Below are positions 1-64,000 of a stretch of 64,000 nucleotides of DNA, piece after piece. A program made the position numbers and the translations under genes. Below the pieces are notes generated by a model that saw nothing but the letters and a program-made list of their open reading frames with translations, did not search any database and had not been told where the DNA came from. The DNA is taken from NCBI RefSeq assembly GCF_024055665.1, contig NZ_JAMXMC010000008.1, positions 124,001-188,000 on the forward strand, written 5' to 3'. Each line of letters begins with the position of its first letter. Within the stretch, counting starts at the first letter, position 1. The DNA comes from Ideonella oryzae. GTDB taxonomy: Bacteria > Pseudomonadota > Gammaproteobacteria > Burkholderiales > Burkholderiaceae_C.

Positions 1-188
1 GCTACTTCCCGGCCGCCAGCCTGCCGCGCGTGAGCGACGCCAGCGCGCTCGCCCAATGGAGCCGTGAGCTGGCCCGCGTGAACCGCCATGCCGACCATCC
101 CTGGCAGGCGCCGCTGTTGATCGAGGCCCTGATGGCCCAAGGCCGCAGCGCCGTGCAGGCAGGTGGCGGCCGCCGTGGCTACACTTGA
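1..188 (+). CDS. holB: DNA polymerase III subunit delta' (C-terminal end only)
   Basis: This is the last 61 codons of a reading frame that enters from the left edge and stops at 186-188. The visible tail (alternating helices, with a segment reading SRELARVNRHADHPWQAPLL) resembles the C-terminal collar domain of the clamp-loader delta' subunit. The identification leans on context: in many Burkholderiales holB lies directly before pilZ and tatD, and both follow here, with pilZ starting 3 bases after this stop. The AAA+ core lies outside the window, so its motifs cannot be checked. Confidence 0.72.
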   Translation, partial: YFPAASLPRVSDASALAQWSRELARVNRHADHPWQAPLLIEALMAQGRSAVQAGGGRRGYT

Positions 189-191
189 TCC

Positions 192-587
192 ATGAGCGAT
201 ACCGACAGCAGAAGCCCTGGGCTGCCCACGGGGGCACCCGCCGTCTCCGGTCGACCCAGCGTGATCCAGCTGGTGTTCCGGGAGAAGGGGGCGCTCTATG
301 CGGCGTACATGCCCTTCTTCACCGAGGGCGGGCTGTTCGTGCCCACCACCCGTGAATACCAATTGGGCGATGACATCTACCTGCTGCTGTCCCTGCCGGG
401 CGACCCGCAGCGTTACCCGGTGGCGGGCAAGGTGGGTTGGCTGACGCCGGCCAACACCTCCGGCGGGCGCACGCAGGGCGTGGGCGTGCGGTTCCCGGGG
501 GACGAGAAGACGCGGGCGCTGAGGGTGCGGATCGAGGAGATCCTGGGCACCTCGCTGTCGTCCTCCAAGCCCACGCAGACGCTCTGA
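192..587 (+). CDS. pilZ: PilZ domain protein, type IV pilus PilZ type
   Basis: This 131-residue protein has one PilZ fold over about residues 20-110. It carries the block FTEGGLFVPTTREYQLGDDIYLLLSL and ends in GVGVRFPG, as in the founding PilZ of type IV pilus biogenesis. The RxxxR and D/NxSxxG signature of c-di-GMP-binding PilZ domains is not evident. This subgroup is known not to bind c-di-GMP well and instead acts through protein contacts such as PilB and FimX. It lies 3 bases after holB and upstream of tatD, a conserved co-transcribed order. No pilus structural gene is in the window, so the link to twitching motility comes from the family. Confidence 0.85.
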   Translation: MSDTDSRSPGLPTGAPAVSGRPSVIQLVFREKGALYAAYMPFFTEGGLFVPTTREYQLGDDIYLLLSLPGDPQRYPVAGKVGWLTPANTSGGRTQGVGVRFPGDEKTRALRVRIEEILGTSLSSSKPTQTL

Positions 588-666
588 CTGCGTTCCATTT
601 TCCCCGCCGGCTCCCGGGCCAAGCCCCTGGGCCGGGCCGCTGCGGCGACGGCCGCCTGTCCAGACC

Positions 667-1473
667 ATGTTCGTCGATTCCCATTGCCATCTCAGCTTTC
701 CTGAACTGAAGGCCAACCTGTCCCGGATCCGTGCCGACATGGCGCAGGCCGGGGTGGGGGCGGCGCTGTGCATCAGCACCCGCAAGGACGAGATTGCCGA
801 GGTGGTGGCCCTGGCCGAGACCGATGCCGCCTGGTGGGCCAGCGCCGGCGTGCACCCCGACACCGAGGACGAGCCCGAGATCAGCGAAGCCGAGCTGCTG
901 CAATGGGCGGCCCACCCCAAGGTGGTGGCCATCGGCGAGACCGGGCTGGACTACTACCGCCTGAACGGCCGCACGGTGGCCGACATGGCCTGGCAGCGCG
1001 AGCGCTTCCGGGTGCACATCCGGGCCTCGCAGGCCAGCGGCCTGCCGCTGATCATCCACACCCGCCATGCGAGCGAGGACACCCTGGCCTTGCTGCACGA
1101 GGCCGCCGCCACGGGGCCGGCGCCGCGTGGCGTGTTCCATTGCTTCACCGAAACCCGCGAGGTGGCCCGTGCCGCCCTGGACCTTGGCTTCCTGATCTCC
1201 TTTTCCGGGATCGTCACCTTCCGCAATGCCGAGGAGCTGCGCGAGGTGGCTCGCATGGTGCCGCTGGACCGCTGCCTGATCGAGACCGACAGCCCCTACC
1301 TGGCGCCGGTGCCTTTCCGCGGCAAGACCAACACACCCGCCCTGGTGCCCCATGTGGCGGCCGAGCTGGCCAAGCAAAAGGGACTGTCGGTGGAGGCGAT
1401 TGCCGAGGCCACGAGCCACAACTTCGAACAGCTTTTCGGTGTGCAGCTGCCCACCGTGGGAGCCGCAGCATGA
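667..1473 (+). CDS. tatD: TatD family metal-dependent hydrolase
   Basis: This 268-residue TIM-barrel hydrolase has normal family length. It starts with the metal-binding HxH (DSHCH, residues 4-8) and contains GETGLDYY (metal-bridging Glu), IHTRHA, FHCFTE and the late ETDSPYLAP motif, so all expected metal ligands are present. TatD proteins are 3'-5' exonucleases and D-aminoacyl-tRNA deacylase-like enzymes of the amidohydrolase superfamily, and they act in the cytoplasm. The stop codon overlaps the ATG of the ankyrin gene (ATGA at 1470-1473), so the two are translationally coupled. Confidence 0.93.
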   Translation: MFVDSHCHLSFPELKANLSRIRADMAQAGVGAALCISTRKDEIAEVVALAETDAAWWASAGVHPDTEDEPEISEAELLQWAAHPKVVAIGETGLDYYRLNGRTVADMAWQRERFRVHIRASQASGLPLIIHTRHASEDTLALLHEAAATGPAPRGVFHCFTETREVARAALDLGFLISFSGIVTFRNAEELREVARMVPLDRCLIETDSPYLAPVPFRGKTNTPALVPHVAAELAKQKGLSVEAIAEATSHNFEQLFGVQLPTVGAAA

Positions 1474-2117
1474 AGCGACGCCGTTGTTTGCAGGGTACGG
1501 CGGGTCTGCTGCTGGCCGCCACCGGGCTGGCCGCCAGGGCGGCCAGCTACGAAGACTGGTTCCGCTACATCGAACTGGACCTGGGCCGCGAGATCCAGAA
1601 GATGCTCCAGGCCGGCTTTGATGTGAACACTGTGGACCCGAAGGGGCAGAGCGGGCTGTATGTGGCGCTGCGCGAGGGCTCTGCCACCGTGGTGCCGGTG
1701 CTGCTGGCTTGGCCAGGCACGGCCCTGGATGCCCAGAACGCAATGGGGGAGACACCGCTGATGATGGCGGCGCTCAAAGGGCGCATGGACGTGATGGCCA
1801 GCTTGATCGCTCGCGGAGCCCGTATCAACAAGGACGGGTGGACGCCGCTGCACTACGCCGCGACCGGCCCCAACCCCGATGCGGTAGAGCTGCTGCTGGC
1901 CCACGGGGCCGTGCTGGACGCCGTGGCCCCCAATGGCAACACCCCGCTGATGATGGCGGCCGGCTACGGCGCCATCGACAGCGCCCGGCTGCTGCTGCGC
2001 CGTGGCGCCGATGCCCGGCCGCGCAACAAGGGTGGGCGCGACGCTGCCGACCTGGCCAAGGCCGCCGACCGCCTGGGCCTGGCCCAGGAACTGGGCGACG
2101 CGGCAGCAGCGCGCTGA
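1470..2117 (+). CDS. Exported ankyrin-repeat protein
   Basis: This 215-residue protein starts with a signal peptide: KRRRC followed by a hydrophobic stretch ending in ARAA. The RRRCLQG segment could be a Tat-type twin-arginine signal. Residues 35-205 form four to five ankyrin repeats, recognisable from TPLMMAA, TPLHYAA and LLLAHGA-type helices. Ankyrin repeats mediate protein-protein contacts, and the partner cannot be read from sequence. The start is fixed by the ATGA overlap with tatD. Small periplasmic ankyrin proteins often follow tatD in related genomes. The role is unknown. Confidence 0.85.
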   Translation: MKRRRCLQGTAGLLLAATGLAARAASYEDWFRYIELDLGREIQKMLQAGFDVNTVDPKGQSGLYVALREGSATVVPVLLAWPGTALDAQNAMGETPLMMAALKGRMDVMASLIARGARINKDGWTPLHYAATGPNPDAVELLLAHGAVLDAVAPNGNTPLMMAAGYGAIDSARLLLRRGADARPRNKGGRDAADLAKAADRLGLAQELGDAAAAR

Positions 2118-2125
2118 GCAACACA

Positions 2126-2158
2126 CCGACACATGTGTCGGACAAATTCCGACACATG
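2126..2158. repeat. Overlapping palindrome and hairpin built from CCGACACATG
   Basis: Bases 2126-2141 are a perfect 16-bp palindrome (CCGACACA/TGTGTCGG). Bases 2132-2141 also pair perfectly over 10 bp with 2149-2158 across a 7-base loop (acaaatt), so two mutually exclusive stems are possible. The site lies 8 bases after the ankyrin stop and about 90 bases before the next small gene. No T-run follows, so it is a weak candidate as an intrinsic terminator. A tandem operator is equally possible. Confidence 0.5.
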
Positions 2159-2250
2159 GCTTGTCTGCCGGCCGACTTCTTTGCCGAGTCCCGCTTGCCT
2201 ACAGTTCACTCCATGGCTTCCAACCGGGAGCCACCCACGGAGAGAACACC

Positions 2251-2478
2251 ATGCGCCATCAAGAAGTCATCGCTAATCCCTTCCTGATGCTGACCCAGCC
2301 GGACTCGATCCTGGCTGCGGTGGGGCGCTCTGAACGCCTGGGCCATCTGAAGCGCCGCGTGTGCCGCCCGCTGGACCGCCCGCTGATCCCCAAGGTCAAC
2401 CAAGCCGAGTTGAGCGCCTATGACGACGCGATCGATAGCGAAGTCGAAGCCGATCTGCCGGACGAAGCACAAGCCTGA
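2251..2478 (+). CDS. Small hypothetical protein (75 aa)
   Basis: This short soluble ORF is preceded by a purine-rich ribosome-binding site (ggagaga) ending 6 bases before the ATG. The protein is basic in the middle (LGHLKRRVCRPLDRPLIP) and strongly acidic at the end (DDAIDSEVEADLPDEAQA), with no membrane segment and no domain I recognise. It lies between the 2126-2158 hairpin and the convergent bioHC gene, whose stop is 20 bases away. The RBS and high third-position GC support it as real. The function is unknown. Confidence 0.6.
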   Translation: MRHQEVIANPFLMLTQPDSILAAVGRSERLGHLKRRVCRPLDRPLIPKVNQAELSAYDDAIDSEVEADLPDEAQA

Positions 2479-2498
2479 TTTCAGGCGATCCGGGGCCC

Positions 2499-4064
2499 TC
2501 AGGCAGGGCGCCGGGTCAAACTGAGGGACAGCACCCGGTAGCGGGCTGGCAGTCCCTGCGGGGTGCGAAAGCGCTCCATGGCGGCCATCCATGCCTGCAA
2601 GGCCCGGCGTCCCCCCAGGCCCGTGCGCGCAGGCTGCATGTGATGGGCGCCCACGCCCTTGATGGCATTGGCCAGGCTGCGGATGTCCAGGTGGTGGTCC
2701 ACCTCGTCCGCGCAGCTCTGCCAGTCCACTGTCCACAGCGTCGCATCCACCTGGGCCAGCAGCGCCTGGGCCGATGGAAAGCGATGCACATGGTCCAGGT
2801 CATCCACCGTGGCCCAGGCCTCGGCCAGTTCCTGCAGCGTTCCTTCGGCCAACGTGTTCAGCACCACCGTGCCACCGGGCTTCAGCACGCGGTGAACCTC
2901 GGCCAGAGCCGCTGAAAAGCTGTCGCACCACTGCAGCGCCAAGCTGGAATAGACCACGTCCACACTGGCATCGGGCAGGGGCATGTGCTCGGCGGGCGCG
3001 CAGATCCATTCGAAACGATCGCCCCATTGCGCCCGGGCCTGCGCCAGCATGCCCGAAGCCAGATCCAGCCCGATCACCCGGGCCTGCGGATAAGCCTGCT
3101 GCAGCGCCGGCAGGCAATAGCCCGTGCCGCAGCCCAGGTCCAGCACCGTGCGCACCGATTCGGGCGCCGCTGCAGGCAGCCGATCTAGCAATTGAAAAGC
3201 CAGACGGCGCTGGAGGAGGGCGCGTTGCTCGTAGGCCGTGGCAGCCTTGCTGAAGGCTTGAGCCACACGGCTTTGCAGGGGGGGCCGCCGCAACTGCTGC
3301 CACAGCGCATCAATCACTTGAGCCAGCGCCGCTGCATGGGTCAGGGGCAGGGCGTGCGGAGCATCGGCCAGCACCGAGACATCGCCAGGACGGCCCGTGA
3401 GCGACACGACGGCTTCGGCACAAGCTGCTGGCAGCACCGCATCCTGTCCCGCCAGCACATGGCGCACTGGAATGGTCAGAGTCCCCAGCACCGAGCGCAC
3501 ATCCAATCGCGCAAGCCAATCCAGTTCAGCACGCAGCGTGGGGCTGTCCGGCGCAGGCTGCTGTGCGTGGGCCTGCAGCCATTTCAGATGCTGCCGCAGT
3601 TCGCTGCCCAGGCAGCCCTTCAGTTCCAGGCCGGCGAAGCGGCGCAGCGTGCCGGCCACATCGTCCGCACCGGCGTACACCGCGTCGAAGAGTTGCTGTG
3701 GAACCCCGGTTGGCCAGTCGGTACTGGCGAGGAACTTGGGTGAAGCCGCCACCGTGACCACACCGGACACCTTCCTGGGGGTGGCACGGGCCGCCGCAGC
3801 CAGGGCCAGCATGCCACCCAGGGACCAGCCCACCCAGATCGCACCGGCTGGCGCCGATCTCAGCAGTTCGTCGAGGGCGGCATCCAGGTCGGCATTGCTG
3901 GCAGGCGACGCACCGCAGCCCGGCAGGTCAACGGCATGAAGTGCAAATCGGTCGCCAAGGGCCTCGGCCAGAGGCTGCCAGATCTGGGCGTTGGACGCGA
4001 AACCGTGGATACAAAACAAAGTGGGCAACCCTGGGTTGCCCATGACGTGCACCTTCAATGCCAT
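2499..4064 (-). CDS. Bifunctional pimeloyl-ACP methyl ester esterase (BioH) / malonyl-ACP O-methyltransferase (BioC) fusion
   Basis: This 521-residue protein joins two consecutive biotin-synthesis enzymes. Residues 1-255 are an alpha/beta hydrolase like BioH, with the HGF oxyanion region at 20-22, nucleophile Ser81 in GWSLGG, and probable acid Asp208 (AGQD) and His237 (DAPHALP). Residues 265-521 are a class I SAM methyltransferase like BioC, opening with the VAQAFSKAATAYEQ block and carrying the SAM loop VLDLGCGTG at 307-315. BioC methylates malonyl-ACP to start pimelate assembly and BioH removes the methyl at the end. The junction is continuous, with no internal stop or restart. Other bio genes are absent from the window. 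The upstream region holds the dif-like site. Confidence 0.88.
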   Translation of the reverse strand: MALKVHVMGNPGLPTLFCIHGFASNAQIWQPLAEALGDRFALHAVDLPGCGASPASNADLDAALDELLRSAPAGAIWVGWSLGGMLALAAAARATPRKVSGVVTVAASPKFLASTDWPTGVPQQLFDAVYAGADDVAGTLRRFAGLELKGCLGSELRQHLKWLQAHAQQPAPDSPTLRAELDWLARLDVRSVLGTLTIPVRHVLAGQDAVLPAACAEAVVSLTGRPGDVSVLADAPHALPLTHAAALAQVIDALWQQLRRPPLQSRVAQAFSKAATAYEQRALLQRRLAFQLLDRLPAAAPESVRTVLDLGCGTGYCLPALQQAYPQARVIGLDLASGMLAQARAQWGDRFEWICAPAEHMPLPDASVDVVYSSLALQWCDSFSAALAEVHRVLKPGGTVVLNTLAEGTLQELAEAWATVDDLDHVHRFPSAQALLAQVDATLWTVDWQSCADEVDHHLDIRSLANAIKGVGAHHMQPARTGLGGRRALQAWMAAMERFRTPQGLPARYRVLSLSLTRRPA

Positions 4065-4126
4065 GAGGCTAGTGTGCCTGAAGTCAAGACGATCCTCGGA
4101 TGGGCGCTCAGGCTCACTTGATCAAG

Positions 4127-4154
4127 ATGCACGACAATGTATATTATGTCAAAT
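4127..4154 (+). other. dif: dif-like XerC/XerD recombination site
   Basis: The 28-bp site reads as a left arm ATGCACGACAA (4127-4137), central hexamer TGTATA (4138-4143) and right arm TTATGTCAAAT (4144-4154). The centre is identical to the E. coli dif centre, and the right (XerD) arm matches at 10 of 11 positions. The left (XerC) arm matches only weakly, mainly in its last bases. It is intergenic, between the bioHC start and a small ORF, in locally AT-rich DNA. It could be the chromosomal dif or a dif copy left by a Xer-dependent mobile element. Confidence 0.65.
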
Positions 4155-4169
4155 AAAGTGAGCAGGCTT

Positions 4170-4454
4170 TTAGGCGACGGCGCCGGCTGATCGACACGTA
4201 CAAGAAGGCCCTAGAGAGGCCTTCTTGTTGGCTTCCCGCCGGGAAGGAGCGAAGAAAGTGCGGCCGCTGCCCGTCTGAGGGGCTTCGGCAGTTCGAATGG
4301 TGCGCACCTCGTCTTCGAGAGCAACAACACGCCGCGTCAAACGGGCATGTCCGACCATGAGCACGACTAACAACATGAACAACAATACCTGGACCTTCAA
4401 CAACGGAGTGACATCTGCTGCCGCTCTGATGGCATCAGGTTCGACCGGTGACAT
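4170..4454 (-). CDS. Possible small single-pass membrane protein
   Basis: This weakly supported ORF has a short polar N-terminus, one hydrophobic helix (LLKVQVLLFMLLVVLMVG) and a charged, probably coiled-coil segment (RLTRRVVALEDEVRTIR). The ATG at 4454 was chosen. A TTG at 4478 would add eight residues, and neither has a clear ribosome-binding site. The last part of the frame runs through the 4200-4228 hairpin, so the true C-terminus may be an artefact of rearrangement. No family is recognised. It lies in the lower-GC patch beside the dif-like site. Confidence 0.4.
   Translation of the reverse strand: MSPVEPDAIRAAADVTPLLKVQVLLFMLLVVLMVGHARLTRRVVALEDEVRTIRTAEAPQTGSGRTFFAPSRREANKKASLGPSCTCRSAGAVA
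4200..4228. terminator. Perfect 11-bp hairpin, possible terminator
   Basis: The arms acaagaaggcc (4200-4210) and ggccttcttgt (4218-4228) pair perfectly around a 7-base loop. The A-rich and T-rich ends are built into the stem, as in many bidirectional terminators, but no separate T-tract follows on either strand. It lies inside the weak ORF at 4170-4454 and 46 bases from the dif-like site, which argues that the ORF end or the hairpin is not functional. Confidence 0.4.
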
Positions 4455-4572
4455 CGAGTGCGTCAAAGCGTCAGCCAAGGTGTCGCTGATCCATTCATGA
4501 CGTGAAAGGCCCGGCTATAGGGGCGCAAGGCCAATCCCTGCCCTCCCCTTGGGGTTCCGGTACCAGTGCGGC

Positions 4573-4866
4573 TCACATGAAATTCTGAAGGAATTCGCTC
4601 AAGTCAATGACGGTGGCCTCGGGAGGTATTTGATCGAACAGGCCAACAGGAATGTCCGACATCATGGACAGGGGGAGCGCAAAAATCACAACCTTGGCCT
4701 CATACACGGCCTGGCGCGCATCGGACATCTGGGCCCCTACCCAATGAAGATCGTCCATGGGTTCGGTGCCATTCAGCCCGGCAACATGCACTTCGTGACC
4801 GTCCATGGCGAGGCGACGGGCGAGCACGCGCACAACATCGATGGCCCCAATGATTCCGACTTTCAT
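4573..4866 (-). pseudogene. Truncated NAD(P)-binding oxidoreductase (F420-dependent NADP reductase-like)
   Basis: The frame opens with a Rossmann motif (MKVGIIGAIDVVRVLARRLA), continues through VVIFALPLSMMSDI and reaches ATVIDLSEF, then stops after 97 residues. Relatives run to about 200 residues. The glycine-rich loop reads GIIGAIDVV, not the usual GxGxxG, so nucleotide binding is doubtful. Beyond the stop another frame reads WYRNPKGRAG, which resembles the NYYP..DG segment expected next and suggests a frameshift. It lies 44 bases downstream of the SDR on the same strand, so the two may once have formed an operon. Confidence 0.55.
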
Positions 4867-4910
4867 GCGATGCTGTCTCAATCCGTTGGACGAGGCCCTT
4901 GGCCGCTCAA

Positions 4911-5717
4911 TCAGGCCAGTCCGAACGTTTTCCGGATGCCCTTCTCTACCGGACTCGCCGGCATGAAGCGGCGCAACTTGGCCAGGAGAGAAGCCTCGCC
5001 CCTGGGGGTATGGCGCATCTTCCAGCGTCCCAAGGCGGCGTTCACGATCGTGGCGGCCACGCCATCGGGCTCCGGGGCCTTTTGAACATTCTTCTGGATG
5101 GCTTGAGAAACGACCGCAAGCTCACGGGCATAGGCCGGGATTTTCTCGGCAGTCATTGGCGCGTTGACGTCCAGGTTGGTCTTGGTAAACGAGGGTTCGA
5201 CAAGCGTCACGCGAACGCCGAATTGGCGTACCTCGTGATCCAGCGTCTCAGAGAAGCCCTCGACGGCGTGCTTCGACGCCGAATAGAGCGCCATGTAGGG
5301 CGCCGGCAAGAATCCCAATACCGAGCTGACGTTGACAATGCGTCCAGCGCGCTGCTCACGCATGTGGGGCAGCACAGCCCGGATGGTGCGGAGCAGCCCG
5401 AAGAGATTGGTGTCTAACAATGCCTTTGCTTCTTCGACCGATGTCTCCTCGGCGGCTCCTAGCAGGGTCACCCCGGCAGAGTTCACCAAGACATCGATGC
5501 GTTTGACTTGCGCGATGATTTGTTGAATGCCGAGCCGGACCGAATCCTCGTCTCGGATGTCCATCTGAATGAGTACCACGCCGGGAATGGGCTTGGCTTG
5601 TGCGGCATTCCGTACGGTTCCATAAACCAGGAAGCCTTTGTCTGCAAGCTGCATGGCCGCAGCACGACCGATTCCTGACGAGACACCGGTCACCAAGACG
5701 ACTTGGGAGTTTGACAT
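4911..5717 (-). CDS. Short-chain dehydrogenase/reductase (classical SDR)
   Basis: This 268-residue classical SDR has the TGVSSGIG cofactor loop at residues 10-17, VNSAG, the catalytic Ser region (NVSSVLG) and YSASK. It should oxidise or reduce a small alcohol or ketone with NAD(P); the substrate cannot be read from sequence. The ATG at 5717 was chosen because AAGGAA lies just before it. The frame is open for 31 further codons upstream, but without a ribosome-binding site. Base composition is clearly lower in GC than the flanking housekeeping genes, which suggests acquisition by transfer. The truncated oxidoreductase follows downstream. Confidence 0.88.
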   Translation of the reverse strand: MSNSQVVLVTGVSSGIGRAAAMQLADKGFLVYGTVRNAAQAKPIPGVVLIQMDIRDEDSVRLGIQQIIAQVKRIDVLVNSAGVTLLGAAEETSVEEAKALLDTNLFGLLRTIRAVLPHMREQRAGRIVNVSSVLGFLPAPYMALYSASKHAVEGFSETLDHEVRQFGVRVTLVEPSFTKTNLDVNAPMTAEKIPAYARELAVVSQAIQKNVQKAPEPDGVAATIVNAALGRWKMRHTPRGEASLLAKLRRFMPASPVEKGIRKTFGLA

Positions 5718-5799
5718 TTTTTGGTTCCTTGAATTTCTGAGAAGCGCCAAGCTGTGTGACGCTGAATTGAGAAGGTGATTTCGATGGGAGACGGTCCGG

Positions 5800-6153
5800 T
5801 CAATCCACATGGTCAGAAATCATCGCTCCGATGCGGCGCTGCAGGTCCGACACGGATTTCATATCGCTCTCGTGATATTCCTGAGAAGGCTGGCGAGTCA
5901 CAGACACGTCCTCATCGCTGTGCATCACCTTGCGCGCGAGTGCATGCGGGTCCGTCTGGATGGGGCTGGAAATCTCTGTGGTCCCCTCATATGCTTCCGT
6001 GGCCTGCGTGGATGTGGAGAGGATCATGTTTCGCGCAAGCTGGTACGGATCCACGGAGGCCATCGCGAAGGTCGGTCCCCCGGAAAGCAGAATTGCCGCC
6101 GCGGCAACACCCTGTGTGTTCAGCCATCTCTTGATATTGACAATAATGTTCAT
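5800..6153 (-). CDS. Small exported protein with a duplicated DPxxLARxxMxS motif
   Basis: This 117-residue protein has a strong ribosome-binding site (AAAGGAG, 6 bases before ATG) and a probable signal peptide (about residues 1-32, cleavage near FAMA/S). The mature part contains two related segments, DPYQLARNMILS and DPHALARKVMHS, separated by a polar linker. The tail is charged (DLQRRIGAMISDHVD). No known family is recognised. It lies between the SDR and the RND operon in the lower-GC patch. The periplasmic location is inferred from the signal peptide. Confidence 0.6.
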   Translation of the reverse strand: MNIIVNIKRWLNTQGVAAAAILLSGGPTFAMASVDPYQLARNMILSTSTQATEAYEGTTEISSPIQTDPHALARKVMHSDEDVSVTRQPSQEYHESDMKSVSDLQRRIGAMISDHVD

Positions 6154-6229
6154 TTCAACTCCTTTGGCGGCACATGGCCAGATCCTGTGGGCAGGATGAA
6201 TTTCGATTGGGTCGCTGTTCTTGAGGGAT

Positions 6230-9200
6230 TCAGGTATTTTCTGGCCTGATCTTGAACCAGATCGAATACATGGCCGGTAGAAAAACGAGCGTCAGAATCG
6301 TCCCGGCCAGGGTTCCCCCGATCAGCGTGTAAGCCAGCGTGCCCCAGAACACTGAATGGGTCAGCGGAATGAAGGCCAGGATGGCCGCCAACGCCGTCAG
6401 GATCACGGGGCGGGCGCGCTGCACGGTTGCTTCGACCACCGCACGGAATGGGCCCAACCCAGCCTGTTCGTTCTCGCGAATCTGTCCGATCAAGATCAGC
6501 GTGTTGCGCATCAGGATGCCCGACAGCGCGATCAGGCCGACCAGTGCATTGATGCCGAAGGGCTGCTGGAACAGGATCAGTGTGGGCACGACGCCAATCA
6601 GCCCCAGCGGACTGGTCAGGAAGACCATCACCATCCCGGCGATCGATCGGACCTGCAGGATGATGATCAGCAGAGTGGCCGCCACCATGATGGGGAAGAT
6701 CGGCAGCATGGCGACCGTGGCCTTGCCGGACTCCTCGATGGAGCCGGCCTCCACGATCTGGTAGCCGCTCGGCAGCTTGGACATGATCGGTTGCAGCTGC
6801 TTGGTCATGGCCGTCGACACGTCGGGCGGCTGCAGGCCGTCGGCAATGTCACCACGCACGGTGATCGTGGGCGTGCGGTCGCGCCGCCGCAGGATCGGGT
6901 CTTCCATGCGCACCTCGACCTTGCCGACCTGCGACAGCGGGATGCGCTGCCCAGACGATCCGACCAGCGTGAAGCCGGCGATCTTCGCGGGGTCCAGACG
7001 GATGTCGCCGGCCGCGCGGCCGACCACCTGCACCGAGCGGATGTCCTCGCGCACTTCCGTCAGCGGCGCCCCGTTCAGCAGGAACTGCAGTTGCAGAGCC
7101 ACCGAGCTGGAGCTCAGCCCCACGGCCTGGAGCCGGTCTTGGTCGAGGGTGAAGTGCAGGGAGGGAACACGCGGGCCCCAGTCCGTGTTGACGGTGCGCA
7201 TCATCGGGCTGGCCTGCATGACAGCTTCGACCTGGGCCGAGATCTCGCGCAGCTTGTCGGGGTCGGGGCCCATCACCCGGTAGGCCACCGGGAAAGGCGA
7301 CGGAGGGCCGAACACGATCTGGGTGACGCGCACCCGCGCTTCGGGCGCCAGGCCGTCGGCCACCGCCTGTCGCAGCCTGAGCTTGAGCGCCTCCCGTTCC
7401 TTGTCGTTGCCCGCCAGGACCACGATCTTGGCGAACGAGGGATCGGGCAACTCGGGCGCCATGGCCAGGAAGAAACGCGGTGCGCCCTGGCCGATGTAGG
7501 AGGTCACGATCCTGGCCTCCTGCTGCTTGGCCAGCCAGGCCTCGACCTTCGCCGTGGCCGCGCCGGTCTGCCCGATCGAGGTGCCATAGGGCATCTGAAC
7601 CTCGACCAGCACTTCCGGCCGGTCGGAGGTCGGGAAGAACTGCTTCTTGACCACGGCCATGCCGAGCACCGCCATCACGAACAGGCTGATCACCGTTGCG
7701 GCAACGATCCACTTGCGGGCAATGACGCGGCCCAGCACCCGGCGGAAGCGGTTGTAGTGGGGGGTGTCGTAGATGGCCGCGTGTCCGCCCTCCACTGTCT
7801 TGAAGTCCGGCAGCAGCTTGACGCCAAGGTAGGGCGTGAACGCCACCGCCACCACCCAGGACGCGATCAGCGCGATGCCGACGATCCAGAACATGTTGCT
7901 GGTGTATTCACCCGCCGTGGAACGGGCAAATCCATTCGGCATGAAGCCGATGGCCGTGACCAGCGTGCCGGACAGCATGGGGGCCGCCGTATGGCTCCAG
8001 GCGTAGGCCGACGCGGCGATGCGGCTGTAGCCCTCCTCCATCTTCACCACCATCATTTCGATGGCGATGATCGCGTCGTCCACCAGCAGGCCGAGTGCCA
8101 GGATCAGCGAGCCCAGCGTGATGCGGTCGAAGTTCTTGCCGGAGGCGGCCATGATCACGAACACGGCTGCCAGGGTCAGCGGCACGGCCGCCGCCACCAC
8201 GATGCCGACGCGCCAGCCCATGCTGAGGAAGCAGACCACCATCACGACCAGCAGGGCGACGAAGAACTTGACCATGAACTCATCGACGGCCGAGCGGATG
8301 TTGACGGCCTGATCGGTCACCTTCGTCAAGGACATGCCCAGCGGGAGGTCCGCGTTGATCTGGGTGACCTCGGATTCGAGTGCCTTGCCAAGATCGAGCC
8401 CGTTCCAGTCGTCGCGCATCACGACGCCCAGCAGCAGCGCCGGCTCGCCGCCGTTGCGGACCAGGAAGGTCGCGGGATCTTCATACCCGCGCTCGACACT
8501 GGCCACATCCGACAGCTTCAGCGTGCGCCCCTGCGCGACGATCGGCGTCTGGCGGATCTTCTCCAGCGAGTCGAAGGCGCCATCGACACGCAGAAAGACC
8601 TGCGGTCCCTTGGTTTCGATCGAGCCGGCGGGCGTCAGGACGTTCTGGTTGTTGAGCGCGGTGAAGATGTCCTGCGGCGCCACCCCCAGGGTCGCCAGGC
8701 GGTCATGGGAGAAGGAGACGAAGATGCGCTCCGGCTGCTCTCCGATGATGTTGACCTTCTTGACCCCCGCCACATGCAGCAGCCTCTGGCGCAGCGTTTC
8801 CGCGTCGCGTGCCAGCAGCCGCTGGGGCTCGCCTTTGGCCTTCAGGGCCAAGAGCGCAAATGTCACGTCCGCGTACTCGTCGTTGACCATCGGGCCAATG
8901 ACGCCCGCAGGCAGTTTCTTGGCCTCGTCGCTGATCTTCTTGCGGGCCTGATAGAACTCTTCCTGGACTGCGGACGGTGGCGCGCTGTCGAGCAGCGAGA
9001 CCATGTTGAAGGCCAGACCGGGACGGGTGAAGGTTTCCGTGCGGTCGTACCAGCGCAACTCCTGCATGCGCTTTTCCAGCGGCTCGGCCACCTGGTCCTG
9101 CATCTCCTGCGCCGTGGCGCCCGGCCAGGCGGTGACGATCGTCATCTGCTTGATCGTGAAGGGCGGGTCTTCCGCACGGCCGAGCTTGAAGAACGCCAGA

Positions 9201-9292
9201 ACGCCGGCGGCCGAGATCAGGAGAATCAGGAACAGGGTGATGGCGCGTTCCCGCACGGCGAGCGCCGAGAGATTGAAGCGGCTGTCGCTCAC
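6230..9292 (-). CDS. RND efflux transporter inner-membrane permease (AcrB/HAE-type)
   Basis: This 1020-residue permease has full family length and two homologous halves. The first helix is near residues 15-35, large periplasmic loops follow, and central helices carry the proton-relay segment LGLLVDDAIIAIEMMVVKMEE. The C-terminal half repeats the fold (ISGILMRNTLILIGQIREN). RND pumps trade protons for outward movement of hydrophobic drugs, solvents or detergents. Its ATG overlaps the adaptor stop by 4 bases, so the pair is one operon. The presumed outer-membrane partner is at 11195. The substrate is not predictable; the neighbouring FadL-type porin hints at hydrophobic compounds. Confidence 0.93.
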   Translation of the reverse strand: MSDSRFNLSALAVRERAITLFLILLISAAGVLAFFKLGRAEDPPFTIKQMTIVTAWPGATAQEMQDQVAEPLEKRMQELRWYDRTETFTRPGLAFNMVSLLDSAPPSAVQEEFYQARKKISDEAKKLPAGVIGPMVNDEYADVTFALLALKAKGEPQRLLARDAETLRQRLLHVAGVKKVNIIGEQPERIFVSFSHDRLATLGVAPQDIFTALNNQNVLTPAGSIETKGPQVFLRVDGAFDSLEKIRQTPIVAQGRTLKLSDVASVERGYEDPATFLVRNGGEPALLLGVVMRDDWNGLDLGKALESEVTQINADLPLGMSLTKVTDQAVNIRSAVDEFMVKFFVALLVVMVVCFLSMGWRVGIVVAAAVPLTLAAVFVIMAASGKNFDRITLGSLILALGLLVDDAIIAIEMMVVKMEEGYSRIAASAYAWSHTAAPMLSGTLVTAIGFMPNGFARSTAGEYTSNMFWIVGIALIASWVVAVAFTPYLGVKLLPDFKTVEGGHAAIYDTPHYNRFRRVLGRVIARKWIVAATVISLFVMAVLGMAVVKKQFFPTSDRPEVLVEVQMPYGTSIGQTGAATAKVEAWLAKQQEARIVTSYIGQGAPRFFLAMAPELPDPSFAKIVVLAGNDKEREALKLRLRQAVADGLAPEARVRVTQIVFGPPSPFPVAYRVMGPDPDKLREISAQVEAVMQASPMMRTVNTDWGPRVPSLHFTLDQDRLQAVGLSSSSVALQLQFLLNGAPLTEVREDIRSVQVVGRAAGDIRLDPAKIAGFTLVGSSGQRIPLSQVGKVEVRMEDPILRRRDRTPTITVRGDIADGLQPPDVSTAMTKQLQPIMSKLPSGYQIVEAGSIEESGKATVAMLPIFPIMVAATLLIIILQVRSIAGMVMVFLTSPLGLIGVVPTLILFQQPFGINALVGLIALSGILMRNTLILIGQIRENEQAGLGPFRAVVEATVQRARPVILTALAAILAFIPLTHSVFWGTLAYTLIGGTLAGTILTLVFLPAMYSIWFKIRPENT

Positions 9293-10404
9293 GGGCGCAC
9301 TCCTTCGGCCGCGATGGCAACGGTGGGCTCCGTGAGCCGCACCTGCTGGCCTTCACGCAAGAGATGCGCGCCGAGCGCAACAACCTGTTCCCCTCGCTGG
9401 AGCCTGCCCGTCACCCGCGCAGCATCGTCCTCAATGCGCTCGACCGTCACCGGGCGCCACGAGACTCTTGACGGCTTGCCGTTGACAATCCAGACGCCCG
9501 TGCCCTTGCCAGCATCGAACACGGCGCCCATCGGCACGCTCAAACTGCGCTGCGCGCTGGAGGCCGCGTCGCTGATCCGCACGACGACCGTGGAGCCCAA
9601 GGCCGCATTCGACAGTTCGCCGTCCAGCACATACCGGGCTTCGAAGGTGCGCGTGAGCCGGTCTGCGGCATCGGACAGCTGGCGCAACCTGGCCGGCACC
9701 ACCACACCGTCCTTGCCATAGAGCGAGGCTTCCGCCGTGGAGCCGATCGCGGGACGCAGCGTCTCCGGCAACTGGATCACCGCTTCGCGTTGGCCCGCAT
9801 GGGCCAGACGCACGACCGGCTGCCCCGCGCTCACCACCTGCCCTGGTTCGGCCAGCGTTTCCACGACCACGCCGTCGCCATCGGCAACCAGCTCCGTATA
9901 GCGGGTTGCATTGCGAGCCACTTCCGACTGGGCCTCAGCCGCACTCAGCTGCGCCTTGGCGGCATCCGCGGCGGCTTTGGCCTGGTCATAGGCGGAGGCT
10001 GAAATGGCCCCGGTGCCGCGAAGATCCCTGAAGCGGGCCTCATCCTCCGAGGCTTGCTGTGCCCTTGCGCGGGCGGCTGCAGCCACCTCCTGCTGCGCGT
10101 GTGCCGCGAGCGCGAGATCCACAGGATCGATGCGCATGAGCACCTGCCCGCGTTTGACGGTCTGCCCGGCGTCCACCAGACGCTCCAGCACCTTGCCTGG
10201 GACGCGAAAGCCCAGGTCGCTCTGCACGCGGGCCGCGACCGTGCCGGTGAACGAGCGGGATGTGGCGGCGGCGTCCCGGGCGGACACCACGCGGACCAGC
10301 GGCACCTCGGTGCGTGGATCGGTGGCCGGCTTGTCACCGCATGCGGCCAGAGCCAGCGGCAGAGCACAGACGACGAGAGGTGCGGCAAAACGGAACCGAG
10401 ACAT
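9289..10404 (-). CDS. RND efflux periplasmic adaptor (membrane fusion protein), lipoprotein
   Basis: This 371-residue adaptor starts with a lipoprotein signal (ALPLALAACGD, lipobox Cys near residue 22). It then follows the MFP plan: a beta-barrel/lipoyl half-motif (VPGKVLERLVDAGQTVKRGQVLMRID), an alanine-rich alpha-hairpin (about 95-155) and the returning lipoyl half (DGVVVETLAEPGQVVSAGQPVV). It should bridge the RND permease to the outer-membrane channel. It is the first gene of the adaptor-permease operon. A 24-bp operator at 10448-10471 lies 44 bases upstream of its ATG, so the TetR next door probably represses it. Confidence 0.92.
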   Translation of the reverse strand: MSRFRFAAPLVVCALPLALAACGDKPATDPRTEVPLVRVVSARDAAATSRSFTGTVAARVQSDLGFRVPGKVLERLVDAGQTVKRGQVLMRIDPVDLALAAHAQQEVAAAARARAQQASEDEARFRDLRGTGAISASAYDQAKAAADAAKAQLSAAEAQSEVARNATRYTELVADGDGVVVETLAEPGQVVSAGQPVVRLAHAGQREAVIQLPETLRPAIGSTAEASLYGKDGVVVPARLRQLSDAADRLTRTFEARYVLDGELSNAALGSTVVVRISDAASSAQRSLSVPMGAVFDAGKGTGVWIVNGKPSRVSWRPVTVERIEDDAARVTGRLQRGEQVVALGAHLLREGQQVRLTEPTVAIAAEGVRP

Positions 10405-10447
10405 GAAGATCCCCTGGCGGAGTGGTCAGGGCTTCATTCTCATTCTT

Positions 10448-10471
10448 GTGACCAATTTAGTCAATGGTCAC
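10448..10471. promoter_or_regulatory. TetR-type operator upstream of the efflux operon
   Basis: This is an inverted repeat of GTGACCA (10448-10454) and TGGTCAC (10465-10471) around a 10-base AT-rich spacer. The same 7-bp arms with the same spacer length occur at 11145-11168, on the other side of the TetR gene. It lies between the tetR stop and the adaptor start. Confidence 0.75.
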
Positions 10472-10487
10472 TTTGCATTTGACTCAC

Positions 10488-11105
10488 TCAGGGTGACAGG
10501 CTGCGAAGCACCAGGCTGGAAAGCTGCCCCGGCGCCACCTCGGCATAGTCAAAGCTCTGCTGCAGGATCAAGGGGTTCAGGAAAGGACGCATGACCAGAT
10601 AGATGGCCATCACCGTCTCATCCAGAGGGGTCTTGCGCTCGAAGTCCCCGCTTTGACGCCCCTCTTGGAGGATCTCCCGAATGAGTTCCTGGATGCGCTG
10701 CTCGTAGACCAGCGTGGGCCGCCAGCGCTCGATGCACGCCGAGGCGGCGATTTCATAGAGCTTGCGATCCTGGAAGAACAGCCGAAGGCTGGAATCCACG
10801 GCGGCCTTGAACAACCGTCGCAGCTTCTCCGGCGGCCGGTCCGCCTCGTTGACTGCGGCCCGGATATCGGCCTCGATCTCACCCAGGCAACCTCCGCAGA
10901 TCATCTCGCCGATGGCCTGCTTGGACTCGAAGAACTTGTAGATGTAGGCCTTGGAGAAGCCGATGACCTTGGCCAGGTCGGAGACGGTGGTTTTCTCGTA
11001 GCCGTAATGGCTGAAATGCTCCTTGGCCGCCGCGACGATTTGATCGCGCACGTCGTGGTCCGCCGGACCTCGCGTCGAAGCGGCGGGGGTGTCTGACTTG
11101 TTCAT
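10488..11105 (-). CDS. TetR/AcrR family transcriptional repressor of the efflux cluster
   Basis: This 205-residue regulator has an N-terminal TetR helix-turn-helix at about residues 22-65 (IVAAAKEHFSHYGYEKTT, then KVIGFSKAYIYKFFESK). The C-terminal ligand domain is divergent. A Cys pair (CGGC) lies near residue 72. Family members repress adjacent pumps and release DNA on binding a pump substrate. Two identical-arm operators flank the gene, one before the adaptor operon and one in the tetR/outer-membrane-channel divergent region. The simplest reading is that it represses itself and both efflux transcription units. Confidence 0.88.
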   Translation of the reverse strand: MNKSDTPAASTRGPADHDVRDQIVAAAKEHFSHYGYEKTTVSDLAKVIGFSKAYIYKFFESKQAIGEMICGGCLGEIEADIRAAVNEADRPPEKLRRLFKAAVDSSLRLFFQDRKLYEIAASACIERWRPTLVYEQRIQELIREILQEGRQSGDFERKTPLDETVMAIYLVMRPFLNPLILQQSFDYAEVAPGQLSSLVLRSLSP

Positions 11106-11144
11106 GGGTGAGAGCTTACGTCAGGTGATGGGGTTGGACAACAA

Positions 11145-11168
11145 GTGACCAATTGGTATTATGGTCAC
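11145..11168. promoter_or_regulatory. TetR-type operator in the tetR/outer-membrane-channel divergent promoter
   Basis: The arms GTGACCA (11145-11151) and TGGTCAC (11162-11168) flank a 10-base AT-rich spacer, matching the site at 10448-10471 exactly in arms and spacing. It lies 40 bases upstream of the tetR ATG and 26 bases upstream of the channel ATG, where it could block both promoters. Confidence 0.75.
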
Positions 11169-11194
11169 TTCATGTTGTGCATGAAGGATGCCCC

Positions 11195-12655
11195 ATGTTG
11201 CCGAAACACACCCTTGCCGCGCTTGCTGCGATCAGTCTCTTCGCGGGCTGCGCAGTCGGCCCCGACTATGTCCGTCCCGACGTGAGCTTGCCAGCGCAGT
11301 TCCAGGGGCAAGCCGCGGCCGAGCGACCTTCCCGGGAGGCCAGCGCAGGCATGGCGACCTGGTGGAACGGCTTTGACGATCCCCAGATGAGTCGCCTCGT
11401 GGACCGGGCTTTGGCGCAGAACCTGGACCTCGCACAGGCATCTGCGCGCGTGACCCAGGCGCGTGCGGGGCTCGGGGCGGCCGGCGCGGCGTTGCTTCCC
11501 TCTGGCAATGTGAGCGGTCAGGCCAGCCGGGCGTATCAGTCGGTTGAGACACCGTTGGGCCAGATCCTGAACTCGCGCCCGGGCTTTGACCGCTATGGAA
11601 ATGCCTACGAGGCCGACCTGGGGGCGAGCTGGGAGCTGGACCTCTTCGGTGGCCTGCGCCGAGAGCGAGAGGCGGCGCTTGCGGAGTACGAATCCTCCGC
11701 AGCGGGTGCCACTGCCGCGCGCTTGGCCGTCGCTGCCCAGGTGGCCGATACCTATCTCGTCATCCGTGGGCTCCAGGCCCGTCTGGATGTCGCACGCCGA
11801 CAGGTTCAGACGGAGCAGGAGTTGCTGAGAATCGTCGGCCTCCTTCACAGCAAGGGACTCGCCGCAGAACGTCAGGTCAGGCAAGCGGAAGGCGCGCTCG
11901 CGCAGGCCCGTGCTTCGGTGCCGGCCATGGAGGCCGGGCTGGACGTGGCCATGAACGCGATGGATGTCTTGCTGGGCACCCCGCCGGGAACCCATCGCAC
12001 GGAACTCACCGGCGCCCAGGCCATTCCCGCCCCTCCGCCCATCTCCGCGATCGGCTCCCCGAGCGATTTGCTGCGACGCCGGCCCGACCTGATCGTGGCA
12101 GAGCGCCGTCTGGCGGCTTCAAACGCGCGCATCGGCGCCGCTGTCGCCGAGTACTTTCCCAAGCTCTCAGTCAGTGGCCTGATCGGCAGCGCGACCTCCG
12201 TTTCCGGCAGCAATCTGTTCACGGGTGGGGCCACCCAGGCCGCAGGTGTGCTGGGGCTGCGCTGGCGACTGTTCGATTTCGGGCGCATCAACGCCCAGAT
12301 TGACCAGGCCAAGGGGCAAGAGGCGGAAATGCTGGCTGCCTACCGACTTGCCGCGCTGCGTGCGACGGAAGACGTGGAAGACGCGCTGTCCGCGCTGGTC
12401 AAGCGCGAAGAGCAACTGGCGGTGCTGACGCAAGGCGTGGACGCCCTGGCCAGTGCGCGAGCGTCGTCCCTGGCCGCTTACCAGAGGGGCGTGGTCAGCC
12501 TCATCGAGGTTCTGCAGGCGGACGAGCGCCTGCTATCGGCCTCCGACGCACAGGTGCAGGCGCGCACCGATTCCGCGCGTGCCGCCGTGGCCACCTTCAG
12601 GGCGCTGGGCGGAGGGTGGCAACCCGATGAGCCCGGCCTGACAGCCATGAACTGA
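11195..12655 (+). CDS. Outer-membrane efflux channel lipoprotein (NodT/OprM family)
   Basis: This 486-residue protein starts at the ATG preceded by GAAGGA. It has a lipoprotein signal (LFAGCAVGPDY, with Cys at about 17) and the GPDYVRP start typical of NodT-type channels. Two OEP domains follow (about 60-260 and 280-470), with long helices such as LDLAQASARVTQARAGLGAAGAAL and the conserved PSDLLRRRPDL segment. It forms the trimeric TolC-like duct of a tripartite pump. It is transcribed away from tetR and should join the adaptor and permease encoded on the opposite strand. Confidence 0.93.
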   Translation: MLPKHTLAALAAISLFAGCAVGPDYVRPDVSLPAQFQGQAAAERPSREASAGMATWWNGFDDPQMSRLVDRALAQNLDLAQASARVTQARAGLGAAGAALLPSGNVSGQASRAYQSVETPLGQILNSRPGFDRYGNAYEADLGASWELDLFGGLRREREAALAEYESSAAGATAARLAVAAQVADTYLVIRGLQARLDVARRQVQTEQELLRIVGLLHSKGLAAERQVRQAEGALAQARASVPAMEAGLDVAMNAMDVLLGTPPGTHRTELTGAQAIPAPPPISAIGSPSDLLRRRPDLIVAERRLAASNARIGAAVAEYFPKLSVSGLIGSATSVSGSNLFTGGATQAAGVLGLRWRLFDFGRINAQIDQAKGQEAEMLAAYRLAALRATEDVEDALSALVKREEQLAVLTQGVDALASARASSLAAYQRGVVSLIEVLQADERLLSASDAQVQARTDSARAAVATFRALGGGWQPDEPGLTAMN

Positions 12656-12760
12656 CGCATGACGTCCGCTGGCCATTCCGGGCAGGTCTTGGGACGGTTC
12701 ACCGGGCCATGCGACATCACCACGGGCCCCCGAGCCCACTACACAGGAGACAAACTGAAC

Positions 12761-14092
12761 ATGCCGTTCCAGAAGACACATCGCCAAGCCCTCTTCGCCC
12801 TCACGACCAGCCTGGCCTGCGTCGGCACCGCCAGCGCTGCGGCGTTTCAGCTCAAGGAGCAGAGTGCCGCAGGGCAAGGTCGCGCCTTCGCCGGGTCCAT
12901 CAGCCAGGGGGGGGACGCCACGGTCGTCGCGAACAACCCGGCCGCCATGACGCTGCTCAACGGGCCGCTGCTGCAGACGGACCTGGCCGTCATCGACTAC
13001 TCGGTCAAGTTCAACGGCACCGGCAAGGACGCACTGGGGCGCCCACTCGCGGGAGGCAACGGAGGAGATGCCGGGGACACGGCCCCTGTTCCTTCGCTGT
13101 ACTTCCACACGCCGCTGACGGATCAGGTCCACCTGGGCCTCTTCATCACGGCCCCCTTCGGCTTCAAGACCGAGTACGCCGACGGCTGGATGGGCCGCTA
13201 CAACGGGATCAAGACCGAACTGAAGGCGGTCGACATGGGGGCAGCGGGCTCCTACAAAGTGAACGACATGCTGTCGCTCGGCGCGTCCCTCTTCGTCGAG
13301 CGACTCGATGTGAAGCTGCGCGACGCCGTCGACTTCGGTGCCATGTTGGCAGGCTCGCACGTCCCTGGCTTTCTGCCAGGCAGCGCCGATGGGCGCACTG
13401 ACATCAATGGCCACAACACGACGCTTGGCTATACCCTCGGGGCGCTGCTCCGCCCCAGCGAGGGTCTGTCGGTCGGCGTGGCCTATCGCTCCGAGGTCAA
13501 GCACAAGCCCGACGACGTTGGTGTGAACTTTTCGGTGCCCGACAGCGCCAATGCCGTGCTGTCCGCGGTCCGCCCCAACACCTTCGTCAACACGACGGCC
13601 CGCACGGAGCTGATCTTGCCGGCCTCCTGGACGGTCAGTGCCAGCCAGCAGCTGAATGACCGATGGACGGTGATGGCGGACTACTCCCACACCGCGTGGA
13701 GCAGGTTCAACAACGTGGTGCTGGACTTCGACTCCCAACTGCCCAACGAGACGCTGCGCTTCGGCTATCGGAACACTTCCTTCTACTCGGTGGGGGCGGA
13801 GTACCAAGCCGACGACAGTTGGACCGTCCGTGGTGGCCTCGGTTATGACCAAACACCTGTGACCAACGCTCTGCGGGATGTCCGGGTTCCCGATGTGGAC
13901 CGGCGCTGGCTGTCGCTCGGGGCGACGTGGCGTGCGAGCAAACGCATGAGCTACAGCCTGGGGTACACGCATCTGTTCCTCAAGGACGCGGCCGTGAACC
14001 TCACCGCCGCCACGGGAAGCACATTGCAAGGCTCCTACAAGCTGGGAAGCAACATCCTGGCGGTGTCTGCTCAATACGCCTGGATGCCCTGA
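12761..14092 (+). CDS. OmpP1/FadL family outer-membrane transporter
   Basis: This 443-residue protein uses the ATG at 12761, which follows AGGAGA. The signal peptide ends at SAAA, directly before FQLKEQSAAGQGRAFAG, the FadL N-terminal plug signature. NNPAAMTLL and repeated amphipathic beta strands up to a C-terminal aromatic strand (ILAVSAQYAWMP) follow. FadL proteins take up long-chain fatty acids or aromatic hydrocarbons across the outer membrane. It lies 105 bases behind the efflux channel on the same strand. Pairing of a hydrocarbon porin with an RND pump suggests handling of a hydrophobic compound (inference). Confidence 0.9.
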   Translation: MPFQKTHRQALFALTTSLACVGTASAAAFQLKEQSAAGQGRAFAGSISQGGDATVVANNPAAMTLLNGPLLQTDLAVIDYSVKFNGTGKDALGRPLAGGNGGDAGDTAPVPSLYFHTPLTDQVHLGLFITAPFGFKTEYADGWMGRYNGIKTELKAVDMGAAGSYKVNDMLSLGASLFVERLDVKLRDAVDFGAMLAGSHVPGFLPGSADGRTDINGHNTTLGYTLGALLRPSEGLSVGVAYRSEVKHKPDDVGVNFSVPDSANAVLSAVRPNTFVNTTARTELILPASWTVSASQQLNDRWTVMADYSHTAWSRFNNVVLDFDSQLPNETLRFGYRNTSFYSVGAEYQADDSWTVRGGLGYDQTPVTNALRDVRVPDVDRRWLSLGATWRASKRMSYSLGYTHLFLKDAAVNLTAATGSTLQGSYKLGSNILAVSAQYAWMP

Positions 14093-14407
14093 CGGGGCTC
14101 CCCTGGCAAGAGACGCCGCCCGCCAGCCACACGTCACGCCACCAATCCTGACGCCACCGCCCGAATCCGCTCGCCGCCGGAATGGCCTCCGTATTCCGTG
14201 TGGCGCAGTAACGGTTTGTGGCGCTGCCGGCAGACCCACACGCCGGATCGGTTGTTGGGGGGCGTAGTCGATGGCGATCGGGGCGCCGACCGACCAGGCG
14301 GCGGCGTCCAGCACGGGCAGATCATCGGGGTTGCTCACGGCCTGGGTTCTCCATCGGCATCATCGATGCCGGGCATGCTGCCGAGGCAGAAATGCGGGTG
14401 TATCGTG
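14093..14407. other. Intergenic stretch between fadL-like gene and M14 hydrolase
   Basis: This 315-base region contains no complete gene on the plus strand. Its first 100 bases have no clear feature. From about 14200 to 14338 the minus strand shows strong coding bias and a plausible GTG start with a GGAGA box, listed separately as a gene stump. No T-rich terminator is visible after the fadL-like gene. Confidence 0.5.
14200..14338 (-). pseudogene. N-terminal stump of an interrupted gene of unknown function
   Basis: Reading from a GTG at 14338 (with GGAGA about 10 bases upstream), the first 40-odd codons are almost all GC-ending and give a natural-looking N-terminus (DDLPVLDAAAWSVGAPIAI). After roughly position 14200 the same frame loses this bias and becomes low-complexity, running antisense into the fadL-like gene. 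This looks like a native gene cut by insertion of the efflux island. The family is not recognised and the break point is approximate. Confidence 0.3.
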
Positions 14408-15409
14408 ATGGGCATTGCAGTGATCGACGCAACAACCGTGACACAGACTTTCCCCGGCGCCCCCGTGTCGGCGCCCCGCCCCGCTTACGACATTGGCACG
14501 CCCGGCACTCCCTGGGGGCCGCTGGAGCGTGCCACTTGGCTGCAGCGGCAGCAGCGGCACCGCTGCCACCAGGATGAGGTGGTGGGCCGCCTGCTGGCCG
14601 CCCTGCCCGCTCAGGCCGAACTGCTGACCTACGGCGAACTGGACTACACCCGGCTGGGCCTGGGGCGTTATCCGCTCCACGCGGTGCGCAGCCGGCAGTG
14701 GCTGGCTGAGCGCCCCACGGTGCTGGTGACGGGCGGCGTGCATGGCTACGAAACCAGCGGCGTGCAGGGCGCGCTGCAGTGGATCCGTGACGACTTTGCG
14801 CGCGCCGCCGAACGCTTCAACCTGCTGGTGCTGCCCTGCATCAGCCCCTGGGGCTACGAGACGATCAACCGCTGGAACCCGGACGCGCTGGATCCGAACC
14901 GGCAGTTCAAGCCCGGGAGCCCGGCGGCCGAGTCGGCCCTGGCCATGGCCTGCGTGGCGGCGCAGGCCGGCGAGGTGGCCCTGCACATCGACCTGCATGA
15001 AACCACGGACACCGACAACAGCGAGTTTGGCCCGGCCAAGGCGGCGCGCGATGGCGGGGTGTTCCATTGGGACCCGATCCCCGATGGCTTCTATCTGGTG
15101 GGCGACACCGAGCGCCCGGCCCCGACCTTCCAGCGGGCGCTGATCGACGCGGTGCGGCAGGTCACCCACATTGCCGAGGCCGACGAGCGCGGTTGCATCC
15201 TGGGTGAACCTGTGCAACAACATGGCGTGATCAACTACGCCAAACGCTCGCTGGGGCTGTGTGGCGCGATGACGGCGGCGCGCTTCGTCACCACCACCGA
15301 GGTCTATCCCGACAGTCCGACGGCCAGCCCGGCCCAGTGCAATGCCGCCCAGGTGGCCGCCGTCAATGCAGCCATCGAATTCCTGACCCACGCTTCCAAG
15401 GAGTGTTGA
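14408..15409 (+). CDS. M14-type zinc carboxypeptidase / succinylglutamate desuccinylase-like hydrolase
   Basis: This 333-residue protein has the zinc-binding segment GGVHGYETSG (His and Glu ligands, about residues 110-119), DPNRQF and the second His region LHIDLHET. These place it in the M14/AstE-aspartoacylase superfamily, which cleaves C-terminal or acyl-amide bonds. The true substrate is unknown. The ATG at 14408 was chosen; the frame is open further upstream through the gene-stump region, but no better start is seen there. Its stop is 2 bases before the universal stress protein ATG, so the two are probably co-transcribed. Confidence 0.8.
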   Translation: MGIAVIDATTVTQTFPGAPVSAPRPAYDIGTPGTPWGPLERATWLQRQQRHRCHQDEVVGRLLAALPAQAELLTYGELDYTRLGLGRYPLHAVRSRQWLAERPTVLVTGGVHGYETSGVQGALQWIRDDFARAAERFNLLVLPCISPWGYETINRWNPDALDPNRQFKPGSPAAESALAMACVAAQAGEVALHIDLHETTDTDNSEFGPAKAARDGGVFHWDPIPDGFYLVGDTERPAPTFQRALIDAVRQVTHIAEADERGCILGEPVQQHGVINYAKRSLGLCGAMTAARFVTTTEVYPDSPTASPAQCNAAQVAAVNAAIEFLTHASKEC

Positions 15410-15411
15410 AC

Positions 15412-15867
15412 ATGTACACGAAGATCCTCGTCCCCGTGGATGGCAGCCCGACCGCCGAGTGCGGTCTTCAGGAGGCCCTGAAGCTGGCCAAGGGCAGTTC
15501 CACCGCCCTGCTGCTGCTCTATGTGGTCGACCAATACCCCATGCTGGTGGACTTTGCCGCGGCGGCCAGCTACCAGGAGGTGCAGGATGACCTGCGCCGC
15601 TACGGCAAGGAGGTGCTGGCCAAGGCCCAGGCTGCGGCTCAGGCGGTGGGTGTGACAGCCGAGGTGGTGGAGCGCGAAGTCATCGGCGGACGGGTGGCCG
15701 ATGTGGTGGTGGGCGAGGCCGAGAAGGCCGGTTGCGACCTGATCGTCATGGGCACGCACGGCCGCCGCGGCCTGAGCCGCCTGACCCTGGGCAGCGACGC
15801 CGAACTGGTGGTGCGCCATGCCCCGGTGCCGGTGCTGCTGGTGCGCCACGGCGAAGCGCCGCGCTGA
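15412..15867 (+). CDS. Universal stress protein, UspA family
   Basis: This 151-residue protein has a single Usp domain. It starts with YTKILVPVDGSPTA and ends with the ATP-binding pattern GTHGRRGLSRLTLGSDAELVVRHAPVPVLLV, in which GxxG-9x-GS is intact. It is therefore likely an ATP-binding cytoplasmic Usp. An AAGGAG ribosome-binding site precedes the ATG by 8 bases. It follows the M14-type hydrolase closely and is convergent with the kinase/ATPase fusion at 15892. Confidence 0.93.
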   Translation: MYTKILVPVDGSPTAECGLQEALKLAKGSSTALLLLYVVDQYPMLVDFAAAASYQEVQDDLRRYGKEVLAKAQAAAQAVGVTAEVVEREVIGGRVADVVVGEAEKAGCDLIVMGTHGRRGLSRLTLGSDAELVVRHAPVPVLLVRHGEAPR

Positions 15868-15891
15868 TCCGCGCTTGTTTCCTCTTCCGGC

Positions 15892-17430
15892 TCAGTGCGG
15901 CTCCAGCCAACGCTGAAGCACCTGAGCCACGCCAGCGGCGTTGCATTCGCCCACGGTGATGGCGGCGCGAGCTTCGTCAGTGTCCAGACCCTGGGCATGG
16001 CCCTGCTGCTGCTTCAGCACCGCCGCGGTCGCTTCGGAGGGATCCTGCCCGGTGGCCGTGCGCTGGGCGAGTCGTCGTGCCAACTCCTCCGGCCCGGCCT
16101 GGCAGTGCAGGATGAGCCAGGGGCTGCCCAAGGCCTGGGCCAGCGCAGCAAAGCGCTCGCGCTGGTCACGCCGCAGAAAGGCCGCGTCCACGATCACCGG
16201 GTAGCCGGCCTGCAGCAACGTGCGGGCCGTGTCTTCCAGCCGCGCAAAGGTGCGTTGGGTGGCCTCGGCGGTGTAGATGTCCAGGCCGTGGGCGTGTGAG
16301 TCGTCCAGCGGCCCGAGGCCGAACAGGCGTTTGCGCTCCACATCCGAGCGCAGCCGCACTGCGCCGGCTGCCTGCAGCAGCGCCCGCGCCCAGGTCGATT
16401 TGCCCGAGCCCGACAGGCCGTGGGTGATCAGCAGCGGCGCGCCTCGGCCCCCCGCGGGCGGCGTGATGTGGCGCAGCGCCCAGCCCAGGTAGTCCGGTTC
16501 ATCGGCGCTCGCGCCGCCCTGCCCTTGTCTGAGCCCGGCCACCATGGCCCGCACCAGCGCCCGGTAGACCTCGAAGTAGCGCAGGCCGGTCAGGCCGTCC
16601 CAGTCGCCGCTGTGGCTTAGGTAGCCATCCAGCAGGGCAAAGGCCAGGTCGCTGCGCCCGCGCACCTGCAGGTCCATGGTCAGGAAGGCCAGGTCGTTCA
16701 GGGTGTCGATCCAGCGCAGGGCCGGGTCGAACTCGATGCAGTCGAAGGCGGTGGGGCCCTCGGGCAGCTGCACCACATTGCCCAGGTGCAGGTCGCCATG
16801 GCCCTCGCGCACGAAGCCCTCGGCCAAGCGGCGCCGCCACCAGGGCATGAGCCTCGCTTCCTCTGCCTGGAGCCACGCTTGCAGTGGCTGGGCCTGTGCA
16901 GCGCTGTGCGGCCAGGTGAGGAGCGGCGCCAGCACCTTGGCCGTGGCGGCGGCGATGTCCGCTGGCTGGCCGTGGTCGCCGTCCGCCGCGGCGCGCGGTG
17001 CCGTGCCGTGAAAGGCCGACAGGCGCTCGCCCAACTGCGTCAGGTCGTCCGCCGTAAGCCGCCCTTGGGCCAGCCGGGTGGACCACAGCGCGTCGTCGGC
17101 AAAGCGCCGCATGTGCAGCGCATGGTCGATGACCGGACCCGTACCGCCCAGGGCCGGCGCCTCGGCGGGGCCGGTCACGGGCAGCACGTCCAGATAGAGC
17201 TGAGGCGCCAGGCGCCGGTTCAGGCGCAGCTCCTCCTCGCAGAAGTGCTGGCGCAGGGCCAGCGTGCTGAAGTCCAGGAAGGTGAGCTTCAGCGGCTTCT
17301 TGAGCTTGTAGGCGTCGGGGCCGCAGAACAGCAGCCACGAGATGTGGGTTTCGGCGCGGGCCACCGGCAGGCCGCTGCGCCGGGCCAGAGACCGGGCCAA
17401 GCCATCGGCCAGGGAGCCCTGCGCGCCCAT
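15892..17430 (-). CDS. Aminoglycoside-phosphotransferase-like kinase fused to a P-loop ATPase
   Basis: This 512-residue protein has two modules. Residues 1-320 resemble the APH/choline-kinase fold, with a catalytic-loop motif HGDLHLGNV and a following metal-binding stretch FDCIEFDP. Residues 340-512 form a small P-loop kinase with Walker A GLSGSGKST and a later DAAFLRRDQRERF. This architecture (COG2187 plus COG0645) is widespread in Proteobacteria, but its substrate is unknown. It is annotated as resistance-like only by fold. The ATG at 17430 lies 5 bases after the CopZ stop, so it may be co-transcribed with copZ from the CueR promoter. Confidence 0.85.
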   Translation of the reverse strand: MGAQGSLADGLARSLARRSGLPVARAETHISWLLFCGPDAYKLKKPLKLTFLDFSTLALRQHFCEEELRLNRRLAPQLYLDVLPVTGPAEAPALGGTGPVIDHALHMRRFADDALWSTRLAQGRLTADDLTQLGERLSAFHGTAPRAAADGDHGQPADIAAATAKVLAPLLTWPHSAAQAQPLQAWLQAEEARLMPWWRRRLAEGFVREGHGDLHLGNVVQLPEGPTAFDCIEFDPALRWIDTLNDLAFLTMDLQVRGRSDLAFALLDGYLSHSGDWDGLTGLRYFEVYRALVRAMVAGLRQGQGGASADEPDYLGWALRHITPPAGGRGAPLLITHGLSGSGKSTWARALLQAAGAVRLRSDVERKRLFGLGPLDDSHAHGLDIYTAEATQRTFARLEDTARTLLQAGYPVIVDAAFLRRDQRERFAALAQALGSPWLILHCQAGPEELARRLAQRTATGQDPSEATAAVLKQQQGHAQGLDTDEARAAITVGECNAAGVAQVLQRWLEPH

Positions 17431-17435
17431 GGCCG

Positions 17436-17642
17436 TCAGGCGGTCTGCAGGGTCGGGCTGTAGCCCGCCTCGCGCAGGGTTTCCAGCAGCGCATCGTCGC
17501 TCAGCGCCTGGCTGTTCACGCTCACCACGTGGCTGGGCAGGTCGATCTGCAGCGTGGCGGCAGGGTCGGCTTCGGTCACAGCGGCGGTGATGGCCTTCAC
17601 GCAGTGGCCGCAGGTCATGTCGGGAACGAGGAACTGGCTCAT
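17436..17642 (-). CDS. copZ: Copper chaperone / HMA-domain protein
   Basis: This 68-residue protein is a single heavy-metal-associated domain. The metal-binding motif is DMTCGHC (Cys11 and Cys14), and the rest follows the ferredoxin-like fold. It should bind Cu(I) in the cytoplasm and pass it to CopA or CueR. It is transcribed away from copA. Its upstream region carries a CueR-type promoter (TTGACC followed by a CTTCCC/GGGAAG dyad). The kinase/ATPase fusion follows 5 bases downstream. Confidence 0.9.
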
Positions 17643-17690
17643 GGCATCTCCAGAGGGGGCCGGTCGGTGCGATCGGCATGCCGGCACTGT

Positions 17691-17716
17691 GGCGCTTCCC
17701 ATCGTGGGAAGGTCAA
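17691..17716 (-). promoter_or_regulatory. CueR-type promoter/operator for copZ
   Basis: Read on the minus strand, a -35 box TTGACC (17716-17711) overlaps the dyad CTTCCC-acgat-GGGAAG (17711-17695). A long MerR-type spacer of about 19 bases then leads to a weak -10 near 17691-17686. This is the typical architecture activated by CueR, with the dyad inside the spacer. Confidence 0.75.
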
Positions 17717-17764
17717 TGGCAGTGTGCCACGCCCGGGCTTGCAGTCGGGTCATGCCGGCCTGGC

Positions 17765-17795
17765 TTGACCTTCCTATGATGGGAGGCTTGAGGAT
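17765..17795 (+). promoter_or_regulatory. CueR-type promoter/operator for copA-cueR
   Basis: The -35 box TTGACC (17765-17770) overlaps the imperfect dyad CCTTCC-tatgat-GGGAGG (17769-17786). A -10 would fall near 17790 after a long spacer. It is a second copy of the copZ promoter design, facing the other way, and lies about 60 bases before the copA ATG. Confidence 0.75.
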
Positions 17796-17829
17796 GCCCT
17801 CATCCCTGTTCTCGAGCTGCCCTGCTGCC

Positions 17830-20055
17830 ATGGCCACCACAACGCACGCATTCAACATCCAGATCGAAGGCATGAGCTGCGCCTCCTGCGTGATGCGGGT
17901 GGAAAAGGCCCTGAAGAAGGTGCCCGGCGTGGCCGAGGCCCAGGTCAACCTGGCCACCGAGCGTGCGCAGGTGACCGGCGGCGCCGAGCTGCGGCTGGCC
18001 CCGCTGCTGGCGGCGGTGGAGAAAGCCGGCTACGGCGCCCAGCCCGTGGTGGAAAGCCAGCCTGCCCCGCCGGCCAAGCTGCCCAGCGGCTGGACGGTGG
18101 CGGCCAGCGCCGTTCTGACGCTGCCGCTGATGCTGCCCATGCTGCTGCAACTGGCCGGCCTGCACTGGATGTTGAGCGGGCTGTGGCAGCTGGCCCTGGC
18201 CACGCCGGTGCAGTTCTGGTTCGGCCGCCACTTCTACCGCGAAGGCTGGAAGGCCGCCCGCGCGGCCAGCGGCAACATGGACCTGCTGGTGGCCCTGGGC
18301 ACCTCGGCCGCCTACGGCCTGTCGCTGTACCTGCTGTGGCGCAGCTGGGGCGTGGACGCCATGCCGCACCTGTACTTTGAAGGTTCGGCGGCGGTCATCA
18401 CCCTGGTGCTGCTGGGCAAGTGGCTGGAAGCGCGGGCCAAGCGCCAGACCACCGACGCCATCCGCGCCCTGAACGCCCTGCGGCCGGACACCGCGCGGGT
18501 GCTGCGCGATGGTCAGGTGCTGGAATTGCCGGTGGCCCAGGTGGCCGTGGGCGATGTGGTGCAGGTGCGCCCGGGCGAGCGGGTGGCGGTGGACGGCGTG
18601 GTCACCGAAGGCCGCAGCCATGTGGACGAGTCGCTGATCACCGGCGAGAGCCGCCCCGTGCTCAAGACGGTGGACAGCCGGGTGACCGGCGGCGCCATCA
18701 ACGGCGAGGGGGCGTTGACCGTGCGCACCACCGCCATCGGTGCCGAGACCACGCTGGCCCGCATCATCCGGCTGGTGGAATCGGCCCAGGCCGGCAAGGC
18801 CCCCATCCAGCGCCTGGTGGACCAGGTGGCGGCGGTCTTCGTGCCGGCCGTGCTGTTGGTGGCCGCCCTCACCTTCGGTGGCTGGCTGCTGGCGGGCAGC
18901 GACTGGGAGCCGGCGCTGATCAACGCGGTGTCGGTGCTGGTCATCGCCTGCCCCTGTGCGCTGGGCCTGGCCACACCCACGGCCATCATGGCCGGCACCG
19001 GTGTGGCGGCGCGCCACGGCATCCTGATCAAAGACGCCCAGGCGCTGGAGCTGGCCCATGCCGTCACCACCGTGGCCTTTGACAAGACCGGCACCCTGAC
19101 CGAAGGCCGCCCCAGCCTGGTGGCCGTGCTGCCGGCCCCGGGGCAGACCGAGGCTTCGGTGCTGGTGCGGGCGGCCGGCCTGCAGCAGGCCAGCGAACAC
19201 CCGCTGGCCAAGGCGGTGATGGCCCATGTGGCCGGCCTGTTCCCGGCCGCCCTGCCCGCCGCCACCGAGGTGAGCGCCCTGCCCGGCCGCGGCCTGCAGG
19301 GCCTGCTGGGGGGCGAACGCCTGCTGTTGGGCAGCGCCCGGCTGTTGCAGGAACATGGGCTGGACGCCGGCCCGCTGGCCGGCGATGCCCGGCGCCTGGA
19401 GGACGAGGGCCGCACCCTGTCCTGGCTGCTGCAGTCCACGGAGCAGGCCACCGTGCTGCTGGGCCTGCTGGCCTTCGGCGACGCGGTCAAGCCGGTGGCC
19501 CGGGCGGCGGTGGCCCGGCTGCAGGCCCTGGGCGTGCGCACGGTCATGCTGACGGGCGACAACGCGGGCGCGGCCCGGCAGGTGGCGCAGGCCCTGGGCA
19601 TCGACGAGGTGCATGCCCAGGTGCTGCCCGAGGACAAGGCCCGCATCGTCCAGGCGCTGAAGACCCAGGGCCAGGTGGTGGCCATGGTGGGTGACGGCAT
19701 CAACGACGCGCCGGCCCTGGCGGCGGCCGACGTGGGCATTGCCATGGCCACCGGCACCGATGTGGCGATGGAGACAGCAGGCATCACCCTGATGCGCGGC
19801 AACCCGGTGCTGGTGGCCGATGCGATCGACATCTCCCGCCGCACCCACACCACGCTGCGGCGGGGCCTGTTCTGGGCCTTTGTCTACAACGTGGTGGGTA
19901 TTCCGCTGGCGGCGCTGGGTCTGCTCAACCCGGTGGTGGCCGGCGCGGCCATGGCCTTCAGCAGCGTCAGCGTGGTGAGCAACGCGCTGCTGCTGAGGCG
20001 TTGGCGGCCGGCGGCAGCCAGCCACCCCGAAGCCCCGACGGAGACGACGGCATGA
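17830..20055 (+). CDS. copA: Copper-exporting P1B-type ATPase
   Basis: This 741-residue ATPase has one N-terminal HMA domain (GMSCASC, Cys17 and Cys20), then eight predicted membrane helices. It contains the intramembrane CPC (374-376), TGES actuator loop, phosphorylated Asp418 in [13 protein letters not shown] and [16 protein letters not shown]. It pumps Cu(I) out of the cytoplasm using ATP. The ATG at 17830 was chosen because it starts the HMA domain and sits below the CueR promoter; the frame is open further upstream. Its stop overlaps the cueR ATG (ATGA at 20052-20055). Confidence 0.95.
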
Positions 20056-20474
20056 ACATCGGCGAAGCGGCCCGCGCCTCGGGCGTGTCGGCCAAGATGA
20101 TCCGGCACTACGAATCGGTGGGCCTGCTGGCGGCAGCGCCCCGCACCGACGCGGGCTACCGGCAGTACAGCGAGCGCGATGTGCACACCCTGGGCTTCAT
20201 CCGGCATGCGCGGGACCTGGGCTTCGGCATTCCGCAAATCGGCGAGTTGCTCAGCCTGTGGCAGGATCGGGGCCGGTCCAGCCGGCAGGTCAAGGCCCTG
20301 GCGCAGGCGCACATCGAGGCGCTGGAGCGCAAGGTGCAGGAACTGCAGGCCATGAAAACCACCCTGTCCCACCTGGTGGCCTGTTGCCATGGCGACGACC
20401 GACCGAACTGCCCCATCCTCGACGGGCTGGCCCAGGACGATCCGCCTGGCGCCTGCTGTCCACCCCGGCGCTAG
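20052..20474 (+). CDS. cueR: Copper-responsive MerR-family activator
   Basis: This 140-residue protein has a MerR winged-helix N-terminus ([21 protein letters not shown]), a dimerisation helix (about 80-118) and a metal loop [10 protein letters not shown]. The second Cys of the pair and the last are separated by seven residues, as in E. coli CueR. It senses Cu(I) and activates promoters with long spacers. It is translationally coupled to copA. Its likely sites are the two dyads at 17691-17716 and 17765-17795. Confidence 0.92.
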
Positions 20475-20517
20475 CCGGCGCGTTGCTGTCGGGGTGTTCT
20501 CCATCCTGAAAGCTGCC

Positions 20518-21033
20518 ATGCACGTCACCCCGCCCTCGCTGTCCCTTCTCCGCCTGTCCGCCTGGCGGGCCCGCCTGCTGGCCCTGGCCGGCGCCCTGCT
20601 GCTGGCCGCCTGCGCCGGCTTTGGGTTGACGGCCCCGCGCGTGACGGTGGCCGATCTGGAGGGCTTACCCAGCAAGGGACTGGAGATGCGCTTTCTGCTG
20701 CGCCTGCGCGTGCAGAACCCCAACGCCACCGACCTGGACTACGACGGCCTGACCCTGGACCTGAAACTGGCCGGCAAAGGCGTGGCCAGTGGCGTGACCA
20801 ATGCCAAGGGCACCCTGCCCCGCTATGGCGAGACGATGGTGGAGATCCCGGTGACGGTGTCCACCTTCAACCTGCTCAAGCAGGCCTGGGGCATGGCCGA
20901 GGGCAAGGGGCTGGACAAGGGGCTGGACAAGGGCGATGGCCAGGGCGTGCCCTATGAACTGCACGGCCAGATCGGCACGGCCCTGGGCCGCATCCCCTTC
21001 GACCAGAAGGGCACCCTGAACCTGCCACGCTGA
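20518..21033 (+). CDS. LEA14-like (LEA type 2) lipoprotein
   Basis: This 171-residue protein has a lipoprotein signal (ALLLAACAG, lipid-modified Cys near 28), then a single LEA2/WHy-like beta-sandwich (LRVQNPNATDLDYDGLTLDL and following). Such bacterial LEA2 proteins are linked to desiccation or envelope stress, but the function is not established. A segment GLDKGLDKGDGQG near residue 133 is a small internal repeat and probably a flexible loop. It lies 43 bases after cueR and 25 before the FAH-family gene on the same strand. Confidence 0.8.
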   Translation: MHVTPPSLSLLRLSAWRARLLALAGALLLAACAGFGLTAPRVTVADLEGLPSKGLEMRFLLRLRVQNPNATDLDYDGLTLDLKLAGKGVASGVTNAKGTLPRYGETMVEIPVTVSTFNLLKQAWGMAEGKGLDKGLDKGDGQGVPYELHGQIGTALGRIPFDQKGTLNLPR

Positions 21034-21058
21034 GTGGCCCGATCCAATCCATTCCAAC

Positions 21059-21832
21059 ATGACCTTGACCCCCACCGCCACCGAGGTGGTGGCCGCGCTG
21101 TGCGCGGCCCACCGCAAGCACCAGCCCGCCGACAACCGCTGCCTGGCCCAGGCCCTGAGCACCCCCGACGAGGGCTATGCGGTGCAGCACGCCGTCGGCC
21201 GCCAGTTGGGCTGGTGGGGCGCGGTGCCGGCATTGGCCTGGAAGTCCGGCGGCGGCACGCCGGACACCATCACCCATGCGCCCTTGCCGCCGGCTGGCGT
21301 GCGCCACAGCCCGGTTGATCTGGGCAGCCTGCCATTGCACAGCCGCGGCATCGAGGCCGAAATCGCTCTGCGCCTGGGCAGCGCGGTGGACGTGGCGCGG
21401 GCCGCTTCACTGGATGAGGCCGCCGCCGCGGCCCTGGTCGATGCAATGGCGGTGTCGGTCGAGGTGGTCGATTCCCGCTGGCGGGACGGCCCAGATGCCG
21501 CGCCGCTGCTGCGCCTGGCCGATGGGCAGTCGCATGGGGCACTGGTGCTGGGCGACTGGCGGCCGTTCGAGCCGGCGCGGGATTGGGCGGCGCAAGCGGT
21601 CCGCGTGCAGATCGGCTCGGCGGCCCCGTTCGAGTGCCGCGGCACCCACCCCCTGGGCCGGCCCACGGCGGTGCTGACGGCCTGGCTGCGCCACGCCACG
21701 CGCGAGGGTGCCGTGCTGCCCGCCGGCACCGTGGTGACCACCGGCAGCTGGGTGGGCCTGTTGCCCGCCCAGGCCGGCGATGCCGTCACGGTGGCCTTCG
21801 ACGGCCTGGGCGAGGTGTCGCTGCGCTTCTGA
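21059..21832 (+). CDS. FAH-family / 2-keto-4-pentenoate hydratase-like protein
   Basis: This 257-residue protein matches the hydratase branch of the fumarylacetoacetate hydrolase superfamily (MhpD-like). It has an N-terminal helical cap, the metal-binding segment IEAEIALRLG, VEVVDSRW, and the late beta-barrel THPLGRP..LTAWLRH and AGTVVTTGSWVG. These enzymes hydrate or hydrolyse 2-keto acids from aromatic meta-cleavage. No catabolic partner lies nearby, so the substrate is open. It is convergent with acnA, whose stop is 17 bases away. Confidence 0.78.
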   Translation: MTLTPTATEVVAALCAAHRKHQPADNRCLAQALSTPDEGYAVQHAVGRQLGWWGAVPALAWKSGGGTPDTITHAPLPPAGVRHSPVDLGSLPLHSRGIEAEIALRLGSAVDVARAASLDEAAAAALVDAMAVSVEVVDSRWRDGPDAAPLLRLADGQSHGALVLGDWRPFEPARDWAAQAVRVQIGSAAPFECRGTHPLGRPTAVLTAWLRHATREGAVLPAGTVVTTGSWVGLLPAQAGDAVTVAFDGLGEVSLRF

Positions 21833-21848
21833 GCGTCCCCCGGGGCGC

Positions 21849-24596
<2,748 letters not shown>

Positions 24597-24852
24597 CGAC
24601 GTGGCTCCTTGTTCTGGGTCAGTCCCTGTCCCCGGGCCTCGCCGGGCGGGACAAGCGCTGAGCTTACGCCTGCCGGGGCCGGGACGTGATGACACCCGGC
24701 GACGCCCCTGACAGAGGGCGGTCTCGCGACCGGCCGCCGCCTCGCGTGGCAGCGAAGAAGGCCCGGGGGAGCCGGCTTTTCGCGCCATTGCCACCAAGGG
24801 CTTGCCTGAAAAATGTCCTCATGTTCCGTGGGCTCACTCCGACATTGCAGTC

Positions 24853-25296
24853 ATGACCGCCACACCTTGGTTTGATCGATGGTTCCGGCGCCGGGCCGCG
24901 GCAGCGGTGACACAGCCGCGCGTGGAGATCCAGTTGCCTGCGCTGCCCCAGGCCCCGGACGATGAAGCTGAGCCGATCTGGCAGGCCCTGCTGCAGCGCG
25001 TGGGCCAGTCCAGGGAAGTCAGCAACCTGTTGGAGCGTGCCCGCCGGGATTTCTGTGCGGCGATGCGCGATCTCCACGGTGATGCCATTCAGGACCTGCG
25101 TCTGCGTGCCGGCTACACCGTGTCGCTGCGGGAGCTGTGGCACCTGCGCACCGAGCTGTACCAACTGATTGCATTCCACCTGGACCAGGCCGAGGCCGAC
25201 CGACGGCTGGTTCCCGTGAACCGACATTTCCCGGCCCGTGCCATGGGTCACGCCACGACGAGCGAGCATCATGCCCATTCCAGTCTTTTCCTCTGA
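24853..25296 (+). CDS. Conserved-looking hypothetical protein (147 aa)
   Basis: This soluble protein is rich in helix-forming residues, with a basic N-terminus (WFDRWFRRRAAAA) and a long helical core (NLLERARRDFCAAMRDLHGD, LRELWHLRTELYQLIAFHLDQAEADRRL). No catalytic motif or family is recognised. The ATG at 24853 follows no strong Shine-Dalgarno site. It overlaps the next gene by 26 bases in a different frame, suggesting coupling. Its high third-position GC supports coding. Confidence 0.65.
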   Translation: MTATPWFDRWFRRRAAAAVTQPRVEIQLPALPQAPDDEAEPIWQALLQRVGQSREVSNLLERARRDFCAAMRDLHGDAIQDLRLRAGYTVSLRELWHLRTELYQLIAFHLDQAEADRRLVPVNRHFPARAMGHATTSEHHAHSSLFL

Positions 25297-25750
25297 CGTG
25301 AGCAGCCTTGCCTTCGCCGACACCCTGCCGAGCGAGGCCTTCGAGTTCGACAGCGACGTGACCGACAGCGAATTCGAGCCGTCCGACTATGGACTGCCGG
25401 CCGACCGAGCCGCCCGTCTGGCCGCCCGGCGCGGTTTTGTCGAGATGAAACAGGTGTTTCTCAAGGCGGTGGATCCGATCAAGGGCCGCAAGGGCGACTG
25501 GCTGCGCCAGCAGGTGCGCCAGGCCCACGAGCCATTGGACCTGTGGTTGCTGCGCGGACCCGTGCTCTCCGTCCTGCGGCACGACGATGCCGGGTCGCGC
25601 GGGCTGCGCGCTGACCTCTACCGCAGCCTGGACACCCTGATTGACCAGGTGCGGGGCCGCTCCTCCTCCACGTCCGTCCGCCCGGGCGCCCGCCACCAGG
25701 CCTGGGCTTTCAGTTCCTCGGTGGACACCGCCCTGCAGGCCTGGCGCTGA
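25271..25750 (+). CDS. Conserved-looking hypothetical protein (159 aa)
   Basis: The first 40 residues are acidic (EAFEFDSDVTDSEFEPSDYG). They are followed by a basic helical part (RAARLAARRGFVEMKQVFLKAVDPIKGRKGDWLRQQVR) and a Ser/Arg-rich tail. No membrane segment or known domain is seen. It overlaps the preceding gene by 26 bases and ends 59 bases before the dehydrogenase. The two hypotheticals probably act together, but nothing in the sequence says how. Confidence 0.62.
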   Translation: MPIPVFSSDVSSLAFADTLPSEAFEFDSDVTDSEFEPSDYGLPADRAARLAARRGFVEMKQVFLKAVDPIKGRKGDWLRQQVRQAHEPLDLWLLRGPVLSVLRHDDAGSRGLRADLYRSLDTLIDQVRGRSSSTSVRPGARHQAWAFSSSVDTALQAWR

Positions 25751-25809
25751 GCGGTTTCCGCTGACAGCTGCTTGCCGGCAATGCCCGGCATCAAGGCACA
25801 ATCCCGAGG

Positions 25810-26817
25810 GTGAACATCATCATCCTCGACGACTACCAGGACGCGGTGCGCAAGCTCCGCTGCGCGGACAAGCTGCAGCACCTCAACGCCAAGGTGTTCA
25901 CCAACACGGTGAAGGGCCTGGGGCAGCTGTCTGTCCGCCTGCGTGATGCTGAAGTCCTGGTGGCCATCCGGGAGCGCACGCAGTTTCCCCGCGCTCTGCT
26001 CGAGAAGCTCCCCAAGCTGCGGCTCATTGCCCAGACGGGCCGTGTGGGTTCCCATATCGATGTCGAAGCCTGCACCCGCCTGGGCATCGCCGTGGCCGAG
26101 GGGCATGGTTCGCCCTATGCGCCGGCCGAGCTGACCTGGGCACTGATCATGGCGGCCATGCGCCGCCTGCCCCAGTACATCGGCAATCTCAAGCACGGCG
26201 CCTGGCAACAGTCAGGACTGAAATCGGCCTCCATGCCGCCCAACTTCGGCCTGGGCGTGCAGTTGCGAGGCCGGGTGCTGGGCATCTGGGGCTACGGCAA
26301 GATCGGCAGCATCGTGGCGGGTTACGGGCGGGCCTTTGGGATGGACGTGCGCATCTGGGCCAGCGACGAAGGCCGCGAGCGTGCCCGGGCCGATGGCTGG
26401 GCCGTCTTCGACAGCCGTGAGGCCCTGTTTGCCGACAGCGATGTGCTGAGCGTGCACCTGCGCCTGTCCGACCAGACCCGCCACGTGGTGACGCTGGACG
26501 ACCTGGGCCGCATGAAGCCCACGGCCCTGTTCGTGAACACCTCGCGCGCCGAGCTCGTGCAGGACACCGCGCTGGTGGCCGCCCTCAACCGCGGCCGACC
26601 CGGCATGGCGGCGGTCGATGTGTTCGAGAGCGAGCCCATCCTGCAGGGGCATCCCCTGCTGCGGCTGGAGAACGCCGTGTGCACCCCGCACATCGGCTAT
26701 GTCGAGCAGGACAACTACGAGCAGTACTTCTCCGAGGCTTTCGAGAACGTCGCCAACTTCTGCAACGGCACGCCCACCAACATTGTCAATCCGGATGCCT
26801 TGAAGGTGTTGCGTTGA
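25810..26817 (+). CDS. D-2-hydroxyacid dehydrogenase (NAD-dependent)
   Basis: This 335-residue enzyme of the D-isomer-specific family starts at a GTG (VNIIILDDYQDAV). It has the NAD loop GIWGYGKIGS (about 157-166) and the catalytic triad positions Arg in NTSRAELV, Glu in ESEP and His in PHIGY. It reduces a 2-keto acid or oxidises a D-2-hydroxy acid; the substrate is not evident, and phosphoglycerate, glycerate and glyoxylate are all possible. Its stop overlaps the TTG start of the transporter half (TTGA at 26814-26817). Confidence 0.88.
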   Translation: MNIIILDDYQDAVRKLRCADKLQHLNAKVFTNTVKGLGQLSVRLRDAEVLVAIRERTQFPRALLEKLPKLRLIAQTGRVGSHIDVEACTRLGIAVAEGHGSPYAPAELTWALIMAAMRRLPQYIGNLKHGAWQQSGLKSASMPPNFGLGVQLRGRVLGIWGYGKIGSIVAGYGRAFGMDVRIWASDEGRERARADGWAVFDSREALFADSDVLSVHLRLSDQTRHVVTLDDLGRMKPTALFVNTSRAELVQDTALVAALNRGRPGMAAVDVFESEPILQGHPLLRLENAVCTPHIGYVEQDNYEQYFSEAFENVANFCNGTPTNIVNPDALKVLR

Positions 26818-27419
26818 CCCTTGGCGAGCAGGCCGGCCCGCGCCCGCGCTCCAGCCTGCACCTGTTCCTGGCCTTTTCCCGCCTGTCCCTGATGGGCTTC
26901 GGTGGGGTGCTGCCCATTGCCCAGCGCGAGCTGGTCGAGCGGCTGGGCTGGCTGAGCGTCGAGGAATTTGCCGAGCTGCTGTCGATCGGCCAGGTGCTGC
27001 CCGGACCGAACGTGGTCAATCTGTCCCTGATGGTGGGGGACCGCTATTTCGGCCTGCGGGGCGCCCTGGCGGCCCTTGCGGGCATGCTTCTTCTGCCCCT
27101 GGTGCTGGTGCTGGTGGCCGCCGCGCTGTACCAGCAGTTTGCCGCCCATCCTGCGGTGGCTGGCGCGGTGCGTGGCATGGGGGCGGTGTCGGCCGGGCTG
27201 GTCATGGCCATTGCCCTGAAGCTGCTGCCCGCCCTGCGCCGCAACCCGCTGGGGCGTACCCGCTGGATACCGGTGACCGTGGCGGTGGCGCTGGCCACCG
27301 GCTGGTGGCGCTGGCCGCTGGTTCTGGTGATCGGGCTGGTGGGTGGTGTGTCCTGCGCCATGGCCTGGCACCGCCTGAGCCCGCGCGCCGATGCGGCCTC
27401 CCAGGAGACCGCACCGTGA
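26814..27419 (+). CDS. Chromate transporter family, first subunit (short-chain CHR)
   Basis: This 201-residue membrane protein is one CHR domain, about half the size of classic ChrA. It has LMGFGGVLPIAQRELVERLGWLS near the N-terminus and the PGPNVVNLSLMVG motif, then five to six helices. Paired short CHR proteins are known as chromate exporters, but many have untested substrates. The start is a TTG overlapping the dehydrogenase stop; no ATG fits before the first conserved helix. Its stop overlaps the GTG of the partner gene (GTGA at 27416-27419). Confidence 0.85.
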   Translation: MTLGEQAGPRPRSSLHLFLAFSRLSLMGFGGVLPIAQRELVERLGWLSVEEFAELLSIGQVLPGPNVVNLSLMVGDRYFGLRGALAALAGMLLLPLVLVLVAAALYQQFAAHPAVAGAVRGMGAVSAGLVMAIALKLLPALRRNPLGRTRWIPVTVAVALATGWWRWPLVLVIGLVGGVSCAMAWHRLSPRADAASQETAP

Positions 27420-27955
27420 CCGGGATGCTGGATGCTGCCGGGCTGTGGGCGCTGTTCCTGCACTGCCTGATGTTGTCGCTGCTGGCCATCGGCGGCGCCA
27501 TGGCCACGGCGCCCGAGCTGCAGCGCTATGTGGTGGTCGACCGTGGCTGGCTCAGCAGCGCCGACTTCACTTCGTCCGTGGCCCTGGCGCAGGCCTCGCC
27601 TGGCCCCAACCTGATGTTCATCCCGGTGGTGGGTTATGCCGCGGGCGGTCTGCCCGGTGCCATGGTGGCCTTGCTGGGCATGCTGTTGCCCAGCACCGCC
27701 CTGACCCTGGCCGTGACACGCTGGGGGGCCCGGCACCGCGACAGCCGCGGCGTGAAGTCCTTCATCGCCGGCATGGTGCCGGTGACGCTGGGACTTTTGA
27801 TCGTGTCCGGCGCCCTGCTCGTTCAGCCCCTGCAGGACCAGCCCGTGGCCCTACTGCTGATGGGCTGCAGCCTGCTGTTGAGCTGGCGCACCCGGGTGTC
27901 GCCGATCTGGCTGATCGCCGTCGGCGCGGTGGCGGGCATCCTGGGCTGGGTCTGA
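27416..27955 (+). CDS. Chromate transporter family, second subunit (short-chain CHR)
   Basis: This 179-residue protein carries the complementary CHR half, with LLAIGGAMATAPELQRYVV, then AQASPGPNLMFIPVVGYAAGGLPGA and four to five membrane helices. It should form a heterodimer with the preceding subunit in the inner membrane. The GTG at 27416 overlaps the upstream stop; an ATG at 27425 is the alternative. Chromate export is the family function, but physical coupling to a dehydrogenase suggests another anion could be involved (inference). Confidence 0.85.
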   Translation: MTGMLDAAGLWALFLHCLMLSLLAIGGAMATAPELQRYVVVDRGWLSSADFTSSVALAQASPGPNLMFIPVVGYAAGGLPGAMVALLGMLLPSTALTLAVTRWGARHRDSRGVKSFIAGMVPVTLGLLIVSGALLVQPLQDQPVALLLMGCSLLLSWRTRVSPIWLIAVGAVAGILGWV

Positions 27956-27986
27956 AGCCCCTCCCCGGATCCAGCCCGGCGGGAGC

Positions 27987-28628
27987 TCAGCGGGTGGTCT
28001 CGTCCTTGGTGCCGAAGATCTTGTCGCCGGCGTCACCGAGGCCCGGGATGATGTAGCCATCCTCGTTGAGGTGGCTGTCGACCGCAGCCGTCCAGCAACG
28101 CACGTCCGGGTGGGCCTTCTCCAGGGCGGCAATGCCCTCGGGGGCCGCCACCATCACCAGCGCGCGGATGTCCTTGCAGCCGCGGCGCTTGAGCAGGTCG
28201 ATGGTCGCGATCATCGAGCCGGCGGTGGCCAGCATCGGGTCGACGATCAGCGCGGTGCGCTGCTCCAGCTGGCCGACGAACTTCTCGAAGTAATGCACCG
28301 GCTGTAGGGTTTCGTGGTCGCGGGCCAGGCCCACCACGCTGATCTTGGCGTTGGGGATCATGTCGAGCACGCCATCGAGCATGCCCAGACCGGCGCGCAG
28401 GATGGGCACCACCGTGATCTTGCGCCCGGCGATCTGGTCCACCTCGGTCGGGCCGCTCCAGCACTGGATGGTCACCTTCTCCAGCGGGAAGTCTGCGGTG
28501 GCCTCGTAAGCCAGCAGACGGGCCACTTCGCCGGTGAGCTCGCGGAACTTCTTGGTCGAGATGTCCGCTTCACGCAGCAGACCGACTTTGTGACGGACCA
28601 GCGGGTGGGCAACGGCGATGACAGGCAT
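27987..28628 (-). CDS. upp: Uracil phosphoribosyltransferase
   Basis: This 213-residue enzyme shows [29 protein letters not shown] (PRPP-binding loop) and the C-terminal [13 protein letters not shown]. It salvages uracil with PRPP to UMP. Length and motifs are standard. The ATG at 28628 begins [19 protein letters not shown], as is typical. It lies 32 bases downstream of rlmB on the same strand and ends convergent with the CHR pair. Confidence 0.95.
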
Positions 28629-28660
28629 GGCAGACGGTATCCAGTGGTGAACAACAGCCC

Positions 28661-29449
28661 TCAGTGTAGGCCGTCCTCGCCCTCACCTGCCGCGGCAGAG
28701 GCTGCACTGCGCTGGCGCCGGGCCTCATAGAGGCAGACTGCCGCCGCCACCGAGACGTTCAGGCTTTCCACGGCGCCCGCCATCGGGATGCTCACCAGCG
28801 CGTCGCAGGTCTTGCGGGTCAGTTGCCGTATGCCCTTGTCCTCGGCCCCCAGCACCAAGGCAACCGGGCCGGTCAGGTCCAGCTCATAGAGGGTGTGTTC
28901 CGCGTCGTCGCTGGCGCCGATGATGCGCACGCCACGTTCCTTCATCTCCACCAGGGCACGGGCCAGGTTGGTCACCATCAGGTAGGGCACGGTTTCGGCC
29001 GCACCGGAGGCCACCTTGGCCACGGTGGCGTTGATGCCCACGGCATGGTCGGTGGGCGCCACGACGGCATGGGCGCCCGCCCCGTCGCACACCCGCAGGC
29101 AGGCGCCCAGGTTGTGCGGATCGGTCACGCCATCGAGCACCAGCACCAGGGCCTTGTCGACGCCGGCGGCTTCGACCTCCTCCAGCACCTCGTCCAGCGA
29201 GTGCCGTGGCTTGAGTGCCGTGACACGGGCCACCACGCCCTGGTGGCGGGGGCCGCCGGACATCTTGCTCAGGCGCTCATCGTCGCTGTCGACCACGGTG
29301 ATGCCGGCCTCCCGGGCTCGCTCCAGGAAGCCGCGCATGCGGGCATCCCGGCGCTTGGCGTCGATGTGGAGTTCGGTGATGGATTCAGGGGCGGTCTTGA
29401 GCCGCACGGTGACGGCGTGGAAACCGTAGAGAACGCGTAGGGAGGACAT
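28661..29449 (-). CDS. rlmB: 23S rRNA (guanosine-2251-2'-O)-methyltransferase
   Basis: This 262-residue SpoU/TrmH-family enzyme has a small N-terminal L30e-like domain ([12 protein letters not shown]) and a SPOUT knot. The motifs are [38 protein letters not shown] and [23 protein letters not shown]. It methylates G2251 in the ribosomal P loop using SAM. The ATG at 29449 follows GGAGGACA-like purines on the plus-strand complement only weakly; another ATG two codons upstream (29455) is possible. Confidence 0.93.
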
Positions 29450-29544
29450 GAGCAATCAGCCCGCACAGGGGCTCCGAAGCTGGCGCCAGGCGGCAGGTGT
29501 GCCGCAGGCAAGGCCGCTAGCCTACCAGCTTGCCCGCCCGCCGC

Positions 29545-30324
29545 TCACACATGCACGAAGGCGAGCCAGGCCAGCAGGCCGCCGATCAGCACCGGCTGGT
29601 GCAGCATGTAGAAGGTGAGCGACCAGCGCCCCAGCCGGGCCAGGGGCTGCAAGACGGCGGGAATCGGGCCGGTCAGCCAGTCGCGTCGGTGCGTCAGCAG
29701 CAGCAGGCCCAGGCCGACACCGGTCAGCAAAACCCCCAGCCAGGGCAGCACGGGAACATAGTCTTCGGTGTAGGGCAACTGGGTGATCAGGCCGGTCCAG
29801 TTCCACCAGCGGGTGTTGAAGAAGGGATGTTGCAGCCAGCCCGGTGCAAACCAGGCCAGCCCGCCAAGGATGAACAGCAGCGGGATGGCGGTGGCGCCGG
29901 CCAGGCGTTGCAGCGGGGGCACTGTCAGCCGGACAAGCAGCAGCATCAGCGCAATGCCGTGCAGCACGCCAAAGCTGATCCAGCTCTGCGGAAACATCAT
30001 TGCCGAGCCAGCGGACACCAGGGCCGCGCAGCCGGCCACCTGCAGCCAGCGCCGCCAGAAACGCTTCCAGCCCTGGCCTGCCTGCAGGGCCACGGCCTGT
30101 CCCAGGCCCGCACACAAGAGGAACAAGGACACGATGCCCGTTCGCTGCAGGGTCCAGAAGGGATCGCTCAGGAAGTGCTGGGCAGGGGTCAGCAGGCCGT
30201 AGTGATTGAGGTCGAAGCTGAAGTGGAAGGTGGCCATCCACAGGATGGCGACACCGCGCAGCGCATCCAGCCGATCGAACCGGCTCGCGGGTCTTGAGGA
30301 GGGGGAGAGGCTTGGCACGGGCAT
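29545..30324 (-). CDS. DUF1624 / heparan-alpha-glucosaminide acetyltransferase-like membrane protein
   Basis: This 259-residue polytopic membrane protein begins with RFDRLDALRGVAILWMATFHFSFDLNHYG. This is the hallmark of DUF1624 and related acyltransferase-3-like proteins, whose histidines are thought to act in acyl transfer. Seven to eight hydrophobic helices follow, ending in FYMLHQPVLIGGLLAW. It probably modifies an envelope sugar or lipid, but no substrate is known. The start at 30324 was chosen, although the frame is open upstream across the divergent EcsC gene. Confidence 0.82.
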   Translation of the reverse strand: MPVPSLSPSSRPASRFDRLDALRGVAILWMATFHFSFDLNHYGLLTPAQHFLSDPFWTLQRTGIVSLFLLCAGLGQAVALQAGQGWKRFWRRWLQVAGCAALVSAGSAMMFPQSWISFGVLHGIALMLLLVRLTVPPLQRLAGATAIPLLFILGGLAWFAPGWLQHPFFNTRWWNWTGLITQLPYTEDYVPVLPWLGVLLTGVGLGLLLLTHRRDWLTGPIPAVLQPLARLGRWSLTFYMLHQPVLIGGLLAWLAFVHV

Positions 30325-30430
30325 GACGATAGCCCGACTCTTTTGTCTGACTGTTGCGGGATTGCACGGGCGCGGCCGGAACTCCGGCCTGTTGCGAGAA
30401 TCCATCAGCACAAGATGCTGGGGGCCATCC

Positions 30431-31033
30431 ATGGGTGAGAGTTCGTTTTCGGTCAGCGACAAGCTGGCCGACGCCATCCTCAATTTGGTTGCGCAGGTGC
30501 CGCCCACCCGGGAGGAGGCCAGCGACGCGCCGCAGGCTGCCGCAAGCCGGGTCACGCGGGTGGCGGCAGCCAAGGCCGCGCTGACGGCCGGTGGGCTGGC
30601 GCTGCCCACGGGCCCCGCTGGCTGGCTGACCATCCTGCCTGAGCTGCTGGCGGTCTGGCGCATCCAGGCGCAGATGGTGTCCGACATTGCCGCCCTGTAT
30701 GGGGCTCGGCATGCCCCGACGCGCGAGCAGATGCTCTACTGCCTGTTCAGGCACGCCGCGGCACAGGCCGTGCGGGATCTGCTTGCCCGGGCGACCGACC
30801 GCTGGCTGGTGCAGGAAGCCTCCGGCGTCCTGCTGCAGCGGGTGGCCCAAGCGGTTGGGTTGAAGCTGACCCAGAAGGTGGCGCGGCGCGGTGCGTCGCG
30901 CTGGGTGCCTTTGGTGGGTGCTGCGGGCGTGGGGGTCTATGCCTGGCTGGACACCCGGCAGGTGGCGCAGACAGCCATCTCGCTGTTTCAGGCGCCAGCC
31001 AAGGAGGCGCCTGTCGCCCGAGAAACAGCCTAG
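30431..31033 (+). CDS. EcsC-family protein
   Basis: This 200-residue protein contains TGPAGWLTILPELLAVWRIQAQMVSDIAALYG, which fits the EcsC family pattern in which a Gly-rich turn precedes a long helix ending in I..YG. Later hydrophobic segments (WVPLVGAAGVGVYAWLDT) suggest membrane association. EcsC proteins are broadly conserved but poorly understood. The stop codon shares CTAG with the convergent MerR gene, so the two genes overlap by 4 bases at their 3' ends. Confidence 0.7.
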   Translation: MGESSFSVSDKLADAILNLVAQVPPTREEASDAPQAAASRVTRVAAAKAALTAGGLALPTGPAGWLTILPELLAVWRIQAQMVSDIAALYGARHAPTREQMLYCLFRHAAAQAVRDLLARATDRWLVQEASGVLLQRVAQAVGLKLTQKVARRGASRWVPLVGAAGVGVYAWLDTRQVAQTAISLFQAPAKEAPVARETA

Positions 31034-31479
31034 GTGCGGGCCCCGAGACGCTGCTGCACCTGGAGGTGGATGTTGCGCAACTCGGTCAGGGTGGCGCCAA
31101 TGTCCGCCTGTTGGCGCTCCAGTTCGGTCAGGGTCTGCAGAAGCTCGTCCTCGGCTGCGCGGAGGCTGGAAACTTCGTTGAGGTCTGGCGCATCGTACAG
31201 ATCCAGGTAGTGTCGGATCTGCGCCAGGGAGGCTCCCAGGGACTTGGACCGCAGAATGAGCATCAACCGGGCCCGGTCGCGCTGGCTGTACACCCGGGAG
31301 CCATTGATGCGCCGAGGTTGCAGCAGCCCCTTGTCTTCGTAGAAGCGGATGGCCCGCAGAGTGATGCCGAACTCTCGACACAACTCGGTGATCCCGAACA
31401 AGGACTCTGCCGGCTCTCTGGCCGCCACACCTTCTGTCGGTGTCTCTGTCGCTGGCTGCGCGCTGTCAGGATGGATCAT
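31030..31479 (-). CDS. MerR-family transcriptional regulator (LiuR-like)
   Basis: This 149-residue protein has a MerR winged helix (FGITELCREFGITLRAIRFYEDKGLLQPRR at about 25-55), then SRVYSQRDRARLMLILRSKSLG and a C-terminal coiled coil (EDELLQTLTELERQQADIGATL). It lacks the Cys loops of metal sensors. This build resembles LiuR-type regulators of branched-chain amino acid or acyl-CoA catabolism, but no such genes are adjacent. The ATG at 31479 was chosen, with the frame open further. It is convergent with the EcsC gene. Confidence 0.82.
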   Translation of the reverse strand: MIHPDSAQPATETPTEGVAAREPAESLFGITELCREFGITLRAIRFYEDKGLLQPRRINGSRVYSQRDRARLMLILRSKSLGASLAQIRHYLDLYDAPDLNEVSSLRAAEDELLQTLTELERQQADIGATLTELRNIHLQVQQRLGART

Positions 31480-31675
31480 GCCGAGTGCACCTGAAGGTTC
31501 CCCGCAGACCCCCGCTGTCCGCAGGCATGACTGTGATACTAGGCAACTGCAGGGAAATCTCCTATCAGCATATTTGCGGAGAGGGCGCTCCCCTATGCCG
31601 GAGTCGGCTGCCTGCAACGCCATGCCCCAGCCCTACGCCGAGTCTGCCCGCCTGAGATGCCGAGGTGTGCGACGT

Positions 31676-32953
31676 CTAACGGGTCTTCGGGCTCACGGTG
31701 GGTGCCACCGCCGGCCCGAGGCCCGTGTCCACTCGCCAGATGCCTTCCGAGGTCAGCGTGGCGCCATCGTAGGCATAGCGGTTGTAATAAATGAACGGCC
31801 CTTGCGCCGTGACGAAGTACTCCGGGTCGGTGCGGGCGCGGGACTTGGCACCGCTGGCCACCAGCTTCTGGATCTGGGAGGAGTCGTCGGTGATGCCCAT
31901 CATCGCCAGCAGATTGGGCTTGGTGTAATCGTTCCAGTTCGACGAGGTGTTCATCTGGAAGAACACATAGGACTTGCCGTTGTGGATGAAGAACTCGGGT
32001 GACCAGGCGTAGGGTGTGGCCGAAGGCAGCTGGCGCTTGATGATCTTGTTCCAGGTGAAGGTGCCATCGCCATTGGCCGTGCGGCGGTAGATCACGATGG
32101 CCACGCCGTTTTGAACGGCCGCCATCACGTAGTCGCCGTCATATTCGGGTGCCCGCCACACCAGGGCGCCCTTCAAGTTCACCTTTTCGTGTGTGATCTG
32201 GTCGCTGACCCCGGTGACGGGGTCGTAAAAATAGATCTGGTAGTAGCCATTGCTGGCCTTGCCCGACACCACGACCTTGTCCAGCCCATCGACGGAACGG
32301 CGGAACGAACTGGCATCGCCCTGCCCGCTGACGGTGATCGGCAGTTCGCTGCTCGGGATGTTCTCCAGACGGCTGTAGGCGTAGGAGGTGGACGTGTTTT
32401 GGTAATGGAGCGTCGGTTGGGCGTCGGTCGGGTCGGTCGAACCCATTGGATTCACCTTGCCCAGGCTCGTGCCCAGCATCGCCACAGACCAGGTGCCGTT
32501 GCCAGCGTCCGTGGCCGTGGCCAGGCCCGCAGACTGGTTGGACGGGAACATGCCCGGCTGGTAGCGGGTGAAGACAATCTGCGACCCCAGGGCCGAGCGC
32601 ACCCACTCCGGACCATTGAGGTAGGCCTGAGGCGGTGCGGCACGGCTGTCCACCAGTTGGCCCATGCCACTGGCTGGCAGGAAGCTTCCGGTGGCCGGGT
32701 CGACGGCAGCCACCCACAGCTGCTTGTTGCTGTCGACAAAGGCCAGCCGCGAATTGCCTGCACCCTGGTTGCAGCGGGGGCAGTCCACCCCATCCCGCCC
32801 CCAGTCGAATTCGAAGTCGATGATGTTCGCGCTGGTGACCTGGACTTCAGAACCTGCGTGGGCCCCTGCGGCCGCCCAGACCAGGGCGACAACACTCAGG
32901 GCTTGGGCCCAGCGGCGTCCGGATGAGAGGGGCGGCGTTTTGACATCGATCAT
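31676..32953 (-). CDS. Secreted protein of unknown function, probable beta-propeller
   Basis: This 425-residue protein has a signal peptide ending near AGAHAGS. The mature part contains a Cys pair (VDCPRCNQG). It also has repeated aromatic/Asp strands of the type LAFVDSNKQLWVAAVDPATG, QIYFYDPVTGVSDQITHE and YVFFQMNTSSNWNDY, reminiscent of six-bladed propellers or TolB-like folds. No catalytic signature is recognised. It is a single transcription unit between the MerR gene and rlhA, with about 200 non-coding bases on each side. The periplasmic or extracellular location is inferred. Confidence 0.68.
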   Translation of the reverse strand: MIDVKTPPLSSGRRWAQALSVVALVWAAAGAHAGSEVQVTSANIIDFEFDWGRDGVDCPRCNQGAGNSRLAFVDSNKQLWVAAVDPATGSFLPASGMGQLVDSRAAPPQAYLNGPEWVRSALGSQIVFTRYQPGMFPSNQSAGLATATDAGNGTWSVAMLGTSLGKVNPMGSTDPTDAQPTLHYQNTSTSYAYSRLENIPSSELPITVSGQGDASSFRRSVDGLDKVVVSGKASNGYYQIYFYDPVTGVSDQITHEKVNLKGALVWRAPEYDGDYVMAAVQNGVAIVIYRRTANGDGTFTWNKIIKRQLPSATPYAWSPEFFIHNGKSYVFFQMNTSSNWNDYTKPNLLAMMGITDDSSQIQKLVASGAKSRARTDPEYFVTAQGPFIYYNRYAYDGATLTSEGIWRVDTGLGPAVAPTVSPKTR

Positions 32954-33158
32954 GGGTACCTCGGGCTTCGGACAAACCCGACGCCAAGCGCGCAGGTTTA
33001 TGTAACAACTCGTATAGGAGTATGCAGGCCGGGCGTCTGGAGAAGAAAGGGCCATCCCCCAAGGATGAGGGGAGTCCGATGGTGACAACCGTCACGGAAT
33101 TGGCATCCTCATCCCCTCGTCGGGGGACGGGAAATCTGACCCGCTACCATGCCGGCCC

Positions 33159-35171
33159 ATGATTCATCCTGAGCGTCACCGTCAGCTTGAGCTGCTTTCC
33201 CCTGCCCGCGACGCCGAGATCGGCATCGAGGCGGTCAACCATGGGGCGGACGCGGTCTACATCGGTGGGCCCGGTTTTGGTGCGCGCGCATCCGCGGGCA
33301 ACCCCATCCAGGACATCGAGCGCCTGGTGCGGCATGCCCACCGCTTTCACAGCAAGATCTTCGTCACGCTCAACACCATCCTGCGCGACGATGAACTGGA
33401 ACTGGCCCGCCGCATGGCCTGGCAGATCTACGAGGCCGGGGTGGACGCCCTGATCATCCAGGACATGGGCCTACTGGCGTTGGACCTGCCCCCCCTCCAG
33501 CTCCATGCCAGCACCCAGTGCGACATCCGCACCCCCGAGAAGGCGGCCTTCCTGGCGAACTCGGGCTTGTCGCAGATCGTGCTGGCCCGGGAACTGACCC
33601 TGCCCCAGATCCAGGCGGTGGCCCAGGCCCAGCCAGCGGGCACGGTGATCGAGTTCTTCGTGCATGGTGCGCTGTGCGTGGCCTATTCCGGCCAGTGCTA
33701 CGTCAGCCATGCCCAGACCGGGCGCAGCGCGAACCGGGGCGACTGCTCCCAGGCCTGCCGCCTGCCCTGGACGGTCACCGACGACCAAGGGCGCATCGTG
33801 GCGCACGAGAAGCACGTGCTCTCGATGAAGGACAACAACCAGTCGGCCAACCTGGCCGCCCTGGTGGATGCCGGGGTGCGCAGCTTCAAGATCGAGGGAC
33901 GCTACAAGGACATGGGCTATGTGAAGAACATCACCGCCCACTACCGGCAACTGCTCGACGAGGTGCTGGAGGGGCGCCCGGGGCTGAGCCGTGCGTCCAG
34001 CGGCCGCACCACCTTCCTGTTCACGCCGGACCCGGACCGCAATTTCAACCGCGGCAGCACCGACTACTTCGTGCAGGGGCGCCAGCAGGACATCGGCGCC
34101 TTCGACACCCCCAAGCATGCCGGCCTGCCGCTGGGGCACGTTGCCCGTGTCGGCGTGGACCACCTGGAGGTGGAACTCGACGAAGGCGTCGGCCCGCTCA
34201 ACAACGGCGATGCGATCACCTGGTTCGACCTGCAGCAGGAACTGCGCGGTGTGCCGGTCAACACGGCCGAGCCGCTGGATGCCAGCGGGCGGTGCTTCCG
34301 GGTGGTGCCCAAGGATCCGCTGTCTGAGCTGAAGGACCTGCGCCGCGGCACCGTGCTGATGCGCAACCGGGACATGGCCTGGGACCGGCTGCTGCGCAAG
34401 AAGAGCAGCGACCGGCGCGTGGCGGTGGACCTGCATCTGGCGGAAACGCGAGAAGGATTCGCGCTCTCGGTCACCGACGAGGACGGCCACCATGCCCGGG
34501 TGGAACTGGCCCATGCCCACGAGGCGGCCCAGCAGCTCGAGCGGGCCGAGGCAGCCTTGCGTGAAGGCTTGGCTAAGCTGGGCACCACGATCTTCGTGGC
34601 GGGTGAGATCACGCTGGCCTTGCGCCAGCCTTGGTTCCTGCCGGCCGGGGCGCTCAACGCGCTGCGCCGGGACGCCATCGCAGCGCTGGAGGCCGAACGC
34701 GAAGCCTGCCGGGAGCGCCTGCCGCGCCGCGCGCCGGTGGAGCCGCCGGTGCCCTACCCCGAGGACACGCTGAGCTACCTGGCCAACGTTTACAACCAGA
34801 AGGCGCGCGACTTCTATGCCCGGCACGGCGTGAAGATCATCGAGGCGGCCTACGAGAGCCACGAGGCCCTGGGCGACGCCAGCCTGATGATCACCAAGCA
34901 CTGCGTGCGCTTCTCGCTGAGCCTGTGCCCCAAGCAGGCCAAGGGCGTGACCGGTGTGCAGGGCACGCTGCGGGCCGAGCCGCTGACCATCCAGAATGGC
35001 GACGAAGTGCTGACCCTGCGCTTTGACTGCAAGCCCTGCGAGATGCACGTGGTGGGCCGGATGAAGAAGAACGTGCTCAACCAGGCCCGTGCTGCCGAGA
35101 AGCAGGCCGCCCGTGAGGGCGTGCCCATCCAGTTCTACAAGACCCGACCAGCCCCGCACCCGGCCCGCTGA
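33159..35171 (+). CDS. rlhA: 23S rRNA C2501 hydroxylation protein, U32 peptidase family
   Basis: This 670-residue protein matches E. coli RlhA (YdcP) in length and along the chain: HRQLELLSPARDAEI, HGADAVYIGGPGFGAR, the Cys-rich CVAYSGQCYVSHAQTGRSANRGDCSQACRLPW and, near the end, ITKHCVRFSLSLCPKQAKG with CKPCEMHV. RlhA makes 5-hydroxycytidine in 23S rRNA using prephenate-dependent chemistry and an Fe-S centre. The shorter TrhP (YegQ, about 450 residues) is the alternative and fits worse. It is convergent with the FtsH paralogue. Confidence 0.88.
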   Translation: MIHPERHRQLELLSPARDAEIGIEAVNHGADAVYIGGPGFGARASAGNPIQDIERLVRHAHRFHSKIFVTLNTILRDDELELARRMAWQIYEAGVDALIIQDMGLLALDLPPLQLHASTQCDIRTPEKAAFLANSGLSQIVLARELTLPQIQAVAQAQPAGTVIEFFVHGALCVAYSGQCYVSHAQTGRSANRGDCSQACRLPWTVTDDQGRIVAHEKHVLSMKDNNQSANLAALVDAGVRSFKIEGRYKDMGYVKNITAHYRQLLDEVLEGRPGLSRASSGRTTFLFTPDPDRNFNRGSTDYFVQGRQQDIGAFDTPKHAGLPLGHVARVGVDHLEVELDEGVGPLNNGDAITWFDLQQELRGVPVNTAEPLDASGRCFRVVPKDPLSELKDLRRGTVLMRNRDMAWDRLLRKKSSDRRVAVDLHLAETREGFALSVTDEDGHHARVELAHAHEAAQQLERAEAALREGLAKLGTTIFVAGEITLALRQPWFLPAGALNALRRDAIAALEAEREACRERLPRRAPVEPPVPYPEDTLSYLANVYNQKARDFYARHGVKIIEAAYESHEALGDASLMITKHCVRFSLSLCPKQAKGVTGVQGTLRAEPLTIQNGDEVLTLRFDCKPCEMHVVGRMKKNVLNQARAAEKQAAREGVPIQFYKTRPAPHPAR

Positions 35172-35183
35172 GCCCGTCCGGCA

Positions 35184-37025
35184 TCAGGTCGCCGCGGGCG
35201 TCAGGCCGGCCGTGAGCCGGCGCAGCGCGGCCTCGTCCAGGGTCTCGTGCTGCAACAGTTCGGCGGCGCACTGGTCCAGCAGGGCGCGGTGCGCGGTCAG
35301 CAGCGCTGTGGCCCGGTCGAAGGCCCCCATCACCAGAGCCCGGATGGCCTGGTCGATGCGCTCCTGGGTCTGTTCCGACACATGGGCGGCGGCGGCCTCC
35401 GGCACGGCGCCCTCCCCGCCCTCGAGCATGCGGTTGCGCGGCGATTCGTAGGCGACGAAGCCCAGTTCGGCATCCATGCCGTAGCGCATCACCATCTCGC
35501 GGGCCAGATCCGTGGCCTTGGCCAGATCGTCCGAGGCGCCGGTGGAGAGTTCGCCGAAGACCAGCATCTCGGCCGCCCGGCCGCCCAGCAGCACCGCCAT
35601 CTTGCGTTCGAGCTCGGCCTTGGTCATCAGGTAGCGGTCCTCGGTGGGCCGCTGGATGGTGTAGCCCAGCGAGCCGATGCCACGCGGGATGATGCTGACC
35701 TTGTGCACTGGGTCCGTACCCGGCTGGGCCAGGGCCACCAGGGTGTGGCCCATCTCGTGCACGGCCACGGTCTGCCGCTCCTTCGGGTTGAGCAGGCGGT
35801 TGCGCTTTTCCAGACCCGCGACGATGCGTTCCACCGCGGCGGTGAAGTCATCCAGCGTCACCTGACTGGCCTGGCGGCGGGTGGCCACCAGGGCGGCTTC
35901 GTTGACCAGATTGGCCAGGTCCGCGCCCGAGAAGCCCGGCGTCAGCGCCGCCACTTCGTCGAGCTTCAGGTCCGGCGCCAGCGTCACCTTGCGCACATGC
36001 ACCTTCAGGATGTCCAGCCGTCCCTTCTTGTCCGGCCGGTCCACCAGCACCTGGCGGTCGAAGCGGCCGGCCCGCAGCAGCGCCGGGTCCAGGATCTCCG
36101 GCCGGTTGGTGGCAGCCAGGATGATCAACCCGGTCTGGGCGTCGAAGCCGTCCATCTCGACCAGCAGCTGGTTGAGCGTCTGCTCCTTCTCGTCGTGCCC
36201 CCCCAAGCCGGGAAAGGCGCCGCGGGCGCGGCCCAGGGCGTCGAGCTCGTCGATGAAGATGATGGCCGGGGCCTGGGCGCGGGCCTGCTCGAACAGGTCG
36301 CGCACCCGCGCGGCGCCCACGCCGACGAACATCTCGACGAACTCGCTGCCGGAGATCGAGAAGAACGGCACCGCGGCCTCGCCGGCCACCGCCCGGGCCA
36401 GCAGGGTCTTGCCGGTGCCCGGCGGGCCGACCAGCAGCACGCCCTTGGGCACATGGGCGCCCAGGCGGCCGAAGTCTCCCGGGTGCTTGAGGAACTCGAC
36501 CACCTCGGCCAGCTCGGCCCGGGCTTCGTCCACGCCGGCCACGTCGGCAAAGGTCACGCCGGTGTCCGTCTGCACGTAGACCTTGGCCCGGCTCTTGCCG
36601 ATGGACATGAAGCCGCCCAGGCCGCCGCCGGCCTTGTCGGCAAAGCGCCGGAACACGAAGAACCACAGGCCGAAGAACACCGCGGCCGGCACGATCCAGG
36701 ACAGCAGGTCGCGCAGCAGCGTGCTCTCGATCACCCGGCTGTAGGGCACGTGGTAGCGGTCCAGCCGCTCGGCGATGTCGGGTTCCACCCGGTTGGTCAC
36801 CAGCAGCAGCTTGCTGCCCTGGGGCGTCTTGAGCTTGCCGGTGAGCTGCCGATCGGTCACCTGGACTTCGGCGATCTTGCCGTCGGCCAGCGCCTGCTCG
36901 AAGGCGCTGTAGGGCACCGCCTCGACCTCGCGGGTGCTCTGCCACAGGTCCTGCAGCGTGAGCAGCATCAGCGCCGCAATGAACCAGTAGCTCAGGTTCC
37001 AGGTGTGTTTCTGGTTGATGGGCAT
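35184..37025 (-). CDS. FtsH-like ATP-dependent zinc metalloprotease (paralogue)
   Basis: This 613-residue protein has two N-terminal membrane helices (residues 10-26 and about 105-125), an AAA domain with Walker A GPPGTGKT (about 199-206), [11 protein letters not shown] and the SRH, then the zinc site HEMGH (423-427). It should degrade membrane or misfolded proteins at the inner membrane. The housekeeping ftsH of Burkholderiales usually lies by rlmE (rrmJ) and folP. Here it is next to slyX and rlhA and is shorter, so it looks like a second copy. The ATG at 37025 begins just before the first helix. Confidence 0.9.
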
Positions 37026-37080
37026 GGGGATGTCCGGTGCGCTCGGCCGGGGCCACGGAGGCCCAGCGGATGGGCAGCAT

Positions 37081-37299
37081 TCAGTAATGCGGGGGAATCT
37101 CGTCGCGCAGGCTGCGAAAGGACGTGGCGTCGTCGCCGGCCGATTGGCGGCGCAGTTGCAGCAACTCACGCAGCAGCAGGTCGATCTGCTCCTGTTGCCT
37201 GGCCACGGTGATGTTGAGGTGCTCGAGCAGATCCTCGGTGAAGCTGAACTTCACCTCCAGATCGGTCAGCCGTCGCTGGGTGTCGTCCGGCAAGGACAT
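37081..37299 (-). CDS. slyX: SlyX family protein
   Basis: This 72-residue coiled-coil protein (RRLTDLEVKFSFTEDLLEHLN) ends in the family signature PPHY. SlyX is conserved in Proteobacteria, and its role is undefined. The ATG at 37299 was chosen; a GTG five codons upstream is equally possible, and neither has a good ribosome-binding site. It lies 55 bases upstream of the FtsH paralogue on the same strand. Confidence 0.85.
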   Translation of the reverse strand: MSLPDDTQRRLTDLEVKFSFTEDLLEHLNITVARQQEQIDLLLRELLQLRRQSAGDDATSFRSLRDEIPPHY

Positions 37300-37441
37300 G
37301 GTGGAAGGACTCACAGGGAAATTGAGGTGAATCCCGACAGCTTATTGCATCTTGGCGTCACTGGGCTGCACCGTACAGTGGTGCCGCCGCATTCGTCTGC
37401 GCTGTGCAGGCCACTGAATCGCGTTCACCAGGAGTTTCGAG

Positions 37442-38992
37442 ATGCGCGTCAACCTGCCTGTCTCCCAGAAGCAGTACACGATGGCTGACGACACCATGTT
37501 GGTGTCCACCACCGATGTCCAGGGCCGCATCACCCATTGCAACCGGGCCTTTGTCGAGGTCAGTGGCTATGGCTATGACGAACTCATCCATCAGCCGCAC
37601 AACCTGATCCGCCACCCGGACATGCCGGCCGAGGCGTTCAAGGACATGTGGTCCACGATCGGACGGGGTCGTCCCTGGTCGGGCGTGGTGAAGAACCGCC
37701 GCAAGAATGGCGACCACTACTGGGTCATGGCCCACGTGGTGCCCATCATGAAAAGCGGCAAGCCCCATGGCTACATGTCGGTGCGGGAGAAAGCCGGGCC
37801 CGATCAGATCCAGGCGGCCGAGGCCCTGTATGCCCAGATCGCACGGGAGCGGGAGACCGGCCGCCACACCCTGAAGTTGCATGCGGGACGGGTGCGTCTG
37901 CTGGGGCTGCGGGATGTGCCAGCCAAGCTCCACCGCTTCTCTCTCTCTCAGCGCCTGGGCGCAGGCATGGCGATGGTGACGGGGGGCATGTTGGCCGTGG
38001 CGGCACTGGTGCCGGCGGCGCCGCTGCTGGCCGCAGGGGTGACTGCCGCGCTGGGCACACTGGGGATGGTGAGCTGGTTCCGCCAGAGCATCCAGCACCG
38101 CATCGACCTGGCAGAGCAGTTTGCCAACGACCTCGCCAGCTGCAACCTGGCCACCAAGATCGAACAGGTCCACCCCCATCCCCTGAGCGGGCTGACCCGC
38201 GCACTGAGTCACATCCAGATGAACCTGCGTGCGGTGATGGGCGACGCCCGCGACGAGGTGGCGGGCACCACCCAGTCCATCGGCGAGATCGCCCAGGGCA
38301 GCAAGGATCTCTCGGACCGCACGGAGGCGCAGGCCAGTGCCGTCCAACGCACCGCGGCCTCGATGGAACAGATGGCCGGCACGGTTCAGCAGACCGCCCA
38401 GACAGCGGCTCAGGTGCAGCACCACAGCCTCGAAACTGCCTCGGCAGCCACCTCGGGTGGCGAGGCCATGGGGCGGGTCGGCGCGACGATCGGGCAGATC
38501 GAACAGGCCTCGCACAAGGTGGCCAGCTTCGTGCAGATCATCGAGAGCCTGGCATTCCAGACCAACATCCTCGCGCTCAATGCGGCGGTCGAGGCGGCCC
38601 GTGCCGGTGAGCAAGGCCGCGGGTTTGCCGTCGTGGCCGGGGAGGTTCGGGCCCTGGCTCGTCGCAGTGGTGAGGCGGCCACCGAGATCCGCGCGCTCAT
38701 TGGGCAGTCCGTCGAACAGGTGGAGCACGGCGCCGTGCAGGTGGCCGATGCGAGCCAGACCGTCACCCGCACCGTTTCCGAAGTGCAGCGCATGGGCGAG
38801 ATGATCCGAAAGATCAGCGCGGCGACGGCGGAACAGTCCTCTGGCGTGCACGATGTGAATGTGGCTGTCGCCGAACTGGACCGGATGACCCAGGCCAACG
38901 CGGCCCTGGTGGAGGAGACCGCTGCCGCAGTGGAGGTGCTGCATCGACGCACCGAGGCCTTGCGGCGCTCGGTGCAGGTCTTCAACTTCTGA
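37442..38992 (+). CDS. Aer-like PAS methyl-accepting chemotaxis protein
   Basis: This 516-residue receptor has an N-terminal PAS domain (about 20-110; YTMADDTMLVSTTDVQGRITHCNRAF, RHPDMP), a short hydrophobic region near 175-215, and a methyl-accepting signalling domain. The signalling domain has the conserved hairpin tip ESLAFQTNILALNAAVEAARAGEQGRGFAVVAGEVR. No periplasmic sensor domain is present. This Aer-like plan senses cellular redox or energy state. An AGGAG site precedes the ATG. It is a lone chemoreceptor gene; no che operon is in the window. Confidence 0.93.
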   Translation: MRVNLPVSQKQYTMADDTMLVSTTDVQGRITHCNRAFVEVSGYGYDELIHQPHNLIRHPDMPAEAFKDMWSTIGRGRPWSGVVKNRRKNGDHYWVMAHVVPIMKSGKPHGYMSVREKAGPDQIQAAEALYAQIARERETGRHTLKLHAGRVRLLGLRDVPAKLHRFSLSQRLGAGMAMVTGGMLAVAALVPAAPLLAAGVTAALGTLGMVSWFRQSIQHRIDLAEQFANDLASCNLATKIEQVHPHPLSGLTRALSHIQMNLRAVMGDARDEVAGTTQSIGEIAQGSKDLSDRTEAQASAVQRTAASMEQMAGTVQQTAQTAAQVQHHSLETASAATSGGEAMGRVGATIGQIEQASHKVASFVQIIESLAFQTNILALNAAVEAARAGEQGRGFAVVAGEVRALARRSGEAATEIRALIGQSVEQVEHGAVQVADASQTVTRTVSEVQRMGEMIRKISAATAEQSSGVHDVNVAVAELDRMTQANAALVEETAAAVEVLHRRTEALRRSVQVFNF

Positions 38993-39017
38993 GCCCGGGG
39001 CGCCCGCCCCGCCCTGG

Positions 39018-39045
39018 CACGGTCAGGTGCACACGGTCAGGTGCA
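39018..39045. repeat. Tandem 14-bp direct repeat before fadH
   Basis: The 14-mer cacggtcaggtgca occurs twice in immediate tandem (39018-39031 and 39032-39045), about 100 bases before the fadH ATG. A third GGTGCA, as a dyad GGTGCA-cac-TGCACC, occurs at 39088-39102. The repeated AGGTGCAC core could be an operator. Confidence 0.6.
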
Positions 39046-39074
39046 CAGGGTCTGTGGCGCCGGACGGACAGTGA

Positions 39075-41171
<2,097 letters not shown>

Positions 41172-41194
41172 GGAGGTCCGCTGCGCCGCCGCGC

Positions 41195-41419
41195 TTATTT
41201 CTTGCCGTTCTCGTGGCCGATGACACCACCGATGACGGCTCCGCCAATGGCGCCGGCCGTGGTGCCACCGGTGATCACCGATCCGGCCACCGCACCCAGC
41301 CCCGCCCCCACGGCGGTGTCCTTGGATCGCTGGCTCATGCCGGCACAGGCCGTGAGCGACAAGGTCGACAGGACCAGGGCCGACACCGCGACCCCACGGA
41401 AAATGGAAGCCTTGTTCAT
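41195..41419 (-). CDS. Glycine-zipper lipoprotein
   Basis: This 74-residue protein has a lipoprotein signal (STLSLTACAGM, Cys near 25) followed by a glycine-zipper 2TM domain (VGAGLGAVAGSVITGGTTAGAIGGAVIGGVIGHE). It resembles OsmB/Pcp-like small outer-membrane lipoproteins, which are often stress-induced. A strong AGGAGT ribosome-binding site precedes the ATG. It is monocistronic by appearance. Confidence 0.8.
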   Translation of the reverse strand: MNKASIFRGVAVSALVLSTLSLTACAGMSQRSKDTAVGAGLGAVAGSVITGGTTAGAIGGAVIGGVIGHENGKK

Positions 41420-41525
41420 GGCGTACTCCTCGTCAAAACCATGAACACAGCTTCGCTGCCACCAGGCGCCCTTCCCATCAGGCAACGGCGCGACGTGTTG
41501 TCGGACGATGCCGACACAGCGTCGA

Positions 41526-42419
41526 TCAGTCGTTCGACGGGCTCCAGCCAGCGGGGCGGACCGAGGACAAGGTGTCGTTGAAGTCCCAGCGTTGCAGGTC
41601 CGCATACTGGCCTGGGCCCAGGGTGATGCAGCGTCCCCGGAAGTAGGCATCGCTGCAGAGCTCCCAACGGCCCCAGCGGATCACGACCGAGCTGATGCGG
41701 TCGTTGAGATCCGTGCGACCGAGGTCATCCACGCCTCGAGAGGCATCCAGGCTGCGGCCACCGAAGTCGGCGTGTTCGTAGAGCTGGATGGCCGACCACT
41801 GGCCACCGGTGGCCCCGGTCCCACCGCCGTTGACGCGGCGCACCGAAGACAGCTTGTCGTTCAAGCTCCAGGTGCGCAGGTTCGGGTAACGTCCTGGACC
41901 CAATGTGATGCACTGGCCCCGGTAGTCGGCATCGCTGCAGAACTCCCAGAGCCCGCGCCGGATGACGATCGAGGACACGCGGTCATTGAACCCGCGCGGC
42001 TGCAGGTCGTCGACGCCCTGACTGGCATCGAGTGAACGGCCATTGAAGTCGTCGTTCTCGTAGAGCACCACCGTGCCCTGGCCGTCCTGACCCCAGCCAC
42101 CGCCCCAGCCGCCCCCTTCCGGGCGCAGCGAGGAGAGGCGGTCATTGAGGCCCATTGCACGCAGCGTGGGGTAGCGGCCCGGTGCCAGACTGACGCACTG
42201 TCCTCGGAATTCGGCATCGCTGCACAGGGTCCAGCGCTCGCCGTGGACGATCACCGACGAGGCCCTGTCGTTGAACTGCAGCCGCTTCAGATCGGCAATC
42301 TCGCCCGACGAGGCGAAGGATCGTCCCTGGAAGTTGTCGTCCTGATAAAGGGTCACGTCGGCGTGTGCCGCCGAGGTGGCCAGCAACACGGCCACCGCTC
42401 CCATCCAAGGCTTGAACAT
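41526..42419 (-). CDS. Secreted protein with three beta/gamma-crystallin domains
   Basis: This 297-residue protein has a signal peptide ending at SAAHA. Three tandem repeats of about 80-90 residues follow, each beginning V/I-x-LYxxxxFxGRS, with LNDRxSS twice per unit (two Greek-key motifs) and CSDAxxRGxC then LxPGxYxxL. D/N-x-S/T-S Ca-binding signatures are visible as NDRASS, NDRVSS and NDRISS. The first two domains are joined by a Gly/Trp-rich linker. Bacterial crystallins of this kind bind calcium and tend to be extracellular. The function is unknown. It lies 38 bases downstream of purL. Confidence 0.88.
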   Translation of the reverse strand: MFKPWMGAVAVLLATSAAHADVTLYQDDNFQGRSFASSGEIADLKRLQFNDRASSVIVHGERWTLCSDAEFRGQCVSLAPGRYPTLRAMGLNDRLSSLRPEGGGWGGGWGQDGQGTVVLYENDDFNGRSLDASQGVDDLQPRGFNDRVSSIVIRRGLWEFCSDADYRGQCITLGPGRYPNLRTWSLNDKLSSVRRVNGGGTGATGGQWSAIQLYEHADFGGRSLDASRGVDDLGRTDLNDRISSVVIRWGRWELCSDAYFRGRCITLGPGQYADLQRWDFNDTLSSVRPAGWSPSND

Positions 42420-42457
42420 CGCTTTGCTCCCCTTTCTCCGCCGGTCCCGTGGCTCGG

Positions 42458-45400
42458 TCAAGCCACCCACTTGCGCGCATTGCGGAACATGCGCATCCAG
42501 GGGCTGTAGGCGCTGATGTCGCCCCCGTTCCAGCTCATCAGCACATTGCGGAACACCCGCTCCGGGTGCGGCATCAGCACCGTGAAGCGGCCGTCCGGCG
42601 TGGTCACCGAGGTCAGGCCGCCCGGGCTGCCGTTCGGGTTGAACGGGTAGACCTCGGTCGGCTGGCCCCGGCCATCCACATAACGCATGGCCTGATGCAC
42701 GCGGTTGACGTCGCCGCGCTGCGAGAAGTCGGCGAAGCCCTCGCCGTGGGCGGTGGCGATGGGCAGGCGGCTGCCGGCCATGCCCTGGAAGAAGATGGAG
42801 GGGCTCTCCAGCACCTCGACCTGGGCCAGGCGGGCCTCGAACTGCTCGCTCTTGTTGCGGGTGAACTTGGGCCAGGCCTCGGCGCCCGGGATGATGGGCG
42901 ACAGCGCCGCCATCATCTGGCAGCCGTTGCAGATGCCCAGGGCGAAGGTGTCGCTGCGGCCGAAGAAGGCCTGGAACTGGTCGGCCAGGGCCGGGTTGAA
43001 CAGCACGGAGCGGGCCCAGCCCTCGCCGGCGCCCAGGGTGTCGCCGTAGCTGAAGCCGCCGCAGGCCACGAAGCCCTGGAACTGCGACAGCGGCACGCGG
43101 CCGGACTGCAGGTCGCTCATGTGCACGTCGTGGGCGTCGAAGCCGGCCAGCGCGAAGACCTGACTGGTCTCCACATGGCTGTTGACGCCCTGCTCGCGCA
43201 GGATGGCCACCTTGGGCCGGGCCTTGGCGATGTAGGGCGCGGCCACGTCCTCGGCCGGGTCGAAGCTCAGGGCCAGGTGCAGGCCCGGATCCTCGCTGCC
43301 GGCGGCGGCGTGTTCCTGGTCGGCACAGGCGGGGTTGTCGCGCAGGCGGGCGATGCGCCAGCTCACCTCGTCCCAGAGCTGGTGCAGCTCGGACAGCGGG
43401 GCCGAGAACTGGCTCTTGGCGTCGCGCCAGACCTCGACCACACCCTTGTCGTTGGGCTTGCCCACCACGTGGCTGCAGGTGGACAGGCCGTGCGCGCGCA
43501 GGGTGGCCAGCACCGCGTCGCGGTCGGCAGTCCGCACCTGCAGCAGGGCCCCCAGTTCCTCGTTGAACAGGGCCTGCAGGGTCAGCTCGTCGCGGCGGCC
43601 GCTGACCTGGGTGGCCCAGTTCTTGGCATCGCCGGTGTCGGCGCGGCTGTCGCTGATGCCGTCGCCCTCGAAGACCAGCATGTCCACGTTCAGGCTGACG
43701 CCACGGTGGCCGGCAAAGGCCATCTCGCAGGCTGCCGCCCACAGGCCGCCGTCGGAGCGGTCGTGGTAGGCCAGCAGCTGGCCTTCGGCACGCAACTGGT
43801 TGACGGCGGCCACGAGGGCCTTGAGCTGGGCTGGGTCGTCCAGGTCGGGCACCGCGTCGCCGAACTGCTGCAGCGTCTGCGCCAGGATGGAGCCGCCCAT
43901 GCGGCGTTTGGCCTGGCCCAGGTCCACCAGGATCAGGGTGGTGTCGCCATCCTGCAGCTGCGGGGTCAGGGTGCCGCGCACGTCGTCCAGCGTCACGAAG
44001 GCGGAGACGATCAGCGACACGGGGGCCACGACCTGCTTGGTCTGACCTTCATCGTTCCAGCGGGTGCGCATGGACAGGCTGTCCTTGCCCACCGGCACGC
44101 TCACGCCCAGGGCCGGGCACAGGTCCATACCCACGGCCTTGACTGTTTCGTAGAGCGCAGCGTCCTCGCCCGGCTCGCCGCAGGCGGCCATCCAGTTGCA
44201 GCTGAGCTTGACGCGCGAGAGCTCGAAGGGTGCGGCCAGCAGGTTGGTGATGGCCTCGGCCACGGCCATGCGGCCCGACGCCGGGGCGTCCAGCGCCGCC
44301 AACGGGGTGCGCTCGCCCATGCTCATGGCCTCGCCGCGGAAGCCGGCGAAGTCGGCCAGCGTCACGGCGCAGTCGGCCACCGGCACCTGCCAGGGGCCGA
44401 CCATCTGGTCGCGGTGGTTCAGGCCGCCCACGGTGCGGTCACCGATGGTGATCAGGAAGCGCTTGCTGGCCACGGTGGGGTGGCGCAGCACGTTGCGGGC
44501 CGCATCGGCCAGCGACACGCCGGTCAGGTTCAGCGGCGCCAGCTGGCGTTCCACCCGCTTCACGTCACGCAGCATCTTGGGCGGCTTGCCCAGCAGCACG
44601 TCCATGGGCATGTCGATCACGCGCTCGCCGCCCGGCCCGTCCTCCAGGATCAGCTCGGGCTCGTCGGTCGCCACGCCGACCACTGCGTAGGGGCAGCGCT
44701 CGCGCCGGCACATCGCATCGAAGGCGTCCAGCTTGGCCGGGTCCACCGCCAGGGTGTAGCGCTCCTGGCTCTCGTTGCACCAGATCTCCTTGGGCGCCAG
44801 GCCGGATTCCTCCAGCGGCACCTGGCGCAGATCGAAACGCGCGCCTTTCTCGGCACCGTCCACCAGCTCGGGGAAGGCATTGGAGATGCCGCCAGCGCCC
44901 ACGTCGTGGATGGCCACGATGGGATTGGCCTCGCCCAGCGTCCAGCAGTGGTTGATGACTTCCTGGGCGCGGCGCTGGATCTCGGGGTTGCCACGCTGCA
45001 CGCTGTCGAAGTCCAGCGCCGCGGTGTTGGTGCCCGCGGCCATCGAGCTGGCGGCGCCGCCGCCCATGCCGATGCGCATGCCCGGGCCGCCCAGCTGCAC
45101 CAGCAGCGTGCCGGCACCGAAGGGCAGCTTCTTGGTCTGGCCATCGCTGATCACGCCAATGCCGCCGGCGATCATGATGGGCTTGTGGTAGCCGCGGCGA
45201 ACGGCCTGGGCGCCCTCGCCCACCGTCTGCTCGTAGACGCGGAAGTAGCCGCCCAGGTTGGGTCGGCCGAACTCGTTGTTGAAGGCCGCGCCGCCCAGCG
45301 GGCCCTCGGTCATGATCTGCAGCGGGCTGGCGATGTGCTCGGGCTTGCCGTAGGGTTGGGCTTCCCAGGGCTCGTCCGTGTCGGGCAGATGCAGGTTGGA

Positions 45401-46462
45401 CACGCTGAAGCCGGTCAGGCCCGCCTTGGGCTTGGCGCCGCGGCCGGTCGCGCCCTCGTCGCGGATCTCGCCGCCCGCGCCGGTGGAGGCCCCGGGGAAC
45501 GGGGAGATGGCTGTCGGGTGGTTGTGGGTCTCCACCTTCATCAGCACATGGGCCGTCTCGGCTTTGGCGCCGTACTTGGGCGCGTCCAGATAGCCCTCGG
45601 GCAGCCAGCGCTGCACCGGGCCGCCTTCCATCACCGCCGCGTTGTCGTTGTAGGCAATGATGGTGTGCTGCGGGTTGAGCTTCTCGGTGTTGCGGATCAT
45701 GCCGAACATCGACAGCGGCTGCTTCTCGCCGTCGATGACGAACTCGGCGTTGAAGATCTTGTGCCGGCAGTGCTCGCTGTTGGCCTGGGCGAACATCATC
45801 AGCTCGACGTCGGTCGGGTTGCGCTGCAGGCCGGTGAAGGCCTTGACCAGGTAGTCGATTTCGTCGCCCGACAGCGCCAGGCCGAAGGTGACGTTGGCGG
45901 CCTCCAGCGCGGCACGCCCTTGCCCCAGCACGTCGACATGGGCCATGGGTTCGGCCGGCTTCTCGTCGAACAGGTGGGCGGCCGCCTCGCGCTCGAAGGC
46001 CACGCTCTCGGTCATGCGGTCGTGCAGCAGCAGCGCGCAGGCCTGCAGTTCCTCGGTGTTCAGCGGCTTGGCGCTGCCGGTCAGGCTGCTCACCAGCCCG
46101 CTCTTGAGCTGCAGCCGGTATTCAGTGACGCGCTCGACCCGGTGGATGGCCAGGCCGCAGTTGTGGGCGATGTCGGTGGCCTTGGAGGCCCAGGGCGAGA
46201 CCGTGCCCAGGCGCGGCATGGTCAGCACCAGGGTGCCGTCGTCACCCTGCGCCGGGTCGCCGTAGTTCAGCAGCTCGGCCAGCTTGCCAGCGGCTTCGGT
46301 CGACAGCGGTCCGTCGCTCCAGACCCAGTGCACATGGCGGGCCGTCACCCCGGTGATGCGCGGGCAGGCGGCCTGCAGGCGAGGCAGCAGCGCGGCGGCG
46401 CGGAAGGCGGACAGGGCGTTGCCGCCCTCGAAGTGCATCAGGTGCTTGGGAGCTGTGGACAT
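42458..46462 (-). CDS. purL: Phosphoribosylformylglycinamidine synthase
   Basis: This 1334-residue single-chain FGAM synthase has an N-terminal PurS-like part, two AIRS-related halves ([33 protein letters not shown]) and a C-terminal class I glutaminase. The glutaminase nucleophile Cys lies in [12 protein letters not shown] and the His in PHPERVFRN. It makes FGAM from FGAR, ATP and glutamine in purine synthesis. The size is normal for Proteobacteria. It is divergent from map with 141 intergenic bases. A very long antisense frame across it is a GC artefact. Confidence 0.97.
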
Positions 46463-46603
46463 GGAATCCCGTCGGTTGGCGGCGGTCTGAGGCGGTGCTT
46501 GCGGGCAGCCTGGAGTGGCATCGGCACGGGCAGTCCTTGCGCGAAAGCACTGCCTGGGCCATGGAAACCGGCAATTTTACGATGCGATGGGATAATTCAG
46601 CCC

Positions 46604-47407
46604 ATGACGATTTCCATCAAGAGCGCGGCCGACATCGAAGGCATGCGGGTGGCCGGACGCCTGACGTCCGAAGTGCTGGACATGCTGGCCGAGCATGTGA
46701 AGCCCGGGGTCACCACCAACCAATTGGACCAACTGGCCCACGACCTGATCGTCCACGAGCAGAAGGCCATTCCGGCGCCGCTGAACTACGCGCCGCCGGG
46801 ACACCGCCCCTACCCCAAGTCGATCTGCGCCTCGGTGAACCACCAGGTCTGCCACGGCATCCCGAACGACAAGCCGCTCAAGGAAGGCGACATCGTCAAC
46901 CTGGACATCACGGTGATCAAGGACGGCTGGCATGGCGATTCCAGCCGCATGTTCATCGTCGGCGAAGGCTCCATGGTGGCCAAGCGCCTGTGCCTGCTGA
47001 CCCATGAGGCCATGTGGAAGGGCATCGTCAAGGTGCGCGCTGGTGCCCGCTTGGGCGACATCGGTCACGCCATCCAGACCTTTGCCGAGAACGCCGGCCT
47101 GTCGGTGGTGCGCGAGTTCTGCGGCCACGGCATCGGCCGCGGCTTCCACGAAGAACCCCAGGTGCTGCACTATGGCCGCCCGGGGACGCTGGAAGAACTC
47201 AAGGCGGGCATGACGATCACGATCGAGCCCATGCTCAACGCCGGGCGCCGCGAGATCAAGGAAGGCCCGGATGGCTGGGCCATCGTCACCAAGGACCGTT
47301 CCCTGTCCGCCCAGTGGGAACACACGGTGCTGGTGACTGAAACCGGCTACGAAGTGCTGACCCTGTCGGCCGGCACGCCCAAGCCACCGGCCTTCGTCAC
47401 CGGCTGA
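46604..47407 (+). CDS. map: Methionine aminopeptidase, type I
   Basis: This 267-residue enzyme has all five metal ligands visible: the two Asp in DIVNLDITVIKDGWHGDSS, His in HGIGRGFHEEP, Glu in ITIEPM and Glu near WEHTVLV. It removes the initiator Met from nascent proteins. The ATG at 46604 begins MTISIKSAADIEGMRVAGRL. It lies 22 bases before glnD, a conserved pairing. Confidence 0.96.
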   Translation: MTISIKSAADIEGMRVAGRLTSEVLDMLAEHVKPGVTTNQLDQLAHDLIVHEQKAIPAPLNYAPPGHRPYPKSICASVNHQVCHGIPNDKPLKEGDIVNLDITVIKDGWHGDSSRMFIVGEGSMVAKRLCLLTHEAMWKGIVKVRAGARLGDIGHAIQTFAENAGLSVVREFCGHGIGRGFHEEPQVLHYGRPGTLEELKAGMTITIEPMLNAGRREIKEGPDGWAIVTKDRSLSAQWEHTVLVTETGYEVLTLSAGTPKPPAFVTG

Positions 47408-47429
47408 ACGCCTCCGGCCCCGCAGTACC

Positions 47430-50069
47430 ATGGCCCGCGACGACGACAGCTCCGCACCCGCTCCGGCCCCGGCCGGCCCGCTCCCAATGGGCGAGATCCG
47501 CCAACGCTTCAAGCAGGGCAAGGCGGAGTTGCTGGACCATTTCCGCGAGGCCCGTCCCACGGTCACCAGCGCCTCGCGGCTGATGAAGGCCCTGGCGCGG
47601 CATGTGGACACCACGCTGGCCCAGCTGTGGCATCAGGCGGCGCTGCCTTCACAGGCCGCGCTGATCGCGGTGGGTGGCTACGGGCGTGGCGAGCTGTTCC
47701 CCTACTCGGACGTGGATGTGCTGGTGCTGCTGCCCGAGGCTCAGGCGCGCGACGAAGCCGTGAAGTCCGCGGTGTCGGACTTCATCACCGCCTGCTGGGA
47801 TGTGGGCCTGGAGATCGGTTCCTCGGTGCGCACGCTGGCCGAATGCATCACCGAGGCCAAGGCCGACGTGACGGTGCAGACGGCCTTGCTGGAAAGCCGC
47901 CTGCTGTGCGGCACCCGCAAGGTCTACAAGCAGTTCGCCGACCGCACCCTGGCGTCGGTGGAGCCGGAGGGCTTTCTGCGCGCCAAGACGCTGGAGATGC
48001 GCCAGCGCCATGAAAAGTACGAGGACACGCCCTACGCGCTGGAGCCCAACAGCAAGGAGAGCCCGGGCGGCCTGCGCGACCTGCAGGTGGTGATGTGGGT
48101 GGCCCGCGCCGCGCGCCTGGGCAAGACCTGGGCCGAACTGGCGGCCAAGGGCCTGATCACGCCCTTCGAAGTCAAGCAGTTGCAGCGCAACGAGGGCATC
48201 CTCAAGCTCATCCGCTGCCGGCTGCACCTGGTGGCTGGGCGGCGCGAAGACCGGCTGGTCTTCGACCTGCAGACCGCCGTGGCCGAGAGCTTCGGCTTCC
48301 ACGCCAGCGGCAGCGAACGGGCCTCCGAGGTGCTGATGCACCGCTATTACTGGGCAGCCAAGGCAGTCACGCAGCTCAACCAGATCCTGATGCTCAACAT
48401 CGAGGAGCGGATCAACGCGTCCGAGAGCGTGCCGATGCGGCCGATCAACGCCCGCTTCCTGGACCGCGCCGGCATGCTGGAGGTGGCCAGCGACACGCTG
48501 TACCTCGACAACCCGCATGCCATCCTTGAGACCTTCCTGATCTACCAGCAGACGCCGGGGATCAAGGGCCTGTCGGCCCGCACGCTGCGCGCGCTGTACA
48601 ACGCCCGCGGGGTGATGAACGGCGCTTTCCGGCGCGACCCGCTCAACCGCGATCTCTTCATGGAGATCCTGCAGCAGCACGAGGGACAGACCCACGCCTT
48701 CCGGCTGATGAACCAGACCTCGGTGCTGGGGCGCTACCTCTGGGTCTTCCGCGGCATCGTCGGACGCATGCAGCACGACCTGTTCCACGTCTACACCGTG
48801 GACCAGCACATCCTGATGGTGCTGCGCAATGTGCGGCGCTTCTTCATCCCCGAGCACGCCCACGAATACCCCCAGTGCAGCCAGCTGGCGGCCAACTGGG
48901 ACAAGCCCTGGCTGCTGTACATCGCCGCTCTCTTCCACGACGTGGCCAAGGGGCGCGGCGGCGACCATTCCGAGCTGGGCGCGGTGGAGGTGCGGCGCTT
49001 CTGCCGCGACCACGGCCTGGACAAGACCGACACCGGTCTGGTCGAGTTCCTGGTGCGCGAGCACCTGACCATGAGCCGCGTGGCGCAGAAGGAAGACCTG
49101 TCCGATCCGGACGTGGTGGCCCGTTTTGCCCAGAAGATGGGCGATGCCCGGCGGCTGACCGGTCTGTACCTGCTGACTGTGGCCGACGTGCGCGGCACCA
49201 GCCCGAAGGTCTGGAACGCCTGGAAGGCCAAGCTGCTGGAAGACCTGTTCCGCATGACGCTGCGGGCCCTGGGCGGCGCGGCACCCAATGCCGATGCCGA
49301 GATCGAGGCCCGCAAGCAGGAGTCCCGCCATTTGCTGGCCCTGCATTCGGCCCTGCCCGGCACCGAGGGGCCGCTGTGGGACACGCTGGAGCTCAGCTAC
49401 TTCGCGCGGCACGACGCCTCCGACATCGCCTGGCATGCCCGCTCGCTGTGGCGCTACCTGGAGACGCAGGAGCCGATCGTGCGGGCGCGGCCGTCCAGCG
49501 TGGGCGAAGGTCTCCAGGTGCTGGTGTATGCGCCGGACCGGCCGGACCTGTTCGCACGCATCTGCGGCTACTTCGATGGCGCGGGCTTCTCGATCCAGGA
49601 CGCCAAGGTGCACACCACCAAGAAGGGCTATGCGCTGGACACCTTCCAGGTGGTGAGTTCCACCATGGACGATCCCGAGCCCTCGGCCTACCGGGACATG
49701 ATCTCCCTGGTCGAAACCCAGGCCACCCAGGCCCTGGCCAGCACCGCCCCGCTGCCGGAGGCCGGCATGCGTGGCCGTGTTTCGCGCCGGGTGCGCTCCT
49801 TCCCGGTCAAGCCGCGGGTGGCCCTGCGGCCTGACGAGCGCCGCCAACGCTGGCTGCTGTCCATCAGCGCCAGCGATCGGCCCGGCCTGCTGTACGCCAT
49901 CGCCCGGGTATTGGGTCGCCATGAGATCAGCCTGCAGCTCGCCAAGGTGACGACGCTGGGCGAGCGGGTGGAGGACACCTTCCTGGTCTGTGGCAAGGCC
50001 ATGCAGCAGCCCAAGATCCAGCTGCAGGTCGAAAGCGAATTGCTGGATGCCCTGACGCCACCTCGGTGA
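47430..50069 (+). CDS. glnD: [Protein-PII] uridylyltransferase/uridylyl-removing enzyme
   Basis: This 879-residue enzyme shows the standard order. The nucleotidyltransferase domain has GGYGRGELFPYSDVDVLVLL (about 75-95). The HD domain has LFHDVAKGRGGDHS near 500. Two C-terminal ACT domains follow (about 690-770 and 805-879). GlnD adds or removes UMP on PII proteins in response to glutamine and so sets nitrogen assimilation. The likely targets (glnB/glnK) are not in the window. Confidence 0.96.
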   Translation: MARDDDSSAPAPAPAGPLPMGEIRQRFKQGKAELLDHFREARPTVTSASRLMKALARHVDTTLAQLWHQAALPSQAALIAVGGYGRGELFPYSDVDVLVLLPEAQARDEAVKSAVSDFITACWDVGLEIGSSVRTLAECITEAKADVTVQTALLESRLLCGTRKVYKQFADRTLASVEPEGFLRAKTLEMRQRHEKYEDTPYALEPNSKESPGGLRDLQVVMWVARAARLGKTWAELAAKGLITPFEVKQLQRNEGILKLIRCRLHLVAGRREDRLVFDLQTAVAESFGFHASGSERASEVLMHRYYWAAKAVTQLNQILMLNIEERINASESVPMRPINARFLDRAGMLEVASDTLYLDNPHAILETFLIYQQTPGIKGLSARTLRALYNARGVMNGAFRRDPLNRDLFMEILQQHEGQTHAFRLMNQTSVLGRYLWVFRGIVGRMQHDLFHVYTVDQHILMVLRNVRRFFIPEHAHEYPQCSQLAANWDKPWLLYIAALFHDVAKGRGGDHSELGAVEVRRFCRDHGLDKTDTGLVEFLVREHLTMSRVAQKEDLSDPDVVARFAQKMGDARRLTGLYLLTVADVRGTSPKVWNAWKAKLLEDLFRMTLRALGGAAPNADAEIEARKQESRHLLALHSALPGTEGPLWDTLELSYFARHDASDIAWHARSLWRYLETQEPIVRARPSSVGEGLQVLVYAPDRPDLFARICGYFDGAGFSIQDAKVHTTKKGYALDTFQVVSSTMDDPEPSAYRDMISLVETQATQALASTAPLPEAGMRGRVSRRVRSFPVKPRVALRPDERRQRWLLSISASDRPGLLYAIARVLGRHEISLQLAKVTTLGERVEDTFLVCGKAMQQPKIQLQVESELLDALTPPR

Positions 50070-50174
50070 TTCTGGCGCCTCGGGACCAACCCGGTGGCGT
50101 GAGCCCGGTCGGACACTGACACTTGGGCTGCGCCCCCTTTCGGCGCGGTGAGCATGTCTGTCAGGAGAGCCGCC

Positions 50175-50975
50175 ATGTCCATCCACCTGGCCGAGAAGGC
50201 ACTGATCGAGTCCCGCAGCTACCGGGTCCGTGCCCTGCCCTTGCTGCAGCCGCTGGCCTGGCTGGGGCAGGGATGGCGGGATTTCATGCGCTGCCCGGTG
50301 CCGGGGCTGCTGCACGGCCTCGCGGTCAGCCTCTTCGGCATGTTGCTGGCTGCCGCGGGGTGGCACCATTTCTGGCTGCTCATCGGGGCCTTCACCGGCT
50401 TCCTGCTGATCGGGCCCTTGCTGGTCACTGGCCTGTATGCGATCAGCCGCGATCTGGAGCGCGGGCTGTCGCCAAGCTTGCATACCGCGCTGTCATGCTG
50501 GGCTCTGCGGGATGGGCGCCTCGTGGTTTTCGGTATCCTTCTGGCTTTTGCCGGCACGGGTTGGGTGTTGACCTCGGCCCTGCTGGTCACTGGTCTGGTG
50601 CCCAGACACCTCGAGACGCTGGAAGACTTCTTGCGTTATGTGGTGCTGGCACCGGAAGGACTGGTGTTCGAATCCTGGCTGGCGCTGGGAGCCCTGCTGG
50701 CCGCACCGGTGTTCGCCTCCACAGTGGTGGCGATGCCGCTGCTGCTGGATCGCCCGATCGGGGTGATGGGCGCCGTGTTCACCAGCTGGAAAGTGATCCT
50801 GGAACACCCTGCCGCCATGGCATTCTGGGCGGCCCTGCTGATGGGCCTGACCGCCCTGGGCATGGCCACGGCCATGCTGGGATTGATCGTGATCGTGCCC
50901 TGGTTGGGGCATGCCAGCTGGCATGTCTACCGGGATGTAGTGGACGGTTCTGCCCGGGCAGGCCGCGATGGATAG
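50175..50975 (+). CDS. DUF2189 integral membrane protein
   Basis: This 266-residue inner-membrane protein has six predicted helices. It begins with LAEKALIESRSYRVRALPLLQPLAWLGQGW and contains HFWLLIGAFTGFLLIGPLLVTGLYAISRDLERG, typical of DUF2189. AGGAG precedes the ATG at 50175 by 9 bases; an upstream ATG at 50148 is less well placed. The function is unknown. Such proteins sit near cytochrome-oxidase or envelope genes in relatives. It is directly followed (0 bases) by the DUF2788 gene. Confidence 0.85.
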   Translation: MSIHLAEKALIESRSYRVRALPLLQPLAWLGQGWRDFMRCPVPGLLHGLAVSLFGMLLAAAGWHHFWLLIGAFTGFLLIGPLLVTGLYAISRDLERGLSPSLHTALSCWALRDGRLVVFGILLAFAGTGWVLTSALLVTGLVPRHLETLEDFLRYVVLAPEGLVFESWLALGALLAAPVFASTVVAMPLLLDRPIGVMGAVFTSWKVILEHPAAMAFWAALLMGLTALGMATAMLGLIVIVPWLGHASWHVYRDVVDGSARAGRDG

Positions 50976-51194
50976 ATGTTTGGTTTTTCGGAAGAACAGA
51001 TTGCCTGGTTCGGCCTGACCTTCGGGGTCACGGCCTTCATGCTGTACATGGTGTTCATCATCCTGCAGCTGGCCCGGGAGTCGAAAGCGGGGCGTTTCGG
51101 TACCTTCGTGCTCCTGCTGGGCCTGGGGGTGGGACTGCTGGGTTTTGCTGCCAAGGGCCTGATCAAGTTCTTCATGGCGGGCATCATCGAATGA
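50976..51194 (+). CDS. DUF2788 small membrane protein
   Basis: This 72-residue protein has two helices (WFGLTFGVTAFMLYMVFIILQLA and TFVLLLGLGVGLLGFAAKGL). The sequence MFGFSEEQIAWFGLTFGV is the DUF2788 pattern. It begins on the base after the upstream stop, and its own stop overlaps the YitT ATG (ATGA), so the three membrane genes form one translationally coupled unit. The function is unknown. Confidence 0.85.
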   Translation: MFGFSEEQIAWFGLTFGVTAFMLYMVFIILQLARESKAGRFGTFVLLLGLGVGLLGFAAKGLIKFFMAGIIE

Positions 51195-51826
51195 GCACCG
51201 CCCCTTCTGCAGCGGCTGCGGCCGAGGTCTCCGCGCAGCGTCACACGCTGTTCGAAGATGTTCAGGCACTGCTGATCGGCACGCTGTTCGTGGCGGTCGG
51301 CCTGACCCTGTTCCGGCAAGCCGGCCTGATGACCGGCGGCACTGTGGGCCTGGCCCTGCTGACCCGCCTGGCCACCGGCTGGGCTTTCGGGCCGGTGTTC
51401 TTCGTCATCAACCTGCCTTTCTACTGGCTGGCGTGGCGACGGCTGGGGCCGCGCTTCACCATCAAGACCCTGCTGGCGGTCAGCCTGCTGGCCCTGCTCA
51501 GCGAATGGATGCCGCACTGGCTGCGCCTGGAGATGGTGCAACCCCTGTTCGCGGCCGTGGGGGGCGGCCTGATGATCGGCACCGGCTTCATCATCCTGTT
51601 CCGCCATCGCGCCAGCCTGGGCGGTCTGAACGCCGTCGTGCTGTGGCTGCAGGAACGCTTCGGCTGGCGGGCGGGCAAGGTGCAACTGCTGCTGGACGCC
51701 ACCATCCTGCTGGCATCCCTGCCCTGGGTGGATGTGCGGCGTCTGGCACTGTCCGTGCTGGGGGCGGCGGCGATGAACTTCGCTCTGGCCGTCAACCACA
51801 AGCCGGGGCGCTACACCGCGTTCTGA
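51191..51826 (+). CDS. YitT family membrane protein
   Basis: This 211-residue protein has five to six helices. The family segments FRQAGLMTGGTVGLALLTRLATG and ILFRHRASLGGLNAVVLWLQERFGW place it in the YitT/DUF161 family, whose transport or sensing role is not established. It ends the three-gene membrane cluster and is followed by a clear bidirectional terminator. Confidence 0.85.
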   Translation: MSTAPSAAAAAEVSAQRHTLFEDVQALLIGTLFVAVGLTLFRQAGLMTGGTVGLALLTRLATGWAFGPVFFVINLPFYWLAWRRLGPRFTIKTLLAVSLLALLSEWMPHWLRLEMVQPLFAAVGGGLMIGTGFIILFRHRASLGGLNAVVLWLQERFGWRAGKVQLLLDATILLASLPWVDVRRLALSVLGAAAMNFALAVNHKPGRYTAF

Positions 51827-51857
51827 ACAGTTCGCATCGCGGGCACCGCCACCAAAG

Positions 51858-51885
51858 AAAACGGGCGCCCAAGGGCGCCCGTTTT
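51858..51885. terminator. Bidirectional intrinsic terminator between yitT-like gene and phbB
   Basis: A 13-bp stem aaaacgggcgccc (51858-51870) and gggcgcccgtttt (51873-51885) closes over a 2-base loop. A-rich and T-rich ends on each side make it work in both directions. It lies 32 bases after the YitT stop and 19 bases from the phbB stop. Confidence 0.85.
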
Positions 51886-51903
51886 GTCGTTGGCCGAGGG
51901 CTT

Positions 51904-52644
51904 TCAGCCCATGTGCAGGCCGCCGTTGCAGGAGAAGTCCGCGCCCGTCGTGAAACCCGAGTCCTCACCGGCCAGCCAGGCGACGATCGAGGCGATTTCT
52001 TCTGGAGCCCCCAGACGCCGGACTGGGATGCTGGCCACGATCTTTTCCAGGATCTCGGGCTTGATGGCACGGACCATGTCGGTGCCGATATAGCCAGGCG
52101 ACACGGTGTTCACGGTCACACCCTTGGCCGCCAGTTCCTGGGCCAGGGCCATCGTGAAGCCATGCATGCCCGCCTTGGCGGCCGAGTAGTTGGTCTGACC
52201 CGCCTGCCCCTTCTCACCGTTCACCGAAGAGATCTGGACGATGCGACCCCAGCCGCGTTCGACCATGTCACCCACCACCTGTTTGGTGACATTGAACATC
52301 GAGGTCAGGTTGGTGCTGATCACCGCATCCCAGTCTTCCTTGCTCATCTTCAGGAACATGCGGTCGCGGGTGATGCCGGCGTTGTTCACCAGCACATCGA
52401 TCGGGCCGTGGGCCTGCTTGGCGGCATTGAAGGCCTCGACGGTGGAATCCCAGTCGGCCACATTGCCCACGGAGGCGTGGAACTCGTAGCCCAGGGCCTT
52501 CTGTTCGTCCAGCCACTTCTGGAAGTCGCGGCTGGGGCCACAACCGGCGATCACCTTGTAGCCACTCTTGGCCAGGCGCTGGCAGATGGAAGTGCCGATG
52601 CCTCCCATGCCCCCGGTCACGTAGGCCACCCGTTGCTGCGTCAT
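51904..52644 (-). CDS. phbB: Acetoacetyl-CoA reductase
   Basis: This 246-residue classical SDR has TGGMGGIGTSIC (about 10-21), the catalytic QTNYSAAKAGMHGF and VNTVSPGYIGTDMV, as in PhbB/PhaB. It reduces acetoacetyl-CoA to (R)-3-hydroxybutyryl-CoA with NADPH for PHA synthesis. It lies downstream of phaC on the same strand with 151 bases between, including a PhaR-like palindrome. No phaA thiolase follows it here. A GAGGAGAG-like site lies before the ATG. Confidence 0.93.
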   Translation of the reverse strand: MTQQRVAYVTGGMGGIGTSICQRLAKSGYKVIAGCGPSRDFQKWLDEQKALGYEFHASVGNVADWDSTVEAFNAAKQAHGPIDVLVNNAGITRDRMFLKMSKEDWDAVISTNLTSMFNVTKQVVGDMVERGWGRIVQISSVNGEKGQAGQTNYSAAKAGMHGFTMALAQELAAKGVTVNTVSPGYIGTDMVRAIKPEILEKIVASIPVRRLGAPEEIASIVAWLAGEDSGFTTGADFSCNGGLHMG

Positions 52645-52730
52645 GGTCTGTCTCTCCTCTGGTGTGTCAATGGATTGCTTGAGGAACACTATCGGGCCTG
52701 CCGGATCGTCACACCCTCGGGACTATCCCT

Positions 52731-52741
52731 TTGCACTGCAA
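52731..52741. promoter_or_regulatory. TTGCACTGCAA palindrome upstream of phbB (PhaR-like operator)
   Basis: This 11-bp palindrome TTGCA-C-TGCAA lies 87 bases before the phbB ATG, in the phaC-phbB gap. It resembles the TGC-rich palindromes described for the PHA regulator PhaR. The gap is long enough for a separate phbB promoter. No phaR gene is in the window. Confidence 0.5.
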
Positions 52742-52795
52742 CAAAGCCCACGCGGCATGATGTTGGGCCCGGGCTGACGAGCGGCTTGACACGGC

Positions 52796-54502
52796 TCAAG
52801 CAGAAGCCTTCACATAGCGTCCGGGTGCGGGCTCGATGGCCTGATAGCCACGCCCGCCATAGCTCTTGGGGGCCGTGATCTGGCGGCCGCTGTGCGGCGC
52901 CAGCCAGGCTGACCAGTCCGTCCACCAACTGCCCGGCTGCTCCTGGGCACCCGCCAGCCAGGCTTCCGGTTGGTCTGCCAGCGTCTCGTTGGTCCAGTGG
53001 GAGCGCTTGCGGGCCTCGGGCGGGTTGATGACCCCGGCGATGTGGCCCGACGCGCCCAGCACGAAGCGGCGGGGCCCCTGGAACAGGCGGGTGGAGGCGT
53101 AGGCGCTCTGCCAGGGCACGATGTGGTCCTCGCGCGAGGCATAGAGGTAGATCGGCAGCTTCAACAGCCCGAGGTCCAGACGCTCGCCGCAGACGGTGAG
53201 CGCCCCGGGCTCGCGCAGTCGGTTCTCCAGGTAGGTGTTGCGCAGGTACCAGCAGTACATCGGCCCGGGCAGATTGGTGCTGTCGCCGTTCCAGTAGAGC
53301 AGATCGAAGGCTGGCGGCATCTCGCCCTTGAGGTAGTTGCCGACCACGTAGTTCCAGACCAGATCGTTCGGGCGCAGGAAGTTGAAGGCCGTGGCCAGTT
53401 CCTGCCCCTTGAGCAGCTTGGGGCCGCCCGGGGCCTTGTCGCCGATAGTGACCTCACGCAGCTGCACGGCCGCTTCGTCGATGAAGACGTCCAGCATGCC
53501 GGTGTCGCTGAAATCCAGCAGGGCGGTGAGCAGCGTCATCGAGGCGGCGGGGTGCTCGCCGCGCGCTGCCAGCACGGCCAGGGCCGTGGCCAGCAAGGTG
53601 CCCCCCACGCAGAAACCCAGGGTGTTGATCTGCTTGGCGCCGGAGAGCGCCTGCACCGTCTGGATGGCGCGGATCACGGCCTGCTCGACGTAGTCATCCC
53701 AGCTCCGGTGGGACAGGCCCTCGTCGGGGTTGCGCCAGCTGAGCATGAAGACCCGGTTGCCCTGTGCCACCGCATAGCGCACCAGCGAGTTGGCCGGCTG
53801 CAGGTCCATGATGTAGTACTTGTTGATGCACGGCGGCACCATCAGCAGCGGCCGCTCGGCCACCTTGGCGGTCAGCGGCTTGTACTCGATCAGTTGGAAC
53901 AGTTCGTCCTCGAAGACCACCGCGCCTTCGGTGGTGGCCACGTTGCGGCCCACCTCGAACTGGGTGGTGTCGGTCTGCGACACATGCCCCTGGCGCAGGT
54001 CGTTCCACAGGTGCTGCATGCCCTGGACGATGCTCTGGCCGCCGGTCTCCAGGGCCTTGCGCTGGGCCTCGGGGTTGAAGGCGAGGTAGTTGGCCGGGCT
54101 GGCGGCGTCCACCCACTGCTGCACAGCAAAGCGCACCCGGGCCTTGGTCTTGTCGTCGGCCTGCACGGCCTCGGCCATTTGCATCAGCGTGCGCGCATTG
54201 AGCAGGTACATGCGCGCCACATAGTCGGAACTGGGCCGGGTCTGCCAGTCCGCCGCGCTGAAGCGCCGGTCTTTGACCGGCGCGAGCGGTGGGCCGGCCT
54301 CGCCAGCCACCGGCGCGAGCACGCCATTCCAGAGCAGCGTGGCATCCCGCAGGTAATCGGCCTGCAGTTGGGACAGCGCGGCCGAAGGAATGCTCAGCGC
54401 AGACAGGGACTTCCACATTTCCCCCACGGCAGAGCCAAAGGCTTCGGCGGGATCGGGCTGCGGGCCCGTTTTGGCTTGTTCGGACTTCTTCTTGGTCACC
54501 AC
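52796..54502 (-). CDS. phaC: Class I poly(3-hydroxyalkanoate) synthase
   Basis: This 568-residue synthase has the active-site lipase-like box GFCVGG with Cys298, the DDYVEQAVIRAI region and a C-terminal ASGHIAGVINPP with the catalytic His. It polymerises (R)-3-hydroxyacyl-CoA at the granule surface. The start is a GTG at 54502 preceded by GGAGA, as no better ATG is in frame. It lies upstream of phbB on the same strand. Confidence 0.95.
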   Translation of the reverse strand: MVTKKKSEQAKTGPQPDPAEAFGSAVGEMWKSLSALSIPSAALSQLQADYLRDATLLWNGVLAPVAGEAGPPLAPVKDRRFSAADWQTRPSSDYVARMYLLNARTLMQMAEAVQADDKTKARVRFAVQQWVDAASPANYLAFNPEAQRKALETGGQSIVQGMQHLWNDLRQGHVSQTDTTQFEVGRNVATTEGAVVFEDELFQLIEYKPLTAKVAERPLLMVPPCINKYYIMDLQPANSLVRYAVAQGNRVFMLSWRNPDEGLSHRSWDDYVEQAVIRAIQTVQALSGAKQINTLGFCVGGTLLATALAVLAARGEHPAASMTLLTALLDFSDTGMLDVFIDEAAVQLREVTIGDKAPGGPKLLKGQELATAFNFLRPNDLVWNYVVGNYLKGEMPPAFDLLYWNGDSTNLPGPMYCWYLRNTYLENRLREPGALTVCGERLDLGLLKLPIYLYASREDHIVPWQSAYASTRLFQGPRRFVLGASGHIAGVINPPEARKRSHWTNETLADQPEAWLAGAQEQPGSWWTDWSAWLAPHSGRQITAPKSYGGRGYQAIEPAPGRYVKASA

Positions 54503-54580
54503 GCTTGTGTCTCCGTCATGCCCTCACAATGGATGCGTGAGCCGGCAGCGCCTCACCCACCTTCATCCCACTGATCCCGA

Positions 54581-54871
54581 ATGTATATCGTTGCCATTGC
54601 ATGGGCCTTCGTCGTTGCCCTGATGACACTGGTGGAAGCCACCTCTCCTCAGGGCAGCGTGCTTGGGGCACTTTTCACGCTGTTGCTGTATGGCGTCATC
54701 CCGCTGTCCGTTGTGCTCTACATCCTGGGCACGCCCGCGCGGCGGCGGGCGCGTCTTCGCGTGACAGAAGCCGTACCGGCCGAGACGGCCCGTGCACCTA
54801 TTTCAGACGATCCAGATGGCGGCAGCGTGTCGGCCGGTGTCCCGATCGCGCCGGAACGAGAAGAACCGTGA
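54581..54871 (+). CDS. Small hypothetical membrane protein (96 aa)
   Basis: This protein has two hydrophobic helices (YIVAIAWAFVVALMTLVEAT and LGALFTLLLYGVIPLSVVLYIL) followed by a basic then acidic polar tail. No family is recognised. It is divergent from phaC. Its 3' end overlaps the convergent pgeF by 69 bases, which is long for two real genes, so the C-terminal tail may not be under strong constraint. Coding bias in the first half is good. Confidence 0.65.
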   Translation: MYIVAIAWAFVVALMTLVEATSPQGSVLGALFTLLLYGVIPLSVVLYILGTPARRRARLRVTEAVPAETARAPISDDPDGGSVSAGVPIAPEREEP

Positions 54872-55588
54872 TGGGTCGCTGACGGTGCACCATTGCCCGC
54901 CGCTGATCTGCCGTACCCCCAGGTGGCCCAGGCGCTCCCGCGCCAGGCCTGGCAGATCGGCCCACCATTTGCCCTGCACGCCGGTGGCGCGGAAGCGCTC
55001 TGCCGAATGCTGAGGCTGATCCAGGAAGGCCGTTCGTACTTCGCCGCCCACCTCGAAGCGCGCGGGGCCGATGCTGGCGCCCAGCCAGGCCGAGAGCTCC
55101 GATGGTGCGCAGCCGCTGGCCTCGCACAGCGCGGCCACAGTGCGATCCAGCACCCCGCCGGCCAGACCGCGCCAGCCGGCGTGCGCAGCGGCGACCCCTC
55201 GGCCCGCAGGCGCGGCCAGCAGAACCGGCAGGCAGTCGGCCACCAGCACCGTGCAGGCCACGCCCTGATCGGTCGTCAGGCTGGCGTCGGCCACCGGGCA
55301 GTCGCCCGGCGTGGGCAGCCGGTCCCGGTGCAGGCGTACGACGTCAGCACCATGCACCTGGTTCAGATAGACCGGCACGGCGCCGTCCAAGGCGGCGGCA
55401 AAGCGCCGCTGGTTCTCGCGGATGTGGGCGGGATCGTCCTCGGTGGCCCGGGGCAGTTCGTTGGGGCGCAGGTTGAGTCCCTGGCAGGCGCCCTGGCTGA
55501 CGCCGCCGGCCCGGGTGGCCATCAGCCCCCGGACCTGCGCGGGCAGCCCGTCGGCCACCAGCCAGTCGGGATGGCGTTCACTCGGCAT
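54803..55588 (-). CDS. pgeF: Peptidoglycan editing factor / laccase-domain protein
   Basis: This 261-residue protein has the YfiH/PgeF signature: the His of NQVHGADV, Cys of VLVADCLPVLL and His of AAAHAGWRGL, which form the active-site metal/substrate cluster. PgeF removes L-Ser wrongly incorporated into peptidoglycan stems; an older name is polyphenol oxidase. Its ATG overlaps the maiA-like stop by 11 bases. In many Burkholderiales pgeF is linked to PHA genes, as here. Confidence 0.92.
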   Translation of the reverse strand: MPSERHPDWLVADGLPAQVRGLMATRAGGVSQGACQGLNLRPNELPRATEDDPAHIRENQRRFAAALDGAVPVYLNQVHGADVVRLHRDRLPTPGDCPVADASLTTDQGVACTVLVADCLPVLLAAPAGRGVAAAHAGWRGLAGGVLDRTVAALCEASGCAPSELSAWLGASIGPARFEVGGEVRTAFLDQPQHSAERFRATGVQGKWWADLPGLARERLGHLGVRQISGGQWCTVSDPSRFFSFRRDRDTGRHAAAIWIV

Positions 55589-56210
55589 CGGGGCAGTACT
55601 TGGGCTGGGTCTTGTCGAAGGCCGGCAGGGCCATGCAGGCCTCGAACACCCGCATCACTTGCGGCACGTGGTCGAGTCGGCAATTGAAGCGCTGGGCGTT
55701 GAACACCTGGGGCACCAGCACGCAGTCCACCAGTCCTGGCTGGTCGCCGCAGGCATAGCGGGCTGGCGCCTGGGCCAATTGGGCGTCCAAGGTAGCAAGG
55801 CCCGACTCCACCCAGTGACGGTACCAGCGCTGCTTGTCGGCGTCTGGCAACCCCAGGTCCTTGACCAGAAAGCGCAGCACCCGGGTGTTGTTCAGGGGGT
55901 GGATCTCGCAGGCGATGTCCATGGCCAGTGCCCGCACCCGGGCTCGCTCGGCCGGTGTTCTGGGCAGCAGCGGCGGCTCGGGGTGGGTCTCGTCCAGGTA
56001 CTCCAGGATCGCCAGGGACTGGTGCAGGCGCTGATCACCGTCGACCAGCAGGGGCACCAGCCGTGTGGCAGACACCGCCGCATAGGACTCGCCGTGCTGC
56101 TCTCCCTTGGCCAGATGAACGGGGCGGTAGGTGTAGTCCAACCCCTTGAGGGCCAGACCAATGCGTACCCGGTAGGACGCGGAAGACCGGAAGTAGTTGA
56201 AGAGTTCCAT
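55578..56210 (-). CDS. maiA: Maleylacetoacetate isomerase / glutathione S-transferase (zeta-like)
   Basis: This 210-residue protein has a thioredoxin-like N-terminal domain with MELFNYFRSSASYRVRIGLALKG, the SSxxxRV zeta-class active-site motif, then DGDQRLHQSLAILEYL and a helical C-terminal domain. Zeta GSTs isomerise maleylacetoacetate in tyrosine or gentisate breakdown using glutathione. No hmgA or fahA is next door, so the pathway role is unconfirmed. The ATG at 56210 follows TTGCCG-free purine-rich DNA. It is divergent from the Nudix gene. Confidence 0.85.
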   Translation of the reverse strand: MELFNYFRSSASYRVRIGLALKGLDYTYRPVHLAKGEQHGESYAAVSATRLVPLLVDGDQRLHQSLAILEYLDETHPEPPLLPRTPAERARVRALAMDIACEIHPLNNTRVLRFLVKDLGLPDADKQRWYRHWVESGLATLDAQLAQAPARYACGDQPGLVDCVLVPQVFNAQRFNCRLDHVPQVMRVFEACMALPAFDKTQPKYCPDAE

Positions 56211-56274
56211 CTCGCAGGCGGGTGTGCGGTTCAGGCAAGGCATCATGCCACGCGCACCGGTACACTTTGCCGCC

Positions 56275-56820
56275 ATGCTGCCCGTGCGCTCCATCTGTCA
56301 TTGCCGCGTCTGCGGTGCCCCCACCGACTACCGCGTACCGCCGGACGACAACCGGCCCAGGGCGGTCTGCACCGCCTGTGGTCTGGTGCACTACGAAAAC
56401 CCGCTGAATGTGGTGGGCACCGTGCCCGTGTGGGGTGAGCAGGTGCTGCTGTGCCGGCGTGCGATCGAGCCCCGCCATGGGCTGTGGACCCTGCCCGCCG
56501 GCTTCATGGAACTGGGCGAGACCACGGCCGAAGGCGCCCTGCGTGAGACGGTCGAGGAGTCCGGCGCCCATGTCGAGCTCGAAGGGCTTTTCACCCTGCT
56601 CAATGTGGTGCGGGTGGGCCAGGTGCACCTGTTCTACCGCGCCAGGATGCTGGACCTGCACCTGGATCCGGGCCCGGAAACCCTGGAGGCCCGCCTGTTC
56701 CGGGAAGACGAGATCCCCTGGGACGAGCTGGCCTTCCGCACCGTGCGCGAAACGCTGCGCCTGTTTTTCGAGAACCGTCGCACGGGCCAGTACGACGTCC
56801 ACGCCCTGGACATCGCCTGA
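56275..56820 (+). CDS. Nudix hydrolase with zinc ribbon
   Basis: This 181-residue protein has an N-terminal four-Cys zinc ribbon (CHCRVC and CTACG) and a complete Nudix box (GFMELGETTAEGALRETVEESG) with all catalytic Glu. Zinc-ribbon Nudix enzymes include NADH pyrophosphatase-like and related nucleotide hydrolases, but this one is short and the substrate is not determined. The ATG at 56275 was chosen so that the zinc ribbon is near the start. It is convergent with the LapD-like gene, 9 bases away. Confidence 0.88.
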   Translation: MLPVRSICHCRVCGAPTDYRVPPDDNRPRAVCTACGLVHYENPLNVVGTVPVWGEQVLLCRRAIEPRHGLWTLPAGFMELGETTAEGALRETVEESGAHVELEGLFTLLNVVRVGQVHLFYRARMLDLHLDPGPETLEARLFREDEIPWDELAFRTVRETLRLFFENRRTGQYDVHALDIA

Positions 56821-56829
56821 CCTGGCCCT

Positions 56830-58728
56830 TCAGCGCCGGGCAGCTGGCCCGGTGATGCCGTCCACCCCGGCGCGCCACAGTGCGGCGGCGTCGTCCGGAC
56901 TGGCCACGCCCTCGGCATAGACCTTCAGGCCAATGCCGTGCAGCATGCGGACCAGCGCATCTGCGTGCTGGCCCAGGGCCTCGTCAAGGGCGATGCCCTC
57001 GGTCACGCTGGCATCGAGTTTGACAAAGTCCAGTCCGGCCTCCAGCAGGGCGGTGGGGTCGGACAGATGGTGGCCGGCGTGCTCCAGGCCCACGCGGGCG
57101 CTGCGGGCGTGGGCCATGCCCACCAGCTCTCGCAGCGATGGCAACTGGTTCAGGGCGCCCTGCTCGTCCACCTCCAGCCACAGGCCCGGTGCACTGGCGG
57201 CGTGCGCTTCCAGCAGCGCCCGCAGGCGCGGCATCAGCTGGCTGTCCTGCAACGACCGGGGGCTCAGGTTCACTGCGCGGGACATGCTGTCGCGCGCGAT
57301 GGCCTTGAGCGCCAGTTCCACCGCCACCAGGTCGACCTGGGCCGTGAGCTGGGTCCGCTTGGCCATGGGCAGCCATTCGGCCGCCGGGGCGGGGGTTTCG
57401 GTCCCCTGCAGGGGCAGACGCAGAGGGCATTCCAGGTGCACCACCGCGGCGTTCATGTCGATCAGCGGGAACTCGGCCAGCGCGGCCTGGCCCGTCGACA
57501 ATGCGTTGCGCAGCAGCTGGCGCCACGCGTCTTCGCCCATCGCCAGGGAATCGCCGCTGTCATCGATCTCCACCGCAAAAGGCCCCCGCGCCTCGGCGCG
57601 CGCCAGGGCATGGTCCGCCGCTGCCAGCAATGCAGACATGGGCGCGCCATGCCACCAGCGCACCGCGCCGATCACCGCGGCCACTGGCGGCAGCTGGCCG
57701 CGCCAGAGCGAACGCAGCCGTGCGGCCACATCCATGGCGGGTTCGCGCAGGCTGCCCACCTCGGGCAGGACGATCGCAAAGTCGGAGCCATTCAGACGCC
57801 CCACCTCGAAGACGCTGGCGCCTCCCACCGAGTCCAGGATGGTGTGGGCGGCCTCCCGCAGGACATCGTCCGTGCGCTGGCGGCCCAGGCGGCGGTTCAG
57901 GCCCTGCAGGTCGCCGACACGCACCAACAGCAGCGCACCGCCTGCGGCATGTTCCTCGGACTGCAGCATCAGCTTGAGCCGCGTCATGAAGTGGGCCCGG
58001 TTGGACACGCCGGTCATCGGGTCAGCATGGGCCTGACGGCGCCAGTGCTCGACCTGTCCCGCCTGCTCGTCGAACAGCGCCTTGAGCCGTTCCACCATCA
58101 CATTCATGGCCCGGGTCAGCTGACGCAGTTCGGGCACATCGGGTTCGCTGACCGTCACGAAGCGTCGTTCGGTCAGGGCCTGGGCCTGTTCCACCGTGCG
58201 GGCCAGGGGTTGACGCAGGCGCCGCAAGACGCCCCAGCCCAGCGCCCCCATCAGGACGCCAAGGCTCAGCATCGCGAACAGGCTGCGTCGGCTCACCGCC
58301 CAGAGCTCCTGCAGCGCAAAGCGGGTGCTGCTCTGCACCTCCAGAACGCCGGCGTGCTGGGGCCCTGCCATGAGCTCGGCCCGCCCCGCCACCGGTTCGA
58401 GCGCCACCCAGCGCGCAAACCAGCCAGGCACACCGTCCACGGTCGGGGACGCCGTGCGCTCCAGCACCGGCATGCCCTGGGCGTCGAGCAGCCGCAGGTG
58501 TTCATAGGCACCCAGCTTGAACTGCCGGTCCAGCGTCAGCGCCATCACGGTCAGTCGCCCGTCCTGGTCCAGGACCTGCGCCAGCGACAAGGCGCTGTTC
58601 TGGTTCTGCTGGGTGATCTGGGTGCTCAGCGACGCGCGGGCCGAAACCAGCGACAGGCCAAAAGCACCCCCGAAGGCCAGGATCAGGGTCAGCAGCAGCA
58701 ACAGCCAGATTTGGCGGATCAGACTCAT
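56830..58728 (-). CDS. LapD-like c-di-GMP receptor with degenerate GGDEF and EAL domains
   Basis: This 632-residue membrane protein starts with MSLIRQIWLLLLLTLILAFGGAFGLSL, has a periplasmic LapD/MoxY-type domain (about 30-140), a second helix near 155-175 and a HAMP segment. The GGDEF site reads NGSDF and the EAL domain has ECPLRL for EALLR and GLEHAG for the DDFG metal site, so both enzymes should be inactive. LapD proteins sense c-di-GMP through the dead EAL and sequester the protease LapG, controlling a surface adhesin. LapG and LapA are not in the window. GGAGAG precedes the ATG. Confidence 0.82.
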   Translation of the reverse strand: MSLIRQIWLLLLLTLILAFGGAFGLSLVSARASLSTQITQQNQNSALSLAQVLDQDGRLTVMALTLDRQFKLGAYEHLRLLDAQGMPVLERTASPTVDGVPGWFARWVALEPVAGRAELMAGPQHAGVLEVQSSTRFALQELWAVSRRSLFAMLSLGVLMGALGWGVLRRLRQPLARTVEQAQALTERRFVTVSEPDVPELRQLTRAMNVMVERLKALFDEQAGQVEHWRRQAHADPMTGVSNRAHFMTRLKLMLQSEEHAAGGALLLVRVGDLQGLNRRLGRQRTDDVLREAAHTILDSVGGASVFEVGRLNGSDFAIVLPEVGSLREPAMDVAARLRSLWRGQLPPVAAVIGAVRWWHGAPMSALLAAADHALARAEARGPFAVEIDDSGDSLAMGEDAWRQLLRNALSTGQAALAEFPLIDMNAAVVHLECPLRLPLQGTETPAPAAEWLPMAKRTQLTAQVDLVAVELALKAIARDSMSRAVNLSPRSLQDSQLMPRLRALLEAHAASAPGLWLEVDEQGALNQLPSLRELVGMAHARSARVGLEHAGHHLSDPTALLEAGLDFVKLDASVTEGIALDEALGQHADALVRMLHGIGLKVYAEGVASPDDAAALWRAGVDGITGPAARR

Positions 58729-58810
58729 GGGCTCTCCTCTGGCGCTCTTATACCCTGCGCGCTCCATGGGTGAGCCTTCGAAAAGCGGGGCCGTCCGCCC
58801 AGCCAGGCAG

Positions 58811-58835
58811 AAAAAAGGGGACCCGGAGGTCCCCT
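58811..58835 (-). terminator. Intrinsic terminator of the aceE-aceF-lpdA operon
   Basis: On the minus strand an 8-bp stem AGGGGACC/GGTCCCCT with a 4-base loop runs directly into six T (58816-58811). It begins 29 bases after the lpdA stop, the expected place for the operon terminator. Confidence 0.9.
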
Positions 58836-58863
58836 GCTCTGCCCGTGGCGGAGGATGAGGGCA

Positions 58864-60711
58864 TCAGCGCCGCTGCGGCGGCAGGTCGGTGCAACTGCCG
58901 TGGGCCACCTCGGCCGCCATGCCCAGGCTCTCGCCCAGCGTGGGGTGCGGGTGGATGGTGGCGCCGATGTCCACCGCGTCCGCGCCCATCTCGATGGCCA
59001 GCGCGATCTCGCCGATCATGTCGCCCGCATGGGTGCCGACGATGCCACCACCCAGGATGCGGCCGTGGCCATGGGCTTCGGGCGAATCGTCGAACAGCAG
59101 CTTGGTGAAGCCCTCGTCGCGGCCGTTGGCGATGGCGCGGCCCGAGGCGGTCCAGGGGAACAGGCCCTTCTTGACCTGGATGCCCTGGGCCTTGGCCTGG
59201 TCCTCGGTCAGGCCCACCCAGGCCACCTCGGGGTCGGTGTAGGCCACGCTGGGAATCACGCGGGCATCAAACTGGCTGCGGGCCAGCGCGGCATCGCCCT
59301 TGACCGTGCCGGCGATGACTTCGGCCGCCACATGGCCCTCGTGCACCGCCTTGTGGGCGAGCATGGGCTGGCCCACGACGTCGCCGATGGCGAAGATGTG
59401 TGGCACGTTGGTGCGCAGCTGGGCATCCACCGGGATGAAGCCGCGCTCGCCCACGGCCACGCCGGCGGCCTCGGCACCGATCTTCCTGCCGTTGGGCGTG
59501 CGGCCCACGGCCTGCAGCACCAGGTCATAGACCTGCTCGCTGGTCGTGCCGTCGGCGGCCTCGAACTTCACCTTGATGCCTTCGGGCGTGGCCTCGGCCC
59601 CCACCGTCTTGGTTTTCAACATGATGTTGTCGAAGCGCGGCGCGTTCATCTTCTGCCACACCTTGACCAAGTCGCGGTCGGCGCCCTGCATCAGGCCGTC
59701 CAACATCTCCACCACGTCCAGGCGGGCGCCCAGGGTGGAATAGACGGTGCCCATCTCCAGGCCGATGATGCCGCCGCCGACGATCAGCATCTTCTTCGGG
59801 ACGGACTTCAGGTTGAGCGCACCGGTGGAGTCGACGATGCGCTCATCGGCCGGGAAGAACGGCAAGCGCACGGCCTGCGAACCCGCGGCGATGATGGCGT
59901 GGCCGAACTTGACCACCTTGCCGCCGCCGCTGCGGTCCTGCCCGGGGCCGGTGGTCTCGTCCACCTGCAGGTGGTAGGGGTCGATGAAGCTGCCGTAGCC
60001 GCGCACGATCGTGACCTTGCGCATCTTGGCCATGGCACCCAGGCCGCCGGTCAGCTTGCCCACCACCTTGTCCTTGTGGCCGCGCAGCTTGTCGATGTCC
60101 ACCGCCGGCTCGGCGTAGGCGATGCCCGCTTCGGCCAGGTGCTTGACCTCGTCCATCACCGCGGCCACATGCAGCAGCGCCTTGGACGGGATGCAGCCCA
60201 CGTTCAGGCAGACGCCGCCCAGGGTCGGGTAACGCTCGACCACCACCACGTTCAGACCCAGGTCGGCCGCGCGGAAGGCAGCCGAATAGCCGCCAGGGCC
60301 ACCGCCCAGCACCAGCACGTCGCAGCTCAGGTCCACCGGGCCGGTGTAGCTGCCGGCCGCGGCCGGCGCCGCCACCGGCGCGGGAGCCGGAGCCGGAGCC
60401 GGAGCCGGAGCAGCCGCCGGTGCGGCGGCCGCGGGGGCTGCCACGGGTGCGGCAGGCGCCGCGGCGGCAGCTTCGGCCGCTTCCAGCGTCAGGATCACGC
60501 TGCCCTGGTTGACCTTGTCGCCCAGGGCCACCTTCAGTGCCTTGACCACCCCGGCATGGCTGCTGGGGATCTCCATCGAGGCCTTGTCGGACTCGACGGT
60601 GATCAGGCTCTGCTCGGCCTTCACCGTGTCGCCGGGCTTGACCAGCAGCTCGATGATGGCCACGTCCTTGAAGTCGCCGATGTCCGGCACACGCACGTCG
60701 ATCAATGCCAT
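58864..60711 (-). CDS. lpdA: Dihydrolipoyl dehydrogenase (PDH E3) with N-terminal lipoyl domain
   Basis: This 615-residue E3 has a lipoyl domain at residues 1-80 (lipoyl Lys in ESDKAS), an Ala/Pro linker of about 35 residues, then a full E3. The E3 has GGGPGGYSAAFRAADLG, the redox-active disulfide GGVCLNVGCIPSK and the C-terminal HPHPTLGESLG with the catalytic His. It reoxidises dihydrolipoamide in pyruvate dehydrogenase. A lipoyl domain on E3 is a known betaproteobacterial variant. It is the last gene of the operon, 13 bases after aceF. Confidence 0.96.
   Translation of the reverse strand: MALIDVRVPDIGDFKDVAIIELLVKPGDTVKAEQSLITVESDKASMEIPSSHAGVVKALKVALGDKVNQGSVILTLEAAEAAAAAPAAPVAAPAAAAPAAAPAPAPAPAPAPVAAPAAAGSYTGPVDLSCDVLVLGGGPGGYSAAFRAADLGLNVVVVERYPTLGGVCLNVGCIPSKALLHVAAVMDEVKHLAEAGIAYAEPAVDIDKLRGHKDKVVGKLTGGLGAMAKMRKVTIVRGYGSFIDPYHLQVDETTGPGQDRSGGGKVVKFGHAIIAAGSQAVRLPFFPADERIVDSTGALNLKSVPKKMLIVGGGIIGLEMGTVYSTLGARLDVVEMLDGLMQGADRDLVKVWQKMNAPRFDNIMLKTKTVGAEATPEGIKVKFEAADGTTSEQVYDLVLQAVGRTPNGRKIGAEAAGVAVGERGFIPVDAQLRTNVPHIFAIGDVVGQPMLAHKAVHEGHVAAEVIAGTVKGDAALARSQFDARVIPSVAYTDPEVAWVGLTEDQAKAQGIQVKKGLFPWTASGRAIANGRDEGFTKLLFDDSPEAHGHGRILGGGIVGTHAGDMIGEIALAIEMGADAVDIGATIHPHPTLGESLGMAAEVAHGSCTDLPPQRR
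60383..60411. repeat. GGAGCC hexanucleotide repeat in the lpdA linker
   Basis: Four perfect GGAGCC units (60383-60406) and a partial fifth lie inside lpdA and encode an Ala-Pro repeat between the lipoyl domain and the E3 body. Copy-number change would lengthen or shorten the linker by two residues per unit without a frameshift. Confidence 0.75.
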
Positions 60712-60724
60712 GCTGTGCTCCCGC

Positions 60725-62380
60725 TCAGAGGGCGATGCGGCGGAAGTCCGCCAGCAGCTGCGCCAGGTAGACGTTGAAGCGGGTGGCCAGCGCGCCGTCG
60801 ATCACGCGGTGATCGGCGGTCAGCGACAGCGGCAGCACCAGACGCGGCTGGAAGGCCTTGCCGTCCCACACCGGCTTCATCACGCTCTTGTTGACCCCCA
60901 GGATGGCGACCTCGGGTGCGTTGACGATCGGCGCGAAACCGGTTCCGCCGATGCCGCCCAGGCTGGAGATGGTGAAGCAGGCGCCCTGCATGTCGGCCGG
61001 GCCCAGCTTACCGTCGCGGGCCTTCTTGGCCAACACGGACGACTCCGCGGCGATCTCGATCACGCTCTTCTTGTCGGCATCCTTGATCACCGGAACCATC
61101 AGGCCATTGGGCGTGTCGGCCGCAAAGGCAATGTGGAAGTACTTCTTGTAGACCAGGTTGTCGCCGTCCAGCGAGCTGTTGAACTCGGGGAACTTCTGCA
61201 GCGCCTTGACGCAGGCCTTGACCAGGAAGGCCAGCATGGTCAGCTTGGCGCCGCCGGACTTCTCGTTCTCCTTGTTCACCAGGACGCGGAAGTCCTCCAG
61301 GTCGGTGATATCGGCATCTTCGTGGTAGGTGACCGCGGGGATCATCACCCAGTTGCGGGCCAGGTTGGCGCCGCTGATCTTCTTGATGCGCGACAGGGCC
61401 ACGGTCTCGATCTCGCCGAACTTGGCGAAGTCGACCTTGGGCCAGGGCAGCAGGCCAGGGATGCCACCGCCCTGCTCGGCCGCTGGCGCGGCGGCCTTCT
61501 GGGCCGCGGTCTTCACCTGGCCGGCCATCACGCCCTTGACGAAGCCCTGCAGATCCGCCTGGGTGATGCGGCCTTTGGGGCCGCTGCCCAGGATCTCGGC
61601 GAGCGGCACGCCCAGCTCGCGCGCGATCTTGCGGATGCTCGGCGAGGCATGCGGCAGCTTGCCGCTGGGCGCGACCGTGGGCTCGTGGGCGGGCACCGCC
61701 GAAGCGACCGGTGCCGTCGCGACAGCGGTGGCCGGAGCCGCCGCGGCCACGGCAGGTGCGGCTGCCGGTGCAGCCGCCACCGGTGCGGGGGCGGCCGACG
61801 ACGCGACGCCTTCCAGGATGGCCACCAGGCTGCCCTGGTTGAGCTTGTCGCCCAGGGCGACCTTGATTTCCTTGACCACACCGGCCGCGCTGGAGGGGAT
61901 CTCCATCGAGGCCTTGTCGGACTCGACCGTGATCAGACTCTGCTCGGCCTTGACGGTGTCACCCACCTTGACCAGCAGCTCGATGACCGCGACGTCCTTG
62001 AAGTCGCCGATGTCGGGCACGCGCACCTCGACCGGGCCCGAGGCCGCCGGGGCTGCCACGGGAGCCGCTGCAGCAGGGGCGGCCACTGGTGCCGCCACCG
62101 CGGGTGCAGGGGCTGTGGCCGGAGCCGGCGCAGCCGCACTGCCCGCCGTTTCCAGCAGCAGCAGCAGGCTGCCCTCGTTGACCTTGTCACCCAGGGCGAC
62201 CTTGAGTTCCTTGACCACGCCCGCGTGGCTCGACGGAATCTCCATCGAGGCCTTGTCGGATTCGACCGTGATGAGGCTCTGCTCGGCCTTGACCGTGTCG
62301 CCGGGCTTGACCAGCAGCTCGATCACGGCGACGTCCTTGAAATCCCCGATGTCGGGGACCTTCACTTCCACCAATGCCAT
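60725..62380 (-). CDS. aceF: Dihydrolipoyl acetyltransferase (PDH E2)
   Basis: This 551-residue protein has two N-terminal lipoyl domains (about 1-80 and 117-195, each with ESDKAS), a flexible Ala/Pro linker, an E3-binding domain ([20 protein letters not shown]) and a catalytic acyltransferase core with the active-site DHRVIDGA near residue 520. It transfers acetyl groups to CoA. It lies between aceE (20 bases upstream) and lpdA (13 bases downstream). The two lipoyl coding regions are nearly identical to each other and to that in lpdA. Confidence 0.96.
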
Positions 62381-62400
62381 GTTCTTGTCTCCGTGGTGCG

Positions 62401-64000
62401 TCAGGCGTACAGCGGGTTGATCTTGTCGGCGTTCAGGCCGTACTTGGCGATGGCCTCGGCCACCACCGTGGCGGGCACGCTGCCTTCGTCGGCCAGGGCC
62501 TTGAGCGCGGCGACCACGACATAGTGGCGGTTGACCTCGAAGTGGCAGCGCAGCTTGCTGCGGAAGTCACTGCGGCCGAAACCGTCCGTGCCCAGCACCT
62601 TGTAGCTGCGGCCCTTGGGAATGAAGGCGCGGATCTGCTCGGCGTAGCTCTTGATGTAGTCGGTCGAGGCGATGACCGGGCCGGCGTGGGCCGAGAGCTG
62701 CTCGGTGACGAAAGGCACCTTGGGCGTCTCGGTCGGGTGCATCAGGTTCCAGCGTTCGCAGTCCTGGCCATCGCGGGCCAGTTCGTTGAAGCTCGGGCAG
62801 CTCCAGATGTTGGCGGCCACGCCCCAGTCGGCCTCCAGCAGCGCCTTGGCAGCCATCGATTCGCGCAGGATGGTGCCCGAGCCGAGCAGGTTGACGCGCG
62901 GGGTCTTCTTGGCGCCCTCTTCCAGCAGGTACATGCCCTTGATGATCTGCGCTTCGGTGCCCGGCTTCAGGCCCGGCATGGCGTAGTTCTCGTTGAGCAG
63001 CGTGATGTAGAAGAACACGTTCTCCTGCCGCTCGACCATGCGCTTCAGGCCATGGTGCATGATCACCGCCACCTCGTGCGCAAAGGTCGGGTCGTAGCTG
63101 ACGCAATTCGGGATGGTGCCGGCCAGGATGTGGCTGTGACCATCTTCGTGCTGCAGACCTTCACCATTGAGCGTGGTGCGACCCGAAGTGCCGCCCAGCA
63201 GGAAGCCGCGGGCCTGCATGTCGCCCGCCGCCCAGGCCAGGTCGCCGATGCGCTGGAAGCCGAACATCGAGTAGTACACGTAGAACGGGATCATGATCCG
63301 GTTGTTCGTGCTGTAGCTCGTGGCCGCGGCGATCCAGCTGGCCATGCCGCCAGCCTCGTTGATGCCTTCCTGCAGGATCTGACCGTTGGTCTCTTCCTTG
63401 TAGTACATGACCTGGTCGCGGTCGACCGGGGTGTACTGCTGGCCCTTGGGGTTGTAGATGCCGATCTGGCGGAACAAGCCTTCCATGCCGAAGGTGCGGG
63501 CCTCGTCCACCAGGATGGGCACCACGCGCGGGCCGATGGCCTGGTCGCGCAGCAACTGCGTCAGGAAGCGCACATAGGCCTGGGTGGTCGAGATCTCACG
63601 ACCGGCGGTCGTGGGTTCCAGCACCGCCTTGAAGATGTCCAGCGCGGGCACGGTGAACTGCTCGGTCGCCTTGGTGCGGCGGTGCGGCAGGTAGCCCCCC
63701 AGCGCCTTGCGGCGAGCGTGCAGGTACTGCATCTCCGGCGTGTCGTCGGCCGGCTTGTAGAACGGGATCTTGGGCAGCTCGCTGTCCGGGATGGGGATGT
63801 TGAAGCGGTCGCGGAAGTACTTGATGTCTTCGTCGGTCAGCTTCTTGGTCTGGTGGGCGGTGTTCTTGCCCTCGCCGCTCTTGCCCATGCCGTAGCCCTT
63901 GACCGTCTTGACCAGCAGCACGGTAGGTTGGCCCTTGTGGTGGTGGGCGCGGTGGAAGGCGGCATAGACCTTCTGGGCATCATGGCCGCCACGGCGCAGC
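62401..64000 (-). CDS. aceE: Pyruvate dehydrogenase E1 component (N-terminal part outside window)
   Basis: This frame covers the C-terminal 532 codons and runs off the right edge in frame, reading [14 protein letters not shown] at the edge. Segments typical of homodimeric E1 are visible: [56 protein letters not shown] and, near the end, DGFGRSD. It decarboxylates pyruvate with thiamine diphosphate and acetylates the E2 lipoyl groups. It is the first visible gene of the aceE-aceF-lpdA operon. Confidence 0.95.

What the first reader, a model, noticed from the sequence alone, without database searches (positions are those of the whole stretch)
4127..4154. Candidate dif site with a conserved XerD arm and divergent XerC arm
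The central hexamer and the right arm are almost the same as E. coli dif (16 of 17 positions), which is very unlikely by chance in GC-rich DNA. The left arm is poorly conserved. Either this is the chromosomal dif and the window spans the replication terminus, or it is a dif-type junction left by an integrative element that exploits Xer. The lower-GC patch and acquired-looking genes immediately to the right fit the second idea.
Basis: partly seen in the sequence, partly recalled or inferred. Interest (0 to 1): 0.75.

Follow-up and report, generated by a model that had tools for sequence, protein, structure and literature searches.

The report
Chromosome dif site with recoded half
This is the ordinary site where this bacterium separates joined chromosome copies at the end point of replication; one half looks odd only next to E. 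coli, and seems to have changed together with the enzyme, XerC, that reads it.

Summary
The 28-mer at 4127-4154 is real: centre plus right arm match E. coli dif at 16 of 17 positions, none expected in shuffles. It is the chromosomal dif, not an integration scar. It is the only such site found in the 4.70 Mb genome. The FtsK-guiding motif GGGNAGGG flips polarity at it: 40+/3- left, 11+/51- right. XerC, XerD and FtsK-gamma genes are present. Fifteen of 16 genus genomes have a dif, and all 15 left arms end in GACAA: lineage-specific, not decayed.

XerC residues covary with dif bases. In 34 further genomes residue 259 was predicted from base -6 in 31, the class of residue 102 from base -3 in 34. 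Tree-aware support is limited.

DNA right of dif (4184-14393) is replaced by other DNA in relatives G001 and G013; in G001 a filamentous prophage lies between dif and a second half-site. No second copy was found in the window.

Side lead: sister genome G006 shows no XerC, XerD or dif, but a plasmid-type recombinase module near its KOPS flip.

The parts
4127..4137 (+). left (XerC) arm of dif, ATGCACGACAA
   Evidence: ends in GACAA in 15 of the 15 genus genomes with a dif-like site
4138..4143 (+). central hexamer TGTATA
4144..4154 (+). right (XerD) arm TTATGTCAAAT
   Evidence: only copy in the genome with the centre, up to 3 mismatches
3345..3352 (+). last forward KOPS motif (GGGNAGGG) before dif
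   Evidence: contig position 127344 counted from 0
4536..4543 (-). first reverse KOPS motif after dif (CCCTGCCC on the + strand)
2499..4064 (-). gene left of dif: alpha/beta hydrolase domain followed by a methyltransferase domain (looks like a BioH-BioC fusion, name by inference)
   Evidence: flank conserved in G001
4184..14393 (.). stretch next to dif that is replaced by other DNA in G001 and G013: SDR gene, small ORFs, RND efflux genes and a TetR-type regulator

Best explanation
The site is the chromosomal dif of a Burkholderiales bacterium. FtsK, steered by KOPS motifs that point to it from both sides, is expected to translocate to it, and XerC on the left arm with XerD on the right arm to exchange strands in the central hexamer and split chromosome dimers (established pathway; shown here are the site, its single copy, the KOPS flip and the genes; the reaction is inferred). 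The left arm is divergent only against E. coli: it is a lineage-specific XerC half-site that has changed together with XerC (covariation shown, direct contact inferred).
For: Single copy in the genome. KOPS 40+/3- left and 11+/51- right of it over 291 kb, flip within 1.2 kb of it, 80% of a change-point posterior on the interval that holds it. XerC-type 315 bits and XerD-type 298 bits, FtsK-gamma 98.5 bits. One dif in nearly all genus genomes, with the same arm ending. Site in a gap between listed ORFs of 90 aa or more, 8 of 28 bases G or C. XerC columns 102 and 259 follow dif bases -3 and -6.
Against: The genome is in 31 contigs, so the position opposite the origin could not be measured directly. 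Within the window the G+C skew is noisy and shows no clean switch. The arms are only partly palindromic (5 of 11). XerC/XerD were identified by profile score (below the curated XerC cut-off of 335 bits, as in 14 of 16 genus genomes). For the XerC part: 8 of 90 pairs break the -6 rule, and independent contrasts are few (best p 0.0625).
Confidence: 0.93

Rival explanations
1. The site is an attachment junction left by an integrative element that exploits Xer (IMEX), and the true dif is elsewhere.
For: DNA to the right differs in relatives and has a low-GC patch; relative G001 does carry a filamentous prophage between its dif and a second XerD half-site 7.2 kb away.
Against: No second copy or half-site; KOPS polarity flips at the site; the left arm is the one conserved in the genus; the window stretch showed no phage-type gene among the proteins scanned (9 scanned).
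Confidence: 0.02
2. A decayed or chance dif-like sequence near the terminus, with no function.
For: Left arm matches E. coli at only 3 of 11 positions.
Against: None expected by chance; arm ending conserved in 15 of 15 genus genomes that have a site; no other candidate in the genome.
Confidence: 0.04
3. About the XerC part only: the XerC/dif covariation is shared ancestry; arm types and XerC residues are clade markers and do not touch each other.
For: Independent contrasts on the XerC tree are few: 5 of 6 agree and none disagrees for a pyrimidine at -6 with R/H at 259 (p 0.0625); for the other traits there are 2 to 5 contrasts on supported branches; for -7 with residue 256 most contrasts show no difference in the residue (on average 1.2 of 5 agree).
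Against: Among 261 XerC columns the best ones for -2, -3, -6 and -7 are 99, 102, 259 and 256; 102, 256 and 259 fall, by a hand alignment with Cre recalled from memory, on Cre Q90, R259 and E262, of which R259 and E262 are described as loxP selectivity residues (PMC7438526, passages). R with C or T at -6 recurs in several families, including Burkholderiaceae-type genomes, family f39 and a Lamprocystis gammaproteobacterium. XerD has W at the equivalent place (8 of 8 confirmed XerD rows, plus 4 rows taken as XerD by their sequence; E. coli XerD) and its arm has A at -6.
Confidence: 0.3

Closest known systems
Chromosomal dif of proteobacteria (Carnoy and Roten 2009, PMC2731167: abstract, passages)
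   Same: 28-bp site, TGTATA centre, conserved XerD arm, low G+C, in a gap between genes, at the terminus, with XerC, XerD and FtsK-gamma genes in the genome
   Different: XerC arm ends in GACAA instead of the usual ATAA; the Rhodoferax site in their table (ACTTGATACGA...) is a neighbouring type. Variable XerC arms are already a described property of dif.
Filamentous-phage IMEX at dif (CTX-type, recalled)
   Same: present in relative G001: native dif, a stretch with G2P-type and Zot-family genes, then a second XerD half-site
   Different: not present in the window
Cre/loxP specificity residues R259 and E262 (PMC7438526, passages)
   Same: XerC columns that follow dif bases fall on these places by a hand alignment from memory
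   Different: natural variation in a chromosome-maintenance recombinase; no structure or assay here

Membership tests
chromosomal dif (XerCD type) | conserved centre and XerD arm | tested here: met
   16 of 17 positions
chromosomal dif (XerCD type) | single copy per chromosome | tested here: met
   one match in the assembly with up to 3 mismatches
chromosomal dif (XerCD type) | at the terminus / KOPS convergence point | tested here: met
   KOPS flip at the site; G+C skew +0.036 / -0.010
chromosomal dif (XerCD type) | XerC, XerD and FtsK-gamma encoded | tested here: met
   315 and 298 bits to TIGR02224 (below the curated cut-off, but so in 14 of 16 genus genomes); FtsK-gamma 98.5 bits, over its cut-off
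chromosomal dif (XerCD type) | non-coding, low G+C, palindromic | tested here: met
   no ORF of 90 aa or more listed over it; 8 of 28 G+C; palindromy only partial, 5 of 11 arm positions (read)
chromosomal dif (XerCD type) | XerCD recombination at the site | not testable with these tools
   needs an assay
IMEX attachment junction | second dif-like copy bounding an element | tested here: not met
   none in window or genome
IMEX attachment junction | mobile-element genes between the copies | tested here: inconclusive
   nine window proteins scanned, none phage-type; not every ORF of 4184-14393 was scanned

The most novel reading that the evidence does not exclude
The divergent XerC arm is the product of a readable recognition code. 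In XerC of Burkholderiales and some gammaproteobacteria, residue 259 (Q, W or R; numbering of this genome's 341-aa XerC) sets dif base -6 (G, A or C/T), residue 102 (basic or not) sets -3 (T or C/G), and residues 256 and 99 help set -7 and -2. Dif arms have been rewritten together with these residues several times, so the XerC half-site could largely be predicted from XerC and the reverse.
Probability: 0.65. Interest if true: 0.6.

Novelty: new member of a known kind. Interest (0 to 1): 0.45.

Why it matters
The site itself is ordinary and shows where this chromosome ends replication. Its odd arm led to a testable rule that links XerC residues to dif bases. Carnoy and Roten (2009, passages) ask whether a conserved dif position is matched by a conserved XerC residue and say that structural data on XerC were lacking. 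Such a rule would help to find dif sites and to predict which Xer-exploiting elements can use which host. The sister genome in which no XerC, XerD or dif was found raises the further question, also raised by the Legionella XerL work (PMC9765430, passages), of how chromosomes change dimer-resolution systems.

Tried and rejected
IMEX junction at 4127-4154: rejected, no second copy. Window G+C skew alone: too noisy to place the terminus, replaced by KOPS polarity over the whole contig. tRNA-linked integration: no tRNA found in the window. Repeats in 2000-14000: only short, weakly alike families among the 20 direct and 25 inverted ones shown. Literature on XerC/dif covariation: four searches (15, 15, 1 and 12 rows seen) listed no paper on it; subscription journals are mostly not held, so absence is not shown. 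A paper search for KfrA with tyrosine recombinase and dimer resolution (12 of 51 rows seen) listed no paper on such a module; PMC11724359 (passages) does not mention KfrA. KOPS coupling of the KfrA/recombinase module on plasmids: on the Polaromonas plasmid no flip at the module (1+/5- left, 0+/9- right); on pSBC1_3 only 5 motifs in 100 kb, undecided; on pOLGA1 polarity changes somewhere between 68 and 116 kb, near one of its two modules, inconclusive. These results speak against, or do not help, the G006 reading. Structure prediction and NCBIfam scans were not run (one search failed).

Full report
OBSERVATION. Window 4127-4154 reads ATGCACGACAA-TGTATA-TTATGTCAAAT. With the E. coli centre and XerD arm (recalled) as a 17-mer there is one mismatch, no other match with up to 3 mismatches in 64 kb, and none in 100 shuffles. 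The G+C dip to the right is real.

IT IS THE CHROMOSOMAL DIF. The window is G000:C30:124001-188000 of a 4.70 Mb genome in 31 contigs, 99% complete. The centre plus XerD arm with up to 3 mismatches occurs once in it, and so do the two arms with any centre. On the 291 kb contig the octamer GGGNAGGG (KOPS) is 40+/3- left of the site and 11+/51- right; the last + copy is 0.8 kb before it and the first - copy 0.4 kb after it. In a count not aimed at KOPS, GGGCAGGG is the most polar octamer of the contig. A change-point model puts 80% of its posterior on the 1.2 kb interval that holds the site. G+C skew is +0.036 left and -0.010 right. In relative G001 (a 3.84 Mb contig, 20 stretches of 20 kb sampled) the motif also flips at dif. 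In the genome XerC-type and XerD-type genes score 315 and 298 bits to the XerC model (the curated cut-off of 335 is reached in 2 of 16 genus genomes) and FtsK-gamma 98.5 bits. A KOPS flip at dif is the known arrangement (PMC13342612, passages).

THE LEFT ARM IS LINEAGE-SPECIFIC, NOT DECAYED. The exact pattern ATGTATATTATGTNAA is in 13 of 16 genus genomes, the window's own included. G011 and G003 have sites with variant centres; G006 has two matches with 2 mismatches that look like chance. All 15 arms end in GACAA. Of the seven other genera of the family with an exact match, six have arms ending in ATACGA and one (G026) in GACGA; of the nine genomes of other families of the order, eight end in ATAA and one (G043) in TAAA. 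Rhodoferax with ..GATACGA is in the table of Carnoy and Roten (PMC2731167, passages), and variable XerC arms are a known property of dif (same source; PMC3025954, passage).

XERC CHANGES WITH THE ARM. XerC from 26 genomes with three arm types, plus G026, showed columns that follow the arm type (XerC of G002 and G004 could not be extracted and G009 was left out). A second set of 29 genomes was added. The rule for base -6 took its final form after this second set, so that set is only partly a test; 25 of its 29 fit, the misses being G236, G125, G212 and G185. A scan of XerC columns against arm positions over 56 pairs ranked 102/-3 first and 259/-6 third (numbering of the 341-aa XerC, L079:1477-2502:-, which is the script's number minus 55). 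The rule was written down before the last test. Eighty named XerC loci were fetched; 50 went into a dif search, 49 genomes were held, 36 had a match and 13 had none; XerC could be extracted for 34 of the 36 (G288 and G293 were lost). Where a genome had two pattern matches (8 genomes, G288 among them) I chose the more dif-like one by eye. Residue 259 was as predicted in 31 of 34 (misses G268, G286, G302). Residue 102 fell in the predicted class in 34 of 34; the script's non-basic class was wider than the L/I/T of my note, and with L/I/T alone it is 33 of 34. Over all 90 pairs: -6 = A with W in 20 of 22, C or T with R in 28 of 31, G with Q in 34 of 37; -3 = T with R/H in 44 of 44, C with L/I/M in 42 of 42, G with T in 3 of 3, A with K in 1 of 1; -7 = C with R at 256 in 43 of 50, and no R at 256 in the other 40. 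A scan of 261 columns over the 90 pairs ranks 259 first for -6 and -5, 256 first for -7, 102 first for -3 and 99 first for -2; for -8 and -9 no column stands out. XerD rows carry W at the place of 259, as does E. coli XerD, 1A0P, and the XerD arm read from the same end has A at -6.

LIMITS OF THE XERC PART. The tree-aware test is weak: for a pyrimidine at -6 with R/H, 5 of 6 independent contrasts agree and none disagrees (p 0.0625); the other traits have 2 to 5 contrasts on supported branches, and for -7 with 256 most contrasts show no change of the residue. Cre equivalents (Q90, R259, E262) come from a hand alignment with Cre recalled from memory; what Cre R259 and E262 do is from PMC7438526 (passages). 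The XerH-difH paper says that most base contacts come from the N-terminal domain and that the helix of the catalytic domain in the outer major groove is part of mainly backbone contacts (PMC5241119, passages); that fits residue 102 better than 259.

THE RIGHT FLANK. Homology with G001 covers window 1-4183 (88.7%) and resumes at 14394 (91.4%). Of 15 relatives compared, G013 resumes 2.6 kb after its dif with window 15411 (83.8%); the 1 kb that was fetched left of its dif gave no match. So the stretch next to dif differs in these three genomes. In the window it holds an SDR gene, small ORFs and RND efflux genes with a TetR-type regulator; window 6243-12621 is about 76% identical to DNA on large replicons of Burkholderia, Cupriavidus and Paraburkholderia. 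In G001 the stretch between dif and a second XerD half-site (GGGTAACTGTC-TGTATA-TTATGTCAAAT, 7.2 kb away) encodes a G2P-type replication protein and a Zot-family protein, which makes it a filamentous prophage; that Xer inserted it is inferred.

SIDE LEAD, G006. This genus member (3 contigs, the largest 3.46 Mb, completeness given as 100) has no match above 95 bits to the XerC model, while the best matches of the other 15 are 298 bits or more. No dif was found in it, but FtsK-gamma is there. Its KOPS polarity changes most probably between 2,311,445 and 2,319,783 (posterior 0.67; the 95% set is 66 kb). In that interval lie a tyrosine recombinase (L328:15951-17111, minus strand) and a divergent KfrA_N gene, and between them a 28-bp near-palindrome of 11-6-11 form, ATTTACGATAA-CTCTCA-TTATCAAAAAT. 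The recombinase has tblastn matches in 1,947 of 72,556 plasmid records, nearly all under 60% identity. Of six plasmid loci looked at, four have a divergent gene annotated as DNA-binding protein beside it and five have a related motif upstream; pA81 has a different palindrome there. It may have taken over chromosome dimer resolution, as single-recombinase systems do elsewhere (XerL, PMC9765430, passages), or be an inserted plasmid piece. Against a takeover: on the Polaromonas plasmid the module is not at a KOPS flip, G006 holds other tyrosine recombinases too, and the flip is located only to tens of kb. I give the takeover about 0.35.

Noticed in passing
L328:15951-18250 (G006:C1 about 2,315,951-2,318,250): Genus member G006, in which no XerC, XerD or dif was found, has a divergent module of tyrosine recombinase, 28-bp 11-6-11 near-palindrome and KfrA_N gene in the interval where its KOPS polarity most probably flips; similar modules lie on large plasmids. 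On one plasmid checked the module is not at a flip.
   Followed up: partly
G001:C1:2033260-2040464 (in L059 and L060): Filamentous prophage (G2P-type and Zot-family proteins) between the native dif and a second site with the same centre and XerD arm but another XerC arm.
   Followed up: partly
window 4184-14393: 10.2 kb stretch beginning 30 bases after dif, replaced by other DNA in G001 and G013; its RND efflux part resembles copies on large Burkholderiales replicons at about 76% identity.
   Followed up: partly
G033:C2:541982-542002 and G019:C1:2196514-2196534 (L182, L173): Second sites with intact arms but other centres beside the main dif of the same genomes; the one on the other contig of G033 may be the dif of a second replicon.
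   Followed up: no
PDB chain 9i5v_14: A chain listed under the name RaiA aligns over about 300 residues with XerC, so the name shown may belong to another molecule of the entry.
   Followed up: no
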